This document shows, piece by piece, positions 1 through 64,000 of a DNA stretch of 64,000 nucleotides (positions are counted from its first letter, which is position 1; each line of letters opens with the position of its first letter). The translations under genes and the position numbers were made by a program. Under the pieces are notes generated by a model. The model saw only the letters and a program-made list of their open reading frames with translations, made no database searches and was not told where the DNA came from. The stretch is from Candidatus Obscuribacterales bacterium (GTDB lineage: Bacteria > Cyanobacteriota > Vampirovibrionia > Obscuribacterales > Obscuribacteraceae): the NCBI GenBank assembly GCA_020050685.1, contig JAGVKG010000029.1, positions 1 through 64,000 of the forward strand, read 5' to 3'.

Positions 1-1007
1 AACCAGTCGCCACCAATAAGCGTCAAATTTGTTTTCGCTGAGTAAGCCGCGTCTCTAAAATTGATGTTGCCTGCCTCTGCCATCATCGTGCCGCCCGTGT
101 TATCGAACACAATGTTTTGCGCCATCTGGCTCGATACATTTATGTTGCCCACCGAGGACATAATCACGCCTGAGTTTGTAAATTGCGCAGCCGACAAATT
201 CACGTTGCCCATTGCTTGAATCCGAGGCGTCGCTCCCGATGCGCCCGCCGGCAAAGTATTGACAATCGCAGTGCCTGCACTAAGCGAAAGATTGCCGGAA
301 CTCGAGATGGTGCCTGCGTTTACGATATCGCCGAGCGCACTCAAGCTCAGATTCATTTTGCCCAAGGCACCGGCATAATCGAGCAAACCGCCCGCCGGCA
401 GCACCGTGGAAATCACACCGCCGCGCTGATTGTATATATTGATCGCGCTGACTGACGCCGTGTCCGACTGGGCATTGGTCGAAACCGCATAGAAAGTACC
501 GGAATTCACAAGATTGCCTGATAAATTGAGGGTTGATAATTGGCTAAAATCGCCGACGCCCGTGACGCCCTGCGGCACGACAAGGTTTGCGATGTCCTGG
601 TTGAATTGGGTGGAAAGATTAAACCGCCCGCCAAACGCTACGCCTTGCTGGTCTATGCGCAAGGTCTGTTTGCCGGACGTGAGAATTTGCGAGACGGATA
701 AATATTCGGCGGCGGTGAGCATGTCGGTCGGCGAAATCGAGCGCCGCTCGCCCATGGCTCGTATCACCACATCGCCGGATGTGAATAAATTTGCTGCCGG
801 CAAAAGTCTATCAGTTGAAGTCAAATCAAGATTGACCCCGGAGCCGGCCATCTGTCCGGACTGACTGGCAGCCGCTGCAGCTGCAGCACTTTCCGCCGCC
901 CGTCTTTCCCTAAACTGCGCAAATGCAGGCTCTGCAAGCAAATACGGCGGCAGAAGCACGCTCGCAATCAGGATGATGGCAATGTATTTTTCCGCACGCA
1001 AAGACAC
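1..1007 (-). CDS. Filamentous-haemagglutinin-like secreted protein, N-terminal part (runs off left edge)
   Basis: Reading the minus strand from a GTG at 1007 gives an open frame of about 335 codons to the window edge. An AGGGGG ribosome-binding site lies 5 bases upstream, and an in-frame stop lies further upstream, so GTG is the only good start. The N-terminus is a signal peptide (Lys/Arg-containing n-region, hydrophobic core, AEPAFAQ cleavage region). An Ala-rich stretch follows, then a domain resembling the haemagglutination-activity domain of two-partner-secreted exoproteins. After it come many short beta-helix turns of the type LNLSGNLVNSGTF and GNLSLSAG. The same N-terminal domain pattern (tAaEYLSvsQ..tsGKQTL followed by vPQGV) occurs in the large protein at 48232-55332, so the two are paralogues. 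The family is exported and surface-bound. The substrate bound and the transporter are not visible here. Confidence 0.85.
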   Translation of the reverse strand, partial: MSLRAEKYIAIILIASVLLPPYLLAEPAFAQFRERRAAESAAAAAAASQSGQMAGSGVNLDLTSTDRLLPAANLFTSGDVVIRAMGERRSISPTDMLTAAEYLSVSQILTSGKQTLRIDQQGVAFGGRFNLSTQFNQDIANLVVPQGVTGVGDFSQLSTLNLSGNLVNSGTFYAVSTNAQSDTASVSAINIYNQRGGVISTVLPAGGLLDYAGALGKMNLSLSALGDIVNAGTISSSGNLSLSAGTAIVNTLPAGASGATPRIQAMGNVNLSAAQFTNSGVIMSSVGNINVSSQMAQNIVFDNTGGTMMAEAGNINFRDAAYSAKTNLTLIGGDW

Positions 1008-1351
1008 AGGCTCCCCCTTGGACGCCCAGCCAAAGTAACGTCTAGTCTGAGTTTCCTAGGTTCCCTACGGATGCACGCCGATGCCGTGCCGATTATCAAC
1101 CCAATCCTGAATATTCCCAATAAATGACAATTTCTATTACCCTTATAGGGGAATTTAGAGTAAAAAGTGATAATTTAAGGTACGGAAACAGCCAGGCGTA
1201 TTTTGTTCAACTTCAGTTGCTGTCAGCTGTTCGGCTATGTGTATATAAAAGGATACGCACAAGACGCACTTGCGGGGGATGCGCCTACCCGAAAGAGTGA
1301 TCGTTCTGAATGGAATCATAGATGGTGGCACGCATGATTATGCAAATGAGA
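1008..1351. other. Gene-free stretch of 344 bases between the haemagglutinin-like gene and the MazF-like locus
   Basis: No plausible ORF with a ribosome-binding site is visible. It should hold the promoter of the minus-strand haemagglutinin-like gene. A short palindrome, CCC-TTATA-GGG, lies at 1140-1150. No RNA gene was recognised. Confidence 0.5.
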
Positions 1352-1756
1352 TCAATAGTTAGGATTGTCTCCAATTGCTGCGCGCACACCTCTGACAATT
1401 TCCCAGAGATATTTCTCCGATAGTCTTTGTCCCATTGGCCCTTTAGGATCCAAACAATTCTTGTTAATATTGCTTACCAAGTCACAGCGTGCTACGGAAT
1501 CTTTTGACAAACCGCCCTCACCTTTTGGCACAAATTTGTGAAAAGGTGGATAGGGATTTTGAAGTCCTGTGCTGAGCGGAACTACAATTACGCTGTCCCA
1601 TGTAAGATTTCGAGGATTCGTCGATACGATTACTGCCGGGCGAGGCAAATGAGGATCATTAGGAATGATCGGGTTTTGCTTGACCAACCAAACTTCTCCC
1701 CTCTTTGGTGCGGGATGGTTTGACTGAACTTGTGATGGTGGTGTTCGTTTACTCAT
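1352..1756 (-). CDS. MazF/PemK-family toxin (endoribonuclease)
   Basis: 134-residue protein. After a short polar N-terminus comes the PemK/MazF signature: KRGEVWLV (residues ~19-26), then RPAVIVST, then SVIVVPLSTG, and a C-terminal Val/Arg-rich helix. Proteins of this fold are sequence-specific mRNA interferases that work as dimers and are blocked by the partner antitoxin. The start ATG overlaps the stop of the upstream antitoxin gene by one base, the usual translational coupling of TA operons. The N-terminus is slightly longer than in Escherichia coli MazF (111 residues). The family assignment is firm; cleavage specificity cannot be read from the sequence. Confidence 0.85.
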   Translation of the reverse strand: MSKRTPPSQVQSNHPAPKRGEVWLVKQNPIIPNDPHLPRPAVIVSTNPRNLTWDSVIVVPLSTGLQNPYPPFHKFVPKGEGGLSKDSVARCDLVSNINKNCLDPKGPMGQRLSEKYLWEIVRGVRAAIGDNPNY

Positions 1757-2013
1757 TACCAGTTGTTTCTGGCTGATTGCGTTGTTGTGGCATTCCAGGT
1801 GCGAGCATCATCATTCATCTCTTTTGCACAAGCTGCAAAATAAGCTTCTTCCTCTTGCTCTGTTAGTTTGGCAAGCCATAGCTCGATTGCTTGCTCTACT
1901 GCGGCGCTGCGAGTAACCTTCAATTCAGCAACTTTTTCATCAAGGCGCTCAACCAGCCCATCTCTGACGCTAGCAGTAAATTTGTTTCTCTTTTCTCGCA
2001 TGCCTGCTGCCAT
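1756..2013 (-). CDS. Ribbon-helix-helix antitoxin of the MazF-like pair
   Basis: I start at ATG 2013 (85 residues) because GAGGG lies 8 bases upstream. An in-frame GTG at 2028 would add five residues but has its Shine-Dalgarno sequence directly abutting it. Residues near the N-terminus (KFTASVRDGLVERLDEKV) form the beta strand and first helix of a ribbon-helix-helix DNA-binding domain, with a second helix in SAAVEQAIELWL. The acidic C-terminus (EEEAYF...) is the likely toxin-wrapping segment. It is encoded directly before the MazF-like toxin. RHH antitoxins normally repress their own operon, and an 11-bp perfect palindrome lies about 30 bases upstream. Confidence 0.8.
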   Translation of the reverse strand: MAAGMREKRNKFTASVRDGLVERLDEKVAELKVTRSAAVEQAIELWLAKLTEQEEEAYFAACAKEMNDDARTWNATTTQSARNNW

Positions 2014-2042
2014 TGGCAAAGCCCTCACCTTCCAAGCTATAT

Positions 2043-2098
2043 TCCATTATGGAGTCCACTATATCATCCATTTTGTCATACCGAGTGTCATCCGTCAA
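2043..2098 (-). promoter_or_regulatory. Promoter and probable operator of the MazF-like TA operon
   Basis: On the minus strand TTGACG (2098-2093) and CAAAAT (2075-2070) are spaced 17 bases apart, a plausible sigma70 promoter. Between it and the start codon lies the perfect palindrome TCCAT-T-ATGGA (2043-2053), next to AGT-CC-ACT (2053-2060). Such sites are typical for RHH antitoxin binding; that this one is used is inference. Confidence 0.5.
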
Positions 2099-2214
2099 AT
2101 GTAATCTATGATCTGCCTGCCTGAGCGTCCGCATTTTTTTATAAACACTGCCAATTATGTACAAAAAGCCTGCCAGATATTATACTGATCAATAAATCAT
2201 TGGAGGATGAGGTC

Positions 2215-2433
2215 ATGGGCGGTAATTCTCCAATGGCGCTGAAAAACTTTAAGGCGCTAGTCAATTCTTTCAACTGTTCGATAGTGAAGACGACAAAGGA
2301 ATGGCAGGTAGTTGATAATACTGATGGACAGTGGGTATGCGGTTTTGCAACCATTTCAGGCCGACAAGTGAAACGTCCGTATGTCGATGAATTTATTCAA
2401 CGTATCAAGGTTAAACGAAGTAAGAACTTATGA
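2215..2433 (+). CDS. HicA-like toxin
   Basis: 72 residues from ATG 2215, which has GGAGG 8 bases upstream. A -10-like TATACT is at 2181-2186. The small basic protein has the layout of HicA: an N-terminal helix (FKALVNSFNCSIV), a strand pair around EWQVVDNTDG, then a segment GFATISGRQVKRPYVDEF in the place of the HicA PVHG/lkpGTLrsIL region, and a Lys/Arg-rich tail. HicA proteins have a double-stranded-RNA-binding fold and degrade mRNA. The canonical catalytic His of HicA (GSHH/PVH) is not obvious here, so this may be a divergent branch. The stop overlaps the downstream HicB-like gene by four bases (ATGA), which supports a TA operon. Confidence 0.6.
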   Translation: MGGNSPMALKNFKALVNSFNCSIVKTTKEWQVVDNTDGQWVCGFATISGRQVKRPYVDEFIQRIKVKRSKNL

Positions 2434-2951
2434 ATAAGAAAGCAATTAAAAAAACTGCGGTGCTGTATTGGAGTGAAAAGTACAGGCAGTTTATGGTTCG
2501 GTCCCCCCTGCTTGACGGTGTGCTTGGGGTCGGAGACTCAGAAGACGAAGCATGGGCAACTTTTGATGATATTCTCGAAGATGCTTATGGGGCATACTTG
2601 GAAGGACGAATGAAACATGTTTACGACAAACCAGGTCGCCCAGTGAAAGACACAGTTGCTCTAAATTCGGATGTTAAGCCAACTACCAAAAACGAAATCA
2701 AACGCCTTGCCGATTCATTTGGCTGCTCGCTTGGTGAGGCTATAGATTTTTTGCTTTTCTACCATCAGGCAAAGGAAGGCAATGTTGTTTCAAAGGCGGG
2801 TAAGCCCAAGATTAAGCCTGCCACCATTAACTATGAGTCCATCATACCGACTCTCGAAGAAATCAAAAATCGCATGTCGGTCTGCGAGTCTGCAATAGAA
2901 AGCTTCACTGCATCGAAAAAGATCAACAAACGCAAATCTAGTACGAATTAG
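2430..2951 (+). CDS. HicB-like antitoxin with ribbon-helix-helix domain
   Basis: 173-residue protein translationally coupled to the HicA-like gene. The N-terminal half fits the HicB partial-RNase-H fold: a strand (AVLYWSEKYRQFMVRSP), then GVLGVGDSEDEAWATFDD, equivalent to the GdTleEAlenaqEA motif, then AYGAYLEG. After a linker (KPGRPVKDTVALNSDV) comes a helix-rich DNA-binding segment, LADSFGCSLGEAIDFLL, as in RHH-type HicB proteins. A Lys-rich C-terminus of about 50 residues is longer than usual. HicB neutralises HicA and represses the operon. Toxin-first order is the normal HicAB arrangement. Confidence 0.7.
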   Translation: MNKKAIKKTAVLYWSEKYRQFMVRSPLLDGVLGVGDSEDEAWATFDDILEDAYGAYLEGRMKHVYDKPGRPVKDTVALNSDVKPTTKNEIKRLADSFGCSLGEAIDFLLFYHQAKEGNVVSKAGKPKIKPATINYESIIPTLEEIKNRMSVCESAIESFTASKKINKRKSSTN

Positions 2952-2972
2952 GAGGGGAGCGCAATTGACCTG

Positions 2973-3371
2973 ATGAAACTCGTATCGTTATTATTGCTCT
3001 TATCATTTGCCTTTCAGTTAATGGCAATTCCTGGATTTGCTGCTGAAAATAACTGAATGGGCTACGTTATGGATCGACACTGTGCCGCTGCTTGTCGTAG
3101 CGCACCAAATCCCTCATCGTTTGCTATGCAGCATTTAAAGACTTGTTCACTCAATCCAGAAGCTGTGAAGCAGGGCTACGTTCTCTATGCCAATGACGGT
3201 CGTTGGCTGAATTTAGATCAAACCGGCAACGAACTTGCTCATGAGGCGATCGAACATAGCATCAGCAATGCCGGAATGTATGTAAGTATTCTTGGCGAGT
3301 TGCAAGGTGACACGATTGCAGTTAAGCGCCTGATACAGATCATGGACGTACCAGCTGGAACCACTAGGTAG
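2973..3371 (+). pseudogene. Small secreted protein interrupted by an in-frame TGA after the signal peptide
   Basis: ATG 2973 opens a 27-codon frame that is a textbook signal peptide (MKLVSLLLLL...GFAAENN), preceded by AGGAGGGGAG at about 2950-2959. The stop TGA is at 3054-3056. The very next codon in the same frame is ATG, and the frame continues for 104 codons to 3371 with a Cys-containing mature-like protein (MGYVMDRHCAAACR...). In related small secreted bacterial proteins, as I recall them, a Trp precedes the GYVxDxxCA motif. A single TGG-to-TGA change would therefore explain the interruption. Alternatives are translational restart at the adjacent ATG, which would give a protein without a signal peptide, or stop read-through. 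Function is unknown. Confidence 0.6.
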
Positions 3372-3664
3372 TTTTTTCTTCGTCCTCATCCTCGTCTTCT
3401 TTTACTCCGTACATTACCAATGAATTGAATGACCTCACAATTCAATTGCGCCGCTTGGCCAATTGTGCTGATCCAGTCAGAGGATGACATTCCTTACGTT
3501 AAGAATATATGCACCTTGACTGAATAAGTGCGAGTTGCAAAGATGAGATATTCCGGTCAGAGCAAGAGATTCGGGCTGAAAACCCTCTCAGGCTGAGGCC
3601 TGGGCGAGACAATGCCGTAAAATGAAGTGGTTCAACCAAACGCATCATTTAAGAAGAGTGAAAA
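3372..3664. other. Intergenic region before aconitase with a small hairpin
   Basis: 293 bases without a supported gene. A short hairpin CAGGC-TGAG-GCCTG is at 3589-3602 and a -10-like TAAAAT follows at about 3617. An AGAAGAG ribosome-binding site precedes the aconitase ATG. The hairpin has no U tract, so it is not an obvious terminator; it could be part of the aconitase leader. Confidence 0.35.
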
Positions 3665-5944
3665 ATGAGTCAATTAAACATCAAAGATATCGAAAAGATA
3701 TACAAAAACCTAGCTGCCAAGCATGATGAGGCGCGCAAATCAGTCGGTCGCCCAATAACTTTGGCGGAAAAAATTCTTTTTGCCCACCTTGATGCATCGA
3801 GTCAGGGCAAGCCGGTAAGAGGCGAAACTTATGTGTTCCTGCGCCCCGACCGTGTCGCCATGCAGGATGCCACAGCCCAAATGGCTCTTCTCCAATTTAT
3901 GCAAGCGCAGCTCAAGACAGTGGCGGTGCCGACGACAGTGCATTGCGATCACTTGATTCAGGCTCGCGTTGGCGCAGACCACGATTTGCAAAGCGCACTG
4001 ACGGAAAACGAAGAAGTCTACAATTTCTTGCGCACTGCCAGCGAAAAACACGGCATTGGTTTTTGGAATCCGGGCGCAGGAATCATCCACCAAGTCGTGT
4101 TGGAAAATTATGCGTTTCCTGGTGGCATGATGATCGGCACCGACTCGCACACGCCTAACGGCGGCGGTCTGGGAATGATCGCCATCGGTGTCGGTGGTGC
4201 TGATGCAGTTGATGTGATGGCCGGTGAAGCTTGGGGTGTACGTTGGCCAAAATTGATTGGTGTGAAACTCACGGGCTCTTTGAATGGCTGGACATCGCCA
4301 AAAGACGTGATTCTCAAGCTTGCAGGAATTTTGACTGTGGCTGGTGGCACGGGCGCAATCATTGAATACTTTGGTCCTGGCACTAAGTCAATTAGCTGTA
4401 CAGGTAAAGGTACGATAACAAACATGGGCGCCGAACTCGGTGCCACCACTTCCGTGTTCCCATTTGATGAGCGCATGGCGGCATATCTCAACATCACTAA
4501 GCGTGCCGATATCGCCAAACTTGCCGAACAATATAAAGAGTTCTTGGTTGCCGATCCGGAAGTGGAAAAAGATCCGAAGAAATACTACGACCAAGTTGTG
4601 GAAATCGATCTCGACAAATTAGAGCCGCACATTGTCGGACCGCACACGCCGGATCTTGCCAGACCAATTTCCGAATTTGCCAAGGAAGTTAAGGAGAAAG
4701 GTTATCCGGACAAACTAACTTACGCCTTGATCGGCAGCTGCACCAATTCTTCTTATGAAGATATGGGACGTGCGGCACACGTTGCGCAACAAGCAGTTGA
4801 TCACGGAATGAAAGTTAGCTGCGGACTTTTAATCACGCCAGGCTCCGAGCAAATTCATCAGACTATCAAACGCGATGGTCAACTGAATGTTCTGGAGAAA
4901 TTGGGTGGAACAGTGTTGGCAAATGCGTGCGGTCCATGCATCGGTCAATGGAAACGCGAAGACATCAAGCAAGGTGAATCGAATTCAATCATCACCTCGT
5001 TCAACCGCAATTTCCCGCGCCGCAACGACGGCAATCCGGAAACTCTAGCGTTCATCGGCAGTCCCGAAATTGTTACCGCCTTTGCGTTAGCTGGTCGTCT
5101 TTCGTTCAATCCTCTAAAAGATGAATTGAAAGCACCAGATGGCACCATTATCCATCTCGATCCACCGGTAGCAGACGAGCTTCCAGAAAATGGATTCATC
5201 AGCGAAGATTCCGGTTACATCGAGCCGGCGGTTGATGGCTCGAAAGTGCAAGTGAGCGTCAAGCCGGATTCCGAGCGTTTGCAATTGCTCGAGCCATTTG
5301 CTCCATGGGACGGCAAAGACTACATGAAACTTCCTGTCGTGCTCAAAGCCGTGGGCAAGTGCACAACCGATCACATTTCGCCTGCTGGTCCGTGGCTGAG
5401 ATATCGCGGTCACATTGATAGAATAAGCGACAACATGTTCATCGGCGCAAACAATGCATTCGCCAAAAACCCTGGCGAAGGTTTCGATGTGCTGACTGGC
5501 AAAACCGCAGCGCTACCAGCGATTGCCCGCCACTACAAATCGGAAGGCATGGGTTGGGTGGCCATCGGTGATCTCAATTATGGTGAAGGTTCCAGTCGCG
5601 AACACGCAGCAATGTCGCCGAGATTCCTCGGTTGCAAGGTCGTGATTGCCAGAAGCTTTGCTCGTATTCACGAGACGAACTTGAAGAAGCAAGGCGTCCT
5701 CGCCTTTACGTTTGCTGATCCGAAAGACTACGAGCTGATCGAACAAACCGATCGCCTAAGCTTCGTCGGTTTAGAGGAACTGGCTCCGAATAATCCTGTA
5801 CAAGCTATTATTCACAAGCCAGACGGCAAAGAGCACAAGGTCACGTTGAACCACACCATGACCGAAGAGCAAGTCGGCTGGTTCAATGCCGGCTCCGCCC
5901 TCAACCTAATCCGCCTCCGCCAGGAAGTCGGAAGCGCCAAATAA
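3665..5944 (+). CDS. acnA: Aconitate hydratase, mitochondrial type
   Basis: 759-residue enzyme interconverting citrate and isocitrate in the TCA cycle. The three [4Fe-4S] cysteines are visible: C359 in GSCTNSS and C422/C425 in ACGPCIG. Active-site elements [19 protein letters not shown] and the C-terminal swivel domain with [10 protein letters not shown] are intact. Length, the [10 protein letters not shown] context and the short linker match the eukaryotic mitochondrial branch (about 750-780 residues) rather than the ~890-residue bacterial AcnA/IRP type or AcnB. A TPR-thioredoxin gene starts 29 bases downstream and may be co-transcribed. The symbol follows the common bacterial usage for this branch. 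Confidence 0.95.
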
Positions 5945-5973
5945 TAAGCAACCCCTCGGCGAGGTATCGATAC

Positions 5974-7056
5974 ATGTTATTTCTATCTCGCCGAGTATTG
6001 CTTTCTTTTGTAGCGTGCATCTTAATATACGCTGGCAGTTCGCTGGCATTAGCGGAAACCTCTTTTCAACAGCAACTCGACAAAGTATCCGAAGCCTTCC
6101 AATCCGGCAAATATAGTACAGCGGTTGATTTATGCAATGAAATTATATGGGTGAATCCCAACTGCGCGGAGGCGTATTATAGGCGTGGCCGCACTAGGTT
6201 GGAAATGAGTAATTACGATGATGCAGTTGCTGATATCACTACAGCAATTTCATTGGATCCAAACAACCCTCATTATTATTTAGAACGAGGACACATACGC
6301 TACTTGCGTGAGGAATTTCAATCAGCAGCTCAAGATGCTAGTCAGTCCATCAGTTTGTATCCAAAATATGCGAATGCCTATGTTTGTCGAGCGCTCGCGC
6401 GACAGAAACTCGGGGACAACAAAGCGGCGATCGAGGATTGTACCCAAGCAATCAAGTTCGACAGCAGATCTTCGAGGGCTTACTATTTACGAAGCATTGC
6501 TCGTGGCAAAATAGGTGACCATAAAGGTGAAGCTGCTGATAAGAGAAAGGCAATTCGCCTAGATCCGCAACTTGACGATCCAGAACTTGCTAACGCTTTC
6601 GTTGAATCTGAAAAGAAAGCTCCATCAGAGAGCGTTCCAGTTGAATCCGGCAAGAAACTCAACAAGTGTTGTGACGGCAAGGAGACTGCAGACAAGACGA
6701 GCCCATTTGACTGGGGCGATATTTCTGAGGTAGATGCGCGGTCATTGGAAAGGGTCCTAAAGGACAATCCATACGTCGTTGTCTTCTGCTATGCCAATTG
6801 GTGCGGCCCATGTGTGGCTTCAAGACCGGTGGTGCGTGATGCCGCAGTGCATTACGGTGGGAAAATCAAATTCGTTAGGGCTAACACCGATGATAATCAC
6901 AAGATCGCTGATAAATACAGGGTTAAGGGCATTCCGGAGTATGTAATGATTTCTCATTCCGAGTACTTCGATGGTCTTGTGGGTGCTGTACCGCTGCCTA
7001 AAGTAAAGGAATATCTTGACCGCTTTCTTGCATCAGACCAAAGCTCCAGCAAGTAG
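5974..7056 (+). CDS. Secreted TPR protein with C-terminal thioredoxin domain
   Basis: 360 residues. An N-terminal signal peptide (LLSFVACILIYAGSSLALAE) is followed by about four to five TPR units between residues ~30 and 205 (AYYRRGRTRLEMSNYDDAV, YYLERGHIRYLREEFQSAA and others). A Ser/Lys-rich linker with a CC pair follows, then a thioredoxin fold with the redox motif W276-C-G-P-C280 and the cis-Pro region GIPEYVMI. The WCGPC motif implies dithiol-disulfide exchange outside the cytoplasm, with the TPRs as a docking module. It lies 29 bases after the aconitase gene. The substrate is unknown. Confidence 0.8.
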   Translation: MLFLSRRVLLSFVACILIYAGSSLALAETSFQQQLDKVSEAFQSGKYSTAVDLCNEIIWVNPNCAEAYYRRGRTRLEMSNYDDAVADITTAISLDPNNPHYYLERGHIRYLREEFQSAAQDASQSISLYPKYANAYVCRALARQKLGDNKAAIEDCTQAIKFDSRSSRAYYLRSIARGKIGDHKGEAADKRKAIRLDPQLDDPELANAFVESEKKAPSESVPVESGKKLNKCCDGKETADKTSPFDWGDISEVDARSLERVLKDNPYVVVFCYANWCGPCVASRPVVRDAAVHYGGKIKFVRANTDDNHKIADKYRVKGIPEYVMISHSEYFDGLVGAVPLPKVKEYLDRFLASDQSSSK

Positions 7057-7210
7057 GCATCCAAGAATCCGATCGTTCCAAGACGCCCTAGCCTCGACCC
7101 ACGCCTGGCAATTAGTAATTTCAGTTACATTAAATGAACCCCTAAAGTATAAGTTAAATATGGGGGTATATAGATCGTACTGGGAGGATTGTTCAATATT
7201 TGTGAGATAG

Positions 7211-9184
7211 ATGGAAATAGGAAATGATAAGGACTCAGAACTAATCATGGCCAGTAAGAAATTCGGTGAAAATGTGGAAAGCGGGAACGACGGCAAGGAT
7301 CAAGGAATTGCCGAAAAAAAGTCTCGTAATCAAACTGGTTTGGACAAGGAAAGTGTATCAGCTTGGTCGGGTAGAAAAGACGAGCGGGTAACTGCTTTGG
7401 AGACACCTGCTCACAAAGAATCGATGATGGAGAAGAGAGGCAAGCGTGATCAATCGGGTGGAAATCAGGCAAGCGATGAAGGTAACGAAGGAAAGGGTAG
7501 GCGCTCACGCAAAGTCGAGAGTACAGACGAATCATCTAGTAAGCCGGCAGACAAAAAGGAACTGAGGCAAGAATCGCCTGTTGCTAAGCTTGAGGCTCCT
7601 GCCGCATCGGGTAGACCTTCGGTAAAAGAAACTGCAGCTACCACATCTGATACCAAAGCGGCTCAGCAGCCAACTGAAAAGGCACAATCGAGGGAGCAAC
7701 CAATTGCGAGTGAGTCTGCTGTGACTCGTCGTGATGCGCCGGCTCCAACTAGTCTAGCGAGTGATAGTCAAAAGTTTGCACAGTCAGTCGAAGCAGCGTC
7801 GCCAGGTGGGCGAAAACCCGAGTCAGCTCCTGAACCGGCAAAAGATGCACGTTCAACGAGAGAACAAGATGCTTCGTCACGCGCAGAAGCTAGGCAGCAA
7901 TCTGATGCTAAAGATAGATTCGATATTCGGCAAGAACCAACTGGAAAAGTTAGTACACGAGAAGGTGCGGAGATGCGCACGTCGGAACAAGGCGGAAAAC
8001 CAAGCGATGTGTCTGCGGTTAAGCCGGGTGACAAGGATGTGGGTGGCAAAACGCCGGGTCGCATTGATGATGTTGTGTTGACGCAATCACTAATGCCGCA
8101 AGAAAAGGGCGGGCGTGTTCCAACAGATTCTCATGATAAACCGCGCACTCCAGAAGGAGCACTTGGTGATGCAGCTGCTAAGCTATCCCGTCTGGTTGAT
8201 ATACAAACCAGTCACGATTCAATTACATTTACGCTTCAAACCAAAGATGGTCAACGTAAAATAGATCTTGCTGATCCAAAGACACAGCAATCAATTCTCG
8301 ATGCTGCTGCGCTGAAAGACCAAGGCGACATCAGGGGCTTGCAAACAAAACATCCAGTTATCGCTGAGCTTCTCGGAACATTGAAACCAGATCAATTGAA
8401 TCAAATCAAAGACACTCTCACGCAAGCACACGATCTTGGCCCTCGTAATAAAGCTATCGATGCTGCAGTCGTCCAAGATCTTTCGGTGTTGGCAGATCGC
8501 ATTCGCTCGCAGATGAAAGATCAACCGGACCAAAAATCTCGTGGTGAACTCGGTGAAAAGCCTGATGCCACCAAAGATGCAAAGCTGGAAGGCAAGAAAG
8601 ATATAAAATCTGAAACCGACGGAAAACTATCCGACAACGTTAAGCAAGCATTCACAAAGTTAGACAACGTCATCGATAAAATCAAGACCGCATTGCACAG
8701 TAAAGAGGACGCACAAGAAAAAATCAACGAGCGACAAGCCTCACACCTCGATTACATGAAGAACCTAGTCGAGAAATACGGCGGCGTACCTTCAGAAATC
8801 ATTACTCCGAGGAGCACTGTCGCTGAACCAGGCAAACTCACCGATCAACACATGGACCAAATCTTCGATCGCTTGAGTAAATCAACAGAAAGTTCCAAAG
8901 TAACAAAAGAGGAAGCCGACGAATCCACGTCAGCAAAAAAGGACGATGAGGATACTCACACTACGTGCACCACAAATCAAGGCGACACCATTCGTACAAT
9001 CGCCAGAGATCGCCTCGCCGATCCAAACCTCGCACCATTGATCTGCAAACTCAATCCCGGCTCATGCAAAATCGAAAACATTGATAACCCGTTTGCATCC
9101 GGCACATCAATCACGCTCCCAAACCAATCCGACATCGCAACCTACAGAAAACAGCTCCAAGATCGATCTGGAAGTAAAGCATGA
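7211..9184 (+). CDS. Long disordered protein with C-terminal LysM-like domain
   Basis: 657 residues, most of them a low-complexity, highly charged Lys/Glu/Ser/Ala/Gln region (residues ~1-330) without a signal peptide or membrane segment. A folded, helix-rich core at ~335-435 begins SITFTLQTKDGQRKIDLAD. A further charged linker leads to a LysM-like module at ~583-640 (NQGDTIRTIARDRLADPNLA ... ITLPNQ). The same core and LysM module occur in the paralogue at 10704-13400. LysM modules bind peptidoglycan or chitin, but no export signal is visible, so either export is unconventional or the role is cytoplasmic. The start ATG 7211 has only a weak ribosome-binding site; ATG 7247 is an alternative. Function unknown. 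Confidence 0.75.
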   Translation: MEIGNDKDSELIMASKKFGENVESGNDGKDQGIAEKKSRNQTGLDKESVSAWSGRKDERVTALETPAHKESMMEKRGKRDQSGGNQASDEGNEGKGRRSRKVESTDESSSKPADKKELRQESPVAKLEAPAASGRPSVKETAATTSDTKAAQQPTEKAQSREQPIASESAVTRRDAPAPTSLASDSQKFAQSVEAASPGGRKPESAPEPAKDARSTREQDASSRAEARQQSDAKDRFDIRQEPTGKVSTREGAEMRTSEQGGKPSDVSAVKPGDKDVGGKTPGRIDDVVLTQSLMPQEKGGRVPTDSHDKPRTPEGALGDAAAKLSRLVDIQTSHDSITFTLQTKDGQRKIDLADPKTQQSILDAAALKDQGDIRGLQTKHPVIAELLGTLKPDQLNQIKDTLTQAHDLGPRNKAIDAAVVQDLSVLADRIRSQMKDQPDQKSRGELGEKPDATKDAKLEGKKDIKSETDGKLSDNVKQAFTKLDNVIDKIKTALHSKEDAQEKINERQASHLDYMKNLVEKYGGVPSEIITPRSTVAEPGKLTDQHMDQIFDRLSKSTESSKVTKEEADESTSAKKDDEDTHTTCTTNQGDTIRTIARDRLADPNLAPLICKLNPGSCKIENIDNPFASGTSITLPNQSDIATYRKQLQDRSGSKA

Positions 9185-9219
9185 GTTGCTGAGCTCGCGA
9201 TGATGAACGACCGTGCTGT

Positions 9220-9822
9220 TTAGTGTGTTGTAGACTTCAAATTCTTTTCTATGAATAGAAGCTTTTCTCTTTCCTCTGGCGGTGGAGAAGGGTAGGAATC
9301 ACACAGTGAATCGTGCACTGCTTTGAGCGCGGCCTCATTCGCTTTAGGAAATTCAGGAATATCCGAAAGATGATCATATATTTTCATGCCTAAGGCGGGA
9401 ATTCTCCAATCACGATGCATTGTTCGGGCGACATCAAGATCTTGCAGGGCATGCTTCAAGCTTGCAACATGTAACTGTTGATTGTGATCTGTTTCCGCCT
9501 GAACACCTTGTCCGAAATACGCGAGACCGCGGGCGTAATAATGATTGGCGCTTGGGAATATTTTGATCGCTTGGGATTGTTTTTCGATAGCCTCGGCATA
9601 GTGACCAGCTATTCGAGCGTCCTTGCCCTCTTTGCTCAGCTTTGTTGCGGTATCATAACTTTCCTTGCTACCGATACGCGGATCGTACTCTCCCAACGCA
9701 TAGACTGCAGAGGCGTTCGGTGAAGATGTATTACTTAGCTGGTTAGGCACTGCATTAGCTGACATGTGCATGCACAGAATAACAGCTATGATCACTAATG
9801 ACTGATGAATTTTGATTCTCAT
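9220..9822 (-). CDS. Secreted TPR-like protein, paralogue of the adjacent gene
   Basis: 200 residues with a signal peptide (IHQSLVIIAVILCMHMSANA). The mature part contains YALGEYDPRIG, then TPR-like helices (EGKDARIAGHYAEAIEKQSQ, ANHYYARGLAYFGQG) and MHRDWRIPALGMKIYDHL. It aligns along its whole length with the neighbour at 9855-10433 (shared ALGxYDPxIG, HYxEAIEKQSQAI, MHRDWRIPA, YDHLxDxPEFP), so the two arose by tandem duplication. Only this copy keeps a signal peptide. The stop is 35 bases from the end of the convergent LysM gene. Function unknown. Confidence 0.75.
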   Translation of the reverse strand: MRIKIHQSLVIIAVILCMHMSANAVPNQLSNTSSPNASAVYALGEYDPRIGSKESYDTATKLSKEGKDARIAGHYAEAIEKQSQAIKIFPSANHYYARGLAYFGQGVQAETDHNQQLHVASLKHALQDLDVARTMHRDWRIPALGMKIYDHLSDIPEFPKANEAALKAVHDSLCDSYPSPPPEEREKLLFIEKNLKSTTH

Positions 9823-9854
9823 AAAGTTCCTAGATACAGAGATGCAAGAGCATT

Positions 9855-10433
9855 TTACAAGTTCTTGAGTCCTGCGTCCAAGGCATGTTCGATGGTCTTG
9901 AGTTTCTCTTTCTCGGCTGGCGGTGGTGGGAAGGGATCTGATGCGTATAAGGCATCTTGGGCAGCTTTAAGTGCGGACCTTTTGGCATTCGGAAATTCAG
10001 GAACATCAGTGAGATGGTCGTATACTTTCATGACCGCAGCCGGAATTCTCCAATCGCGATGCATCGATCGGGCAACGCCAAGATCTTGCAAGGCATACTT
10101 CAAGCTTGAGACTTGCAATTGTTGGTTGCGATCTGTTTCGGCCTGAAGACCTTGTGCAAAATAAGCTAAACTGCGGCCATAATAATGACTGGCGCTGGGG
10201 TACATCCGGATTGCTTGGGATTGCTTTTCGATAGCCTCTGAATAGTGACCCGTTGTTCGAGCTTCTTTACCTTCTTTGCTCAGTTTTACTGCAGCATTGT
10301 AATTTGTCTCGGTTCCAATTTTTGGATCATATTGTCCAAGCGCATAGACTTCTTGATGGACACTTGACGGTAGTCCAAGTGTGCTTTGTGTATAGTTTTC
10401 AATTTTTGTTGTGGCTACTTCAAGACCTGACAT
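9855..10433 (-). CDS. TPR-like protein without signal peptide, tandem paralogue
   Basis: 192 residues from ATG 10433, chosen because GGAGGG lies about 6 bases upstream; an in-frame TTG at 10448 overlaps that site. The body matches the secreted paralogue at 9220-9822, with the same TPR-like repeats and the MHRDWRIPA block, but the N-terminus (MSGLEVATTKIENYTQ) is polar and has no export signal. One copy is therefore predicted to be cytoplasmic and the other exported. The two genes are 32 bases apart on the same strand and likely form one transcript, divergent from the LysM paralogue at 10704. Function unknown. Confidence 0.75.
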   Translation of the reverse strand: MSGLEVATTKIENYTQSTLGLPSSVHQEVYALGQYDPKIGTETNYNAAVKLSKEGKEARTTGHYSEAIEKQSQAIRMYPSASHYYGRSLAYFAQGLQAETDRNQQLQVSSLKYALQDLGVARSMHRDWRIPAAVMKVYDHLTDVPEFPNAKRSALKAAQDALYASDPFPPPPAEKEKLKTIEHALDAGLKNL

Positions 10434-10703
10434 ATTGATTCCCTCCAATCCGTTTGCCTTGAAGATAATTTATTCGATTTTGGCATCTGAGTCAGTGGGG
10501 AACATACCATCGCGGTCTTCTGGGATTTCGTATGATTCCCAAAGACATTCTTGAATAATTCACCAGGCCACAAAATGTGTCCATTTATCGGTCGCCTCGC
10601 ATTTGCATTTAATGTAATGGGTACATTGAAAATGGATTGGCGAATCAAATTAGTGAATATTTGACGTCAGTTTTTGTAACTTAATGGCTTGGAATTGAAT
10701 TAT

Positions 10704-13400
10704 ATGGACGGCAAGATTACTGATATCGTGAGTTTGGAGGAGGCTGATTCGAGCGAAACCTCTGATAATACTTTGAGTGATAAATCGTCTAAAACTCCAG
10801 AGCCCTTGTTAGCAGAGGGAAGGAGCTTAAGTTTTGGGCCTCCAGCTATAGCGAATAGAAATGACGTTTCTTCTCCACAGAGCAATGTATCTGAAAAGAG
10901 AGGGTCCGCTGATGTCAAAACCCTCGCCAGTGCTGGAAATGAGGGTGGTCAAGTCGGAGTGTCTGATAACGCTAGAGGGTCAGGGAAGGTTTCGGAGACT
11001 TTGGTTGGCGCTGCGCCAGTGGCGGGGTCGGATGGTGGGCAGCGGAATTCGGCGCCGGTGGAAAAGGCGGCTTCGGCTCAAGGGGTGATCGCTTCTCGCG
11101 ATTCTGGTGTCCACAATAGTTCATCGGCGAGTGCGACGGCACCGGAAAAGTTGGCTAGCGCGTCAACGAATGAAAAGTCAGCGTCTGCCAGTAGTGAAAA
11201 AGGTTTTTCATCTCAGGCGTCTGGAGAAAAGATAGCATCGTCTGCATCTTCGTCGTCTCCTGACGTGAAAGAGAGTAGTGCGTCGTCAGCAAGTGCATCG
11301 ACATCTGTTAAGGCGGAGATTGATAGTTCTTCTAAGAAGCAGAGTGGTGGTGAATCATCGGCTGAAAGTGGTGGCAAAGAAGAAGGAAAAGGTCGCAGCA
11401 AAGGTGATGGTACAGCACATGATACCAAGTCGGAAGTAGGAAAGAGCGACGATGAGAAGTCGTCAGGATCGAAATCACGCAGCGCGCGTTCTGAATCGGA
11501 TGAAGACAGTTCACCGCGGGGACGAAAGGACAAAGATTCGTCGACTGATGGCGGTAAGAGTGGCAAAGAATCATCAAGTGATGGTGGCAAGGGCAATAAA
11601 GATATTTCTGCTGATGCTGGAAAAGGAAATGGCAAAGAATTAGATTCTGGCAAAGTGCGTGGTAAAGATAACGATGCCGTCGAGAGCAAGTCTTCCATTC
11701 GCGCTGAAGCAAGTGGTAAGACATCAACTTCCGAAACTGGCATGCGTCAGTCGGAGCAAGCGGGAAAAGTTGAGGCAACGGACAGAGGCATTCAGGCGCC
11801 GAAGGCAGGAGATCCTAAGGGAGATGGAAGTGGCATCGCGCTCGTAGATGGAAAGATGCTTCAGGATGCAAATAAGATTCGATCACAAGGTGGAAGTGGT
11901 GGCGTCGGTGGTGGCAGTGGTGGTTCTTCGTTTGATGGTCGCTCCCGCAAGCCGGATAAACCGCAGTCTCCGGAAGGCGGCGGCGGTGATGGTCGCCCAG
12001 GCAGATCTCCTGGTGACAAGACACCTAATGACATAAACGACAAATCACGCGGTAATGACAAAGTTACCTTGACTGTCGATACGAAAACTGGCGGCAAGCA
12101 GGAAGTCAATCTTGCAGACAAAGCGACGCAGAAGAACATGTTGGAAGCGATCAACATGGTTCAGAAAGGCGAGCAAAACAAAGCAGAAAGATCATTTCCT
12201 GTAATTGCACACCTTGTTTCGCAATTTACTGTGCGGCAAATTGATCAGGTGAAGCAGCTTCTCACGTCAGCTTTTGATGCGGTGAAAGCTGGCAAGGCGA
12301 ATGATTCAGCTAAAGTCGAAAAGCTTACTAAGGCCGAAGTGAAGGCGCTGCAGGCTGAAGTGGCTAAAGACATTGCGCTTGTAGTCCAACAATTTAAGGG
12401 ACAGTCCAAGGCTTCCTCTGGAGATTTGCAAAAAGAATTATCAAAGACGCCATCATTAGATCAGTCAAAAGATCTTGCTAAAGATTCGGCATCTTCCAAA
12501 CAGCCAGTAAGAGAGCAGGGAATTGCCCGTGCCGTCGAGTCCACGCAAAATAAGAATCAACAGGTTATGCGCGCTGAACGCGAGCCGATCAAAGCGCAAG
12601 ACAATCAAATTGCTAGACCGATTGTGAGACCAGAGGATAGAGCAAATGTTAGAAGTGATTCGCAGCCTCATCTGCGGCATGATGCGAAACCGGATCTGAA
12701 GAATGCGCGTGAAATCATTCCTGGTGTTAAGCCGGACACAAGACTTGATTCCAAAAGTGAAGTCAAAAAAGATATCGCCCGAGAATCAAAGTCAGAACTA
12801 AAGTCAGAATCGAAAACAGACGCACACGCTGAAATTAGAAAGACGAATCAGCCAAAAGAAACATTCAACAATCGCGTGGTGCGCGAGGGTGCCTTCATGT
12901 TTGATCGCCTGATCGGCATGATCAAAAAGACTCTAGGCGATGAGATCGAGACTCTTGAAAATCGAAACAAGGCGCTAGAAAATCACAATGCTGCTGTTAG
13001 CGATCTCTTGGTGAAATTCAGCACGACAATTGCATCTGCGAGTGGACCTTTTGATGACACTGGCCCGATCACAGACGAACGCATCGATCAGATCTTCGAA
13101 AAAATGCAGAAGTCTGCTGCGCCAGATATCGGGAAAAACGAAGACGGTTCTATTTCATTGGCGCAATTCCACGGCGCGCAAGAACGTCGTTCATACACCG
13201 TTCAATCCGGCGACACCGCTCATTCAATTGCCAGAGATCAGCTAAGCGATCCAAATCTAGTTTCGCTAATCTGCCAATTCAATCCCAATCTCTGCCGAAT
13301 GGAAGACATCAATGAGGCATTGCCACAAGGAATGGAAATCGTCATCCCCAATCAAGCCGACATCAACGTGTACAAAAAAGAACACGCCACGATTAGTTAG
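10704..13400 (+). CDS. Long Ser/Gly/Lys-rich disordered protein with C-terminal LysM domain
   Basis: 898 residues from ATG 10704; an in-frame TTG at 10689 would add five residues, and neither has a strong ribosome-binding site. Residues ~1-450 are an extreme Ser/Lys/Gly/Asp-rich disordered region, ending in Gly-rich runs. A folded core at ~451-567 (KVTLTVDTKTGGKQEVNLAD...) matches that of the 7211-9184 paralogue. A second charged region rich in KSE repeats follows, then a short coiled coil at ~748-775 and a canonical-looking LysM at ~827-885 (YTVQSGDTAHSIARDQL ... IVIPNQ). A loop GKNEDGSISLAQF just before the LysM is EF-hand-like but lacks the usual first and last ligands. No signal peptide. 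Function unknown. Confidence 0.75.
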   Translation: MDGKITDIVSLEEADSSETSDNTLSDKSSKTPEPLLAEGRSLSFGPPAIANRNDVSSPQSNVSEKRGSADVKTLASAGNEGGQVGVSDNARGSGKVSETLVGAAPVAGSDGGQRNSAPVEKAASAQGVIASRDSGVHNSSSASATAPEKLASASTNEKSASASSEKGFSSQASGEKIASSASSSSPDVKESSASSASASTSVKAEIDSSSKKQSGGESSAESGGKEEGKGRSKGDGTAHDTKSEVGKSDDEKSSGSKSRSARSESDEDSSPRGRKDKDSSTDGGKSGKESSSDGGKGNKDISADAGKGNGKELDSGKVRGKDNDAVESKSSIRAEASGKTSTSETGMRQSEQAGKVEATDRGIQAPKAGDPKGDGSGIALVDGKMLQDANKIRSQGGSGGVGGGSGGSSFDGRSRKPDKPQSPEGGGGDGRPGRSPGDKTPNDINDKSRGNDKVTLTVDTKTGGKQEVNLADKATQKNMLEAINMVQKGEQNKAERSFPVIAHLVSQFTVRQIDQVKQLLTSAFDAVKAGKANDSAKVEKLTKAEVKALQAEVAKDIALVVQQFKGQSKASSGDLQKELSKTPSLDQSKDLAKDSASSKQPVREQGIARAVESTQNKNQQVMRAEREPIKAQDNQIARPIVRPEDRANVRSDSQPHLRHDAKPDLKNAREIIPGVKPDTRLDSKSEVKKDIARESKSELKSESKTDAHAEIRKTNQPKETFNNRVVREGAFMFDRLIGMIKKTLGDEIETLENRNKALENHNAAVSDLLVKFSTTIASASGPFDDTGPITDERIDQIFEKMQKSAAPDIGKNEDGSISLAQFHGAQERRSYTVQSGDTAHSIARDQLSDPNLVSLICQFNPNLCRMEDINEALPQGMEIVIPNQADINVYKKEHATIS

Positions 13401-13423
13401 TATCCAGAATCAGGTCGGATGTC

Positions 13424-13480
13424 CTAGCTAGACATCGGCACTGCCAGCGACTGCAAGAACTCTCGCACGCTGTCGCGTGA
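13424..13480 (-). pseudogene. Remnant of an alpha/beta hydrolase 3' end
   Basis: The minus strand at 13480-13424 encodes SRDSVREFLQSLAVPMSS followed by a stop. The last residues of the complete hydrolase gene at 15277-16137 are FRESVREFLQSLAVPLSS followed by a stop. At DNA level the two stretches are about 81% identical over 54 bases, and an in-frame TGA lies immediately upstream of the homologous block. This is a 3'-terminal fragment in the same orientation as the intact gene, lying just before the hipBA operators. Confidence 0.75.
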
Positions 13481-13500
13481 TCAATAGCGCCATTTTGTCG

Positions 13501-13621
13501 AATAGTCCCATTCGGGATTATTTCCCATTTAAGCACTCCTCCTGCAACGAAATACTCCCGCACGGGACTATTGTGGTTCGGGTCTCTGCTATAATAAATA
13601 AAAATCCCGCTCGGGAGTATT
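13501..13621 (+). promoter_or_regulatory. hipBA promoter with three HipB-type operators
   Basis: Three copies of a 22-bp inverted repeat with the core TCCC(N4)GGGA flanked by AATA/TATT are at 13501-13522, 13551-13572 and 13600-13621. Their centres are 50 and 49 bases apart. A TATAAT box (13590-13595) lies between the second and third copy, and the third ends 5 bases before the hipB ATG. This is the layout expected of an autorepressed hipBA operon; E. coli HipB operators share the TATCC(N8)GGATA logic. Binding itself is inferred. Confidence 0.8.
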
Positions 13622-13626
13622 GCCCA

Positions 13627-13869
13627 ATGAGTCTCAAGACAGCCAAAGAAATTGGAGAACTGGTTCGCAACATACGCAAAGGCCACAAGGTAACTCAAAA
13701 GGAACTTGCCGCTGCTTCTGGAACGGGCATTCGCTTTATTCGAGAACTTGAGAAAGGCAAACCAACCTGCGAATTGGGAAAGGCGATGCTGGTGCTCTCG
13801 ATGCTAGGCATTTGCCTGGAGGTAAGCCATCCCAGATCAAATGATAGTGGGCAACGAGGCAAGGCGTAA
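13627..13869 (+). CDS. hipB: HipB-type antitoxin (HTH Xre family)
   Basis: 80 residues from ATG 13627. A longer open frame extends upstream to 13477, but it runs through the operators and promoter and is not coding. Residues ~5-60 form a lambda-repressor/Xre helix-turn-helix domain (GELVRNIRKGHKVTQKELAA, then SGTGIRFIRELEKGKPT). HipB dimers bind the operators upstream and neutralise HipA. The stop TAA shares its last base with the ATG of hipA, so the genes are translationally coupled. The protein matches E. coli HipB in length (88 residues) and role. Confidence 0.9.
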   Translation: MSLKTAKEIGELVRNIRKGHKVTQKELAAASGTGIRFIRELEKGKPTCELGKAMLVLSMLGICLEVSHPRSNDSGQRGKA

Positions 13870-15122
13870 TGGATAGTAAACAACTTTCGGTTCGATTGCA
13901 TGGTCTGCCGGTTGGCGTCCTTGAACAAGATCTGCAAGGAGCGATGCATTTTACTTATCTTGAGACAGCTGCGCATGCGCTCTCGATTAGTATGCCTCTA
14001 ACGAAAAATGTTTATGACAACAATCATTGCGTGGCATTTTTTGGCGGACTGCTGCCGGAAAGCGACCATGTGCGCAAAGTATTAGGCAAGAAATTTGCTG
14101 TCAGTCCTAATAATTCATTTGGCTTACTAAGGGAGATTGGCAAAGACTGCGCGGGGGCTATTTCATTCCATCCCGTAGACGAGCCGGTTCTTGCTCATGA
14201 TGATTTTGCTTTAGAAGGTCGTGTTCTGTCGGATGAAGAACTAGTCACTTACATACAAGAACTACCGACGAAGCCGCTTTTCATAGGCGTAGATGGTTTG
14301 CGGCTATCACTTGCCGGTATTCAGGACAAGGCAGCCATTTGTCTGATCGATGAGCATATCGCGATTCCCCAACATGGATGCCCAACTACACATATTCTCA
14401 AGCCGGCTATTGATCGCTTTGCCGGCACGGTTGAAAATGAATATTTCTGCATGACACTTGCCAAACGACTTGGTTTGCCTGTTGCCGAGGTTGAAATGCG
14501 CCGGGCAAAGGATATTTCTTATCTCCTGGTAAAACGCTATGACCGCACAACTTTAGACAACAGAATTCGCCGAATTCATCAGGAAGATTTCTGCCAGGCT
14601 CTATGTGTAAGGACATCACATAAATATCAAAACGAGGGCGGACCAGGTTTCAAGCAATGTTTCGATCTTCTGCGCCTGACCAGCACACCGGTTATAGACC
14701 GAACAAGATTCGCTCAATTCGTGATTTTTAACTATCTAATCGGCAACAATGACGCTCATGCCAAAAATTATTCGTTACTTCATTTACCAAATGACACCAT
14801 TGAGTTAGCCCCTCTTTACGATACTTTGTCGACGTGCATTTACAAAGATCTCAGCAAAAGGATGGCTATGAAAATCAGCAGCAAGTATGAATTGGATCGT
14901 GTCGATCCTCGACACTGGCAGGAGCTCTGCCAGGATATTGGCTACTCATACCCCTTGCTAAAGGAGACATTGCTTTCACAGACCGAAGGCATTCTTGAAA
15001 CAGCAAAAAGGGAATTTACAATTCTCAAGGAAAGCTCTATCGATCTAGGTTCGGTAAATAGCATTATCTCGTTGCTTGAAAAGCATTGCACAAAAATCCT
15101 CAAGCGATTCAAGGAGTTATAG
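13869..15122 (+). CDS. hipA: HipA-family serine/threonine kinase toxin
   Basis: 417 residues, close to the 440 of E. coli HipA. The N-subdomain-1 motif (VGVLEQ...FTYLET ... LSISMPL) and FFGGLLPES are at residues ~15-65. SLAGIQDKAA is at ~140-150, the catalytic segment NYLIGNNDAHAKNYS is near ~290, and APLYDTLST follows in the metal-binding position. HipA of E. coli phosphorylates glutamyl-tRNA synthetase and causes persistence; the target here is inferred only by family. It is convergent with the alpha/beta hydrolase gene, 154 bases away. The module lies between two copies of that hydrolase's 3' end. Confidence 0.92.
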   Translation: MDSKQLSVRLHGLPVGVLEQDLQGAMHFTYLETAAHALSISMPLTKNVYDNNHCVAFFGGLLPESDHVRKVLGKKFAVSPNNSFGLLREIGKDCAGAISFHPVDEPVLAHDDFALEGRVLSDEELVTYIQELPTKPLFIGVDGLRLSLAGIQDKAAICLIDEHIAIPQHGCPTTHILKPAIDRFAGTVENEYFCMTLAKRLGLPVAEVEMRRAKDISYLLVKRYDRTTLDNRIRRIHQEDFCQALCVRTSHKYQNEGGPGFKQCFDLLRLTSTPVIDRTRFAQFVIFNYLIGNNDAHAKNYSLLHLPNDTIELAPLYDTLSTCIYKDLSKRMAMKISSKYELDRVDPRHWQELCQDIGYSYPLLKETLLSQTEGILETAKREFTILKESSIDLGSVNSIISLLEKHCTKILKRFKEL

Positions 15123-15276
15123 ACAATGCAAGCTCTTATACAGTTCAGTTGCCACTTGCTTTTGCTCCCAATCAATTTATAAGCAGAACGGCAAGTTTCG
15201 CGAGGCACGCCGAGACAAAAGTATGTCCGTAAACCTATTGCGAGTGCTCAGGAAATCACGGACTGTCAAGCAGAAT

Positions 15277-16137
15277 TTAGCTGGATAGTGGCACCGCAAG
15301 GGACTGCAAGAACTCGCGCACGCTTTCGCGGAACAGATCCGGATCCTGCAGATACAGATCTATATGATCCGAGTTCGGCAGGCGCACAAATTTCTTTGGC
15401 TCAGTTGCATGCTCAAACACTTGCTCTGCGTGAGCAAAAGGCACCGTACCGTCTTTCATACCATGAATAATCAAAAGCGGCGGATGCTTTTTCTTCACAA
15501 CGCAAACATTGTCCAACAGCGGCTGAGGATACAACCAACTTGGATACGCTCTAAGTGGTGGCACATGCTCGCCACCAATGCGCCGCAAGGATTCAAATCC
15601 GGATTGCAAGACAAGCGCACCAGTCGGAACGACCGTGGACAGATAACTTGCAACGCCGGAACCAAGCGATTCACCGTAGTTGATGATATTGTCTGGATTG
15701 ATCTCCGCTTTCTCTACCAAATATTTGTATGCAGCAACTCCATCCTCGCAAATCTTGCGCACGGACGGCTGCCCTTCCGATCTACCATAGCCCTGATAAT
15801 CATAAATAAGCACCGATGCGCCAGCCTGAAGCAAAACACTCACAAGTCCCATGCGCGTCGTCAAATTGCCGCCGTTGCCGTGGTGAAACAAAATCGTTTT
15901 CGTCGCATTGGGATTCTGGAAAAACCAACCGTGCAAAGTTCTGCCATTTGAGGAAGGAAAGTAGACATCGCGGCGCTTCACATCGGACATCATATCCACG
16001 TGATAATCGCCAATCGGATACTTGTCCGGATGGAACAGCAACTTGCTATATAAAGGAATGTTTATACGCGGCGAGAACGCAAGATATATTGCGCCAAGCG
16101 CTGCGGCGGTTGTCAGGGGAATTCTGATTAGGTTCAT
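15277..16137 (-). CDS. Membrane-anchored alpha/beta hydrolase
   Basis: 286 residues. An N-terminal hydrophobic segment (LTTAAALGAIYLAFS) acts as a membrane anchor or uncleaved signal. The hydrolase fold shows the oxyanion-region motif HHGNGGN (~85-91), the nucleophile elbow GESLGSG (Ser ~155), the acid in HGMKDGTVP and the catalytic His in NSDHIDLY near the C-terminus. This is the FrsA/YqkD-like or BAAT-like group of small hydrolases often called lysophospholipase- or dienelactone-hydrolase-like; substrate unknown. Its 3'-terminal ~57 bases are duplicated at 13424-13480. Confidence 0.85.
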   Translation of the reverse strand: MNLIRIPLTTAAALGAIYLAFSPRINIPLYSKLLFHPDKYPIGDYHVDMMSDVKRRDVYFPSSNGRTLHGWFFQNPNATKTILFHHGNGGNLTTRMGLVSVLLQAGASVLIYDYQGYGRSEGQPSVRKICEDGVAAYKYLVEKAEINPDNIINYGESLGSGVASYLSTVVPTGALVLQSGFESLRRIGGEHVPPLRAYPSWLYPQPLLDNVCVVKKKHPPLLIIHGMKDGTVPFAHAEQVFEHATEPKKFVRLPNSDHIDLYLQDPDLFRESVREFLQSLAVPLSS

Positions 16138-16466
16138 TTTGATCCCTTTTTCAAGTGCTGATCATGCCGTCCAATTTCCAAATTTTGGGCAGTGATGCGA
16201 GGGCAACGCGAATAAACTGATAATAGCATGACGCTATTAAGGAAGATGACGGGCTGTGCGTTCAAGCCCCAGCCAAGGTTTCCGCGCCCCTTGACTTTAT
16301 TTTATTACCTACTGAGAGATTTTCAGCGGAAAATCTCTCACGCTTTTCTGAAATTTTTTGAGACCGGCGCCAATTTCTCTTCCTGTAAGATTGTCCCTGC
16401 GATGCGCTCAAAGACGAGCCACCTCCGCATGACTTCATCCACCCATTCCCAACCGAGGAAAAATCA
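16138..16466. other. Divergent intergenic region with a perfect 11-bp hairpin
   Basis: 329 bases between the hydrolase (minus) and the TMEM14-like gene (plus), with no supported ORF. GAGAGATTTTC (16314-16324) and GAAAATCTCTC (16329-16339) form a perfect 11-bp stem with a 4-base AGCG loop, followed 12-20 bases later by a T-rich stretch (16354-16359). It could be an attenuator in the leader of the plus-strand gene, or the end of a small RNA. No coding role is seen. Confidence 0.5.
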
Positions 16467-16796
16467 GTGATAGATATTGCCAAGATAACCTTGATGCTCC
16501 TAGCCATCCTTTGTGCCGGAGGCGGCATCATGGGCTACGTCAAAGCGAAAAGTAAACCCTCGCTCATCGCCGGCGTCATATCGGCAATGCTTCTAGCTGT
16601 CTGCGCCACCGTCAGCTGCGTCAGCCCCGACGTCACCAAACCCGCGCTCTGGGCCGGCAACATCATCGCCTTGCTTTTGACAGTCATGTTCTCCGTCCGC
16701 TACAACAAGACGCGCAAATTCATGCCATCCGGTCTGATGATAATTCTTTGCATGGTAAGCGTCGTCACCGTGACCATGGCGCTCCTCGGAGGTTAA
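16467..16796 (+). CDS. TMEM14 (UPF0136) family small membrane protein
   Basis: 109 residues from a GTG start with GAGG 8 bases upstream. Four hydrophobic helices are visible: ITLMLLAILCAGGGIMGYV, SLIAGVISAMLLAVCATVSC, LWAGNIIALLLTVMF and GLMIILCMVSVVTVTMALLGG. The GGxxGYxKAxSxPSLIAG pattern between helices 1 and 2 is the TMEM14 hallmark, a family found in cyanobacteria, chloroplasts and mitochondria. Members have been linked to transport of fatty acids or haem precursors in eukaryotes; no function can be assigned here. It lies 134 bases upstream of the sdh operon. Confidence 0.75.
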   Translation: MIDIAKITLMLLAILCAGGGIMGYVKAKSKPSLIAGVISAMLLAVCATVSCVSPDVTKPALWAGNIIALLLTVMFSVRYNKTRKFMPSGLMIILCMVSVVTVTMALLGG

Positions 16797-16930
16797 GCGC
16801 CTTTAGTCCGCAGCCGACAATCTTGGCCGGAATCTTGGCTATAATTGAGCAAGCAATTTTGCATGTGGTCATTTGCTCTCGGGCAACATCCTGACGACCC
16901 GGCCCACAATTTCTACAAGGATTGAAATAT

Positions 16931-17683
16931 ATGGAAGCAACCAAGAGAACCGAAACCGCGGAAGGTTTGGGTTCAACAACACGTCGCGACAACTGGTGGC
17001 TCGAGCCCATGCTGGTGGCGATTGGTTTTGGACTCTTCATCGTCTACGCCACATGGAGAGCTTTAGAAGGTCAATATTACGAATGGGGTCCATACTTATC
17101 GCCCTTCTATTCGCCAAAACTCTCCTTTGATTGGTGGAAGTGGTCACCGGCAATTTTGATCCTTTGGATACCGGCAGGCTTCCGTGCCACTTGCTACTAC
17201 TACCGCAAAGCCTACTATCGCGCTTACTTTTTAGATCCGCCGGCCTGCTCCGTGGGACATTTTGGTGGACACAACTATTGCGGCGAAAATTCATTTCCAT
17301 TTATCTTGCAGAATTTGCACCGCTACATGTTCTACCTTGCCACCATCGTTCTGGCATTCTTGTGGTACGACGTGTTTCTCGCATTCAACTGGAACGGCTC
17401 GTTTGGTTGCGGCGTCGGCACACTCGTCATGCTCGCCAACGTTCTTTTCCTTTCTGCCTACACATTTGGTTGCCACGCCTGGCGCCATTTGGTTGGTGGC
17501 AAACTCGATTGTTTCTCTTGCACCTCCGGTACACAAACTCAATTCAAACTCTGGGAAGTAGTCACCAAGCTCAATGAACATCACATGTTCTGGGCCTGGG
17601 TAAGTTTGTTCTCCGTTGGTTTTACCGACTTCTACATTCGCATGGTGTCAACTGGCGCCATCCAAGACATAAGGCTTTTCTAA
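16931..17683 (+). CDS. sdhC: Succinate dehydrogenase membrane-anchor subunit (single-chain SdhC-like)
   Basis: 250 residues from ATG 16931 with AAGGA 9 bases upstream. A TATAAT box at 16840-16845 may be the operon promoter. About five membrane helices are predicted (MLVAIGFGLFIVYATW, WSPAILILWIPAGF, MFYLATIVLAFLWYDVFLAF, VGTLVMLANVLFLSAYTF, MFWAWVSLFSVGF). Conserved-looking His/Cys positions occur in CSVGHFGGHNYC (~104-115), LHRYM, GCHAWRH (~180-186) and LDCFSC. It is followed by sdhA after one base. The sequence is unlike the classical two-subunit SdhC/SdhD anchors and recalls the single anchor of mycobacterial Sdh1, which carries a membrane-embedded Rieske-type cluster. Quinone-reducing role inferred from context. 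Confidence 0.75.
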   Translation: MEATKRTETAEGLGSTTRRDNWWLEPMLVAIGFGLFIVYATWRALEGQYYEWGPYLSPFYSPKLSFDWWKWSPAILILWIPAGFRATCYYYRKAYYRAYFLDPPACSVGHFGGHNYCGENSFPFILQNLHRYMFYLATIVLAFLWYDVFLAFNWNGSFGCGVGTLVMLANVLFLSAYTFGCHAWRHLVGGKLDCFSCTSGTQTQFKLWEVVTKLNEHHMFWAWVSLFSVGFTDFYIRMVSTGAIQDIRLF

Positions 17684-17684
17684 A

Positions 17685-19505
17685 ATGGCAAATTACGAAA
17701 CACACGAATTCGATGTAATTGTTATTGGTGCTGGTGGTGCTGGACTGAGAGCGGCAATTGAAGCCTCTGCTCAAGGAGCAACTGTCGGGCTAGTTTGCAA
17801 ATCGTTGCTTGGTAAAGCGCACACTGTTATGGCAGAAGGCGGTATTGCCGCAGCGCTTGCTAATGTCGATCCGCAAGATGGATGGGAAACACATTTCCGC
17901 GATACGATGAAGGGCGGAAAGATGCTGAACAACTGGCGCATGGCTCAGTTGCACGCGCAAGAGGCACCAGATCGCGTAAAAGAATTGGAACGCTGGGGCG
18001 CGGTGTTCGATCGCACGAAGGAAGGAAAAATTCTTCAGCGTGCATTTGGCGGACACACATGGAAGCGTCTCTGTCACGTCGGTGATCGCACCGGTTTGGA
18101 AATGATCCGCACATTGCAAGACAAAGGTGTGCACCAAGGCATTTCCATTTATATGGAATGCACCATTTCGCGTTTGCTGAAAGAAGGCAACAAAGTTTGC
18201 GGCGCTTTTGGATATTATCGCGAAGATGGGCGTTACGTTCTCTTCAAAGCCAAAGCAGTTGTTTTGGCCACCGGTGGTGTTGGCAGAGCCTTCCCCGTTA
18301 CTTCTAATTCGTGGGAATACACAGCCGATGGTCACGGTCTGGCATATGAAGCCGGTGCTGATCTGATCGACATGGAATTCGTTCAGTTCCACCCGACAGG
18401 CATGGTTTGGCCGCCTGGCGTGAAAGGTCTTTTGGTTACAGAGGCGGTGCGCGGTGAAGGCGGAATTTTGCGCAACAATAAAGGCGAGCGCTTCATGTTC
18501 AAGTACTTGCCGGAAGCCACCAAACACGAATTTGCTGATACGGAAGAAGAAGCAAAGCGCTGGACGGATGCAGCGGTTGCAGGCACCAAGACAGACGCGC
18601 GCCGACCACCAGAATTGTCCACGCGGGACAATGTCGCTCGTGCTATCTACACCGAAGTAAAAGAAGGACGCGGCTCTCCGCATGGTGGCGCGTTCTTGGA
18701 TATCAGCTATCAGGATTCCGAGAGAGTCAAGAAAAAACTGCCAAGCATGTATCACCAATTCAAAGAATTGGCCGATGTGGATATCACACAAGTACCAATG
18801 GAAGTTGGACCGACAATGCACTACATCATGGGTGGCGTGCGTGTTGATGCTGATACCGGGGCATCCCGTGTGCCAGGTCTTTATGCTGCCGGCGAAGTAG
18901 CCGGTGGCATGCATGGTGCTAACCGTCTTGGTGGCAATTCACTTTCTGACTTGGTTGTATTTGGCAGAATTGCCGGACTTGGTGCAGCAAATTATGCGAA
19001 AGCACAATCGAGCTTCTCAAGCATTCCGGAAAAAGAAATCCAATCGGCAATTGATGAGCTTGAAGCACCACTTGCCAGAAAAGGTGGACCAAACCCTTAC
19101 GACTTGCAGAAGCAACTGAACGACATCATGGGTACTTATGTCGGCATCTTCCGTGAAGAAAAGGATCTGGAAACCGGAATTGCCGGTTTAGAAAAACTCA
19201 AAGAAGAGATCAAGAAAGTTTCCTCCCCGGGTAGCAGAGTCTACAATCCGGGTTGGCACTTGGCTCTCAACTTGAAGACCATGATGGTAGCGTCTGAGGC
19301 AATTGCACGTGCTGCCCTTCTGAGAAAGGAAAGTCGTGGTGCTCATAGCCGTCTTGACTTTACAAAGACGGAAGATGAATACGGCACATTCAACATTGCC
19401 TCATCCGATGACAATGGAAAGATGAAGTTGGATAAGACACCACTTCCAGAAATGCCTGCAGATTTAGAGAAGCTTTTTGCCAAGAAGGAACCAGCACATG
19501 CGTGA
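17685..19505 (+). CDS. sdhA: Succinate dehydrogenase flavoprotein subunit
   Basis: 606 residues. It oxidises succinate to fumarate and passes electrons to SdhB. Seen are the FAD Rossmann motif VIGAGGAGLRAAIEAS (~13-28), the covalent-FAD histidine context KAHTVMAEGGIAAA (His ~46), the substrate-binding HPTG (~232), the catalytic Arg region (RGEGG), MGGVRVD and HGANRLGGNSL (FAD-binding near ~410). The gene starts two bases after sdhC and overlaps sdhB by eight bases, giving a tight sdhCAB operon. It belongs to the TCA cycle and respiratory chain at the cytoplasmic face of the inner membrane. Confidence 0.95.
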   Translation: MANYETHEFDVIVIGAGGAGLRAAIEASAQGATVGLVCKSLLGKAHTVMAEGGIAAALANVDPQDGWETHFRDTMKGGKMLNNWRMAQLHAQEAPDRVKELERWGAVFDRTKEGKILQRAFGGHTWKRLCHVGDRTGLEMIRTLQDKGVHQGISIYMECTISRLLKEGNKVCGAFGYYREDGRYVLFKAKAVVLATGGVGRAFPVTSNSWEYTADGHGLAYEAGADLIDMEFVQFHPTGMVWPPGVKGLLVTEAVRGEGGILRNNKGERFMFKYLPEATKHEFADTEEEAKRWTDAAVAGTKTDARRPPELSTRDNVARAIYTEVKEGRGSPHGGAFLDISYQDSERVKKKLPSMYHQFKELADVDITQVPMEVGPTMHYIMGGVRVDADTGASRVPGLYAAGEVAGGMHGANRLGGNSLSDLVVFGRIAGLGAANYAKAQSSFSSIPEKEIQSAIDELEAPLARKGGPNPYDLQKQLNDIMGTYVGIFREEKDLETGIAGLEKLKEEIKKVSSPGSRVYNPGWHLALNLKTMMVASEAIARAALLRKESRGAHSRLDFTKTEDEYGTFNIASSDDNGKMKLDKTPLPEMPADLEKLFAKKEPAHA

Positions 19506-20232
19506 AGCCACACTTAAAGTCTCTTGCGGTGACAAAGATAACGCGGAGTTCAAGACGTACAAAGTACCGATTGAAGAAGGTATGGTCGTACTCGATGCTA
19601 TACATTACATTCAAGCGCATATGGAGCCGGAACTGGCTGTGCGCTGGAACTGCAAAGCCGCTAAGTGCGGTTCCTGCAGCGCCGAAGTAAACGGTCATCC
19701 GAGCTTGATGTGTAAGTCTCGCCTGGACCACTTTGCTGAAGGCGAAGAAATAACCGTCGAGCCAATCAAGGCATTCCCCCGCATCAAGGATTTGGTTACG
19801 GACGTTTCTTGGAACTACGAAACTAATAAGAAGATCCCGCCATTCAAGCCGAAAAAAGATGCGGATTGGACTTTCTATCAAGAAGACATCGAACGTGTGC
19901 AAGAATTCCGCAAGTGTATAGAATGTTTCTTGTGCCAAGACGTTTGCCACGTCCTGCGCGATCACGATCGCAAAGACGCTTTCGTCGGCCCAAGATTCTT
20001 AGTACGCACAGCCGGTCTTGAAATGCACCCGCTCGATACCGATAACCGCGCCGAGTTTTTGAAAGATCACGCCGGCATCGGTTTCTGCAATATTACTAAG
20101 TGCTGTACAGAAGTTTGCCCAGAGTCAATTCACATCACCGACAACGCGATCATCCCATTGAAAGAACGCGTCGTCGATCAATTCTACGATCCAGTCCTCT
20201 GGTTCTTCCGCAAACTCTTCGGCAAAGCCTAA
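19498..20232 (+). CDS. sdhB: Succinate dehydrogenase iron-sulfur subunit
   Basis: 244 residues from ATG 19498, overlapping sdhA. The N-terminal ferredoxin domain carries the [2Fe-2S] cysteines in NCKAAKCGSCSAEV and in SLMCKSRL. The C-terminal domain carries the [4Fe-4S] motif CIECFLCQDVC (~145-155) and the [3Fe-4S] region FCNITKCCTEVCPESI. All expected cluster ligands are present. It relays electrons from SdhA to the membrane anchor. The gene ends the operon; a hairpin follows at 20285-20319. Confidence 0.95.
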   Translation: MREATLKVSCGDKDNAEFKTYKVPIEEGMVVLDAIHYIQAHMEPELAVRWNCKAAKCGSCSAEVNGHPSLMCKSRLDHFAEGEEITVEPIKAFPRIKDLVTDVSWNYETNKKIPPFKPKKDADWTFYQEDIERVQEFRKCIECFLCQDVCHVLRDHDRKDAFVGPRFLVRTAGLEMHPLDTDNRAEFLKDHAGIGFCNITKCCTEVCPESIHITDNAIIPLKERVVDQFYDPVLWFFRKLFGKA

Positions 20233-20246
20233 CAACACACAATCAT

Positions 20247-20286
20247 GTCATCCTGAGGAGCGCCGAGCGCGACGAAGGACCTCTCA
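20247..20286 (+). repeat. Dispersed intergenic repeat, family A, copy 1
   Basis: GTCATCCTGAGGAG, then a GC-rich core and GACGAAGGACCTCTCA. Related copies are at 33895-33940 and 36044-36073 in this window, always between genes. This is the widespread GTCATCCTGAGxGxAGCGAAGGATCT type of short interspersed repeat. Confidence 0.75.
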
Positions 20287-20319
20287 AGTCTCAACGAAGT
20301 CAGTTGAGAAAACTACTTG
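20285..20319 (+). terminator. Hairpin after sdhB
   Basis: TCTCAAC (20289-20295) pairs with GTTGAGA (20303-20309), and CAAGT/ACTTG can extend the stem outward. It lies between convergent genes. The U tract is weak, so the call as a terminator is tentative. Confidence 0.45.
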
Positions 20320-20843
20320 ATTCGGTTTAGGAAAACCTGCAACTTCTCTTCCTGCCTCTCCCTCGCTGACCATTGTTTTACTTTCTCGATATCAATTGGA
20401 TGTTTTTGCGCGATCCAGATTGCTTGATCGAGACACTGCCTGTCATTGGAGAAATAAAACCAAGTCAGCCTGTCCATCACCGATTGTGTCGGCGAGAACA
20501 TTTTAATGGTCACGCCGGAAACCTTCATGTGTCCTTCGGCTTGCACCGGTAAATCATCACCAATCGCAAGAGGTCCTGTAGGAAACTCTACAGTAAACGA
20601 CGTGCTCGGATGGACAAAATCTTTGCCCGCACTTTCAAATCCCAACTCCGACATTGCCTGGGTGATCTTCTTATGATCCGCAGGACTGATAAAATCCAAA
20701 TCGCGTGATTCGTATTTATTGTTTGTGTAAATGCTTACAACAGATCCACCAACTAAGACTGCATCTATTTGGTGCTCAGTAAGTTTTTTCACAACGATGG
20801 CAGCAAGTTCTTCGCGCGTTGTGTTGGCCGCAATTTTTCTCAT
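20313..20843 (-). CDS. Nucleotidyltransferase-like protein
   Basis: 176 residues. The N-terminal half has the minimal nucleotidyltransferase pattern VLVGGSVVSIYTNNKYESRD followed by LDFIS: a GGS motif followed by a D-x-D pair, with a likely third carboxylate in SFTVEFPTG. Proteins with this layout are described as nucleotidyltransferase-like (DUF6036-type) and several act as toxins or tRNA modifiers (the MNT, AbiEii and MenT groups). The gene is coupled by an ATGA overlap to an upstream winged-helix gene, which resembles a regulator/antitoxin plus nucleotidyltransferase/toxin pair. Activity is not known. Confidence 0.65.
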   Translation of the reverse strand: MRKIAANTTREELAAIVVKKLTEHQIDAVLVGGSVVSIYTNNKYESRDLDFISPADHKKITQAMSELGFESAGKDFVHPSTSFTVEFPTGPLAIGDDLPVQAEGHMKVSGVTIKMFSPTQSVMDRLTWFYFSNDRQCLDQAIWIAQKHPIDIEKVKQWSARERQEEKLQVFLNRIK

Positions 20844-21175
20844 AAGGCTTTACCTGTTCGACGTGGGCGGCGCCGCTCACGAAAGAATTGTTCCGTTTGT
20901 TCTTCCGGCATTAGCACGAGCATTTTTTCTACAAGAGCTATCAACTCGGCTTTGATTGCCAGCCGAGGATTGAGACGAAAGAGTTTGATGTTGCCGGAAA
21001 ATTGGCTGACCAAAATGCCACCAGCCTCCAACCTCTCTAATTGCAGTTGCACTTGTCTGGGAGCAATGCCAAATATTTTGGCAATGCCATTGATGTAGCC
21101 CTCGCCATAGTTGACTATGTAGAGCAAGCAGGCTTCCGCAACCCTGTTTCCAAATAGTGCCTTGTACATTTCCAT
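20840..21175 (-). CDS. Winged-helix transcriptional regulator paired with the nucleotidyltransferase
   Basis: 111 residues from ATG 21175; TTG 21181 and ATG 21169 are alternatives, none with a strong ribosome-binding site. The central part (ACLLYIVNYGEGYINGIAKI, GIAPRQVQLQLERLEAGGIL, SGNIKLFRLNPRL) is a winged helix of the ArsR/MarR-like class. The C-terminus is basic (RERRRPRRTGK). It overlaps the nucleotidyltransferase start by four bases. Three TGATAT repeats spaced exactly 21 bases lie directly upstream and are the probable binding sites for this protein. Confidence 0.65.
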   Translation of the reverse strand: MEMYKALFGNRVAEACLLYIVNYGEGYINGIAKIFGIAPRQVQLQLERLEAGGILVSQFSGNIKLFRLNPRLAIKAELIALVEKMLVLMPEEQTEQFFRERRRPRRTGKAL

Positions 21176-21198
21176 CACCAAATATTATCACACTAATT

Positions 21199-21247
21199 GA
21201 TATAAACATACCACTTATTGATATAACTATATCACAAAATGATATGA
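21199..21247. promoter_or_regulatory. Three TGATAT operator repeats at 21-bp spacing
   Basis: TGATATA at 21199-21205, TGATATA at 21220-21226 and TGATATG at 21241-21247 are spaced exactly 21 bases apart, i.e. two helical turns. The second is part of the perfect inverted repeat TGATATA-AC-TATATCA (21220-21235). They precede the winged-helix/nucleotidyltransferase operon; GATAAT on the minus strand (21190-21185) is a -10 candidate. Confidence 0.65.
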
Positions 21248-21260
21248 TTCTATCGATAAA

Positions 21261-21301
21261 TATTGACCAATTTGATTAAAATGACTAAAATGGTCAATAT
21301 C
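21261..21301 (+). promoter_or_regulatory. 10-bp inverted repeat upstream of the Phd/RelE pair
   Basis: ATATTGACCA (21261-21270) and TGGTCAATAT (21292-21301) are exact reverse complements separated by 21 bases. The right arm ends 17 bases before the antitoxin ATG. This is the likely autoregulatory operator of the downstream TA operon, placed beside the TGATAT array of the divergent operon. Confidence 0.6.
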
Positions 21302-21318
21302 TGCGAGGCTAGCAAACA

Positions 21319-21573
21319 ATGAAGACAATTTCCTCCACCGATTGCAAAACCAGATTTGGTGAATGCCTGGACGGTGTGCGCACCGAGCCCCTCACGATTG
21401 AAAAGACAGGGCGTCCAGTTGCCGTACTCATTTCTAGCTCTGAATATGCTCGATTAATGGCTATGGAAGATGCATATTGGATTGCACGAGCAAAAGAAGC
21501 CGAAGCGTCTGGCTTTATCGGAACAGAAAAATCAATGGAACTTTTGAAAGCAGCATTAGATGCGGAAGCTTGA
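21319..21573 (+). CDS. Phd/YefM-family antitoxin
   Basis: 84 residues. The N-terminus (MKTISSTDCKTRFGECLDGV) and PLTIEKTGRPVAVLISSSEY form the Phd/YefM DNA-binding fold, with the tell-tale I.ktGrPvAVlis.eEY motif. The acidic, helical C-terminus is the toxin-binding part. GAGG lies about 10 bases upstream of the ATG. It overlaps the RelE-type toxin gene by 14 bases. Confidence 0.88.
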   Translation: MKTISSTDCKTRFGECLDGVRTEPLTIEKTGRPVAVLISSSEYARLMAMEDAYWIARAKEAEASGFIGTEKSMELLKAALDAEA

Positions 21574-21826
21574 TCTAACGAATGATGCTGCGAGCTTTCT
21601 AACCGGATTGGAAGCAAAGCAAACTAGACAAGTTTGGCACAAAGTTATAGCACTAATGAAAGATTCAAGACCCAATGATTCAATTGCCATGGGCGAAGAG
21701 TACTTTCGCACAGATATAGGTGAGTATCGCATAGTATACAGATTCGATGCCGGGTGCCTTTATGTCATCGTCGTTGGAAAGCGTAACGACGACGAGGTCT
21801 ATCATCGGTTCAAAAATAAGAAGTAG
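21560..21826 (+). CDS. RelE/ParE-superfamily toxin
   Basis: 88 residues. The pattern LTNDAASFLTGLEAKQTRQV (helical hairpin), then YFRTDIGEYRIVYRFD and LYVIVVGKRNDDEVYHRF is diagnostic of RelE/StbE-type mRNA interferases. The conserved Arg of GEYRIVYR and the C-terminal Tyr/His/Arg cluster are in the expected places. It overlaps the antitoxin gene and ends in a 17-base overlap with the convergent vapC gene. Confidence 0.88.
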   Translation: MRKLDLTNDAASFLTGLEAKQTRQVWHKVIALMKDSRPNDSIAMGEEYFRTDIGEYRIVYRFDAGCLYVIVVGKRNDDEVYHRFKNKK

Positions 21827-22256
21827 TCTCGTCACGCAGATGGAGAAGTTTGATGTCCTTATAGCTGCGAAAGTCGGCATCAAAGGTAACTAGACGGTAA
21901 TCGCCGGCGGCAGCAAATGCCGCCAAATATGCATCAGTCCAATCACCCGCACGTATGTTGAATTCTTGCGCGAAGCGCCCAAGCCATGCGTCCAGCTCTT
22001 GAGGCTCATCTGCTAGATGAATGTGCGGTACGGACAACCAAGTCGACAATGCTTTCCAGGCTGAGGCACCATTGAGAACGCGTTTGCCTAAAATCTGCGT
22101 ATTGGTCAAGTAACGCAAAAGAGCTAGCGCTGTCAGCCGGCAGAATACCAATTCGGTGCCTGCTTCATCGTCCCAGTAACGCCGCGCTCTTTTGTAATGC
22201 ACATGATCCGGTGCGGAAAGCGGCAGCCAGACACTAACGTCTAGTAGATCGCGCAT
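21810..22256 (-). CDS. vapC: VapC-like PIN-domain toxin
   Basis: 148 residues. PIN-domain acidic residues are visible: D near the N-terminus (MRDLLDVSVWLPL), E in the DDEAG region, D in AGDWTDAYLAAFAA and D in LVTFDADFRSY. VapC toxins are Mg-dependent ribonucleases that cut tRNA or rRNA. The start lies inside the upstream vapB gene (23-base overlap). The 3' end overlaps the end of the convergent RelE gene, showing how tightly the two TA loci are packed. Confidence 0.88.
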   Translation of the reverse strand: MRDLLDVSVWLPLSAPDHVHYKRARRYWDDEAGTELVFCRLTALALLRYLTNTQILGKRVLNGASAWKALSTWLSVPHIHLADEPQELDAWLGRFAQEFNIRAGDWTDAYLAAFAAAGDYRLVTFDADFRSYKDIKLLHLRDETTSYF

Positions 22257-22509
22257 CCTTGCTCTTATCCTCTGCCTCTTCTAGCCGCTTCAGCTCACTA
22301 GCGGAGAATGCTTTTATTGGTTTTCCCGTTGAGGGAATTATCACTGGCGGCGCCTGACGATTGATTTCGCGAATCGTCCTCCCGGCCCCTAGACGCAACC
22401 CTTGCTCAATTAAGCTTTGCACCAAACCACGCAAGGGAATGCCGCTCTTTGCCGCTCGTACCTTGAGCGTGCGATAGAGTTCATCGGGTAAATCGATAGT
22501 TGTGCGCAT
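22234..22509 (-). CDS. vapB: VapB-like ribbon-helix-helix antitoxin
   Basis: 91 residues. MRTTIDLPDELYRTLKVRAA with SGIPLRGLVQSLIEQGL is a ribbon-helix-helix domain. The C-terminal half (PPVIIPSTGKPI ... LKRLEEAEDK) is the VapC-binding tail. The ATG (22509-22507) is inside the left arm of a 9-bp inverted repeat, so autorepression would cover the start codon directly and any transcript has almost no leader. Confidence 0.85.
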   Translation of the reverse strand: MRTTIDLPDELYRTLKVRAAKSGIPLRGLVQSLIEQGLRLGAGRTIREINRQAPPVIIPSTGKPIKAFSASELKRLEEAEDKSKDARSTRR

Positions 22510-22545
22510 AAATACATATTCGCATATTTATGCATACTTGTCAAC
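22506..22545 (-). promoter_or_regulatory. vapBC operator and promoter
   Basis: GCATAAATA (22506-22514) and TATTTATGC (22525-22533) form a perfect inverted repeat around a 10-base spacer that includes the vapB start codon. A consensus TTGACA is at 22544-22539 on the minus strand, with a weak -10 (GAATAT or AATATG) inside the repeat. Confidence 0.6.
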
Positions 22546-22591
22546 AGTTGGCTGAACACGCTTGCCACAGAGCCAGCTAACGCAAATTGGG

Positions 22592-22882
22592 CTATCCATG
22601 CGTTAAGGCGATTAGTTCAGCTTGGCGCTCTCGGGAAAGACCGGCAGCGAAGGAGAAATCATTTCGTTCGCTGTGATACCACTTCAATGTATCGGCAATC
22701 GTATCGCTAAGAGGTCGAAATGAAAGACCGCAAGCAACAGCCTTCTCATTGTTGACCGCGAGGATGCCTTTCATCTCGTGATTGTCTGGCAGCCGGAGCG
22801 GTAAATCTGTCCAAGGCTCGACCTGATTATCGAGAAGAAATTGATCTGCAAGCCAAACGAATTCAGCATTAGAGATTGATCT
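22592..22882 (-). pseudogene. C-terminal fragment of an NAD-dependent epimerase/reductase
   Basis: The minus-strand frame encodes SNAEFVWLADQFLLDNQVEP, then WTDLPLRLPDN and GLSFRPLSDTIADTLKWYHS, the usual C-terminus of atypical SDR proteins of the epimerase/isoflavone-reductase kind. The upstream NAD-binding half is missing, and an in-frame TAG (about 22885) closes the frame with no start codon behind it. The fragment abuts a 13-bp tandem repeat. It is a decayed remnant, probably cut by the events that assembled this accessory stretch. Confidence 0.7.
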
Positions 22883-22887
22883 GAACT

Positions 22888-22934
22888 ATTGATCCAAGTT
22901 ATTGATCCAAGTTATTGATCCAAGTTATTGATAC
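22888..22934. repeat. Tandem 13-bp repeat, three full copies
   Basis: ATTGATCCAAGTT is repeated at 22888-22900, 22901-22913 and 22914-22926 without change, followed by a partial ATTGATAC. The minus-strand reading contains a TAA in every unit; the last one serves as the stop codon of the zinc-ribbon gene at 22925. Confidence 0.9.
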
Positions 22935-23668
22935 GGATTCTCTCTGTATTCTTGCAAGGGATCGGCCGGCTGTTGTTGCTGCTGCTGTTGCTCTGGTGGC
23001 GCTTGCTGCACTGGCTGCTCAACCGGAGCCTGCTCGACAGGTTGTTGCACTTGTTGTTGTGCTTGCTCAGGTGGTGCTTGCTGCTGTCCTGGTGGTGGCA
23101 AAATCGGCTCTTCTTCCACCGGCGCCGGAATGTTGCACGTGTAAGTCCACGTCGCGCGCGACTTGCTATCAGTCATTGTCAAAGTTGGTATCTTCGCCTT
23201 TGCCATGAACTCTTTAATCGGATCAATAATTGCTTTGCGCTGCTCTTTGTCTTTCAACCTGGTTTGAATATCCAGCTCAACCATTTGATCAGCATTTTTA
23301 TCTACGGGTTGTCCGCTGGCAGTCCAAGAGAACTTTCCCTTGGCACCAACCGCGGCGAGCCCTTGTGTGATCTTGGACTCGATGATTTGCCTGGCTTCCG
23401 TGTAAGTCATCTTTTCCATCGGATCTTCGGCAACCGGTCCGCGATTCATCACTTGCCCGACCCAGCTCACTTGCATGGCGGCAAAAATGCCGATACCAAC
23501 TACGACTATGGCAATGATAATTGGAACGACATTAATTGAAGGTTCCTTTTGCGTGGCGAAGCGATCACTTGAGAATGTTGACTGGCGGACAATTTGCTTA
23601 GCACCGCAGGAGGGACAAACCTCCTCATGCCCATGCAGTGGAACTCGGCAATTGGCACAATCATGCAT
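22925..23668 (-). CDS. Zinc-ribbon membrane protein with Pro/Gln-rich tail
   Basis: 247 residues. A zinc ribbon (CANCRVPLHGHEEVCPSCG, residues 4-22) precedes a polar stretch, a single membrane helix (VVPIIIAIVVVGIGIFAAM, ~47-66) and an alpha/beta domain of ~120 residues (MTYTEARQIIESKITQGL ... SRATWTYTCNIPAP). The last ~60 residues are Gln/Pro repeats (QQAPPEQAQQQVQQP and so on). Topology would place the ribbon in the cytoplasm and the Pro/Gln tail outside. The stop is within the tandem repeat. Function unknown; it is 81 bases downstream of the rhomboid gene on the same strand. Confidence 0.7.
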   Translation of the reverse strand: MHDCANCRVPLHGHEEVCPSCGAKQIVRQSTFSSDRFATQKEPSINVVPIIIAIVVVGIGIFAAMQVSWVGQVMNRGPVAEDPMEKMTYTEARQIIESKITQGLAAVGAKGKFSWTASGQPVDKNADQMVELDIQTRLKDKEQRKAIIDPIKEFMAKAKIPTLTMTDSKSRATWTYTCNIPAPVEEEPILPPPGQQQAPPEQAQQQVQQPVEQAPVEQPVQQAPPEQQQQQQQPADPLQEYRENPYQ

Positions 23669-23749
23669 AATTTTGTCTCGCTTTCAGGTTCGACGTCAAA
23701 ACAGACACCTACTTCAAATTTATCATCTTTATATAGTGGACTTGCTTTA

Positions 23750-25390
23750 TCAGTCGCTTGTTTTCGCTTGCCCAAGATTTCTCATTGGCAAGACAATCCC
23801 GATCAAGAAGCCGGCAACCAGTCCGCCCAAGTGAACATAAGCGGCAACATGCGGCATAAAATGATCGAAAAGTACTTGAGTCAAAGCAATTGCTGTCATC
23901 ACCAAAAGTTCTTTCGATCTGAGATTAATTGGCAAAGTGCCTTTCAAGCGAAAGATTCCAGCAGCAATGGCGCCAAACAGTCCGAGCACGGCGCCTGATG
24001 CACCAATTGCAGGAATATCCGGAGCTAAAGCAATTTGAGCAATCCCACCAAGAGTACCAGCCAGAAGATAGATGACGACAAAATTCACAGAACCAAAAAG
24101 GTTGGCAGCCATTTTACCGAACCACCAAAGACCAACTAAATTGAAACCAATATGCGCAAAATATGAATGCAGGAATTGATAAGTGACAAGCCGCCACCAC
24201 TGACCCTCTAAAACATAAGGTCCATACAAAGTGCCCCAATTGAAAAAGGACATGGACAAATTTACGGCAGCAGGCGATTTGGAAACCATGAACAAGTGGC
24301 TGAGAGCAAAGACGATTAAGTTGAGCACAACGAGCCCAACCACAGCTTTGGGAATTCGCGTCGGCCAAAAAATATCGCTGATCAACTGAGATTTGATCAG
24401 TACACTCTGCACTTGCTTAACAGAATCAGACCACTGTGTGTAATCACAAGCTGGTGCCGATGTGGTTTCGCCCAAGTTCTTGAGCTGTGTTTCAATACGC
24501 AACTTCCAGGTTGCCATAGATGGTGGCAACTTGCTGGCAGCTTCTTCCAGTACTTGTTTGGCTTCTTCCGTCTCACCGCGCACGACTAAGCATCGCCCAA
24601 GCCAATAGTCTTTGGCCACAAGCGGCAATGGTTGTTTGATTTTGTTTAGCCTGTCGAAGAGAGCAACTAGTTCATCTTTTGCACCGGCAAGGCTGAAAAA
24701 CGAAATCAGTGTAAGATCTATAGTACCAGGCTGCATTTGCGCGTTTGACACATCGGCTTGGCATATTGCTTGTGCTGCCTCGTTAATCATGTTCAATTCC
24801 AAATAAGCACGCATCGCCGAGCTGGCAACGGTCCATGAAACTGGCTTTGTGCTTGCGGCTTTGATTTCCTGGTAGTCGTCAATTAGCTTTTTCCAGTCCT
24901 TAGCTAATATCAGGCCAGTCAAAATGTAACTGGTAATTGCCTCGCGGGTTTGTTTTGGCACAGGCGAGTTGTACCATGATTTGAGCAAAGCCTCTGCCTT
25001 TTCATGCGATTGACTGTCTGTCTTCATAAACAAAGACATGGCAATGGCCATGTCTACCCAAAGTTTGCCAGGTTGTCCCCAGAAAAACCATTTGAGCGTG
25101 GTGGCACGTTTGATAGCGTCGTCTCCACGCAGCGCCATGAAATCTTGTCCCATCTTTTGTAGATAGAATCGCGGAATCAAATAGACAACCGCAAACAATC
25201 CCCAGCCAAGCCAAACGCAGAGTTTGCTTATTTCCGGGGATTGGCTGTCAAAAATTCCGTAAGCTGCCACCAAAAGTATAACCAGCCACTGCAGGCAGAA
25301 ACCCCATGACCAGCGAATGCCCATGCGTACATAAGTTACCAGGGCGATGATACCGATCAGAACTAAAGGGAATAGCCAAAGTGCAGGCAC
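23750..25390 (-). CDS. Rhomboid-family intramembrane serine protease with N-terminal helical repeat region
   Basis: 546 residues from GTG 25390, directly after the nanE stop. Two N-terminal membrane helices (~3-45) are followed by a ~270-residue soluble, TPR-like helical region. The six-helix rhomboid core (~340-540) has WWRLVTYQFLHSYFAHIGFN, the catalytic GASGAVLGLFGA (Ser nucleophile) and the catalytic His in HVAAYVHLGGLVAGFLIG. Rhomboids cleave transmembrane segments within the bilayer. The large soluble insert is unusual and suggests substrate or partner recruitment. Likely co-transcribed with nanE and the downstream zinc-ribbon gene. Confidence 0.85.
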   Translation of the reverse strand: MPALWLFPLVLIGIIALVTYVRMGIRWSWGFCLQWLVILLVAAYGIFDSQSPEISKLCVWLGWGLFAVVYLIPRFYLQKMGQDFMALRGDDAIKRATTLKWFFWGQPGKLWVDMAIAMSLFMKTDSQSHEKAEALLKSWYNSPVPKQTREAITSYILTGLILAKDWKKLIDDYQEIKAASTKPVSWTVASSAMRAYLELNMINEAAQAICQADVSNAQMQPGTIDLTLISFFSLAGAKDELVALFDRLNKIKQPLPLVAKDYWLGRCLVVRGETEEAKQVLEEAASKLPPSMATWKLRIETQLKNLGETTSAPACDYTQWSDSVKQVQSVLIKSQLISDIFWPTRIPKAVVGLVVLNLIVFALSHLFMVSKSPAAVNLSMSFFNWGTLYGPYVLEGQWWRLVTYQFLHSYFAHIGFNLVGLWWFGKMAANLFGSVNFVVIYLLAGTLGGIAQIALAPDIPAIGASGAVLGLFGAIAAGIFRLKGTLPINLRSKELLVMTAIALTQVLFDHFMPHVAAYVHLGGLVAGFLIGIVLPMRNLGQAKTSD

Positions 25391-26131
25391 TTATATGGTC
25401 TTCTTTCTTTGCTGAATTGCTCGGACAAATTTTTCTGTTATTAATTGTGGGCGTGTGATCGCAGAACCAACCACGACCGCATAAGCACCAAGATCTAAGG
25501 CGCGAATTACTTCCTCTGGATGCCAAACGCGACCTTCCAGTACGACCGGTACGTTTACTTGCTTGCACAATTCTTCCAACAATTTGAAATCAGGACCGCT
25601 TGTTTCGCCGGAAGTTTCTTCCGTGTATCCGGACAATGTCGTTGATATTACATCGGCACCAGATTCCGCTGCGGCAAGACCATCAGCCAAGGTTGAGGCA
25701 TCAGCCCAGCAAAGCTTGCCGAGTTCTTTGTGAATGCGGTCAATTAATTGAGCAACGGTAAGATCGTCCGGACGCGGCCTGGCAGTCGCGTCGAAGGCAA
25801 TAATGTCTGCACCAGCTTCACCTAAGAGCTTTGCTTCGTTGAAAGTACTAGTAATATAAACTGTACTAAACCTTTTGTTGTGGCTGACTGCCGGTGATTT
25901 AGAAAGTCCGACAATCGGCAAAGCAGTGCGCTGACGCACATAGCCAATGTTATCTGCTCCCGCCAAACGTAAACCGATGGCGCCACCATTTATCGCCGAC
26001 ATGGAAAGCGCCAGTATATGCTCCGGTGAATCGAGCGGCTCGCCGCGGCTAGCCTGGCAAGAAACAATCAATCCGCCTGCAAGTTTTTTCAGCACCGGAG
26101 GAATGTTTTGTTTTGATGTATCTATTGCCAT
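25391..26131 (-). CDS. nanE: N-acetylmannosamine-6-phosphate 2-epimerase
   Basis: 246 residues from ATG 26131, with GGAG 9 bases upstream; ATG 26137 has the same site only 3 bases away. It is a (beta/alpha)8-barrel enzyme converting ManNAc-6-P to GlcNAc-6-P. Family motifs: GGLIVSCQASRGEPLDSP near the start, GAIGLRLAG, PIVGLSK, DIIAFDATARPRP, DVISTTLSGYT and the phosphate-binding VVLEGRVWHPEEV and AVVVGSAITRP. No other sialic-acid catabolic gene is nearby, so its role may be in amino-sugar salvage. Confidence 0.88.
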   Translation of the reverse strand: MAIDTSKQNIPPVLKKLAGGLIVSCQASRGEPLDSPEHILALSMSAINGGAIGLRLAGADNIGYVRQRTALPIVGLSKSPAVSHNKRFSTVYITSTFNEAKLLGEAGADIIAFDATARPRPDDLTVAQLIDRIHKELGKLCWADASTLADGLAAAESGADVISTTLSGYTEETSGETSGPDFKLLEELCKQVNVPVVLEGRVWHPEEVIRALDLGAYAVVVGSAITRPQLITEKFVRAIQQRKKTI

Positions 26132-26242
26132 CTTCATTTTCTCCGAAAGCTCTTGCGAGCCGAGTATATTTTGATTTTATGCGGAACTATTTTACCAAGG
26201 CGAGTCTAATGAGGCGAGCAGATCACACTCCGTTTAGACTTG

Positions 26243-27688
26243 CTAGTCTAGCTTGGGCAAATTCATGCAAATGAACTTGGGCTGTGTCATTTCCGACATG
26301 GCAAAACGCACGCCTTCCAGACCGAGCCCGGATTCTTTGCGTCCACCATAAGGCATATGATCAGCACGGAACATTGGCGAGTCGTTGATCATTACGCCGC
26401 CTGCATCAATCTTGCGCGCAGCCTTGAAAGCCGTTTCCAGATCTTTGGTGAATATGCCGGCTTGCAAGCCATAACGAGAGTCGTTGACTTTATCAATCGC
26501 CTCATCAATGGTGGCATATTTCATCACCGAAACGACAGGACCGAATACCTCGCCGCAAACAACTTGCATGTCGGGATTTGTCTCTGTTAGCACTGCCGGT
26601 TCAATCACGTTTTTGGCTTGAGCCTTACCACCACAAACGAGTTTCGCTCCTTTGTTTACAGCTTCCTCAATCCAACTTATAGTTTTTTCTACAGCACCAG
26701 AATCAATTACCGGACCAACATCAGTGGTGTCATCCAGCGGATCGCCTGGCTTGAGTGCTTTTACCGCATCAATAAATTTGGCCAGAAATTGCGGATAAAC
26801 CTTTTCTTGCACGTAAATGCGCTGCACGGAAATGCAAGTTTGTCCGGCATTGGCAAATCCACCGCGGGCAGCAGCTGCGCAGGCAGCGTTGATGTCCGCA
26901 TCTTCGTGAACTATCAAACCGGCATTGCCACCAAGTTCCAAAATCAAACGTGTACCTGGGTGCACTTCCTTGCGTAAGCGCCAGCCAACTTCGGCTGAGC
27001 CTGTAAATGTCAGCATGGCCAATCGGGAATCACGCACCAAGACATTGCCTTTTGATCCACGGCAAGGAACAATTTGAAATGCTCCTTCGGGCAGTCCGGC
27101 TTCGGCAAGCAATTCTGCCAACTTGAAGCTGGATATAGGGGTCTGCGAAGATGGCTTGAGCACAACTGTGTTTCCACATGCCAGTGCTGGTGCCACCTTA
27201 TGTGATACCAAGTTCAAAGGAAAATTGAAGGGAGTAATTGCACCAATCACGCCAATTGGTTGGCGGATTGTCACGGACAAACGGCCTTCGTGTCCGGGAT
27301 TGCGATCCATGGCTTGTTGTTCGCCATCCAAACGCAAAGTTTCTTCCGCCGCAATCGCAAACGTGGAGGAAGCGCGAATCACTTCTAAGCGCGCATCTTT
27401 AATTGGTTTGCCACCTTCAAGCGCAATGGTGCGCGCCAAATCTTCGAGATTGTCTTCAATTAATTGCGAAGTCTTGGCGAGAATTTTTGCTCTCTTATGT
27501 GCCGGCATTTTCGACATCACATTTTTAAATGTCTCTTCAGCAATTGTCAGAGCCCGATCAATTGCTTTCTCATCTGCTTGCGCGACAGCAGCGATACCCT
27601 CGCCACTATATGGACTCTTGATTTCCACAAATTCGTGCGATGCTACGCCTTGAATATGCAGTGGATATTGAATAATTTCCTTTAACAT
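26243..27688 (-). CDS. NAD(P)-dependent aldehyde dehydrogenase
   Basis: 481 residues, the full length of the ALDH superfamily. Landmarks: ITPFNFPLNLVSHKVAPALA, VVLKPSSQTP (cofactor Lys), FTGSAEVGWRL, the general-base Glu in LILELGGN (~255) and the catalytic Cys in GQTCISVQRIYV (~289), plus the C-terminal ESGLGLEGVRFAMSEMTQPK. This resembles the group with lactaldehyde, succinate-semialdehyde and non-phosphorylating glyceraldehyde-3-phosphate dehydrogenases. The physiological aldehyde cannot be decided from sequence. It lies 111 bases upstream of nanE on the same strand. Confidence 0.85.
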   Translation of the reverse strand: MLKEIIQYPLHIQGVASHEFVEIKSPYSGEGIAAVAQADEKAIDRALTIAEETFKNVMSKMPAHKRAKILAKTSQLIEDNLEDLARTIALEGGKPIKDARLEVIRASSTFAIAAEETLRLDGEQQAMDRNPGHEGRLSVTIRQPIGVIGAITPFNFPLNLVSHKVAPALACGNTVVLKPSSQTPISSFKLAELLAEAGLPEGAFQIVPCRGSKGNVLVRDSRLAMLTFTGSAEVGWRLRKEVHPGTRLILELGGNAGLIVHEDADINAACAAAARGGFANAGQTCISVQRIYVQEKVYPQFLAKFIDAVKALKPGDPLDDTTDVGPVIDSGAVEKTISWIEEAVNKGAKLVCGGKAQAKNVIEPAVLTETNPDMQVVCGEVFGPVVSVMKYATIDEAIDKVNDSRYGLQAGIFTKDLETAFKAARKIDAGGVMINDSPMFRADHMPYGGRKESGLGLEGVRFAMSEMTQPKFICMNLPKLD

Positions 27689-27845
27689 GATTTTTCCCCC
27701 AGTCCTAATTTTAGGCTGAAATCGCCGAGAATATGCTAACTGGCGCTCATTAGCAGATGAAAAGGGGCTTAAAATAATCTTGTCATGAGCGGCGCCTATA
27801 TATATTTATTCTCCTTACGCTTAGGACAATGGTAAACTGACCAAG

Positions 27846-29063
27846 ATGATTACTGACAAGTCTTTCTCTTCTTTAGTCAGAACAATTTTGCGAGCTTTCC
27901 CAACTTCTGTGGGCGCTCTAATATTTTTACTTGCGCTTATAAGCTTGCCAATCTTTGTCGTATCGGCTGCCTCAGCTGCATCAGCCAACGACAATCGCTT
28001 GGTCAGTCCGGAAACCCAGGCTCGTTTGCGTGAGGTGGAAAGAAGACGCAAGGAACTGCGCGAGCGTTTGTCTGCTGCCCGGAAAAAAGAACAATTGGCG
28101 CTTCTCCAATTGAATAAAATCAAAAGCCGCTTGAATGAAACTACCGGTCATTTGATGTCGTCCAAACATAAGCTCAAAAAGACGGAAACCAAGATCAACG
28201 AGACTGAGCAAAAGATTAATCAGACTCAATACAAGGAACAAAGTTTGTCCGAACAGGCAGCCGATCGCCTGAGAGAAATTTACGAAGGGCAGCGCGTCAC
28301 TTTTGTGGAAATGTTGTTCCAGGTTCAGTCGCTACAATCATTGCTTGATATTTTCTATTATCAAGAACGCATTGCTGCCATGGACAAGGAATTGCTTGAT
28401 GAGCTGAAGACGCATGCCGAAGAATTGGCGGCAAAGAAAGATTGGCTTGGACACGAAAAGAAAAATCTTGGCGATTTGGTTGTGCAGTTTGCCCAACAAG
28501 CCATGAAGATCAACAAAGAAAAACTCAACCAAGAACAAGTTGCCGACCGCCTAAAAACTCAGAGGGCATTTTACGAGCAAGCCGAACAACAATTAGCCAT
28601 GGAATCGCAAAGATTGGAAACACAGATTCTTAACATGGAATCGAGAAACAAGTCCAAGGGCGGCAGTGCCACTGGCTCCGGTAATCTCAGCATTCCTTTG
28701 CGCGCACCAGTTACTTCACCATTTGGTTGGCGCCATCACCCAGTGTTTGGCATTCGCCGTTTTCACACTGGTGTTGATTTAGCTGGTCCAAATCATTCGC
28801 CAATTAAGGCCGCTGACTCTGGTAGCGTATTGTATACAGGCTGGTATGGTGGCTATGGCAAAGTGGTAATTATCAGCCACGGCAAAGGCATGGCGACACT
28901 TTATGCTCACTTGTCCGTTATCAAAGCGCAAGCCGGCGAAAATGTCACTAAAGGCCAAGTGATTGCCTACGAAGGCACAACAGGCTTTTCCACCGGTCCA
29001 CACTTACACTTTGAAGTGCGCTTAAACGGCAAACCGAACAATCCACTCAATTACGTCCGTTAA
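27846..29063 (+). CDS. EnvC-like murein hydrolase activator / M23 peptidase
   Basis: 405 residues. An N-terminal hydrophobic signal (VGALIFLLALISLPIFVVSAA) is followed by long coiled coils (~50-270, with many KKxE and QxxL heptads). The C-terminal LytM/M23 domain contains SPFGWRHHPVFG, HTGVDLAGP, HGKGMATLYAHL and HLHFEVR. The H-x3-D and HLH zinc ligands are present, so it may be an active DD-endopeptidase rather than a degenerate activator such as E. coli EnvC. The coiled coil plus LytM layout is that of EnvC, which controls amidases in cell division. Confidence 0.82.
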   Translation: MITDKSFSSLVRTILRAFPTSVGALIFLLALISLPIFVVSAASAASANDNRLVSPETQARLREVERRRKELRERLSAARKKEQLALLQLNKIKSRLNETTGHLMSSKHKLKKTETKINETEQKINQTQYKEQSLSEQAADRLREIYEGQRVTFVEMLFQVQSLQSLLDIFYYQERIAAMDKELLDELKTHAEELAAKKDWLGHEKKNLGDLVVQFAQQAMKINKEKLNQEQVADRLKTQRAFYEQAEQQLAMESQRLETQILNMESRNKSKGGSATGSGNLSIPLRAPVTSPFGWRHHPVFGIRRFHTGVDLAGPNHSPIKAADSGSVLYTGWYGGYGKVVIISHGKGMATLYAHLSVIKAQAGENVTKGQVIAYEGTTGFSTGPHLHFEVRLNGKPNNPLNYVR

Positions 29064-29342
29064 CTAGGCGATGCGACTGGCTTTGTTGCGCAACTCTTTG
29101 ACTAAATCTTCTTGCCCGAGCAGGTAACCGCGGCGCGCCTGATCGTCGGCATAAGCAATGATGGTTTCGGTTAGTGAATTCAAAAGCGGTATCGGTACAA
29201 ATTCACTTATCTGATTCAAATAACGTTCGACAGACATCCATTCTTCCGTATTGAGCGGAATGGCATCATCAAGCCTGGCGATTACCGAGTAATTGCGCAG
29301 CTTCTCCCCTTTTGGAGGATTTGAAAATCGGCTTGATTCCAT
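29064..29342 (-). CDS. Conserved small acidic/helical protein of unknown function
   Basis: 92 residues from ATG 29342, chosen because a GGGGG ribosome-binding site lies 8 bases upstream. A longer frame to 29546 would invade the CCA-enzyme gene and is rejected. The sequence is polar and helical (ARLDDAIPLNTEEWMSVERY, LNSLTETIIAYADDQARRGY, QEDLVKELRNKA), without signal or membrane segments. I do not recognise the family. It ends directly against the stop of the convergent EnvC-like gene. Confidence 0.6.
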   Translation of the reverse strand: MESSRFSNPPKGEKLRNYSVIARLDDAIPLNTEEWMSVERYLNQISEFVPIPLLNSLTETIIAYADDQARRGYLLGQEDLVKELRNKASRIA

Positions 29343-29496
29343 TTGAGGTGCCCCCTTTGCGTCTTTGCGCATTGGATGTAATTTTGCCTGCGCGTATTGG
29401 CACTTGATTTCTCTCGTGTTCCAATCGCTCTCACCCCCTGTTATTCCCACAGTGAGGTGGACTAACCACTTAGCAACTCTAGCTTTCCTTAAATTC

Positions 29497-30939
29497 TTAC
29501 GCAGAGGGCCTTTCCGGATGCATCTTCTTGTAAAGATCCCTGACAAAAGCCTCAGCCTGAGCGCGGCTCGTCACTTCGCCCAATCCTTGAGCCTCTTCCA
29601 AACTGGTAAGAATTTCTCCGACAATTTGTCCCGGCTCGATTGCCAAGAGCTTCATCACCTCATTTCCGTCCATAAAGCGTTGCAAACTGATCTGTCCTTC
29701 TTTAAAGACGGAGAAACCCTGAAAAAGTTCAATCAAATTGTTTTCAAGAGAATTCCAGTTTTCACCCTCGATTCCTGGTCCACGCGTGGCACCCAAATCA
29801 GCAAATGCCAAGAGCATAAGCTCAGGTACGTCGTCGCCACAATTTCTGTAGAAGCGATGGACAGCTTTCTGTGTTGGCTCACCTTGGTGAAATAACTGTC
29901 CTGGGCGCAAGTGCCATTCCACAAGCTTGACGATGAAGCGTGAAAGCGGGCGTGACCAGCGCAAACGCTCGGCAATTTTTTCGCTTAGATCGGCGCCAAC
30001 TTTGTCGTGACCATAAAACGTATGTCTGCCTTCCTCTGTAATATTCCATGTACCAGGCTTGCCGATGTCGTGTAAAAGGCAGGCTGCTTTGGTGGCAGCT
30101 AATCGAGTGATACCAGAGGCAATTTCTTGCTTGTAACTAAGACGTGCCCATTCGGGAACACTGGATACGCGGGCCTCTGCTTGGGCCACCAATTCCAATG
30201 TGTGATCCCATAGTCCTAAATGATGAAATGCGTTTGTCGTGACTTTGCGCGTTTCTTTCAGCTCGGGAAAAATCACCTCGAGAATGCCGTATTCACCCAT
30301 GGTTTTGACGATGGGAAAAACATTGTCTGCTTCCAGAGTCAAAAAGAATTCATAAGAGATGCGCTCTGGTGCAACTTGCGACAATTTGTCTGCATGGCGC
30401 TTGATCATTGCCAAAGTCTCAGGCTCGATTGTGCCACCAAAACGTGAGGCAAAACGAAAGGCACGCAAAAGCCTCAATGGATCATCAAGAAAGTTTTGTT
30501 CGGAAATGCAACGAATTGTGTGCGCCTTAAGATCGTCCATACCGCCGACCAGATCAATTACCTCATCCGGCTTATTGTGATCCCATGCCAAAGCATTGAT
30601 AGTGAAGTCACGTCTTTTGATGTCCGTCTCAATATCCTTACCGACACAACCAGCGAAGTCTAAATTGATGTTTTCTTGAAAAACAACGCGCGCCGTATCA
30701 TTTTCTAAATCAAGCAGAACAAAGTGTCCATTGAGTTTTTCTGCCACCTGGCGCGCCAGACCTATTGCCGACGTGTCACAAACCGCAAAGTCAAAATCCC
30801 TTGGCTCTCTCTCAATTCCCCCCAAAGCATCACGCAAGAAACCGCCGACAAGATATATTCTCGCCCCTGTATCTTTTGCAATACCAATCACTTTCTGATT
30901 AGCTTCTTGCTCAAGCGGATTTAAGCCTTTAGGAAACAA
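29497..30939 (-). CDS. CCA tRNA nucleotidyltransferase / poly(A) polymerase family with HD domain
   Basis: 480 residues. The class II nucleotidyltransferase head has YLVGGFLRDALGG and the metal-binding pair in RDFDFAV (~45-51), then RRDFTINALAW and DPLRLLRAFRFASRFGG, the template-like and RNA-binding region. A C-terminal HD domain carries LLHDIGKPGTW and FYGHDKVGADL, as in E. coli-type Cca. The enzyme adds CCA to tRNA 3' ends; sequence alone does not exclude a poly(A)- or A-adding specialised member. Confidence 0.85.
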   Translation of the reverse strand: MFPKGLNPLEQEANQKVIGIAKDTGARIYLVGGFLRDALGGIEREPRDFDFAVCDTSAIGLARQVAEKLNGHFVLLDLENDTARVVFQENINLDFAGCVGKDIETDIKRRDFTINALAWDHNKPDEVIDLVGGMDDLKAHTIRCISEQNFLDDPLRLLRAFRFASRFGGTIEPETLAMIKRHADKLSQVAPERISYEFFLTLEADNVFPIVKTMGEYGILEVIFPELKETRKVTTNAFHHLGLWDHTLELVAQAEARVSSVPEWARLSYKQEIASGITRLAATKAACLLHDIGKPGTWNITEEGRHTFYGHDKVGADLSEKIAERLRWSRPLSRFIVKLVEWHLRPGQLFHQGEPTQKAVHRFYRNCGDDVPELMLLAFADLGATRGPGIEGENWNSLENNLIELFQGFSVFKEGQISLQRFMDGNEVMKLLAIEPGQIVGEILTSLEEAQGLGEVTSRAQAEAFVRDLYKKMHPERPSA

Positions 30940-30970
30940 TTGATCTGCCTATCTATCTAAGACCCTATAT

Positions 30971-32080
30971 CTAAGACAAAGTCTGGTGCTGCATCTTTTC
31001 CATTTCTTCGGAAGACAATTGCAGGTGACCGAGAGCATAAACGACACCACCAACCAAGCTGATCAGAGTGGTAAGACCTAACCAGATGATCGCATAAGTC
31101 AAAGCATGTGACTTGTCGACGCCCATCATCACGAGGAAATATGTGTATGCCCATTCACGGATGCCGATGCCGTTGAAAGTCGGCGTGATGAAACCAAGAA
31201 CGGCAACTGAAGGATAAAAGACGAAGTAGTACCAGATCGGCACTTGCGTCAGTCCGAGCGCAAAGCCAATGGCTATGTGCACGACGACAATTAATGCTTG
31301 CAAGACAAGCGACCACATCAAGCTGACTGCCATCAAGTTTTTGTCTTTCCAATAAACCGCAGCAGCCGACTCAGTAAATTGACGCGTGATCCAATTTTTC
31401 TCACCGAGGATCATGCGAGCCAAGCGTGGGACGAGCGGTATGACACCAAAAACAAAGGCCGTACCTGCGTAAATTGGCCACTTAAGTTGCCAGGGAAGCG
31501 AGAACCCACCTGGTCCAAAAACAATACCCAGAGTTGCCATCAAAAACAACACTGAGATACCGAGCACTCTGTCTGCCAAAACAGAATAAAAAGCGTTCGC
31601 CCATTTATTCGTACCTTTGGACAAGTAATAGCAACGGCTCACATCACCACCGACAGTGGATGGCAAAAAGAGATTGAAGAAAAGTCCGACATAGCAATAC
31701 TGTGTCAGCTTCAAAAGTGGCTTCTTCAAACCAACGGCAGCTGCCAGCAATTGCCAGCGATGCGCATTGAGGAAATAGGAAGACAAGAAAAGTGCTACGG
31801 CAAAACCCAAATACCAAAAGTTTGCATGCTTGGCCGCTTCCCAACTCTTGGAGAAATCAACTTTGCCGAAAACAAAAAGCGATGCCAAAAGCACAATACT
31901 AATCAGCGACTTCAGCAATAATTTCGTGTTCTTAGACATTGCTGGTTTCTGAGCCGGATCGCCTTGTGAAGATTTATCTTTGAAACTTGTGTCAGGAAGG
32001 TCTGACGTGTCTGCCCGGTCACCAAAGTCTAGACTCAGTTGCTGAGGCAATGTTTCCTCAAGCTTGGTATCTGTGATCAT
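30971..32080 (-). CDS. Flippase-like integral membrane protein (LPG_synthase_TM / AglD family)
   Basis: 369 residues. A polar N-terminus of ~50 residues precedes eight or so membrane helices. Family signatures are LFFNLFLPSTVGGDVSRCYY, ADRVLGISVLFLMATLGIV, and the GFITPTFNGIGIREWAYTYF block with the GiGirE motif near the C-terminus. The family is the membrane part of lysylphosphatidylglycerol synthases and stand-alone lipid-linked flippase-like proteins. No catalytic soluble domain is attached, so a lipid-translocation role is the best guess. It ends 31 bases before the CCA enzyme on the same strand. Confidence 0.75.
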   Translation of the reverse strand: MITDTKLEETLPQQLSLDFGDRADTSDLPDTSFKDKSSQGDPAQKPAMSKNTKLLLKSLISIVLLASLFVFGKVDFSKSWEAAKHANFWYLGFAVALFLSSYFLNAHRWQLLAAAVGLKKPLLKLTQYCYVGLFFNLFLPSTVGGDVSRCYYLSKGTNKWANAFYSVLADRVLGISVLFLMATLGIVFGPGGFSLPWQLKWPIYAGTAFVFGVIPLVPRLARMILGEKNWITRQFTESAAAVYWKDKNLMAVSLMWSLVLQALIVVVHIAIGFALGLTQVPIWYYFVFYPSVAVLGFITPTFNGIGIREWAYTYFLVMMGVDKSHALTYAIIWLGLTTLISLVGGVVYALGHLQLSSEEMEKMQHQTLS

Positions 32081-32462
32081 GCCCTTAGGCTCCCCTTGAC
32101 CTACTAAATTTCCTACTTTATAGATCGTGCAATTTTATTAGCCAGTTATATCAGTTACAGCCAAGAAAAATGCAGATGTTAAGTTAGAAATCAGGTCGGA
32201 AGTCAAGACAAAAATGCTGCGCAATTTGAGTGACGAAGAAGTCAATTGGTAAGAGTGAATTGGCAAGAGCCAGGCAGTCATTATTTTGCCACTCGAACTT
32301 TTCTCAACAAAAATCAGGCCAAGTCTCGACTGGCACGACAAAGGCAGGTTAAAATTAATTATCTTCAGAATCAATATTAGTCTGGCTTACTTCAATTGAT
32401 TCGATTATATTCTTTGACACGAATTACTTAGCTTCCATCATTGCGGAAAGGTTTTACTACCA
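32081..32462. other. Divergent intergenic region before the C-terminal processing protease
   Basis: 382 bases without a supported gene. AT-rich toward 32400, with promoter-like TATATT (about 32406-32411) upstream of the protease gene. A 14-bp imperfect tandem repeat (AATTGGTAAGAGTG / AATTGGCAAGAGCC) lies at about 32244-32271. No RNA gene seen. Confidence 0.4.
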
Positions 32463-33788
32463 GTGAAATTGCATGCCCCGAAAAACATATGCGAAGCGAT
32501 AAGTAAGATTGCAGTGGTGGCATCTGCCTGCTTGGTGATTTTGGCAACCCAAAGTGCTTTTGCTGCCCAAGACAAATCGTCTGTTCCGCCATCGGCTCTT
32601 TACCATCAGGCTTGGCGGTTAATCAAAGATTCTTATTATGAGAGAAATTACAACGGGCAAGATTGGTCGCGCTGGCAGCACCGTTACGATGGCAAGCTCA
32701 AAGACCTTGATGATGCGCACAAGGCCGTTGAAACCATGCTGGCTAGCCTTGGCGATCCTTATACACGCTTTTTGAATCGTGATGCTTTTGACGAAGAAAA
32801 GTCGCAAATTGAGGCACGCTTGTTTGGTGTTGGTATGCAACTGGGGATGAATAAAGAACATCGCGTAGTTGTGATTGCACCAATTGAAGGAACACCGGCA
32901 GCCAATGCTGGCATTCATTCTGGCGATGAAATTATCGAAGTTGATGACAAGCAAGTCAAAGGACAGTCGCTCGACCAAGTTGTAAAACAAATTCGCGGTC
33001 CCATTAATTCAAAAGTCGCAATCACAATTTCACGCGGCACGGAAAAGAAAAGATTGACCATGGTGCGGGCTGAAATCCCGATTCGGGCTGTGGCAAACGC
33101 CGAAGTTCTGCCTGGCAATCTTGGTTATATCCGTCTTGATAGTTTCATTTCCTCAAAAGCCAATGACGAAATGCGCGAGTCGCTACGCAAGCTGGCGCCG
33201 ACTGATGGAATTGTCTTGGACTTGCGCAATAACCCCGGTGGATTGCTTTCAAACGCCATTGAAATTGCCAATATGTTTTTAGATCATGGCATTATCGTTT
33301 CTACAATTGATGCTGATGGATACAAATCACCAACGCCTTGCAGTCAGAGACCAACCACGAGAAAACCGCTTGTGGTCTTGATCAATCCCGGCAGTGCATC
33401 TGCCAGCGAAATTCTCAGTGGTGCTTTGCGTGATAACGACAGAGCCAAATTGATTGGTCAAAAGTCTTTCGGTAAAGGTTTGGTGCAGGCAATTAACAAG
33501 CTTGATGATGGCAGTGGTATCAACGTAACTATTGCTCGCTATCTCACACCGAACGACACCGATATTCACAAGCATGGCATCGTGCCGGACTACGAAGTGG
33601 AGATTAAGGAAGAAGACTTCAAGGCTGGCAAAGGTCCTTGGTGGATTGACCCCAATATGACCAACTTCAAGCGCTCAGCTCTCGATGGAAAAGATGTGCA
33701 ACTGAGCAAAGCAGTTGAAGTGCTGAAAAAAGAAATCGCAAGCCAAACGCACACTGCCACCACTCCCGCTACCACAGTCAAATACTAA
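32463..33788 (+). CDS. Carboxy-terminal processing protease (S41 family, CtpA/Prc type)
   Basis: 441 residues from a GTG start. A signal peptide (ISKIAVVASACLVILATQSAFA) is followed by a helical N-domain (LGDPYTRFLN at ~95), a PDZ domain (~115-200, GVGMQLG ... GDEIIEVDDKQV) and the S41 catalytic domain. That domain contains GIVLDLRNNPGGLLSNAI, the nucleophile in NPGSASASEIL and the Lys in GQKSFGKGLVQ. It cleaves C-termini of periplasmic proteins; the Ctp branch is typical of cyanobacteria and chloroplasts (D1 processing). Intergenic repeats follow its stop. Confidence 0.9.
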   Translation: MKLHAPKNICEAISKIAVVASACLVILATQSAFAAQDKSSVPPSALYHQAWRLIKDSYYERNYNGQDWSRWQHRYDGKLKDLDDAHKAVETMLASLGDPYTRFLNRDAFDEEKSQIEARLFGVGMQLGMNKEHRVVVIAPIEGTPAANAGIHSGDEIIEVDDKQVKGQSLDQVVKQIRGPINSKVAITISRGTEKKRLTMVRAEIPIRAVANAEVLPGNLGYIRLDSFISSKANDEMRESLRKLAPTDGIVLDLRNNPGGLLSNAIEIANMFLDHGIIVSTIDADGYKSPTPCSQRPTTRKPLVVLINPGSASASEILSGALRDNDRAKLIGQKSFGKGLVQAINKLDDGSGINVTIARYLTPNDTDIHKHGIVPDYEVEIKEEDFKAGKGPWWIDPNMTNFKRSALDGKDVQLSKAVEVLKKEIASQTHTATTPATTVKY

Positions 33789-33882
33789 GCACTATCTTCC
33801 AAAGACGCCTGTCGTCCGTAGGGGCGAGGCATGCCTCGCCCGCAAGCGCTATCTTCCAAAGACGATTGTCATCCGTAGGGGC
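33787..33882 (+). repeat. Tandem 39-bp duplication carrying family B repeat
   Basis: AAGCRCTATCTTCCAAAGAC, then a variable bit and CCGTAGGGGC, occurs at 33787-33825 and again at 33844-33882 (offset 57, about 90% identical). The first copy runs into the perfect 20-bp palindrome GGGCGAGGCATGCCTCGCCC at 33822-33841. The GTAGGGGC-plus-palindrome unit is shared with 36995-37018 and 44955-44978. Confidence 0.8.
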
Positions 33883-33894
33883 ATTTACCAAGCT

Positions 33895-33940
33895 GTCATC
33901 CTGAGGAGGAGCAAAGCGACGACGAAGGATCTCTCATGAG
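33895..33940 (+). repeat. Dispersed intergenic repeat, family A, copy 2
   Basis: GTCATCCTGAGGAGGAGC, AAAGCGACGACGAAGGATCT and CTCATGAG. It matches the copies at 20247-20286 and 36044-36073 and sits just before the corrinoid adenosyltransferase stop. Confidence 0.8.
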
Positions 33941-33942
33941 AT

Positions 33943-34548
33943 CTAGCAGTCCAAGCCTTGAATAGCACGGCCGTGATGCTTGTCTTGAGAAGTTGTCGTG
34001 ATTGTTGTTGCTTGTTCAACCAACCAATCCGGTGCCTTGCGTCCGGTGAGAATCAAAACGGTTGGGTCTTGGCGCAAATCTAAAACCGGTCGTATGTATT
34101 CCCAACTAAGAATGCCAACGCGGCCAATATCTAAAAGCTCATCACAAATAACTATGTCATCTCGACGCATCAAGGCATTGGTAACGAAGATCAATCCTTG
34201 TTTGGCTGCATCAACATCTTCTGGCAAAATGCCATTGGGAGAGCTATAAAGGCGGAAGCTGCCCTTTGGTCCGGTGCCAATTCGGTTGACGCCTGTGTAG
34301 TTGATAGTCAGTTTGCCGAATCCATCTTGACCAAGTTCTTCTGCGCGACTAAGGAAACGCAGCGCATCTCCTTCGGAGGAATTCTCTTCCAGCTTATCGA
34401 AAAAAATCATGCTGACATTTTTGCCCGTCGCCAAGGCACGCAAGACAACTCCAAATGTGGCGGTCGTCTTGCCGCAGCCTGTACCAAGATACAAACGCAC
34501 TCTTTCTGGATGAGTGACCGGTGTATCGGTTTGGCTGGAAGATGTCAT
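33943..34548 (-). CDS. cobO: Corrinoid (cob(I)alamin) adenosyltransferase, CobO/BtuR family
   Basis: 201 residues. The Walker A motif LYLGTGCGKTTATFGVVLRA (~19-38) has the CobA/CobO spacing. The family aromatic and ATP-binding segments follow: VSMIFFDK, then DIVICDELLDIGRVGILSW (Walker-B-like, DELLDI in place of the usual DEin) and VLILTGRKAPDWLVEQA. It transfers adenosyl from ATP to corrinoids in cobalamin synthesis or salvage. GTGCGKTT rather than GKGKGKTT is a small departure. No other cobalamin gene is in the window. Confidence 0.85.
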   Translation of the reverse strand: MTSSSQTDTPVTHPERVRLYLGTGCGKTTATFGVVLRALATGKNVSMIFFDKLEENSSEGDALRFLSRAEELGQDGFGKLTINYTGVNRIGTGPKGSFRLYSSPNGILPEDVDAAKQGLIFVTNALMRRDDIVICDELLDIGRVGILSWEYIRPVLDLRQDPTVLILTGRKAPDWLVEQATTITTTSQDKHHGRAIQGLDC

Positions 34549-34603
34549 TTGAAATGCTCACAGATTTACACGAATATCATAGCTTGTAATTCGAACCAAA
34601 CGC

Positions 34604-34999
34604 TTATCGAACTGGAACCGGACGTCCTTCTTGATTGACGGAAACAAAGGTCAGCTCGGCTTGTGTCACCTGAACAATTTCGCCCTTGCGATTTTTAGAC
34701 TCAACTTCCACTTGTACAGTTACCGAAGTATTGCCGACTCTGACTGTGGATGCGTAAAAACTTACGACTTCACCAACTAGCACTGGTTGATGGAAGACAA
34801 CTTCCTTCATTGCAACTGTTACCAGTCTGTTTTTTGTATGCTTGCCGGCTTCAACGCTGCCGGCTAAGTCGATATAGCTTAAGATTACTCCACCAAATAT
34901 AGTACCGTTGCCATTTGTATCTCTAGGTAGGAGTACAACGCGGATAGCCGGTTCGCGTCGAGACTGATCTAAAGAGTTCAGATTAGAACTGTCAGTCAT
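34604..34999 (-). CDS. Acyl-CoA thioesterase, hotdog fold (YciA/ACOT type)
   Basis: 131 residues. After a polar N-terminus, LLPRDTNGNGTIFGGVILSY matches the N-x-x-G-x-x-F-G-G catalytic helix region of YciA/ACOT7 hotdog enzymes (catalytic Asn and Asp ~ residues 28-43). VAMKEVVFHQPVLVGEVVSF and the strand VTVQVEVESKNRKG follow in the proper order. It hydrolyses acyl-CoA thioesters in the cytosol; chain-length preference unknown. A GGAGGTAACTT-like ribosome-binding site precedes ATG 34999. Confidence 0.85.
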   Translation of the reverse strand: MTDSSNLNSLDQSRREPAIRVVLLPRDTNGNGTIFGGVILSYIDLAGSVEAGKHTKNRLVTVAMKEVVFHQPVLVGEVVSFYASTVRVGNTSVTVQVEVESKNRKGEIVQVTQAELTFVSVNQEGRPVPVR

Positions 35000-35152
35000 A
35001 AGTTACCTCCTAAAATCTTTCGCTCAATTGGCGATTTTGATTTAAGATCCTATCACTTTAGGCATCAGTCTTTGACTATCTTAAATTGGCAACCCATCTA
35101 ATCTCTTTGGTAACAAGTTCTTGTTAGCATTATCGCGAGTATACATATTATT

Positions 35153-36028
35153 ATGAATGCCTCACATAAACCAAACGTGCTGAATTTGGCTGCCATAGAA
35201 GGCGAGCTGACTACACGTTATTTGGGCAGACCAAAATCAGGCGCAAACGAATTATCAGAAAGCATTGCCTCGACTAACTCACGGGCTTTGGAGTTGGCAA
35301 AATCCGGTGCTGCCTCCGGAACAATGATTCTGGCGCGCCAACAAACTGCTGGACGTGGACGCCTTGGCAGAAGTTGGGTCTCGCCCTTGGACTCTGGCAT
35401 CTATGCAAGTTTTATTTTGCGACCACCAAGCAATCTCGTGGCAATTGAGCGAATGACTCTTTATACATTAGCTGCCGGTGTAGCTTGTGTGAAAGCAATT
35501 GGTGAATGTCTTTCAGTGCCGATTGGTCTGAAGTGGGTAAATGATCTAGTCATTGATGGCAAAAAAGTCGGTGGCATACTAGCTGAAATGCCGAGTCTTA
35601 CTGTCAAAGGCGCCTTGGATGATTTGAAAGCAGATGATCTGGCAATCGTGCTTGGTATTGGTATCAATATTTGTTTTCAGCCAAATGAAATTCCAGACGA
35701 GTTAAAACCAAAAATTGACTGGTTGGAAATGCACACTGAATCAGTTGTGGACAAGAACAAATTACTGGCTACTTGTGCAAAATCAATTGAAGAATGTTGT
35801 GAAGCAATTGAACAAGCCCAAGATCAAAAACTATTAGCTGAATGGAAACAATATTCTGTCACTCTCGGCAAACAAATTCGCGCCGTCAGCGGTGATACCG
35901 TGATCGAAGGCCAAGCAGAAGACATCACCGATTCTGGTGCCTTAATCGTGAGAAAATCCGACGGGCATAAAACAATACTTTACGCCGGCGAAATCTCCAT
36001 CCGCCAAGCCGACGGCAGCTACGTTTAA
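35153..36028 (+). CDS. birA: Biotin--[acetyl-CoA-carboxylase] ligase
   Basis: 291 residues, without the N-terminal helix-turn-helix of E. coli BirA, so it is a ligase only. The biotinyl-AMP-forming core shows SIASTNSRALELA, QQTAGRGRLGRSWVSP (~63-78), LKWVNDLVIDGKKVGGILAE (catalytic Lys) and LGIGINI. The C-terminal SH3-like domain contains VSGDTVIEGQAEDITDSGAL. It activates biotin and attaches it to the biotin carboxyl carrier protein. Confidence 0.92.
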   Translation: MNASHKPNVLNLAAIEGELTTRYLGRPKSGANELSESIASTNSRALELAKSGAASGTMILARQQTAGRGRLGRSWVSPLDSGIYASFILRPPSNLVAIERMTLYTLAAGVACVKAIGECLSVPIGLKWVNDLVIDGKKVGGILAEMPSLTVKGALDDLKADDLAIVLGIGINICFQPNEIPDELKPKIDWLEMHTESVVDKNKLLATCAKSIEECCEAIEQAQDQKLLAEWKQYSVTLGKQIRAVSGDTVIEGQAEDITDSGALIVRKSDGHKTILYAGEISIRQADGSYV

Positions 36029-36043
36029 CGAACCAACAAGCAT

Positions 36044-36073
36044 GTCGTCCTGAGCGAAGCGAAGGATCTCTCA
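36044..36073 (+). repeat. Dispersed intergenic repeat, family A, copy 3
   Basis: GTCGTCCTGAGCGAAGCGAA and GGATCTCTCA. The shortest copy of the family, in the gap between the convergent birA and epimerase genes. Confidence 0.8.
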
Positions 36074-36973
36074 TTACGCCTTTTTCAAAACGTGCGCAAG
36101 CGCTGCTTGAATCTCTGGATAAATAAACTTGTAACCTGATTCCTGCAATTTTTGCGGTTCGACTTTTGCTGATGCAAGTAAAAGCTCATCGGCCATTTGA
36201 CCGAACATCAGCCTGGCAGCAAAATCTGGCAATGGCATAAACGCTGGTCTATGCAAGACCTTTCCTAAAGCTGTGGAAAAGTCGGCATTTGTAACCGGCT
36301 TAGGTGCCACCACATTTAGCGGTCCTGAAAGTGATTCTGTGACAAGTGCATGCAAGATAATCTGGGCAACATCATCAATGGCAACCCAACTCATGTATTG
36401 CTTGCCAGATCCAATTGGTCCACCGGCACCAATTAAAAATGGTGGCAACATTTTTGCCAATGCTCCACCTTCGGTGGAGAGGACAACTCCGAATCGAAGA
36501 TTGCAAACTCTGATGCCAGCATTGGCTGCACTTTGACAGGTTGCTTCCCATTCTTGGCAGACTTCGGCAAGAAATCCGCTTCCGGCTGGACTTTTTTCTG
36601 TGAGAGTTTCTTCTCCCCGGTTGCCATAAAATCCAATTGCCGATGCGGCAATGAAAGTCTTGGGTGGTGTCTTCAGTTGCGAAATTGCCTCAGCAATAAG
36701 TTTGGTGCCAGTCACCCGACTTTGGCGAATCTCAGCTTTCTTTGATTCTGTCCAGCGGCCGCTGGCGACATTTTCTCCTGCCAAATGAATCAGCGCATCA
36801 ATGCCTTCGAGCTTTGTGCTATCGATGGTGCCTGCATCCGGATTCCAAAAAATTTCGTTTTGATCTGTTATTTCTTGCCTAACCAAGCGTACTAAAGAAT
36901 GTCCACGAGCGTTCAGTAGTTTCGTAGCTTGCCTGCCAATTAGTCCACGTGATCCTGTGATTGCGATTTTCAT
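36074..36973 (-). CDS. TIGR01777-family epimerase (SDR superfamily)
   Basis: 299 residues. The atypical-SDR N-terminus MKIAITGSRGLIGRQATKLL binds NAD(P). LIHLAGENVASGRWTESKKA, then SRVTGTKLIAEAIS, and SAIGFYGNRGEETLTEKSP contain the family block with the Tyr of the SDR active site. LRFGVVLSTEGGALAKMLPP and the C-terminal DELLLASAKVEPQKL segment are typical for the YfcH/SulA-like group named by TIGR01777. Substrate unknown. Confidence 0.88.
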   Translation of the reverse strand: MKIAITGSRGLIGRQATKLLNARGHSLVRLVRQEITDQNEIFWNPDAGTIDSTKLEGIDALIHLAGENVASGRWTESKKAEIRQSRVTGTKLIAEAISQLKTPPKTFIAASAIGFYGNRGEETLTEKSPAGSGFLAEVCQEWEATCQSAANAGIRVCNLRFGVVLSTEGGALAKMLPPFLIGAGGPIGSGKQYMSWVAIDDVAQIILHALVTESLSGPLNVVAPKPVTNADFSTALGKVLHRPAFMPLPDFAARLMFGQMADELLLASAKVEPQKLQESGYKFIYPEIQAALAHVLKKA

Positions 36974-36994
36974 TTAGCTGCCTCGTTACGAAAA

Positions 36995-37018
36995 GGGCGG
37001 GGAAACCCCGCCCCTACA
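36995..37018 (-). repeat. Dispersed intergenic repeat, family B, copy 2
   Basis: GGGCGGGG-AAA-CCCCGCCC (36995-37013) followed by CCTAC, i.e. GTAGG plus palindrome on the minus strand. Same unit as at 33818-33841 and 44955-44978. It lies between the epimerase start and the superoxide dismutase stop. Confidence 0.75.
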
Positions 37019-37052
37019 AGGAATATATTCTATGTATTTCGTGTATCGTAAA

Positions 37053-37835
37053 TTAGACGGTTGAATCCGGTCCGCCTGAGTGCTTGCGTGCACCGGCAAA
37101 TCGTTTGGCGCAAACGTCCCAATCCAAATTATTCACGAACGCATCCAAATATTTGGCGCGATCAATGCCGTAATCGATCATGTAAGCATGCTCGTATACG
37201 TCTAGAACCAAAATTGGAATTACATTCGCCGGTACCCACATATTGTGCATATCCAGACCATAAGCATGCAATTGACCATCGCGAGTGTTGTAACCAACAA
37301 TTACCCAACCGCGCATGCACTTGCCTGCCGCTTTGAGGTAATCCATGAACTTACCAATTGATCCAAAGCGCGCTTCCAGTGCGGCGCGCAAGTCACCAGT
37401 TGGTTCGCCACCCTTACCACCAAGATTGCCAAAGTAAAATTCGTGATAAACCACACCATTCAAGGCATAGCTTTGCTCCACCAAAAGTTCTCTCAGTGGT
37501 GCATATGTTGCGTTCGCTCCGGTGAGATCGACATCTCTTAGCTTGGTTTGAATCTCATTGGCCTTTGTCACATAACCTTTGTAGAGTTTCAAGTGCTGTT
37601 CGATTTGGTTGGCAGACAATCCTTCCATCTTGCCCTTTGCCAATACCGAATAATCTTTTGCCACATAAGGATCAGTTGTCGGCAGTGCAGCAGCGGTTGT
37701 TTGTGCCACCACTGGTGCTGCAGCCACCAAGGAGCCGGCAGCTAAAGCACCCATGAGAAGAACTTCGCGCCTGGTCACCACTTCGTTATCCACAACTTCA
37801 AAGTTTCCAATTAGGTTCCGCTTTTCAGATGTCAT
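37053..37835 (-). CDS. Tat-exported Fe/Mn superoxide dismutase-family protein
   Basis: 260 residues. The N-terminus carries a twin-arginine signal (VTRREVLLMGALAAGSLVAA, residues ~20-39). The SOD fold shows ligand positions in LSANQIEQHLKLYKGYV (His), VVYHEFYFGNLGG (His) and DVYEHAYMIDYGIDRAKYLD (Asp and His). In common Fe/Mn SODs the same last segment reads DVWEHAYYLDY, so all four metal ligands are kept with a Trp-to-Tyr change. It would remove superoxide outside the cytoplasm with a folded, metal-loaded enzyme. Metal choice cannot be decided. Confidence 0.85.
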   Translation of the reverse strand: MTSEKRNLIGNFEVVDNEVVTRREVLLMGALAAGSLVAAAPVVAQTTAAALPTTDPYVAKDYSVLAKGKMEGLSANQIEQHLKLYKGYVTKANEIQTKLRDVDLTGANATYAPLRELLVEQSYALNGVVYHEFYFGNLGGKGGEPTGDLRAALEARFGSIGKFMDYLKAAGKCMRGWVIVGYNTRDGQLHAYGLDMHNMWVPANVIPILVLDVYEHAYMIDYGIDRAKYLDAFVNNLDWDVCAKRFAGARKHSGGPDSTV

Positions 37836-37876
37836 GTTTTGCTCCTTGTCGGAAAAAAGATTAGTATATCAAGACA

Positions 37877-39352
37877 ATGTCTACCAATAATAACGCTCTT
37901 CCTAGACCATCTGCCAGTCATAGTCTGACTTTGCGTCTTAAAATTTCAAATTCGCCGGGCACGCTCGGTCGGGTTACGTCGCTAATCGGTGAAGTGGGCG
38001 GCGATATTGGTGCTATTGATATTGCCGGCTTTGAAAAGGAATGTATCATTCGTGATATCACGATTAATGTACGTGACTCAGCCCACGGCGAGGAAATAGT
38101 TCGCCGATTGCAAGAGCTGAAAGACATTTCCGTTGTCAATGTTTCTGATCGCACGTTTCTCATGCACTTGGGTGGCAAGATAAATGTGACCAATAAAGTG
38201 CCGTTGCGTACGCGTGACGATCTGTCCATGGCTTACACTCCCGGCGTGGCTCGTGTTTGTATGGCAATTCACGATCAACCGGAAAATGTTTACAAACTAA
38301 CAATTAAACGCAACAGCGTGGCCGTGATTACTGATGGTTCGGCAGTCTTAGGTTTGGGAAATATTGGGCCAGAGGCGGCATTACCTGTGATGGAAGGCAA
38401 AGCCATGCTTTTCAAAGAGTTTGGCAAAATTGATGCTTACCCAATTTGTCTTGCCACGCAAGACCCGGAAGAAATTATTCGCACCGTAAAAAACATTGCC
38501 CCTGTATTTGGTGGCATCAATTTGGAAGATATTTCCGCGCCCAGATGTTTTGAAATTGAAACGCGCTTGAAACAAGAATTAGACATTCCCGTATTTCATG
38601 ACGATCAACATGGCACGGCAGTCGTGGTTTTAGCTGCACTATATAATGCACTAAAGATTGTCAAAAAAGAAATGTCCGATCTGAAAGTCGTGGTTTCTGG
38701 TGTTGGTGCGGCTGGTGTTGCATGCTCCAAAATCCTCATGGCCGCTGGTGTCAAAAACATCGTTGGTTTTGATCGCACCGGTGCGATTTATGCTGGACGC
38801 GCCGAACAGATGAATTACATGAAGGAATGGTTTGCCGCTCACACAAATCCGAATGGCTTGAAAGGCACAATTCAGGAAGCGCTTGTTGGTGCCGACTTGT
38901 ACTTGGGTTTATCTGGTCCAGGCACTATTAATGCCAGTGATCTGAGCAAAATGAATCGTGACCCAATTGTCTTTGCCATGGCCAATCCCACTCCGGAAGT
39001 GATGCCGGAAGCAGCACAGCCTTATGTGCGAATTATGGCAACGGGGCGTTCTGATTATCCCAATCAAATAAACAATGTTCTTTGTTTTCCAGGCATATTT
39101 CGCGGTGCGCTCGATTGTCACGCTTCCGACATTAATGAGGAAATGAAATTGGCGGCAGCTGAGGCCATCGCCTCGGTAATTTCTGCCAATGAGCTGAACG
39201 AAGACTACATAATTCCAGGTGTATTTAACCCGAGAGTAGCTGAAGCAGTTGCCGAAGCAGTGGCCAAAGCGGCACGTAAATCTGGCGTGGCACGCAAGCA
39301 AGCCCACCCAATTGGTGAACATGACGACTGGGGCATGGCTGGCGATTATTAG
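37877..39352 (+). CDS. Malic enzyme with N-terminal ACT domain
   Basis: 491 residues. Residues ~16-90 are an ACT regulatory domain (LTLRLKISNSPGTLGRVTSL). The malic-enzyme core has AYTPGVARVCMAI, NSVAVITDGSAVLGLGNIGP, FGGINLEDISAPRCFEIE (metal-binding), FHDDQHGTAVV and the NAD(P) motif VVSGVGAAGVACSKIL, then ANPTPEVMPE. It decarboxylates malate to pyruvate. The ACT domain suggests control by a small ligand such as an amino acid. Coenzyme preference (NAD or NADP) is not certain. It diverges from the SOD gene with a 41-base gap. Confidence 0.9.
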   Translation: MSTNNNALPRPSASHSLTLRLKISNSPGTLGRVTSLIGEVGGDIGAIDIAGFEKECIIRDITINVRDSAHGEEIVRRLQELKDISVVNVSDRTFLMHLGGKINVTNKVPLRTRDDLSMAYTPGVARVCMAIHDQPENVYKLTIKRNSVAVITDGSAVLGLGNIGPEAALPVMEGKAMLFKEFGKIDAYPICLATQDPEEIIRTVKNIAPVFGGINLEDISAPRCFEIETRLKQELDIPVFHDDQHGTAVVVLAALYNALKIVKKEMSDLKVVVSGVGAAGVACSKILMAAGVKNIVGFDRTGAIYAGRAEQMNYMKEWFAAHTNPNGLKGTIQEALVGADLYLGLSGPGTINASDLSKMNRDPIVFAMANPTPEVMPEAAQPYVRIMATGRSDYPNQINNVLCFPGIFRGALDCHASDINEEMKLAAAEAIASVISANELNEDYIIPGVFNPRVAEAVAEAVAKAARKSGVARKQAHPIGEHDDWGMAGDY

Positions 39353-39500
39353 ATTTTGCGATTATTAAATGGCACAAAATCCATCATTTATATAGCAAAT
39401 ATTCCCCAGACCTGAATGGCAGTGCTTTTGTCAGCTCTTGACCACATCGCCTAACTAATCTAAGTTAGAGATATGAGGGTCGATGATGGAGGTTCCTTAA

Positions 39501-39731
39501 ATGCGCTGGCAAGACATAATCGATAGACGCCGCCAGGAAAGGCGTGCTCAAGCCGAGAAAGAAGAGGCTGAGCAACGCAAGCAGGAACAAAATCGGCAAA
39601 GACAAGAAAGGCGAGATCAAATGAGGCGCCAGATTGCCGAAATGCAGGTGCAGAAGCAGTACGAGGAACGGGATGCTCGTCGCCGTGCTGAAGACACGAC
39701 ACTGGCCAAGCCGGAAGATCGCGAGCACTAA
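39501..39731 (+). CDS. Small highly charged coiled-coil protein
   Basis: 76 residues, mostly Arg, Glu, Gln and Lys (DIIDRRRQERRAQAEKEEAE, RQERRDQMRRQIAEMQVQ), predicted as one long helix. GGAGG lies 8 bases before ATG 39501, which supports translation. No family recognised; low-complexity composition means that matches in databases would be unreliable. Confidence 0.5.
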   Translation: MRWQDIIDRRRQERRAQAEKEEAEQRKQEQNRQRQERRDQMRRQIAEMQVQKQYEERDARRRAEDTTLAKPEDREH

Positions 39732-39756
39732 GCTTCCCGACTTAAATCTATGTCTT

Positions 39757-41034
39757 TTAAGAAATAGTTTCTGTTGTGCTTGTGGAATTATCAGGCACTG
39801 GGTTCTCGCTCGTATTGGAAGGATCTGCTGGGCTTTCGCCTTCCAGGATTTCTTTGTCTCTGTGCGAGCGGCGTTGTCTGTGCCGATTCAAAACTTCGGC
39901 AAAAAAGACAGCCATGGCCAAGACAACTGCACCAACGCTAAGCAAGTAGGTCGTTTGTCCAACAAAAGATGTGGCAATTAAACCTAAGACAGCCGTGACT
40001 GAATAAAGCAAATATGCGACTTTCTTTTGGGAAAGACCGGCGCGCAATAGCTGATGGTGAATGTGTTCCGCGTCAGGTGAAAGCGGTGAGCGACCATGTG
40101 CAAGACGGCGAATGATCGCCCAAGAAGTATCCAAAAGAGGAAAGAACAAGATCAATAAGACCAGAACAAAGGTTGGCACTATCAAAGTTGCAGCCGTCGC
40201 CCCTTTGAGCACACCGGTAATTGAAACAGCTGCTAAAACAAATCCGACAAGATAAGCACCGGAGTCACCAATAAAAATATGTGCCGGGTTGAAATTCCAA
40301 CGCAAGAATCCCAGCAAGGCTCCGGCCAATACTGCGGCGATTAGGGCTGCACATGGTTGATTGATGCTTGGCGCTAAGGCAACTGCCCAAATAGTCATTG
40401 ATGAAATAGCTGAAACTCCGGCGGCTAAGCCATCCATGCCATCGATAAGATTGACAGCATTGGCCACACCGACAAGCCAAATTACTGTGATTGGCAAACC
40501 CCATTGCATCAAAGCAATTGGCTCACCACCATGCAAATGAATGAAACCAAAATCAAAGTTCATGGTTAAGGGAATCGGAATGTATTTAATTCGCACGCCC
40601 AAAGAATAAGCGGCACAACCTGCCAGAACTTGCACAAGCAGTTTGACTTTGGCCGGAATAGATTCTAAATCGTCCAAAAGTCCAAGCACAAAAATTAGTG
40701 TGCCACCAACGGCGATACCAGCTAATCCGCCCTCTTTCGGTAAGCGACCGGATATGGCAAGCATGGCAGTCATCGTCATTAAAAGACTAATGAAGATGGC
40801 AACGCCACCGAGCCTTGGCACAGCAACTTTATGAATGCGCCTTTCTTCACCTGGTTTGTCAACCAAACCAAGCCGCATGGCGCGAGCGCGAATTTCTGGT
40901 GTCAGCCACCAGGAAATGGAAAGCGCCATGAGAAAGCCAGGTATTTGCAAACGATCCAATTGGTAATTGGAAATTGTCGCCGCCCAGACCAAAGCGATGA
41001 TGAACAAAAGTGCCTGGCAGAACTTAATGGCCAT
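39757..41034 (-). CDS. Undecaprenyl-phosphate N-acetylglucosaminyl-1-phosphate transferase family (WecA/TagO/MraY-like)
   Basis: 425 residues from ATG 41034, with GGGG 7 bases upstream; it overlaps the glyA stop by one base. About eleven membrane helices. Family motifs: DKPGEERRIHKVAVPRLGG (~57-75), the catalytic-Asp segment GLLDDLESIPAKVKLLVQ, NAVNLIDGMDGLAAGVS, FIGDSGAYLVGF and the C-terminal AEHIHHQLLRAGLSQKK His motif. It transfers a sugar-1-phosphate to undecaprenyl phosphate, starting O-antigen- or teichoic-acid-like glycans. WecA/TagO subgroup is more likely than MraY because of the HIHHQL motif. Confidence 0.88.
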   Translation of the reverse strand: MAIKFCQALLFIIALVWAATISNYQLDRLQIPGFLMALSISWWLTPEIRARAMRLGLVDKPGEERRIHKVAVPRLGGVAIFISLLMTMTAMLAISGRLPKEGGLAGIAVGGTLIFVLGLLDDLESIPAKVKLLVQVLAGCAAYSLGVRIKYIPIPLTMNFDFGFIHLHGGEPIALMQWGLPITVIWLVGVANAVNLIDGMDGLAAGVSAISSMTIWAVALAPSINQPCAALIAAVLAGALLGFLRWNFNPAHIFIGDSGAYLVGFVLAAVSITGVLKGATAATLIVPTFVLVLLILFFPLLDTSWAIIRRLAHGRSPLSPDAEHIHHQLLRAGLSQKKVAYLLYSVTAVLGLIATSFVGQTTYLLSVGAVVLAMAVFFAEVLNRHRQRRSHRDKEILEGESPADPSNTSENPVPDNSTSTTETIS

Positions 41035-42290
41035 TAGCGAACCCCTGCTAAGCGATTTGCATAGAGAGGATATTTGCGGCAAAGTTCGGCAACTTGTTTG
41101 AGCACTTGCTCGTGAATTTCAGTATCTTCCGGATGCTTCAACTTATCGGCAATGCATTGAGCAATAATTTCCATTTCTGGCTCATTCATTGCCCGTGTCG
41201 TTATTGCTGGTGTGCCGATTCTCAAGCCACTTGTGATGCCTGGTTTTTGTGGGTCATTAGGAATCGTGTTTTTATTGGTTGTGATTTTTACTGATTCCAA
41301 TAAATCGGAGGCTTTCTTGCCGGTCATAGAAATTGAACGTAGATCGACAGTCATTAAATGATTGTCGGTTCCACCTGAAACTATTGCTAGTCCATGTCCA
41401 ATTAAAGATTCGGCCAGTTTGTTGGCATTTTTGACAATGCGCTTTTGGTATTCCTTAAACTCTGGTTGCAATGCCTCTTGGAAGGCAACAGCTTTTGCGG
41501 CAATCACATGCATCAAAGGTCCGCCTTGCATACCTGGAAACACAGCCTTATCGATAGCTTGGGCAAATTCTTCCTGGCACATTACAACGCCACCACGTGG
41601 ACCGCGCAAAGTTTTGTGAGTCGTGGTCGTGACAAAATGAGCATGCGGAAATGCGTTCGGATGGATACCGGCGGCAATTAGTCCGGCAATGTGAGCCACA
41701 TCGGCCATTAAATAAGCGCCAACGCTATCGGCAATTTGGCGGAATTTCTCAAAATCGATAATCCGTGGATAGTTACTCGCGCCACAAATGATTAGTCGTG
41801 GTTTGTGTTGAGCAGCTATTTTGGCCACATGCTCGTAATCAATGCGACCTGTCTGACTGTCTACTCCGTAGCTGACAATGTTGAACCATTTGCCGGAAAA
41901 ATTGACTGGTGAACCATGGGTAAGATGTCCGCCTTGATCCAAAGCCATACCTAAAATGGTGTCACCTGGTTGCAGCATAGCCATATAAACGGACATATTG
42001 GCCTGTGCTCCGGAATGCGGTTGAACATTGGCATGGGGAGCGCCAAAAAGTTTTTTCACTCTTTCGATCGCCAGGACTTCGGCTTGATCGACAAATTCGC
42101 AGCCGCCGTAATAGCGCTTGCCCGGCAAACCTTCTGCATATTTGTTGGTTAGCACAGAACCTTGTGCTTCTAAAACGGCATCAGAGACGAAATTCTCCGA
42201 TGCAATCAGCTCGAGCCCATTTTGCTGGCGCTCAAGTTCCTTGCCAATGGCACTAAAAATGGCTGGATCTGTATCTTTTAAGCTGGTCAC
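41034..42290 (-). CDS. glyA: Serine hydroxymethyltransferase
   Basis: 418 residues, PLP enzyme converting serine and tetrahydrofolate to glycine and methylene-THF. Landmarks: [57 protein letters not shown], the PLP-binding Lys in [14 protein letters not shown] (~230) and [15 protein letters not shown]. Typical length. It is upstream of and overlapping the WecA/TagO-like gene, so both are probably co-transcribed. Confidence 0.95.
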
Positions 42291-42394
42291 GAATTTGGTC
42301 CCCCACTCTTAGTGAACCTTCTAATTTTAATACATACACCTAAACCAAAGATAGCTCATTCAGCCTATCTTGTTGAATTTAAGCCTGCTTGTCA

Positions 42395-43252
42395 TCAGAG
42401 TTTCAAGCTTGTGACCAAATCAAGGGCCTTAGTTCTCTGCCCGGCTCGATGTTCGATGTAACCTTGTAAGAGTCGATGGGCAGCCGTCATTGCTGCTTTG
42501 TTTGTGCTTGCCTGGCCACTATCAAAAGGTTGCAAGGTGCCCGCCAAAACCAAATGCTTCCAAACTTTTGGCGTAATCTCGATGCTTTCGCCAAAAAGCT
42601 TACGGAATCCATCATCGTGCCAGGCACGTCTTTCCCCGACTTGCGGCACGCGACTTTCTTGATAGCATTGCCGGCAGACGATGCCACCAAGTTCACGATC
42701 AAATGTCGACAAGTTCAAATCGTTGATCACTTGCCGGCAAGTAACGCAAAATGTCAGTTCTGGCTTGTAACCCAAAATGTCCAAAAGACCGAGTTCGAAT
42801 TTGAGACATAACCACAGTGAATAGACTTGCCAGTCTGTTTGTGATTTTGATTCGGAGCTTGATTTTGTTCCCGCTTCGCATTGGTCTTTTAGGGCTTGAA
42901 AGAAAAAATCAAAATAGTCATTGGCCTCTTCGGCTAAACCTTGAGCGAAATGATCGGTCAGCTCCGCATAATAAAGCCCAAAAGAAAGGCGTGTCAGATC
43001 CTTTCTCAAACCAGAAAATGTTTCCAGACTTTCTGCTTGCGTGATGATATCTAGCGATCGTCCTTTGGCAATGAGCAAGCGATTTACATTTAAGACATCG
43101 GCTTTGCCTGTGATTTTTGATCCAGGTTTGCGCGCGCCTTTAGCCACGGCTTTAATTGCACCGCGTTCTTTGGTGAAGATCGTCAGAACTTTGTCTGATT
43201 CGCCGAGATTGAAACTGGCGATATTGATGCCGCTCACGCTGTAGGTGGACAT
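42395..43252 (-). CDS. recO: DNA repair protein RecO
   Basis: 285 residues from ATG 43252, with AGGA about 8 bases upstream. The longer frame to 43312 would overlap uppP and is rejected. The N-terminal OB fold begins with STYSVSGINIASFNLGESDK, VLTIFTKERG and AVAKGARKPGSK. A helical domain follows, with a four-Cys zinc finger CVTCRQVI...GGIVCRQCYQ (~178-203). RecO loads RecA onto SSB-coated DNA with RecR. It lies 16 bases after the uppP stop. Confidence 0.9.
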   Translation of the reverse strand: MSTYSVSGINIASFNLGESDKVLTIFTKERGAIKAVAKGARKPGSKITGKADVLNVNRLLIAKGRSLDIITQAESLETFSGLRKDLTRLSFGLYYAELTDHFAQGLAEEANDYFDFFFQALKDQCEAGTKSSSESKSQTDWQVYSLWLCLKFELGLLDILGYKPELTFCVTCRQVINDLNLSTFDRELGGIVCRQCYQESRVPQVGERRAWHDDGFRKLFGESIEITPKVWKHLVLAGTLQPFDSGQASTNKAAMTAAHRLLQGYIEHRAGQRTKALDLVTSLKL

Positions 43253-43268
43253 TGGGAAATCCTGAGTG

Positions 43269-44093
43269 CTAACTGTGACCGTTGAAAGCAAAAAGCAAAA
43301 CACCAATACCAAAGATCATTCGATAAACGATAAAGACCCAGGTAGAGTGCTTCTGTAAGTATTTTATTAACCAGGCGATAGCGAGATAACTGACTACCAA
43401 AGATGTGATCAAGCCTACAGCTAGTGAGGCGATACCATTGTCCGACAATCCGTGGCTGATTAGTTCTTTCAGCTCAAGCAATCCACTTAAGGTAATTGCT
43501 GGTATGCCGAGCAAGAAACTAAAGCGCGCCGCATCTTCCCGTTTGATGTTCAAAAAAAGTGACACGGTCAAAGTCGAACCGGAGCGTGAGCAGCCTGGAA
43601 TCAGAGCTAAACATTGTCCCAGCCCAACCAAAAATCCATCGTTAATGGAAAGATTCTCCATTGTTCTTATGCGCTTGCCAGTGTTTTCTGCGGCAAACAA
43701 CAACAATCCCATACCAATGGAAGCCGAACCAATCACCTGCAAAGATCTTAGTGGGCTGTGATCCGCTTCCAGCAAGGGTTTGAGTAGAAGACCAAGAATG
43801 CAAATCGGAATAGTACCAAATAAAATACCAAGCACAAGTTTTAGATCATGATTGTTCAGATCTTTACTTTGAATCGCCTTGAGCGAACCGCGGGCCAAGG
43901 AAAAAAGATCAGACCAAAAATAACCAATTACTGCAATTACCGATCCTAGTTGAATGACAGCCGAATAAGCAGCACCGGGATCGTCCCAACCTAAAAGGGC
44001 GGGCACGACTCTTAAGTGAGCAGTAGAGCTAATTGGTAAAAATTCAGTCAGACCTTGGACGATTCCGAGTACGGCTGCTTCCAGCAAATTCAT
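43269..44093 (-). CDS. uppP: Undecaprenyl-diphosphatase
   Basis: 274 residues, integral membrane protein with about eight helices. The two BacA/UppP signatures are intact: GLTEFLPISSTAHL (~14-27) and LALIPGCSRSGSTLTVSL (~160-177). It recycles undecaprenyl pyrophosphate for peptidoglycan and surface glycans and can give bacitracin resistance. It sits 19 bases after a PilZ gene and 16 before recO, in a minus-strand operon. Confidence 0.95.
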   Translation of the reverse strand: MNLLEAAVLGIVQGLTEFLPISSTAHLRVVPALLGWDDPGAAYSAVIQLGSVIAVIGYFWSDLFSLARGSLKAIQSKDLNNHDLKLVLGILFGTIPICILGLLLKPLLEADHSPLRSLQVIGSASIGMGLLLFAAENTGKRIRTMENLSINDGFLVGLGQCLALIPGCSRSGSTLTVSLFLNIKREDAARFSFLLGIPAITLSGLLELKELISHGLSDNGIASLAVGLITSLVVSYLAIAWLIKYLQKHSTWVFIVYRMIFGIGVLLFAFNGHS

Positions 44094-44112
44094 GAAGTAA
44101 GTCCGCTCCTCG

Positions 44113-44934
44113 TTAGTCCAGTTTGTCCATTTTTGACTGCATCGATCTTAAGTTGCCTGTAGCCCGTCTTGGGTCAGTTGCCGCGTCTTTGCTTGTTTCT
44201 TTGTTAGCGTCTTTGCCGATCAGGCTTTTGTCGCCTGTATTGCCTTTGAGAAAGTTCGAAAGACCGGCCAACTTTTGTGACTCAGACAAAGCTTGCGCCT
44301 GTCCCTGGGCAGTTTCCGTATATCCCAGAGAAGTAAGCAAGTTTATCAGGTTTTGCTTGTCCACTTCTGGGATTTGACCAAATTCAAGACCGATTTCGCA
44401 GGTATTCATCAACCAGTTAGACGTCTTGCGAGCCACACGGCAAATCACAGCAATATCGCCAATCGAATTTTGGATGGTGATGTGCACTTGCGAATTCAGT
44501 TGCAAATGCTCAAAATCGTCTTCTTTTGCCTCTAAGCAAATTCCGCCACGCGAGATGTCCTTGGCCGTCACTTCAATGACACCGCCTTGATCGATAGAAA
44601 GCCAGACCGGGCTGGTAAAGGTAATGCGTGGGTGTTTACGTTGCTCGACTACAGGAGTAAATTTCGGACTTGTGCATTCGAAGGCCGTATGTCCTTCAAC
44701 GATTCGTTCGCCCACAATTGTGGTTGACCACATGCCATTGAAACGATCGTCTGCCCGGTCGTTGACGAAGCGCAGGTGCGTACCGCTAGGGTATTGTTTG
44801 CTCAGTGCCCCACTTGAGTTCAATTGAACCCAGAAGCGACTACCTTCTACTTGGACAACTTTGGCCCGACCAAATCCAGAGTCCCCATCGGGCAACTCGA
44901 CTTTTACTTTATGAATATCGCCGGATTTAAACAT
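44113..44934 (-). CDS. PilZ-domain protein (c-di-GMP receptor candidate)
   Basis: 273 residues. An N-terminal YcgR-like beta-barrel (FKSGDIHKVKVELPDG to ~95) is followed by PilZ. The RxxxR c-di-GMP switch is in RKHPRITF (~98-105) and the D-x-S-x-x-G motif in DISRGGICLEA (~126-136). The last 70 residues are polar and low-complexity. It would couple c-di-GMP levels to motility or surface behaviour. First gene of a pilZ-uppP-recO cluster. Confidence 0.85.
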   Translation of the reverse strand: MFKSGDIHKVKVELPDGDSGFGRAKVVQVEGSRFWVQLNSSGALSKQYPSGTHLRFVNDRADDRFNGMWSTTIVGERIVEGHTAFECTSPKFTPVVEQRKHPRITFTSPVWLSIDQGGVIEVTAKDISRGGICLEAKEDDFEHLQLNSQVHITIQNSIGDIAVICRVARKTSNWLMNTCEIGLEFGQIPEVDKQNLINLLTSLGYTETAQGQAQALSESQKLAGLSNFLKGNTGDKSLIGKDANKETSKDAATDPRRATGNLRSMQSKMDKLD

Positions 44935-44954
44935 ATGTTTTAAACCTTGGTCTT

Positions 44955-44978
44955 GGGCGGGGCAACCCCGCCCCTACA
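44955..44978 (-). repeat. Dispersed intergenic repeat, family B, copy 3
   Basis: GGGCGGGG-CAA-CCCCGCCC (44955-44973) then CCTAC, the same minus-strand GTAGG plus palindrome unit as at 36995-37018. It lies upstream of the PilZ gene. Confidence 0.75.
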
Positions 44979-45049
44979 GAAGATTATCACACGGTCTTTT
45001 TGAATTTGGACGGAAAAAACTAGTCCCTGGCAATATTATGCCCCGTATA

Positions 45050-46954
45050 TCACTTATGTAAAATTTGACGTACGCGAGCCTCAATGGCGTCGCCTTGCTC
45101 GGCTCTGTCTGTTTTACGTAAAAACTCCGCATAATCCTCTTGGGCGCCAATCAAATATGGATCGTCCGGTGGCAGTGTACGGCGATAAATCTTGAGCACT
45201 TGCTGATAAAGTTTTTCTGCTTCTGCATCCCGATTTTGATGATCGTAAAGCAAAGCCAAATTATGGAGAACAAGTGTTCTTTCCGGATCTACTTCCTTTA
45301 AAAGTTTCGAGCGGATGCCTAGTGCTTGTTTTAATAATGGTTCTGCTTCCGCGTATCTTTCACGACTGTCGTAAAACTTGCCGAGCAAATTGAGTGTGTA
45401 AGAAGTCTGTAAATCGTTTGGACCAAGGGCCTTTTTCTTGATTGCTAAGGCTTTGAGCCAAAGCTTTTCTGCTTCCTCATATTTGCCTTGATGATTGTAG
45501 ACTGAGGCCAAATTGTCCAAGCAGTCCGCCACTCGTGGATCCTCAGGACCAAACAGTTTGGTATCAATAGCTAATAAGCGTTTGAACATGTCGGCGGCAT
45601 TCGGATAATCTTGGACAATTTGATACAAGCTACCGAGATTTCTCAGTGAGCGCAAAAATCTTTGATCGCCTTCACCAAAACCCTCGGCAATTTTTAATTC
45701 TTGCCTGGCCAACTTTACTGCATCATCATAGCGATTTTGCGGTACCAGGGCGTCGATTTGTTGATTGAGTTCTTCCCACTTTGTCGTGGCCAGATAATGC
45801 TGCATCGGCCCGCTTGGCCAAAAGACCGCCCACAAAGTAATCGCGCCAACTACGACAATGCCAGCAATAATGCCTGTGACCAATTTTGGTGATCCGGCCA
45901 AAGTCATTTCAGTTGAAGGTGGGAGGTGCAGTGTCTTTTGCAGTGATACCGGCCGTGGTGGCTGTGGTTTCTTCTCTCCCGGTCTCAAATCAACTGGCAG
46001 ATCCGAACTCAAATCATCGCGCAGTTCTCTCATTGTCTGATAGCGATCGATTGGTTCTTTGGCCAGCGCTTTTAAAACTACATGTTCAAGATGCTCGGGA
46101 ATAGCCAAATCTGCTCTTGCTGTTTTCAAAGGTGTTGGTGCTTCATCTAAATGCTTGCGCATTGTATCGATCACATTGTCACCAAGAAATGGTGGTTTGC
46201 CGGTCAGTGATTCATAAATCACACAGCCCATGGAATAAATATCTGAGCGCGCATCGAGCTTGTGGCCCATCAATTGTTCCGGACTCATATAAAGTGGGCT
46301 GCCCACTACTTCTCCAGTTTGCGTCAACCTTTGCATCGATTGACCATCCGGACTCAACAATTTAGCAATACCGAAGTCGACAATTTTAACCACGCCTTCG
46401 CCGTCTTCGCCGGTAATTAGCATGATGTTGCTTGGTTTAAGATCTCTGTGAATGACATTTTTGAAGTGCGCGTGCGCGAGAGCATCGCAAGCTTGCATGA
46501 AAATGTTGACGCCGCGTGCAACTTCCAATTGGCCTTCTTCTTGAATGATATCGGCAATACTCATTCCTTCGAGATAGTCCATAACCAAGTAAGGTAGCCC
46601 TTTTTCGGTTATACCAAAGTCATAAACCATAATGATGTTTGGATGATTGAGCGCGCTGACGGCTTTGGCTTCCAGTTGAAAGCGATTCAAACTTTGTGGA
46701 TCGGAAACAAGTTGAGCGTGCAACATCTTGATCGCCACAACGCGATCCATAAGTTGGTGCCTTGCCTTGTAAACAATCGACATGCCACCACGGCCAAGTA
46801 CGGAAAGAACTTTGTAGCGGTCGGCAAGCACAGTGCCGATAAGCGGATCGGGTGTTGTAAGGACGGAACCATCCTGCGGGCAAACTCGCATCGTATCATC
46901 GTAGGACCGACCACAAGAGGGACAATCTCGTCGTTCTTGCTGCTGTGTTTCCAT
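45050..46954 (-). CDS. Membrane Ser/Thr protein kinase with N-terminal zinc ribbon and extracytoplasmic TPRs
   Basis: 634 residues. Residues 11-28 are a zinc ribbon (CPSCGRSYDDTMRVCPQDG). The kinase domain (~48-310) is complete: VLGRGGMSIVYKARH (P-loop), VAIKMLHAQ (Lys), VIHRDLKPSNIML, VDFGIAKLL and the activation-loop end GSPLYMSPEQLMG. A membrane helix (LVTGIIAGIVVVGAITLWAV) near ~365 leads to a kinesin-light-chain-like TPR domain. The layout is that of Pkn-type Hanks kinases with an outside sensor, here made of TPRs rather than PASTA. Substrates unknown. Confidence 0.9.
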   Translation of the reverse strand: METQQQERRDCPSCGRSYDDTMRVCPQDGSVLTTPDPLIGTVLADRYKVLSVLGRGGMSIVYKARHQLMDRVVAIKMLHAQLVSDPQSLNRFQLEAKAVSALNHPNIIMVYDFGITEKGLPYLVMDYLEGMSIADIIQEEGQLEVARGVNIFMQACDALAHAHFKNVIHRDLKPSNIMLITGEDGEGVVKIVDFGIAKLLSPDGQSMQRLTQTGEVVGSPLYMSPEQLMGHKLDARSDIYSMGCVIYESLTGKPPFLGDNVIDTMRKHLDEAPTPLKTARADLAIPEHLEHVVLKALAKEPIDRYQTMRELRDDLSSDLPVDLRPGEKKPQPPRPVSLQKTLHLPPSTEMTLAGSPKLVTGIIAGIVVVGAITLWAVFWPSGPMQHYLATTKWEELNQQIDALVPQNRYDDAVKLARQELKIAEGFGEGDQRFLRSLRNLGSLYQIVQDYPNAADMFKRLLAIDTKLFGPEDPRVADCLDNLASVYNHQGKYEEAEKLWLKALAIKKKALGPNDLQTSYTLNLLGKFYDSRERYAEAEPLLKQALGIRSKLLKEVDPERTLVLHNLALLYDHQNRDAEAEKLYQQVLKIYRRTLPPDDPYLIGAQEDYAEFLRKTDRAEQGDAIEARVRQILHK

Positions 46955-47088
46955 AACCGTTTGCCAGTTCCTATAACAAATTCGACTCCACTTACACAGT
47001 GTACAGGAATGTCCAAATTATCTTCAATTCAGGAAGGCAAGAGCCGACTGGTGGAGAATAGGCAATGTCTATATAAGGAGATAGTTTT

Positions 47089-47934
47089 ATGGCCGTCGAA
47101 ATCAAGGAAATTACCGTTGCTCATAGTCCGGACTCGGATGATGCTTTCATGTTTTATGGCTTGGCGGAAGATTTGATTGATACGGGCGGCATAAAGGTCA
47201 ATCAAGTCCTCAAGGACATTCAATCGCTCAATCAAGATGCGATGACAGGACGTTATGAAGTGTCGGCCATCTCCTTTGCAGCCTATCCGGCGCTGGCAAA
47301 GACCTATGCCTTGATGCCTTGTGGCGCATCAATTGGCTACAAGTATGGTCCAGTTGTGGTGGCCAAGAAAGCCTTGAGCCGAGAGGAATTGGCCAAAACT
47401 GTCGTGGCCATTCCAGGCAAGTTGACAACTGCGTATCTGGCTTTGCAGCTTTATCAGTCGGGTTTGAATGTGATTGAAATGCCCTTTGACGAAATCCAAG
47501 AAGCTGTCAAGGAAGGCAAAGTGGAAGCTGGATTGATTATCCACGAAGGTCAGCTGACCTATGAGGCAGAAGGCTTGAAGAAGGTCGTTGATTTGGGTGA
47601 GTGGTGGTATGAAGAGACGAAACTACCATTGCCATTGGGTGGAAATGTTGTGCGCAAGGATCTTGGTTCGGCACTGATGAAGAAGACGACCAAGATTTTG
47701 CAAGAATCGATCAAATATTCCTTAGCTAATCGCAAAGATGCTCTTGATTACGCCATGCGTTTTGCCCGCGATTTGGAAAGACCGCAAGCTGATACTTTTG
47801 TCGGCATGTATGTCAACGACTTCACGGTTGACTATGGTGAATCGGGACGAAAAGCACTTGCCAAGTTGTTTGAAATGGCTTATCAGAAGGGCGTTATCAG
47901 AGAACCAGTCGAGCTGGAATTTGTGGAAATCTAG
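47089..47934 (+). CDS. MqnA/MqnD-family protein, probable 1,4-dihydroxy-6-naphthoate synthase-like
   Basis: 281 residues, starting after AAGGAG (8 bases upstream of the ATG). The periplasmic-binding-protein-like fold begins with TVAHSPDSDDAFMFYGLA, the family signature (SPcpnDtFiFyaL in MqnD). EVSAISFAAYPALAKTYALM, GPVVVAKK and VEAGLIIHEGQLTYE follow, and the GLIiHEgqlTy block points to MqnD rather than MqnA. MqnD acts in the futalosine route to menaquinone. No other mqn gene is near, so pathway membership is inferred. Confidence 0.75.
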   Translation: MAVEIKEITVAHSPDSDDAFMFYGLAEDLIDTGGIKVNQVLKDIQSLNQDAMTGRYEVSAISFAAYPALAKTYALMPCGASIGYKYGPVVVAKKALSREELAKTVVAIPGKLTTAYLALQLYQSGLNVIEMPFDEIQEAVKEGKVEAGLIIHEGQLTYEAEGLKKVVDLGEWWYEETKLPLPLGGNVVRKDLGSALMKKTTKILQESIKYSLANRKDALDYAMRFARDLERPQADTFVGMYVNDFTVDYGESGRKALAKLFEMAYQKGVIREPVELEFVEI

Positions 47935-48231
47935 GGTGCGAGACTTCACGTTCACTTCACAAAAGTGCCATTTTTCTGAACAGTTGTTAAGAGCTGAAGC
48001 CAAGAATTAATCAGGCTTTGCATTATTTTCGAGCCCGCTTGGGAACAATACAAGCAGGGTAATTTTGCGTCGGGAATTTTTTCCAGGCTCCCCGAGAAAC
48101 CGCGAGAAATTCTTTTTAGTTCGAGCTTACTACAAGCGGTCAATTCGATATCAGTCCGAAAACTGATGAGCTGCTGGGACAGTTTCTGGGTTGGAAAGGC
48201 ACAATCTGACTGTGGGCGGAGAAACAAGCCA

Positions 48232-51200
48232 ATGAATAACAAGCAATGCCGTGTAACGGTTTGGGCGCTCTTGCTTTGCTTTATTGCAAGCAATGTAGCA
48301 GGCCCGGCTTTTGCCGGACCGTTTCAAGACCGAGGCGGTGGGGGCGGCGGTGGGCAAGCTGCCGCACCACGTGGAGCATGGGCACAAGCTCGTGCAGCCG
48401 GAGGCGGAGCGGGAGGAGGTGGCGGTGTGATGCCGATGTCGGCGCCAATGGCCACTGCTGGAATCACAGGCGGCTTTCAAGCCAATCATGCGGCCATGCA
48501 AGCCCAAGCGGCACTGACTGCTACTAATGCAGCCGCTGCGATGCAATCTGCTTTGCCCAATAATTTCCCTCTAGATCTTTCCGCGATTGCCGCCAATATT
48601 GCTGCCAACGTTTCACAGCCGACCAATATTTTGGTTGGAGGTACTGCGCGTTTTAATGGCACGATTCGTGGCGGTGAGGCGCAAACCATTCAACCAGGAC
48701 AAATGGTTACGCCTGCGCAATACGTTGCCTTAGGGCAAGTTGCCGCAACAGGTAAGCAAACATTGATCCTTGATACGGCAGGCTCGGCGTCTTCCGGATT
48801 TTTGACTATGCTGCCGCAAGGTGTAAGCAGTATGTCCGAATTGACAATTCCTCAAGGTGTGACTGTACATTCTATTGGATACACGGTGAACAATCCATTT
48901 CAAGTAAATGGTCAAGCCACCGTCAATGGTGCCTTGTATGCATTGCAGTCACAAGCAGGTTCGACTGCTGTCTTGAATTTTGAATCATTATCCGTTGGAC
49001 AAAATGGCATGATCTCCGGAAGTGCACCGAGCAACAATCATATTCTCAATGGTGTATTTTCTTCTTCTGGCATGACGATGAACGTGGCTGGCAATGTGAA
49101 CAATGCCGGTACAATAACCACGCCAGGAACTTTGACTATCAATGCTGGTGGCACTATCAATAATGGTGCCCAACTTGCGGCAACGCAGGCCGTAATTAGT
49201 GCATCTACTGTAAATTTGATCACTGGTGCTGGTTCACTAAATAATAGTGGCATGATTGCTGCCACGGTAGGCAATGTGAATGTGGCAACTGAGCTGGCAA
49301 AAAATCTGACGATAAACGGCAGCGCTGAAAGTACGGTGCAAGCTCTCGCCGGTGATATCAATATTGGCAATGCTAACGAAACTGGCAAAGTAAATTTGAC
49401 CATGAATGGTGGCAATTATCTTTCACAAGAAATGAATTTGACTTCTGGTGATGGTGCTGTGGAAGTAAATGTGCGCGACCTGACTGGAACTTTGAACATC
49501 AAAGCCGGGCTGGCACACGTTGCTGTCCAAACTAACAATTTGCAATTGGGCGACATGGTTTTGAGTGGTGATCCGTCGTTTTATAACAGTCTGCCCAATG
49601 GTGACATTGAAATTGCCGGTAGTTTGACTTTCAATGGAGACGACTTAGCTATTGTAGCCAGCCGTGATGTAAAAACCATTACCGGTTGCGCAAGTTGCAT
49701 GATTGATACCAGTGGTACGAGCGGTAGAGGTGGTAATATCACTATCGTTGCTGGTGCTGATTTTTCCGTTACAACTTTGTCGGGACCACCGCAAGGTCCA
49801 GATTATCCAAACGGAGGTACGGTAAACAGTGGTACTCCTATCGGTCCTAATGATGCCAATACAGTTTTAGAAATCACAGGACCTTCTGCAAGTGGTGGCA
49901 AAATTGATTTTGCTACTGTGCCAATTGGTGGTATCAATTCAAGTACAACGGCTACATCAGGATCGACTATAGTTGATGCTTCTGGCGGAAATGTTGTTCT
50001 TGTCGCATTTGCTCCGGCAAGTGCTGCGACTGCTCCTGCACCAGGCACGATTGCCTTGCCGCCCTCATCCGTTATTCAAACTGGTGGTGGCACATATATT
50101 GGCACTGGAGCCGAGCCGGGCAATAGTGGCAATGTTTTGGTAATTGCTGGTGCTACTTCTGGTCAATCGATTACACTTGGTGCAATCAACACAAACAATA
50201 CACAAAGTCTTGCTCTTACTTCCGGGCAAAGTGGATTTATTAGCATCAATGCTGCTCAGCCCATTATTGTTGGCTCTAGCTGCCCGACTTGTACCGTACT
50301 GATTCAAGCCGGTACATTAATCAATCCAAGCAGTGGAAGTTTCGCTCCCAATCCTGCGGCTTATCAAAAGGGCAATATCTTAATTGGTAATGTCTACACA
50401 ACTTATGGATTGCAGGTGATTGGTGGCGGCTCGGTGACAGTAAGTAATATTACTGTTGATCTGCCGGTACCTGGTGGGCCTGGTGTGGTCCTTGCGGCCG
50501 GTGCCGGAGTGGCAGGCCATGCGAGCAAATCTGCCGGAACCGTCAAAATAGATGGGGACATTCATACAAATGGATTGCCACTATCAATAATTGCCTCAGG
50601 AAATATCGTCACAGGACCGAACGCTAGTGGAATTGATAGTGGTGCTACTGTCGGTCAAGGTGGAACCTTAGTGACTGTAGCTGGTGCTGATACTACGCTT
50701 GCCGCAATCGGACCACTGCCGGTTCCTTATGCCGCGATTACTATTAATGGTGTTTCCGACACGGGCGGCAGCATCGATCTTACAGGAGCATCTTCTGGTG
50801 GCGTATCAATCACCAAATTTAGTTCGCGTTATTCTGGTGGTGCCGGCGGACAAATTATTGTTGGTGCTTATGCCTATGCTAGTGATAGCAGTACAGGCTT
50901 GGTATCGTTGCCCATATCTGGCGTGACTATCGAAAGTGGTGGCGCTAACCTGACCATCTTGGCGGGAGCAAGTGACCTTAGTCCTCCGGTCGGTATCAGC
51001 ATTGGAGATGTTGATACTACAGGTAGTGGCACAGGCAATATGGTCTATGTGGCAACTCAGCAACCAAGTGGCGTGCTGACAATTAATCCTGGTCCGGTAA
51101 CCGGCAATTTCAATAATTCCGGTTCGACTTTGGCGGTTTCCCTGGCTTCGATTAGTGCCGGTGGATTTCTGACCCAACATGATTTGGTGAAAGTAGTTGC

Positions 51201-54200
51201 TGGTAAAAATCTTACCTTGTCTGGTGGTGTCGACAATGCCGCTAACTCTAATCCTAGTACTGTTCAGATCTGGGCTGGTGTAGACAGCTCTGGACCAACT
51301 AGTGCAAATATTGGGCCAGCGGCGACGATTTCAATTACCGGTAGTATCACTCCTTCTAGCAGTTCAATGGCCTCAGGCAATATAGTCAATATTATTAGTG
51401 GCTTGGATGTTGAGGTCTCTGGTGCTATCCAGGCCGATCAACTCTTCCTCAGTTCTTCTACAGCCCGGGCTGGTAATCTTGGTACAAGCAGTGTTCCACT
51501 ATCGACCGAAGTCAATTCCATCAAGGCTGTCACTGGTGGCGATGTTTATATTAGCCAGACTGGTAATGTGACTCTCAAAGATTCGGCAGCCGGCTCAGTA
51601 TCCGGTACCTTTGATTTGACCACAACAAGCAACGGTGATATCACCATTGATGCTCCTACGGGAATTGCTGGACATATTGTTAATCTGACTGCTGGTGGCA
51701 CAGGTAACATATTTCAAGGTAATGGCTTTGTTGGTGGTGACGAGCTGACTTTGAATGCTGGTGGCGATGTTGGTGCATTCGGTACACCATTGCAGTCTCA
51801 AGCCCTTGATAAATTGACAATCATTTCTGGCTTTAGTGTTTATGTTGATCAAACTGGTGCAGTTTCATTGCAAGCATCTAGTGCTGGTACGGCTGGTCTC
51901 TTTGATTTGAAATTTAGCGGTGGTGATTTGACCTTGAATGGTAATCTTACTGCTACGGATGGCTCAGTATTCATTGCATCAAATGATACTAGCTCTCTGG
52001 TGCGTACCTCAGGCACTATTTTTGCTGATAGCATCCATTTAGATGTTGGTGGCTCGATTGGGGCAAGCGGAGATTCTGTGCAAGTAGCGGCGGTCGATGA
52101 TCTAGAAGTAGGCGCTGGTGCTGATGCCTATGTAATTCAAGGCAGTACAGCAAGTGGCTTCAACCTGCTTGCTTCGTCTGCTGGTAGTAGCACTAATACA
52201 TTTGAGCTTGAGTTCTCGGGTGGTGATTTACGCATAAATGGTGGCGTGACTGTTACCACTGGCACCTTAAAACTTACGGGCACGGATGCCAGTTCAATTT
52301 TCAGAACAGCCGGCACTTTGACTGCGGAGAATATTTATCTAAGTGCTGGTGGAGCCATTGGCTTGGATGCTAGCAATCGCATACTCACCGCGGCCGGTGA
52401 TTTGCTATCAATTGATGCAGGTACTGATGCATACGTTAATCAGACCGGTGCCTTTGATTTGTGTCCATCGGGAGCTGGTGCAAGCAATATCTTTGATCTG
52501 ACATTTTCTGGTGGTGATTTGACAATTTATAACAATGTTACTGCTGGTACTATCAAACTGACTGCCACCGATTCAACTTCTTCCATTGCCTGGGACAGCG
52601 GAATGCTAATTGCTGATGTAGTTCGCTTAGATACGAACTTAGGTGGTTCCATCGGTGCATCTGGCTTGCCTGTCATAACTCAGGCAGCAAACTCTCTGCA
52701 GTTTATTTCTGGTGGCGATGTCTATGTTGATCAAGCAGGAAACTCTCCGGTGTCATTGCTAGCCTCGTCTGCTGGTAACACGAAGACTTTTGACTTCGCA
52801 TTTTCGGGTGGCGATGTAACCTTGGCTGGAAATGTCTCGGCACCTGGTGGAACAGTCATCTTCACGGCAGCCAATGATACGTCATCGCTCCTGCACTCAA
52901 GCACATTCACGATTAGCGGTGCTGATATTACTCTCGATACATCTGGGGGTGGCTCAATTGGAGCTACCGGTGATCACATGCGCACGTCTGCTGGAAGTAC
53001 GTTGACGATCAAGTCTGGTGCAGATGCATACATTGATCAGACGGGATCAGTTTCGCTTAATCCGTCTGAGGCCGAGGTGCTGACTGGGACCTTTGCCCTT
53101 AACGTTTCAGGAGGAAGTTTGACACTTAATGGCAATATTGATAGCCAAACAGTGGATCTGACTGTGAGTAATAACTTAATTTACTCCAGTGGTACTATCA
53201 GTGGTCACATGGTGTCGTTGACTTCAACCGGTGGAAATATTGGCGCTTCCGGTCTCGGCAATGCAATTAATACGGACGCATCAATTTTGGGGGTGGTGGC
53301 CACTTCCTTGACCTCGGGTATGGGCAATGCTTATGTGAGTAATGCTACTGGTATTTCACTCGACTCCAATAGCTTTGGAGTTACGAATGTCTTCCAACTG
53401 ACTGCCAACGGCACAATTAGCACTGCGGGCTCCGGCCAACTAGTTGGCAATAACCTGACATTTACGACGCTTACCGGAAATATAGTCATCGCTTCTGGTG
53501 CGGCACTAGCCGGACAAAACTTGATTCTTGATTCCGCTGGCAGCATTACTCTTGGTGATGACGCTATCGGAGGTGCGACTGCTTCTTTGAAAGCAGTTGA
53601 TAATATTTCCGGAGCGGGAACCGTGAGTGGTCTCATCGTACAACTCGATTCGAGTAACGGGAACATCGGGACATCGGTGAATCCGGTAAACACTGCAGCA
53701 AGTTCCTCGCTTTCTATAACTGCTGATTCGCTAAATGCTGGGAAGGGGAATGCCTACATCAGTAACACTGGATCAGTATTGCTCGTTGGTGGCAATATCA
53801 GTGTCACCAATACGTTCGATCTCAAAGCAACCGGTTCTATCGGAACGTCCGGATCTGGTGGTGTTACTGCTGGCGACATCATCTTAACCACTCTTGGTGC
53901 ATCTACTATCTCTATTGGTGCCGGAGCTCCACTAGTGGCGACAAATTCCGTGACGCTTAATTCTGGAGGTACCGTTGTCTTGGGTAGCACCGTTGGCGGT
54001 GGCACATCCGTATCAATTTCAGCAGTCGGTGTCGTGTCAGGATTGGGTACGATATCAGCTCCTAGCGTTTCCTTGTCTTCTAGTACAGGTTTTGGTTCGT
54101 TGCCTGCGAGAACTAAGGTCAACGCAAACCAACTCAGCATAAATACTACTGGCTTCGCCTACATTGACGCACTCGGAAGTATTCTCATCAATAATTCGAA

Positions 54201-55332
54201 TGGTGATGTCATAGATATTCATGGTGTTGGAAATATCACTGTTAATGGAATTATTGGACTTCCAGCGTCTACCAGTGTCACTCTAAATGCAGACCAAAAC
54301 ATCTTTCAATCCAATTCAAGTGGTCGGCTTCAAGCACAAAACATTACCCTGACTGCACTCAATATAGATATCGGACAAAGTACTAGCCCTATCATCGTGA
54401 ATGTCGCGCCTCAGAATCTTCAAGCTACGGTACAGCCTGGTGGTCAAAGATTCATTCAATTTTATTCGCCGACGCCAACGCCACCTCAACCTCAACCTTC
54501 TGAGAATCAAGCCGCTGCAACGCAGGCAGCTATTGCTCTGGCGGCCGCTGAAGCGGCGGCTCAGCAGGCTGCAGCTCAGCAGGCAATTTTGAGTGCTCAG
54601 ATCGCAACTCGTATTGCCACTGATACCACGCCGATTTCGATCACACCACCGCCAATTGATCAAACGCCACTTAACGTAGCTCAGCAAAACGCTAACCAAG
54701 CAAATCAAGACACAATCGATGGTTTGCATGTGGCAACATCTGAAAGCGGTACATTTGATTCTGCCAATTTGGGTCAGATGAATAGTGCTGGTTTGAAAGT
54801 GGAACAAGGCAATACGCCTAATTTCATGATCCTCAATCAAGGTTCAATTCTCTTCCAGCCACCAGCTGATATTTCTGTTCAAGTTAAAGAAGGTATTGTT
54901 GATATTCCGGCTGGCGCCATGGCCTTTGTTATGGAGACAGGCAACGACGTTTCCGTGTTTGACATGCGCGATGGTCACAAGGCTGCTGTGCGCGTTAGAG
55001 TTGGTGGCAAAACAATTACGATGCGCCCAGGACAGCAAGTGGTTTTGAGTCGCTTCCTCAGCTCCGACTTTGACCAAGTCAATCCGTCTCGTTCAATTGC
55101 CTACCGCAATCAGAAGACACTCATTGCTAACGAAAATAACGTGCGTGCTTATTCGGCTGACTTTTCGGTGCCGTCGATCATGATGAACGTTACACCACTC
55201 AGACAAATGCTGGCGTCCGACAGACCGGCAGATCGTCGTGCAGCGCGCAAACTCTTGAAGAATTCCGTGGTTGTGGCGCAAATGGCACCACAGGCACCTT
55301 ACAAGACATCTGCTCAAGCTGCCGCTCCATAA
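48232..55332 (+). CDS. Giant secreted beta-helix (filamentous-haemagglutinin-like) protein with C-terminal FecR domain
   Basis: 2366 residues from ATG 48232 (GGAG upstream); an ATG 22 codons earlier has no ribosome-binding site. A signal peptide (VWALLLCFIASNVAGPAFAG) is followed by a Gly-rich tract (~32-65) and a haemagglutination-activity-like domain (~115-260). Then come ~1800 residues of short beta-helix turns: one block with six ~100-residue repeats (51535-53160) and one with two ~130-residue repeats (53320-54100). An Ala/Gln coiled coil is at ~2090-2130, and ~2195-2275 is a FecR domain (VQVKEGIVDIPAGAMAFV ... VGGKTITMRPGQQVVLSRF). The family is a surface adhesin or matrix protein. It lies 208 bases upstream of a beta-barrel gene. 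Confidence 0.85.
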   Translation: MNNKQCRVTVWALLLCFIASNVAGPAFAGPFQDRGGGGGGGQAAAPRGAWAQARAAGGGAGGGGGVMPMSAPMATAGITGGFQANHAAMQAQAALTATNAAAAMQSALPNNFPLDLSAIAANIAANVSQPTNILVGGTARFNGTIRGGEAQTIQPGQMVTPAQYVALGQVAATGKQTLILDTAGSASSGFLTMLPQGVSSMSELTIPQGVTVHSIGYTVNNPFQVNGQATVNGALYALQSQAGSTAVLNFESLSVGQNGMISGSAPSNNHILNGVFSSSGMTMNVAGNVNNAGTITTPGTLTINAGGTINNGAQLAATQAVISASTVNLITGAGSLNNSGMIAATVGNVNVATELAKNLTINGSAESTVQALAGDINIGNANETGKVNLTMNGGNYLSQEMNLTSGDGAVEVNVRDLTGTLNIKAGLAHVAVQTNNLQLGDMVLSGDPSFYNSLPNGDIEIAGSLTFNGDDLAIVASRDVKTITGCASCMIDTSGTSGRGGNITIVAGADFSVTTLSGPPQGPDYPNGGTVNSGTPIGPNDANTVLEITGPSASGGKIDFATVPIGGINSSTTATSGSTIVDASGGNVVLVAFAPASAATAPAPGTIALPPSSVIQTGGGTYIGTGAEPGNSGNVLVIAGATSGQSITLGAINTNNTQSLALTSGQSGFISINAAQPIIVGSSCPTCTVLIQAGTLINPSSGSFAPNPAAYQKGNILIGNVYTTYGLQVIGGGSVTVSNITVDLPVPGGPGVVLAAGAGVAGHASKSAGTVKIDGDIHTNGLPLSIIASGNIVTGPNASGIDSGATVGQGGTLVTVAGADTTLAAIGPLPVPYAAITINGVSDTGGSIDLTGASSGGVSITKFSSRYSGGAGGQIIVGAYAYASDSSTGLVSLPISGVTIESGGANLTILAGASDLSPPVGISIGDVDTTGSGTGNMVYVATQQPSGVLTINPGPVTGNFNNSGSTLAVSLASISAGGFLTQHDLVKVVAGKNLTLSGGVDNAANSNPSTVQIWAGVDSSGPTSANIGPAATISITGSITPSSSSMASGNIVNIISGLDVEVSGAIQADQLFLSSSTARAGNLGTSSVPLSTEVNSIKAVTGGDVYISQTGNVTLKDSAAGSVSGTFDLTTTSNGDITIDAPTGIAGHIVNLTAGGTGNIFQGNGFVGGDELTLNAGGDVGAFGTPLQSQALDKLTIISGFSVYVDQTGAVSLQASSAGTAGLFDLKFSGGDLTLNGNLTATDGSVFIASNDTSSLVRTSGTIFADSIHLDVGGSIGASGDSVQVAAVDDLEVGAGADAYVIQGSTASGFNLLASSAGSSTNTFELEFSGGDLRINGGVTVTTGTLKLTGTDASSIFRTAGTLTAENIYLSAGGAIGLDASNRILTAAGDLLSIDAGTDAYVNQTGAFDLCPSGAGASNIFDLTFSGGDLTIYNNVTAGTIKLTATDSTSSIAWDSGMLIADVVRLDTNLGGSIGASGLPVITQAANSLQFISGGDVYVDQAGNSPVSLLASSAGNTKTFDFAFSGGDVTLAGNVSAPGGTVIFTAANDTSSLLHSSTFTISGADITLDTSGGGSIGATGDHMRTSAGSTLTIKSGADAYIDQTGSVSLNPSEAEVLTGTFALNVSGGSLTLNGNIDSQTVDLTVSNNLIYSSGTISGHMVSLTSTGGNIGASGLGNAINTDASILGVVATSLTSGMGNAYVSNATGISLDSNSFGVTNVFQLTANGTISTAGSGQLVGNNLTFTTLTGNIVIASGAALAGQNLILDSAGSITLGDDAIGGATASLKAVDNISGAGTVSGLIVQLDSSNGNIGTSVNPVNTAASSSLSITADSLNAGKGNAYISNTGSVLLVGGNISVTNTFDLKATGSIGTSGSGGVTAGDIILTTLGASTISIGAGAPLVATNSVTLNSGGTVVLGSTVGGGTSVSISAVGVVSGLGTISAPSVSLSSSTGFGSLPARTKVNANQLSINTTGFAYIDALGSILINNSNGDVIDIHGVGNITVNGIIGLPASTSVTLNADQNIFQSNSSGRLQAQNITLTALNIDIGQSTSPIIVNVAPQNLQATVQPGGQRFIQFYSPTPTPPQPQPSENQAAATQAAIALAAAEAAAQQAAAQQAILSAQIATRIATDTTPISITPPPIDQTPLNVAQQNANQANQDTIDGLHVATSESGTFDSANLGQMNSAGLKVEQGNTPNFMILNQGSILFQPPADISVQVKEGIVDIPAGAMAFVMETGNDVSVFDMRDGHKAAVRVRVGGKTITMRPGQQVVLSRFLSSDFDQVNPSRSIAYRNQKTLIANENNVRAYSADFSVPSIMMNVTPLRQMLASDRPADRRAARKLLKNSVVVAQMAPQAPYKTSAQAAAP
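51535..53160 (+). repeat. Six ~100-residue internal repeats of the beta-helix protein
   Basis: The pattern D-[AV]-Y-[VI]-x-Q-x-G-x-[VF]-x-L, then SSAGxxxxTFDLxFSGGDLT and xLTAxDTSSLxRxSG, then GGSIGASG recurs. Repeat starts are at about 51541, 51835, 52120, 52427, 52717 and 53023, i.e. roughly every 295 bases. This regular spacing suggests growth by in-frame duplication. Confidence 0.8.
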
Positions 55333-55540
55333 CTTGTGCGTTTAGGTCATGCGTGTCGAGAAAAGTTCTGAATGCTTTTGACGCGGGATCGATTTGACTT
55401 GAGCGCGACGGCGATACGACAAAAGAATTGACAAGTCAAGCAGTGTCAGATATGACTTGGAATGTATAATCTTCTGGGATACATATAATTATTATTTACT
55501 ATAACTATCTCCCGGTTTTTCTGGGCTAGAGGGGGCGCAC

Positions 55541-56743
55541 ATGGCAAGCAACTGCCTACTCCATACGGAGCAGGGCAGATTAGTGCTTGAGCAGGCGGGT
55601 TTAATCTCGCTGGTTTGTGCCCGGTCGGAAATGGTGCTGCATGCCAAGAGAGTGGTGGCATTTTGGGCTGTCCTCTTTATCGGACTATTGACGACTTTCG
55701 CATCCCCGGTTTGCGCTCAAGGCATCGGTTCGCCAACGTCCGGCCCTTTCAGCCAGAGCGAGCAAATTTTTCAGCAGCAAATGCAGCAAAATACGCTTTT
55801 GGCTCAAAGATCCGTGCCAAACCCTACTGCTATTCCGACAGACATTACTCCGGCAGCACTTGGTCAAGGACCACAGTTTGATTATTCTGAAGTCAAAGCC
55901 AAACTATTCCAGGTTTTGCCGGAAAAACTCTGGTTTGATTCCAGCACAGAAGTTAGCCAACGTTTGGAAACGAACGTGTTTTTCCAGCGTACTCCTAAGC
56001 GTGCTGACTATGTTTTTCGTGTCCTGCCCAACGTCACTTTGGGCTACAACGTGTTCAAGCGTTTTTCTATTTATTGCAATTACTTTGTCATCAAAGACGT
56101 CTTTGCCGATCACACAATCTTGACGCAACCCACAACACAATCGGTATCGCTCGGTTTTCGTAATGACATTCCGCTTGGACGACGAACCAATTTGCAATTG
56201 GACTTTCAATCGCGCGAATTGTGGCAAGCCCAAGGACTGCGCCAGGCAGACTTGATACCAACCGTCAGTATTTCACATGCAATCAGTGCGTCGACTGTAT
56301 TTTTTGGCAGTGCACTTTTGCAGATGCGGGGTAGAGAATACTTTACTGGACCAAATCGGGAACTGGATCCGTTCTTCTCGATAGGCATGTTGCATAAGCG
56401 CGGGCAATGGAACTTTACGGCAACCAACACTTATGTGGCTAACTTTCGAAATCACAATGCGATTCCACCGATTAGCAATCACGTGATGATTTCTGATTTT
56501 GAATTGTCCCGACCAATCAACAAACATTACCCAGAACTTGTGACATTCCTTCGCGCTGAGCCGATTTGGAACTGGGGTGCTGGTAATCAACCAGGGCTTT
56601 CCGGTTTTGATTTCCGTTTGTTTGGTGGCATCAGACTGGCCTTCAGCAAACCTGCCTACAATTCAGAAATCGAAAAATTGCGCGAGCAAATTCTTGAATC
56701 AGAAGGCGTGACCAAAGGGAAATCCACAACCACATCACCATAA
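55541..56743 (+). CDS. Outer-membrane beta-barrel protein adjacent to the beta-helix protein
   Basis: 400 residues from ATG 55541, which has AGGGGG 7 bases upstream. The N-terminus is unusual: about 35 polar residues precede the hydrophobic signal core (VVAFWAVLFIGLLTTFASPV, then CAQG), so it resembles an extended signal peptide. ATG 55631 would give a normal one but lacks a good ribosome-binding site. The mature part has a Gln-rich linker and then alternating amphipathic strands (YVFRVLPNVTLGYNVFKRF, TTQSVSLGFRNDIPLGRRT, NLQLDFQSRELW, GFDFRLFGGIRLAF). There are no POTRA domains, so it is not a TpsB/FhaC transporter. TATAAT at 55465-55470 is a promoter candidate. Confidence 0.75.
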   Translation: MASNCLLHTEQGRLVLEQAGLISLVCARSEMVLHAKRVVAFWAVLFIGLLTTFASPVCAQGIGSPTSGPFSQSEQIFQQQMQQNTLLAQRSVPNPTAIPTDITPAALGQGPQFDYSEVKAKLFQVLPEKLWFDSSTEVSQRLETNVFFQRTPKRADYVFRVLPNVTLGYNVFKRFSIYCNYFVIKDVFADHTILTQPTTQSVSLGFRNDIPLGRRTNLQLDFQSRELWQAQGLRQADLIPTVSISHAISASTVFFGSALLQMRGREYFTGPNRELDPFFSIGMLHKRGQWNFTATNTYVANFRNHNAIPPISNHVMISDFELSRPINKHYPELVTFLRAEPIWNWGAGNQPGLSGFDFRLFGGIRLAFSKPAYNSEIEKLREQILESEGVTKGKSTTTSP

Positions 56744-56791
56744 CTTTCGGTGGGGTGTTAATCGGCTGATACCCTTGTATGATTCAGGTGG

Positions 56792-56840
56792 TATAGGGTA
56801 TGATTCATCCCCTATAGGGAGTCATGCAAAAAAGACTCCC
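56792..56840. other. Two consecutive perfect 7-bp hairpins after the beta-barrel gene
   Basis: TATAGGG (56792-56798) pairs with CCCTATA (56810-56816). Next to it GGGAGTC (56817-56823) pairs with GACTCCC (56834-56840). They lie between convergent genes and may end transcription on either strand, but no U tract follows. GTATGATTCA is also repeated at 56778 and 56799. Confidence 0.5.
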
Positions 56841-56866
56841 CAACTAATTCCTGGAATTCGTCGCAA

Positions 56867-56926
56867 TTTAATCACAGCCTCTCTAGCCACAGTGTCACTA
56901 GTCAAAGCGTCTCTAATCACGGTGTC
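56867..56926. repeat. Four degenerate tandem 15-bp repeats
   Basis: TTTAATCACAGCCTC, TCTAGCCACAGTGTC, ACTAGTCAAAGCGTC and TCTAATCACGGTGTC follow each other without gap at 56867-56926. They end 15 bases from the stop codon of the FAD oxidoreductase gene on the minus strand. Confidence 0.75.
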
Positions 56927-56941
56927 CTAAGTATCAGGGAA

Positions 56942-58396
56942 CTAGGTTACGCTGGTCACTGGAATGACTAAAGGTGAAGCGGTGGGAATCTCTTCTTTTG
57001 AAAGACGTCTCAGCACTCCTTGACCGGCAAGTATGCCGGAAGAGGCGGCTTGTCCAACCCCACGTGTCCAACTGGACGAGTCACCAGTAATAAAGAGATT
57101 AGGCACATCTGTTTCCATATTCTTGTTCACTTTTATGGAATCTGGATAACTCTTGCACTCCGGTGCATATAGCAAAGTATGATTGCCGGCAACACCGGGG
57201 CATATCTTATCTAGCGCTTCAAGGTATTCAATAATGCCTTCTAGTATGCGATGTGGATATGCAAGAGATATATCCCCGCATTCCGCCTCAAGGGTTGGTT
57301 TTATCAGGTTGTTAGCAAGCGACTTGGTCCGCCTGCCAGAACGCAAGTCACCCAGCCTCTGAATTAGGGGACCGCCGCCTGCCAGCATGTTGACGATCTT
57401 AGCAATCGTCTGTGAATAAAGCTGCGGGTCTTTAAACGGTCTTGTGAAAGTCTTGGAGACCAAAACAGCAAAGTTATTGTTCTCAGACTTCTCGTACATT
57501 TTAGAGTGCCCGTTCACAAGCACATACTCGCGGTGATTCTCCGGAGTGACAAATCCTTTTGGATTGGAACAGAAATTTCTCACCACATCATTTGAATGAC
57601 GGGAGCGATAATACAATTTTGGCTCGTAGAATCTTTTGTCGACTTCTTCGGTGAAGTAACAGCTGGTTTCTACTCGTACGCCAATATCGACTTGACCTGG
57701 CTGAATATCCAGATCTTTGTAGAACTCTTGTTGGGTCAACCAGTTTGCGCCACCACGTCCGACGGATACTATGCAGAAATCGGAAATCAATTCTTGTGGT
57801 GTGCCGGGTTTGCGATAATGATCGTAAGCGACGACAAATTTTTCATTTTGTCGAATTACCGAGGCAACTTTCGTATCCCAATGGAAAACAATGTTCGGAC
57901 CTTTGGCAAGAATTTCATTGAGAATGGAAGTGTTGATCGCTGGTGCATTATCGGAGCCGCAGTGCAAGAGTTCTTGGTAGTGATAAGTCATACCGGCAAG
58001 TGTGGCTTTCTTTTTGATCCATTCAAGATCTTCGAGATTTGGTGTGACTACCGGAATTTCTACTGGTGCATGTTCTAAGATGGTGGCACGCACTTTGTTC
58101 AAACATTTTTGTAGTTCAGCTTCGCCAACCAACTCAAATAGTCTGCCGCCAATCACTGGCGAGGCAGAAAGAATAACTTTGAAGTCGTTCCAAGAACCAG
58201 CCGACTGGCCCGGTGCACAGTAGCTGCAAGCCTTTGGCGGACAGACTGCCAGTTTGCCTTGATCGATTGGGCAAGCATAGCGTTTGGAATAAACCGGTCC
58301 AACATCAAAGACATGCACTTCGACATTGGCACCAGCTAGCTCTTTCAGTGCAAAAAGACCAGAGGCGCCGAGTCCGATTAGTGCAAGCTTTTGCAT
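56942..58396 (-). CDS. FAD-dependent oxidoreductase (NAD(FAD)-utilising dehydrogenase family)
   Basis: 484 residues. The N-terminus LALIGLGASGLFALKEL is a Rossmann FAD motif. A Cys-rich segment follows (CPIDQGKLAVCPPKACSYC, ~42-60). Then come the mid-protein flavoprotein pieces IVSVGRGGANWLTQQEF and IGVRVET, and the C-terminal FAD-binding FITGDSSSWTRGVGQAASSG. The family (COG2509-like) contains uncharacterised dehydrogenases. The Cys cluster near the FAD could be redox active. It is 18 bases downstream of murE on the same strand. Confidence 0.8.
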   Translation of the reverse strand: MQKLALIGLGASGLFALKELAGANVEVHVFDVGPVYSKRYACPIDQGKLAVCPPKACSYCAPGQSAGSWNDFKVILSASPVIGGRLFELVGEAELQKCLNKVRATILEHAPVEIPVVTPNLEDLEWIKKKATLAGMTYHYQELLHCGSDNAPAINTSILNEILAKGPNIVFHWDTKVASVIRQNEKFVVAYDHYRKPGTPQELISDFCIVSVGRGGANWLTQQEFYKDLDIQPGQVDIGVRVETSCYFTEEVDKRFYEPKLYYRSRHSNDVVRNFCSNPKGFVTPENHREYVLVNGHSKMYEKSENNNFAVLVSKTFTRPFKDPQLYSQTIAKIVNMLAGGGPLIQRLGDLRSGRRTKSLANNLIKPTLEAECGDISLAYPHRILEGIIEYLEALDKICPGVAGNHTLLYAPECKSYPDSIKVNKNMETDVPNLFITGDSSSWTRGVGQAASSGILAGQGVLRRLSKEEIPTASPLVIPVTSVT

Positions 58397-58414
58397 TGAA
58401 TCCTCCTTAGTCCT

Positions 58415-60001
58415 TTAGGCTTCCTGGCCTGTCTTCTTGGTTGAGATGAGCGTTCGTTTGTTCAGAGCTTCTGCAACTTGCTCTCGATCATCAAAATGAA
58501 TTGTTCGGTCCGCCAAAATTTGATAATTCTCGTGCCCTTTACCAGCAACAACAATTACATCTTTGTCGTTTGCCTTGGTAATTGCCCTTTCAATTGCCGA
58601 TGCACGATCTGGTTCGACTATGACATTTTGCAAGCGCTTAATGCCGGCAAGGATATTTGAGATGATCACTTGTGGATCTTCTGAACGTGGGTTGTCCGAT
58701 GTGACATACACCTGATCGGAATAAGTTTCAGCAATCTCGCCCATTTGAGGACGCTTGGACGCATCACGATCGCCACCGCAGCCAAAAATTGTCACGAGCT
58801 TTCCGCCTGGCGGTACTAATGCACGTGCAGTTTTCACCACATTTTCCAGACCATCTGGAGTATGTGCATAATCAACGATGCAGAGTGGTTCTGTCTCGTT
58901 GCTTTGTTCTTCTCGCTTTGTTGTTACCACTTCAAAGCGGCCTGAAACGCCAGAAAAATTCTCCAAAGCTTCCTTGCAGGCGGCAAGCTCTACACCTTCC
59001 ACCAAACAAAGTGCAATTGCAGCCATGACATTGTAGACATTGAATCGCCCATTCAAAGCCAAATTCATTGCCACATCACCCACATGTGTGGCGAGCGTCA
59101 ACTTTGTTCCGCGGAAATCAAAATTGATATCTTTGACAAAAAGATCTACGCTCTTATGATCGGCTTTGTCCCAAGCATAAGTGAGCTTGGTTATGGATGA
59201 ATCAACCACATTGAGAAATTCTGCACTCAATGGATCATCAATATTGACGACGGCAGTTTTGTTCTTGTGAGTCGAGGCATTGAGCATCTCGAATAAGATA
59301 CGCTTCGAGCGCCAGTAATTGTCCATTGTCTGGTGAAAGTCCAAATGGTCCTGGCTGATATTCGTTAAACAAGCCTGGGCAAATTCGAGACCGCAAACAC
59401 GCTTTTGTACCAGTGCATGACTGGACACTTCCATGGCAGCATGAGTGCAGCCAGCTTCGACCATGGAAAAAAGCAAGTGGTGCAAATCAGATGCTTGCGG
59501 CGTTGTGTGCTTGATATTTTGATATTCGTTTGTCGCTACACCTGTTTGCCCTGGATAACGAGCACCAAGTGTACCAATCAGACCGACTTTGTGACCGGTA
59601 CTTGCCAGAATGTGTTGCACTAAATGGGTGGTGGTGGTTTTGCCGTTTGTTCCTGTCACACCCAGTGTGCGAATTTTGCGGCTCGGATAATCATATATAT
59701 GATCAGCAAGCATGGCCAGCGACATGCCAATATCGCTCACTTGAAAGTATGGTACGGAGCAAGTAGTAGGTGGCTCTTCGGAAATAATGCAAACCGCACC
59801 ATTGGCTATTGCTTGTTCAATAAATTGATTGCCGTGAACTTTCAGACCGGGAACGCAGCAAAAAGCATCACCCTTTTTCACTTCCCTGGAGTCATAAGTA
59901 ACGCCTGTTACTTTGAGATTATCAATTGCCTCGGTAATCGGATTTGCCGCGATTAGCTTTAAGACGGGCATTATTGATTTGGGTGCGAAATTCGATGACA
60001 T
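58415..60001 (-). CDS. murE: UDP-N-acetylmuramoyl-L-alanyl-D-glutamate--2,6-diaminopimelate ligase
   Basis: 528 residues. The N-terminal domain has VTGVTYDSREVKKGDAFCCV, the central ATPase VTGTNGKTTTTHLVQHIL (~113-130) and the C-terminal domain SDNPRSEDPQVI. The DNPR motif is the signature of meso-diaminopimelate-specific MurE, so the peptidoglycan is predicted to be the mDAP type of Gram-negatives and cyanobacteria. SSHALVQKRV, the carbamylated-Lys context YWRSKRILF and IVDYAHTPDGLENV are all in place. Confidence 0.95.
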   Translation of the reverse strand: MSSNFAPKSIMPVLKLIAANPITEAIDNLKVTGVTYDSREVKKGDAFCCVPGLKVHGNQFIEQAIANGAVCIISEEPPTTCSVPYFQVSDIGMSLAMLADHIYDYPSRKIRTLGVTGTNGKTTTTHLVQHILASTGHKVGLIGTLGARYPGQTGVATNEYQNIKHTTPQASDLHHLLFSMVEAGCTHAAMEVSSHALVQKRVCGLEFAQACLTNISQDHLDFHQTMDNYWRSKRILFEMLNASTHKNKTAVVNIDDPLSAEFLNVVDSSITKLTYAWDKADHKSVDLFVKDINFDFRGTKLTLATHVGDVAMNLALNGRFNVYNVMAAIALCLVEGVELAACKEALENFSGVSGRFEVVTTKREEQSNETEPLCIVDYAHTPDGLENVVKTARALVPPGGKLVTIFGCGGDRDASKRPQMGEIAETYSDQVYVTSDNPRSEDPQVIISNILAGIKRLQNVIVEPDRASAIERAITKANDKDVIVVAGKGHENYQILADRTIHFDDREQVAEALNKRTLISTKKTGQEA

Positions 60002-60028
60002 ACTATAGCCAACTATAACATTCTAAGC

Positions 60029-60056
60029 CTCATTTTAAATGAGCACTTTGAAAGTG
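60029..60056. other. Two adjacent short palindromes upstream of murE
   Basis: CTCATTT-T-AAATGAG (60029-60043) is directly followed by CACTTT-G-AAAGTG (60044-60056). They lie in the 92-base gap between rpmA and murE. They could be a protein-binding site or a weak hairpin between the two transcription units. Confidence 0.45.
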
Positions 60057-60093
60057 TTACATAGACACCTAAAAATCCGGAGATGGACGTTGA

Positions 60094-60348
60094 CTATACC
60101 GCTTCTAAAACGGAAATCAATTTGCGTCCGCGCTGCATCTGGAATGTGACGATGCCATCGGCCACAGCATAAAGAGTGTCATCACTGCCGCGTTGCACAT
60201 TCTTGCCTGGGTGAATTTTGGTTCCACGTTGACGAACCAAAATGTTGCCTGCTAAGGCCATTTCACCACCATACTTTTTGACGCCCAATCTTTTGGCATT
60301 ACTGTCGCGTCCGTTGCGGGTTGAGCCTCCGCCTTTTTTATGTGCCAT
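60094..60348 (-). CDS. rpmA: 50S ribosomal protein L27
   Basis: 84 residues beginning [20 protein letters not shown], the invariant L27 N-terminus that reaches the peptidyl-transferase centre, then GVKKYGGE and [14 protein letters not shown]. There is no N-terminal extension of the Firmicutes type that needs processing. It follows rplU by 48 bases, the standard gene order. Confidence 0.97.
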
Positions 60349-60396
60349 TGACTGCCTTTAACCTCTTTATATACGCTTCTTCAAAATTGATTTTAC

Positions 60397-60747
60397 TTAG
60401 TTTCTTTCGCCCTTGGCTTCGGCCAAAACCTTGTCGTTAATAGCAATAGAGCTAATCAATACTCTGGTATAGCCTTGTCTGTGACCTTGTTTCTTGCGCG
60501 TTCCTTTCTTAGGACGTTGCTTATAAACAATAATTTTGCTGGCTCTGCCGTGGGACAGAACTTTGCCGGTGACCTTGGCGCCTTCAAGAAATGGCTTGCC
60601 AATTTGGGATTCGCCACCATCGACGATCATCAGAACACGATCGAAGACATATGAATCGCCCGGTTCACTAGCAATCAAATCGATATCTACGAAGCGTCCA
60701 GCCTCTAGCTGAATCTGTCTTCCACTTGTTTCTACAATCGCGTACAT
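60397..60747 (-). CDS. rplU: 50S ribosomal protein L21
   Basis: 116 residues from ATG 60747 (MYAIVETSGRQIQLEAGRFV), with GGAG about 7 bases upstream; the longer TTG-start frame to 60759 is rejected. The basic loop KQRPKKGTRKKQGHRQGYTR binds 23S rRNA. The promoter candidate on the minus strand is TTGACC at about 60823 with TAGTAT 18 bases further. Confidence 0.97.
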   Translation of the reverse strand: MYAIVETSGRQIQLEAGRFVDIDLIASEPGDSYVFDRVLMIVDGGESQIGKPFLEGAKVTGKVLSHGRASKIIVYKQRPKKGTRKKQGHRQGYTRVLISSIAINDKVLAEAKGERN

Positions 60748-60904
60748 GTCTGTCTCCAACTAAATTTCATTTGAAACTTTCTAGCCGAAGGGACATACTA
60801 CCAAAATATATATAAGCCGGTCAAATGATGACACGAGCAATGCCTGCCAAAATGGGCATTATAACTAACATTTAAGGTAGCCAATAATCAGATTGGAGAG
60901 AGCC

Positions 60905-61087
60905 ATGGCCGAAGCCACTCAAGACTCAGAACTAGGTAGAAGTAAGCAAGCTGTTTCGCCGCGCGAGCACCTTTTGCATCTATTGAGTATTGGTTGGGAT
61001 CCGTCGAGTCCTTTGATTCAAAAATACGTCAAAGACAATGGACTTGAGCGCGTTCTAGATGAATTCAAGCGCCAAGCGGATACTTAA
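60905..61087 (+). CDS. Small conserved-looking protein of unknown function
   Basis: 60 residues from ATG 60905, with GGAG 6 bases upstream; the TTG start at 60893 overlaps the ribosome-binding site. The sequence is soluble and helical (SPREHLLHLLSIGWDPSSPL, IQKYVKDNGLERVLDEFK). It diverges from rplU-rpmA and precedes the peroxiredoxin locus. No family recognised. Confidence 0.55.
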   Translation: MAEATQDSELGRSKQAVSPREHLLHLLSIGWDPSSPLIQKYVKDNGLERVLDEFKRQADT

Positions 61088-61206
61088 ATTTGTACTAATT
61101 GTTTCAAATAAGAAATGTGGAGATTCCATTAAAGCCTGAGAAATCGGGCCTTTAAAGGACTAATATCAACTTTTAGTTCCTCCCTCATTTACGGAGTTCG
61201 TAAGAT

Positions 61207-61745
61207 ATGTTGCAAGTTGGAAAAAAGGCTCCTGAATTCGATATGCCGTCGACCAAGGACATCAAGACATTGAAAGACAATGTCAAATTGTCTGATTCAA
61301 AGGCAAATGGCTGATTCTATTTTTCTATCCATTAGATTTCACATTCGTATGCCCGACTGAAATCAAGGCATTCAGCGACAAGATTGATCAAATCAAGAAA
61401 GTCGGCGCTGAAGTTTTGGCCGTGTCCACAGATTCCGTCTACAGTCACCGCGCCTGGATCAACACACCAGAAGACAAAAATGGACTTGGTTCAATCAAGT
61501 ACATTTTGGCTTCCGACATCACCAAAGATGTCAGCCGTGATTACGGTGTATTGATTGAAGAAAAGGGCATTGCCCTCCGTGGTTTGTTCATCATCGATCC
61601 AGATGGTGTTTTGCAATACCAAGTCGTTCATGCTCTCAACATTGGCCGTTCAGTGGAAGAAACACTGCGCGTCCTCGAAGCATTGAAGACCGGTGGTCTT
61701 TGCCAAGCCGAATGGCACCCAGGTCAAAAGACCCTGCAAGTTTAA
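61207..61745 (+). pseudogene. Typical 2-Cys peroxiredoxin (AhpC/Prx1 type) with a single-base frameshift
   Basis: ATG 61207 (GGAG 10 bases upstream) reads MLQVGKKAPEFDMPSTKDIK and on to LSD, then leaves the frame and stops at TGA 61312-61314. One base earlier in phase, the sequence continues KGKWLILFFYPLDFTFVCPT (peroxidatic Cys) and on through DPDGVLQYQVVHALNIGRS to GGLCQAEWHPGQKTL (resolving Cys). Restoring one T within 61294-61298 gives SDFKGKW and an uninterrupted ~179-residue enzyme. Both catalytic cysteines are kept in the downstream frame. Either the gene is broken here or the read has a deletion error. Confidence 0.85.
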
Positions 61746-61760
61746 GCTTGCGCAAAAATT

Positions 61761-61778
61761 AGCAGCTTAATTGCTGCT
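61761..61778 (+). other. Short hairpin after the peroxiredoxin gene
   Basis: AGCAGC-TTAATT-GCTGCT, a perfect 6-bp stem 16 bases downstream of the peroxiredoxin stop. It is weak alone but may act with the stronger terminator 14 bases further. Confidence 0.5.
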
Positions 61779-61791
61779 TTGTGAATCAAGG

Positions 61792-61853
61792 CCCGCCCAG
61801 AATCCTATAAAAAAGGGCAACCTAATAGGACAGATGGGCGGGTTTTATTTTTT
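61792..61853 (+). terminator. Intrinsic terminator or attenuator before the thioredoxin-fold gene
   Basis: CCCGCCC (61792-61798) pairs with GGGCGGG (61836-61842), and inside it TCCTAT (61803-61808) pairs with ATAGGA (61825-61830). TTTTATTTTTT (61843-61853) follows at once. Since the next gene's ribosome-binding site begins only ~4 bases after the U tract, the element could also attenuate that gene. Confidence 0.8.
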
Positions 61854-61869
61854 AAAAGGGAGATATTTT

Positions 61870-62340
61870 ATGCCGCTAAGAATGGATAGTCCTATGCCTT
61901 CTCTTGATGGTGGGACAGATTGGTTTAACTCTGATCCAGTATCAACAGAGTCTCTCAAGGGCCATACCGTAGTTGTGCATTTCTGGGCGATTAGTTGCGG
62001 AATCTGCAAAGAATCATTGCCTGATATCACTCGTTGGATTGAACAATACGGACCGAAAGGTTTGAAGGTAATTGCTATTCATATGCCTCGGCAGGAAAGT
62101 GATACCAATGTTGAGAAGGTGAAAGAAGCAATTGACGAGTACGAAGTAAAGCAACCTTGTGTTGTCGACAATTGGCATACAATCACCGATGCTTTTGAAA
62201 ATAAATATGTGCCGGCTTTCTATATCTTCGACAAGGATTTGAAGCTGCGCCACTTCCAAGCTGGCGAAAAGGCAATCAAAATGGTTGAGCCTGTGCTTGA
62301 GCGTCTTTTGGGTGCACAAACAGAAGCAGCACAAACCTAA
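61870..62340 (+). CDS. TlpA/AhpC-like thioredoxin-fold protein, cytoplasmic
   Basis: 156 residues from ATG 61870, with GGGAG 8 bases upstream; the longer frame to 61771 runs through the terminator and is rejected. VVHFWAISCGICKESLPDIT carries the redox CxxC (CGIC, ~40-43). VIAIHMPRQESDTNVEKVKE and KYVPAFYIFDKD (cis-Pro) complete a TlpA/ResA-type fold. No signal peptide, so a cytosolic thiol reductase or peroxidase role is likely, fitting its place after a peroxiredoxin gene. Confidence 0.8.
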   Translation: MPLRMDSPMPSLDGGTDWFNSDPVSTESLKGHTVVVHFWAISCGICKESLPDITRWIEQYGPKGLKVIAIHMPRQESDTNVEKVKEAIDEYEVKQPCVVDNWHTITDAFENKYVPAFYIFDKDLKLRHFQAGEKAIKMVEPVLERLLGAQTEAAQT

Positions 62341-62392
62341 TTGATGCGTCTCGGCGCCGACGCCACCTACTTTCCCCTCTAAAGGTACATAC

Positions 62393-63694
62393 ATGAGCCA
62401 GCCAGTTTTGACCGCCACTAAGTCCGAGCAAGCTTTTGCCAAAGCAGAGAAAGTCATTGCCGGTGGTGTGAACTCACCAGTTAGGGCTTGCAAATCTGTC
62501 GGTGCTACGCCAATTTTTATCGATCGAGCCGATGGTCCTTATTTGCACGATATCGACGGCAAGAGCTATATCGATTACGTTGGTTCGTGGGGACCAATGA
62601 TTCTTGGGCATTCACATCCAAGAGTTTTGGAAGCCCTTGAGCATGCTATCCAGCATGGTACATCATATGGTGCACCAAGTATTGGCGAAGTTGATCTGGC
62701 AGAATTAGTCTGCCGCCTTGTTCCTTCTATGGAAATGGTGCGCATGGTTTGCTCAGGAACCGAAGCTTGTATGTCGGCCATTCGCCTAGCGCGTGCATAT
62801 ACCAAGCGCAAAATGGTAATCAAATTTGATGGTTGCTATCACGGTCATGCAGACTCGTTTTTAGTACGCGCCGGCTCAGGACTTGCCACACTAGGCATTG
62901 CCAGTTCACCTGGTGTGCCGGAAGAAATTAGCAAGCTTACTTTGTCGCTTCCTTATAACGATCTTGAAGCTGTGAAAAAGGCGTTCGAGAAATTCCCGCA
63001 AGAAATCGCTTGCATTATTGTTGAACCAATTGTCGGTAATTCCGGATTGATTCTGCCGAAGGAAGGCTACCTTGCCGGACTAAGAGAGCTTGCCACCAAA
63101 TATGGTGCCTTGCTTATTTTGGATGAAGTGATGACGGGTTTCCGGGTTTCTGCTGGTGGTGCGCAAAAGCTTTATAACATTACGCCCGATCTGACTTGCC
63201 TAGGCAAAATCATTGGTGGTGGTTTGCCGGTTGGTGCTTATGGCGGGCGCAAAGAAATAATGGAAATGATTGCGCCGCTTGGTCCTGTCTATCAAGCCGG
63301 TACCCTTGCCGGTAATCCACTTTCGATGGCGGCAGGATTGGCTCAGCTTAAGAGCCTCTCGCCCTCTGGCACCTATGAGAAATTAGAATTTCTAACCAAA
63401 CGTTTAGCTGATGGGTTAATTGCCTGCCAAAGCAAAACCAAGGTGCCATTCCAAGTCGTTTCAGTCTGCGGCATGATTTCCGTGTTTTTTACCGACAAAC
63501 CAGTAGTCGATCTTGAATCGGCAATGACCTCAAACACCGAGCGCTTCGGTAAATTCTGGCGCAAGATGATTGATTCGGGAACTTATTGGCCGCCTTCGCA
63601 ATTCGAATCGGCGTTCATTTCTTTGGTGCATTCCAACAGGGATATTGACGAGACAATTAGCGCTTTTGAGCAAGCCGTCTCGCAGTTAGATTAA
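62393..63694 (+). CDS. hemL: Glutamate-1-semialdehyde 2,1-aminomutase
   Basis: 433 residues, PLP enzyme making 5-aminolevulinate in the C5 tetrapyrrole pathway. Seen: VIAGGVNSPVRACKSVG, SWGPMILGHSHP, VCSGTEACMSAIRLAR, FDGCYHGHADSFLV, LILDEVMTGFRVS, the PLP Lys in LGKIIGGGLPVGAYGG (~268) and YQAGTLAGNPLSMAAG. All landmarks are typical. Use of this route matches cyanobacterial relatives. Confidence 0.95.
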   Translation: MSQPVLTATKSEQAFAKAEKVIAGGVNSPVRACKSVGATPIFIDRADGPYLHDIDGKSYIDYVGSWGPMILGHSHPRVLEALEHAIQHGTSYGAPSIGEVDLAELVCRLVPSMEMVRMVCSGTEACMSAIRLARAYTKRKMVIKFDGCYHGHADSFLVRAGSGLATLGIASSPGVPEEISKLTLSLPYNDLEAVKKAFEKFPQEIACIIVEPIVGNSGLILPKEGYLAGLRELATKYGALLILDEVMTGFRVSAGGAQKLYNITPDLTCLGKIIGGGLPVGAYGGRKEIMEMIAPLGPVYQAGTLAGNPLSMAAGLAQLKSLSPSGTYEKLEFLTKRLADGLIACQSKTKVPFQVVSVCGMISVFFTDKPVVDLESAMTSNTERFGKFWRKMIDSGTYWPPSQFESAFISLVHSNRDIDETISAFEQAVSQLD

Positions 63695-63794
63695 TCTTCG
63701 CCGGCTCATTTGAGCTTAAATCAATCCTATTCTGGGAACAAATATATTGCTAGGTCGACTAAGCAAGTAGTGGGATACTGGCGGAGTCAAATCT

Positions 63795-64000
63795 ATGTTT
63801 TTGAATGGGAATAAGTATTGGCGTTTAGCCAGCCTGGCAGTGGTCATGTTGGTTTCTTGCTCGCCTGCCTACAGCAAAAAGCAGAAGGAAGAAGCAAAGG
63901 CTCAGTCTGCAGCAACTGCTCCTGTGCCGGAGGCGAAATTAGAGCCGGCAGAATGTCAGCCAACTCCAGAGGGTCAGTCATCTTCCGCAGGTCAGTCAAC
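63795..64000 (+). CDS. Putative lipoprotein, N-terminal part (runs off right edge)
   Basis: ATG 63795 with GGAG 9 bases upstream opens a frame continuing to the window end. The signal (KYWRLASLAVVMLVSCSPAY) has a lipobox-like LVSC, then a Lys/Glu/Ala/Pro-rich, disordered-looking stretch (KKQKEEAKAQSAATAPVPEA). Export by lipoprotein signal peptidase is likely; nothing else can be said from 68 codons. Confidence 0.65.
   Translation, partial: MFLNGNKYWRLASLAVVMLVSCSPAYSKKQKEEAKAQSAATAPVPEAKLEPAECQPTPEGQSSSAGQS

Follow-up and report, generated by a model that had tools for sequence, protein, structure and literature searches.

Putative imported gene ends at toxin–antitoxin loci: a hipBA cassette behind a hydrolase gene in an Obscuribacterales bacterium

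In the 64,000-nucleotide stretch of a Candidatus Obscuribacterales genome analysed here (the window), a hipBA toxin–antitoxin (TA) cassette has probably joined the 3' end of an alpha/beta hydrolase gene, bringing with it the gene end of a diverged relative, and other TA modules have probably done likewise in the family, sometimes repeatedly. The anatomy is recurrent, with TA pairs sitting behind genes, and comparison of the duplicated ends provides strong evidence that some of them were imported. The case is built from flanking gene-end repeats, coding constraint on the differences between them, recurrence at other genes, the TA content of the inserts, and the absence of any integrase seen nearby.

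The insert between the two copies of the hydrolase end, about 1.8 kb long, has hipB and hipA as its only coding content and, by ORF and Pfam analysis, no recombination genes of its own. A hipB-type HTH gene lies directly upstream of the hipA kinase gene and overlaps it, which is the layout of HipBA type II TA systems, and three TCCCRNNCGGGA operator-like sites, 50 and 49 bp apart, precede hipB. The antitoxin scores 69.4 bits against the NCBIfam couple_hipB model, slightly below the 71.65 cut-off, while HipA matches E. coli HipA structures with E=7e-48 (phmmer). Like E. coli HipBA (HipA, PDB 2wiu), the pair combines a HipB HTH, HipA N-terminal and kinase domains, and upstream palindromic operators. 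By its genes and operators it is an ordinary HipBA type II member, with predicted toxicity and neutralisation, and differs from the E. coli system in its genomic anchoring alone. The features of the locus are as follows.

10689..13400, plus strand: flanking 903-aa gene (ORF) with a LysM-like C-terminus by eye; 23 nt separate its stop from the displaced hydrolase end
13424..13480, minus strand: displaced 3'-end copy with intact stop, the proposed original end (repeat, genome search, codon comparison)
13481..13500, unstranded: distal junction, from the end of gene homology to the start of the operator region (repeat limits)
13506..13517, unstranded: hip operator-like palindrome 1, TCCCATTCGGGA (sequence)
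13556..13567, unstranded: hip operator-like palindrome 2, TCCCGCACGGGA (sequence)
13605..13616, unstranded: hip operator-like palindrome 3, TCCCGCTCGGGA (sequence)
13627..13869, plus strand: hipB antitoxin, 80 aa (Pfam HTH_3)
13869..15122, plus strand: hipA toxin kinase, 417 aa, convergent with the hydrolase gene (Pfam Couple_hipA and HipA_C)
15123..15276, unstranded: proximal junction, from the hipA stop to the hydrolase stop (sequence)
15277..15333, minus strand: gene-attached 3'-end copy, the proposed module-supplied and putatively foreign replacement end (repeat and codon comparison)
15277..16137, minus strand: alpha/beta hydrolase gene, 286 aa, its 3' end serving as docking point (Pfam Hydrolase_4/Abhydrolase_1); in many relatives Tmemb_14 and sdh genes come next

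A simple scan of the proximal junction found no terminator, and the 903-aa gene matched no Pfam family. Pfam scans covering the main ORFs between 0.5 and about 18 kb, with five more ORFs reaching to 23.7 kb, revealed no integrase or transposase, in keeping with the first-pass annotation, and no integron integrase was found among the window ORFs scanned. The surroundings hold further TA genes and local repeats: a MazF/PemK-type toxin with a ribbon-helix-helix antitoxin upstream forms another TA pair near the hipBA region (1352-2028), and a cluster at 20313-22256 includes a DUF2204 nucleotidyltransferase, a PIN toxin (21810-22256) and, on the opposite strand, a Phd-type match (21319-21507). Tandem TPR paralogs at 9220-10448 share 75% DNA identity over 450 bp, and the 3' ends of two LysM-like genes within 7211-13400 are 65% alike.

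An unprompted repeat search of the window returned the pair 13425-13477 and 15278-15330 as a direct repeat, 83% identical over 53 nt. The first-pass annotation had reported a copy, at 13424-13480 and in the same orientation, of roughly 57 bases from the very end of the hydrolase gene (15277-15333); this holds, although its 81% identity becomes 79% once all 12 differences over the 57 nt are counted, the best block of 53 bp at 83% containing mismatches too. Queried by blastn against its own 4.2-Mb genome, the hydrolase gene finds only two meaningful matches, itself and the displaced fragment (E=4e-8). Both copies end in frame, as had also been noted, reading SRDSVREFLQSLAVPMSS and FRESVREFLQSLAVPLSS, each followed by a stop, and the stop codon is the 3' limit of homology in both. 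The other limit in the displaced copy falls at 13477-13480; the spacing of 20 bases originally given to the hip operator fits the inverted-repeat arm at 13501 (about 20 nt), but the first operator core, at 13506, is 26 nt away.

The differences between these two ends are far from evenly spread. Ten of the 12 occupy third codon positions (hypergeometric P=1e-4), leaving codon meaning unchanged in 16 of 19 codons, stop counted. Neutral drift of a local duplicate predicts changes over all codon positions, so the third-position bias shows that both copies diverged while coding. The two sequences diverged as the ends of working genes, in different lineages or as paralogs, before coming together. 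Such constrained divergence fits the gene end of a foreign allele or of a lost functional paralog, and it argues against a drifting local duplicate. It also lends weight to the original proposal that hipBA came in at the 3' end of the gene together with a replacement end.

Comparison with relatives points to arrival at this locus. Among the genomes compared, the source genome is the only one of its genus, and the comparison covers the sister genus (G047-G049) and the wider family. The common family order is aconitase(+) ... hydrolase(-), Tmemb_14, sdhC and sdhA, with an aconitase-hydrolase interval of variable content and 0.1-5.7 kb; neither hipBA nor the 57-bp fragment occurs in this interval in the relatives examined, which supports the idea that hipBA came to the hydrolase from elsewhere. 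The window interval is far larger, with a thioredoxin/TPR gene, two LysM-like genes, two TPR genes and hipBA, and looks like an expansion site. Further support comes from the closest hipBA (HipA 78% identical), found in G047 on a different contig; next to it, a TPR module lies between two 38-bp direct repeats with the look of a tRNA 3' end. Viral contigs and plasmids contained only distant HipA relatives, below 60% identity. The first-pass annotation had suggested looking for the same 57-bp end beside other modules, a search that came back empty in the other genomes of the order except for a weak 25-bp match in G008.

The same comparison bears on whether the fragment could be what is left of a tandem hydrolase paralog, a functional second copy downstream that was mostly replaced by hipBA down to its last 57 bp. 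Coding-constrained divergence is compatible with a paralog, and the sister genus, whose hydrolase is 62% identical to that of the window, does carry one other alpha/beta hydrolase in the interval, downstream of the hydrolase and in the same orientation, without hipBA. That gene is, however, a different hydrolase, its C-terminus unlike the displaced fragment by eye, and a full second copy of the window hydrolase, which would have pointed to simple gene decay, was not seen in relatives; loss of a close tandem paralog at the window locus is thereby made less likely. Moreover, the pattern also occurs at rpoC2 (below), an essential operon gene of 3.7 kb for which a second, tandem copy is implausible, and the remnants are repeatedly 3' ends with TA genes between them. 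We consider paralog decay an improbable account of the hydrolase locus.

Import of a gene end together with the TA module gains from its recurrence with other TA families at other genes. Scanning 2.0 Mb for partial-gene direct repeats within 15 kb (1.61 Mb of the source genome, 0.28 Mb of G010 and 0.12 Mb of G011) yielded four verified 3'-end displacements, all four with TA genes between the copies and with the displaced copy on the gene's 3' side. This evidence base is four loci only, two of them from G010 and all from MAG assemblies:

Source genome (G000), the window: hydrolase gene with hipBA, hipA convergent
Source genome, contig G000:C34: rpoC2 with a MazE-like antitoxin and Doc toxin
G010:C6: OppF-type ATPase gene with a Phd antitoxin and PIN toxin
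G010:C1 (L141): 439-aa DUF1574-like gene (SGNH by eye) with a serial array

The last of these surfaced by testing the flanks of other hipBA loci, and it presents the most elaborate case. Behind the DUF1574-like gene lie a convergent hipBA and, beyond it, a first copy of the gene end (251 bp, 92%), the layout also present in the window; next come a protease/TPR module and a longer second end copy of 452 bp (93%); last are a RelE/ParE-type toxin (TIGR02683), a downstream partner gene and an HTH/HipA fragment, closed by a 51-bp third end remnant. The 5' breakpoints of the copies lie at gene nt 870, 1073 and 1239, while the homology of the two longer copies goes no further than the stop codon. The closest counterpart of the array gene in G011, which belongs to the genus of G010, shares only 54% identity with it. 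Flanking repeat lengths across the loci are 57, about 250, about 455, 120 and 154 bp. For the hydrolase, OppF and both of the longer SGNH copies, homology ends at the stop codon or within about 8 nt of it, while at rpoC2 it runs 54 nt past the stop codon, beyond the terminator.

The scan returned few 5'-end or internal repeats, and these were of other kinds. The source genome is rich in TA genes (25 PIN and 12 Phd matches), but even there a random 1-2 kb stretch would presumably seldom contain a TA pair. The converse search speaks against the model: a crude flank-repeat test was positive at 3 of 14 TA loci against 37 of 400 random positions, not above background and unspecific, with giant repetitive genes lifting the background, and most TA loci checked show no such flanking repeat. 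One further 3'-end match, at G000:C13, was rejected as a TA insertion, since it reflected a spurious antisense ORF across tandem paralogs; the locus (L252, 14228-15714) holds tandem small paralogs that share end and terminator sequences, are not TA genes, and possibly belong to an immunity-gene-like family. At G000:C16 (L259, 6751-9534) a 74-aa gene and a vapB fragment are duplicated around a TA cluster, which may be a more complex relative of the 3'-end theme or a regional duplication.

Divergence between copies at the other loci resembles that at the hydrolase. The rpoC2 copies, of which the displaced one also has a 1-nt deletion, mismatch at 1 of 100 coding positions versus 13 of 52 in the terminator (Fisher P=3e-6). 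In G010, 11 of 19 differences in SGNH copy 1 are at third codon positions, and the differences by codon position are [5,4,23] for SGNH copy 2 and [3,2,6] for OppF. Pooled with one fragment per locus, 39 of 55 differences fall at third positions (P=1.4e-8). The codon bias and the coding-versus-terminator contrast look like two alleles from different strains, although some of this evidence at individual loci could also fit a lost, once functional paralog. RM systems offer a precedent for another origin, in which the recipient's own gene end is duplicated on insertion and the displaced copy drifts neutrally: they are reported to insert with long, variable target duplications (Nobusato 2000; Furuta 2010, cited in PMC3031569). 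Local duplication is nonetheless disfavoured, because neither the synonymous bias nor the rpoC2 contrast is expected of one neutrally drifting copy; a shared origin of both copies from the recipient target is at odds with these patterns, and we regard it as barely credible.

Site-specific integration deserves more weight, with hipBA either an integrase-less remnant like a CIME or mobilised by an integrase in trans at an att site within the gene 3' end. Prophage e14 leaves the same anatomy, cutting icd near its 3' end, supplying a replacement end and leaving a 163-bp displaced end as a pseudo-fragment (PMC6379469). CIMEs, too, are known as integrase-less modules flanked by gene-end repeats that undergo tandem accretion into serial arrays at one 3' end (PMC5704250). 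Several hipBA relatives lie at tRNA or tmRNA 3' ends. In the same-class genomes G136 and G072, hipBA occurs at tmRNA 3'-end fragments (L169 and L170), adjoining the intact tmRNA gene at L169 and lying between direct repeats of about 360 bp (89%) at L170. Arrays of tRNA-Arg-like 3' fragments with gene modules between them are found at L119, L153 and L154, and a tyrosine integrase adjoins one tRNA-Arg 3' fragment (L154; G049). The RNA-linked hipBA relatives and the G049 integrase favour site-specific integration, and L119, L169, L153 and L154 are consistent with classical integrase att sites, which makes the integrase-free element of our model uncertain; TA cassettes inserting at gene 3' ends may possibly be integrase-less remnants. 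Against this, no integrase was seen in the annotated stretches around the four protein-gene loci, the displaced copies in the G010 array begin at three different points rather than at one core, and the TA cargo is found at different, unrelated genes. On balance, site-specific integration seems unlikely to be the explanation for these loci.

We favour a route in which the gene end is the substrate for homologous recombination and the TA pair stabilises the insert. The hipBA cassette would recombine into the hydrolase 3' end carrying a gene-end copy from a diverged relative; the supplied end would keep the reading frame intact, and the recipient's old 3' end would be pushed to the far side of the module, to persist as the 57-bp fossil, if the direction is as we propose. 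The mobile molecule may consist of a gene 3' end and a TA module; a circle released when flanking end copies recombine would be one example. A single homologous crossover could then integrate it, as could one-sided homology combined with illegitimate joining, with the gene end providing the homology for a RecA-type reaction, and toxin addiction would select against the reverse crossover. More tentatively, TA operons might constitute an integrase-free cassette system that docks at gene 3' ends, carrying a host-end allele, moving by homologous recombination, rebuilding the gene and being kept by addiction, with serial insertions producing arrays behind core genes such as rpoC2; we offer this generalisation as a possibility well short of our confidence in the hipBA case.

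Known systems resemble parts of this picture. In e14/icd, as presumably at hipBA, the replacement end is on the gene and the displaced end at the insert's far side, but e14 is a prophage with site-specific integration, whereas the hipBA insert carries a TA pair only. CIMEs share the lack of own recombination genes, the gene-end flanking repeats and the serial arrays; here, however, no fixed core is apparent, the longest block shared by the hydrolase ends (53 bp) containing mismatches, breakpoints vary, and most modules consist of a single TA operon, placed behind a variety of protein genes. RM insertions also involve an addiction-type module, no transposase or integrase, and long, variable flanking direct repeats, but at our loci homology extends over gene 3' ends only, and one copy is apparently a foreign allele that has diverged. 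Within the partial literature covered, no description of TA modules that carry a replacement gene end came to light.

How single TA operons move between chromosomes without a visible vehicle is a long-standing question. If TA cassettes carry replacement ends, there would be a concrete and testable route for that movement, their harmless seat behind core genes would be explained, and new sites would become predictable. The sequence signature—a displaced gene end that differs mostly at synonymous sites—would date and polarise arrivals, and can be scanned for in any genome.
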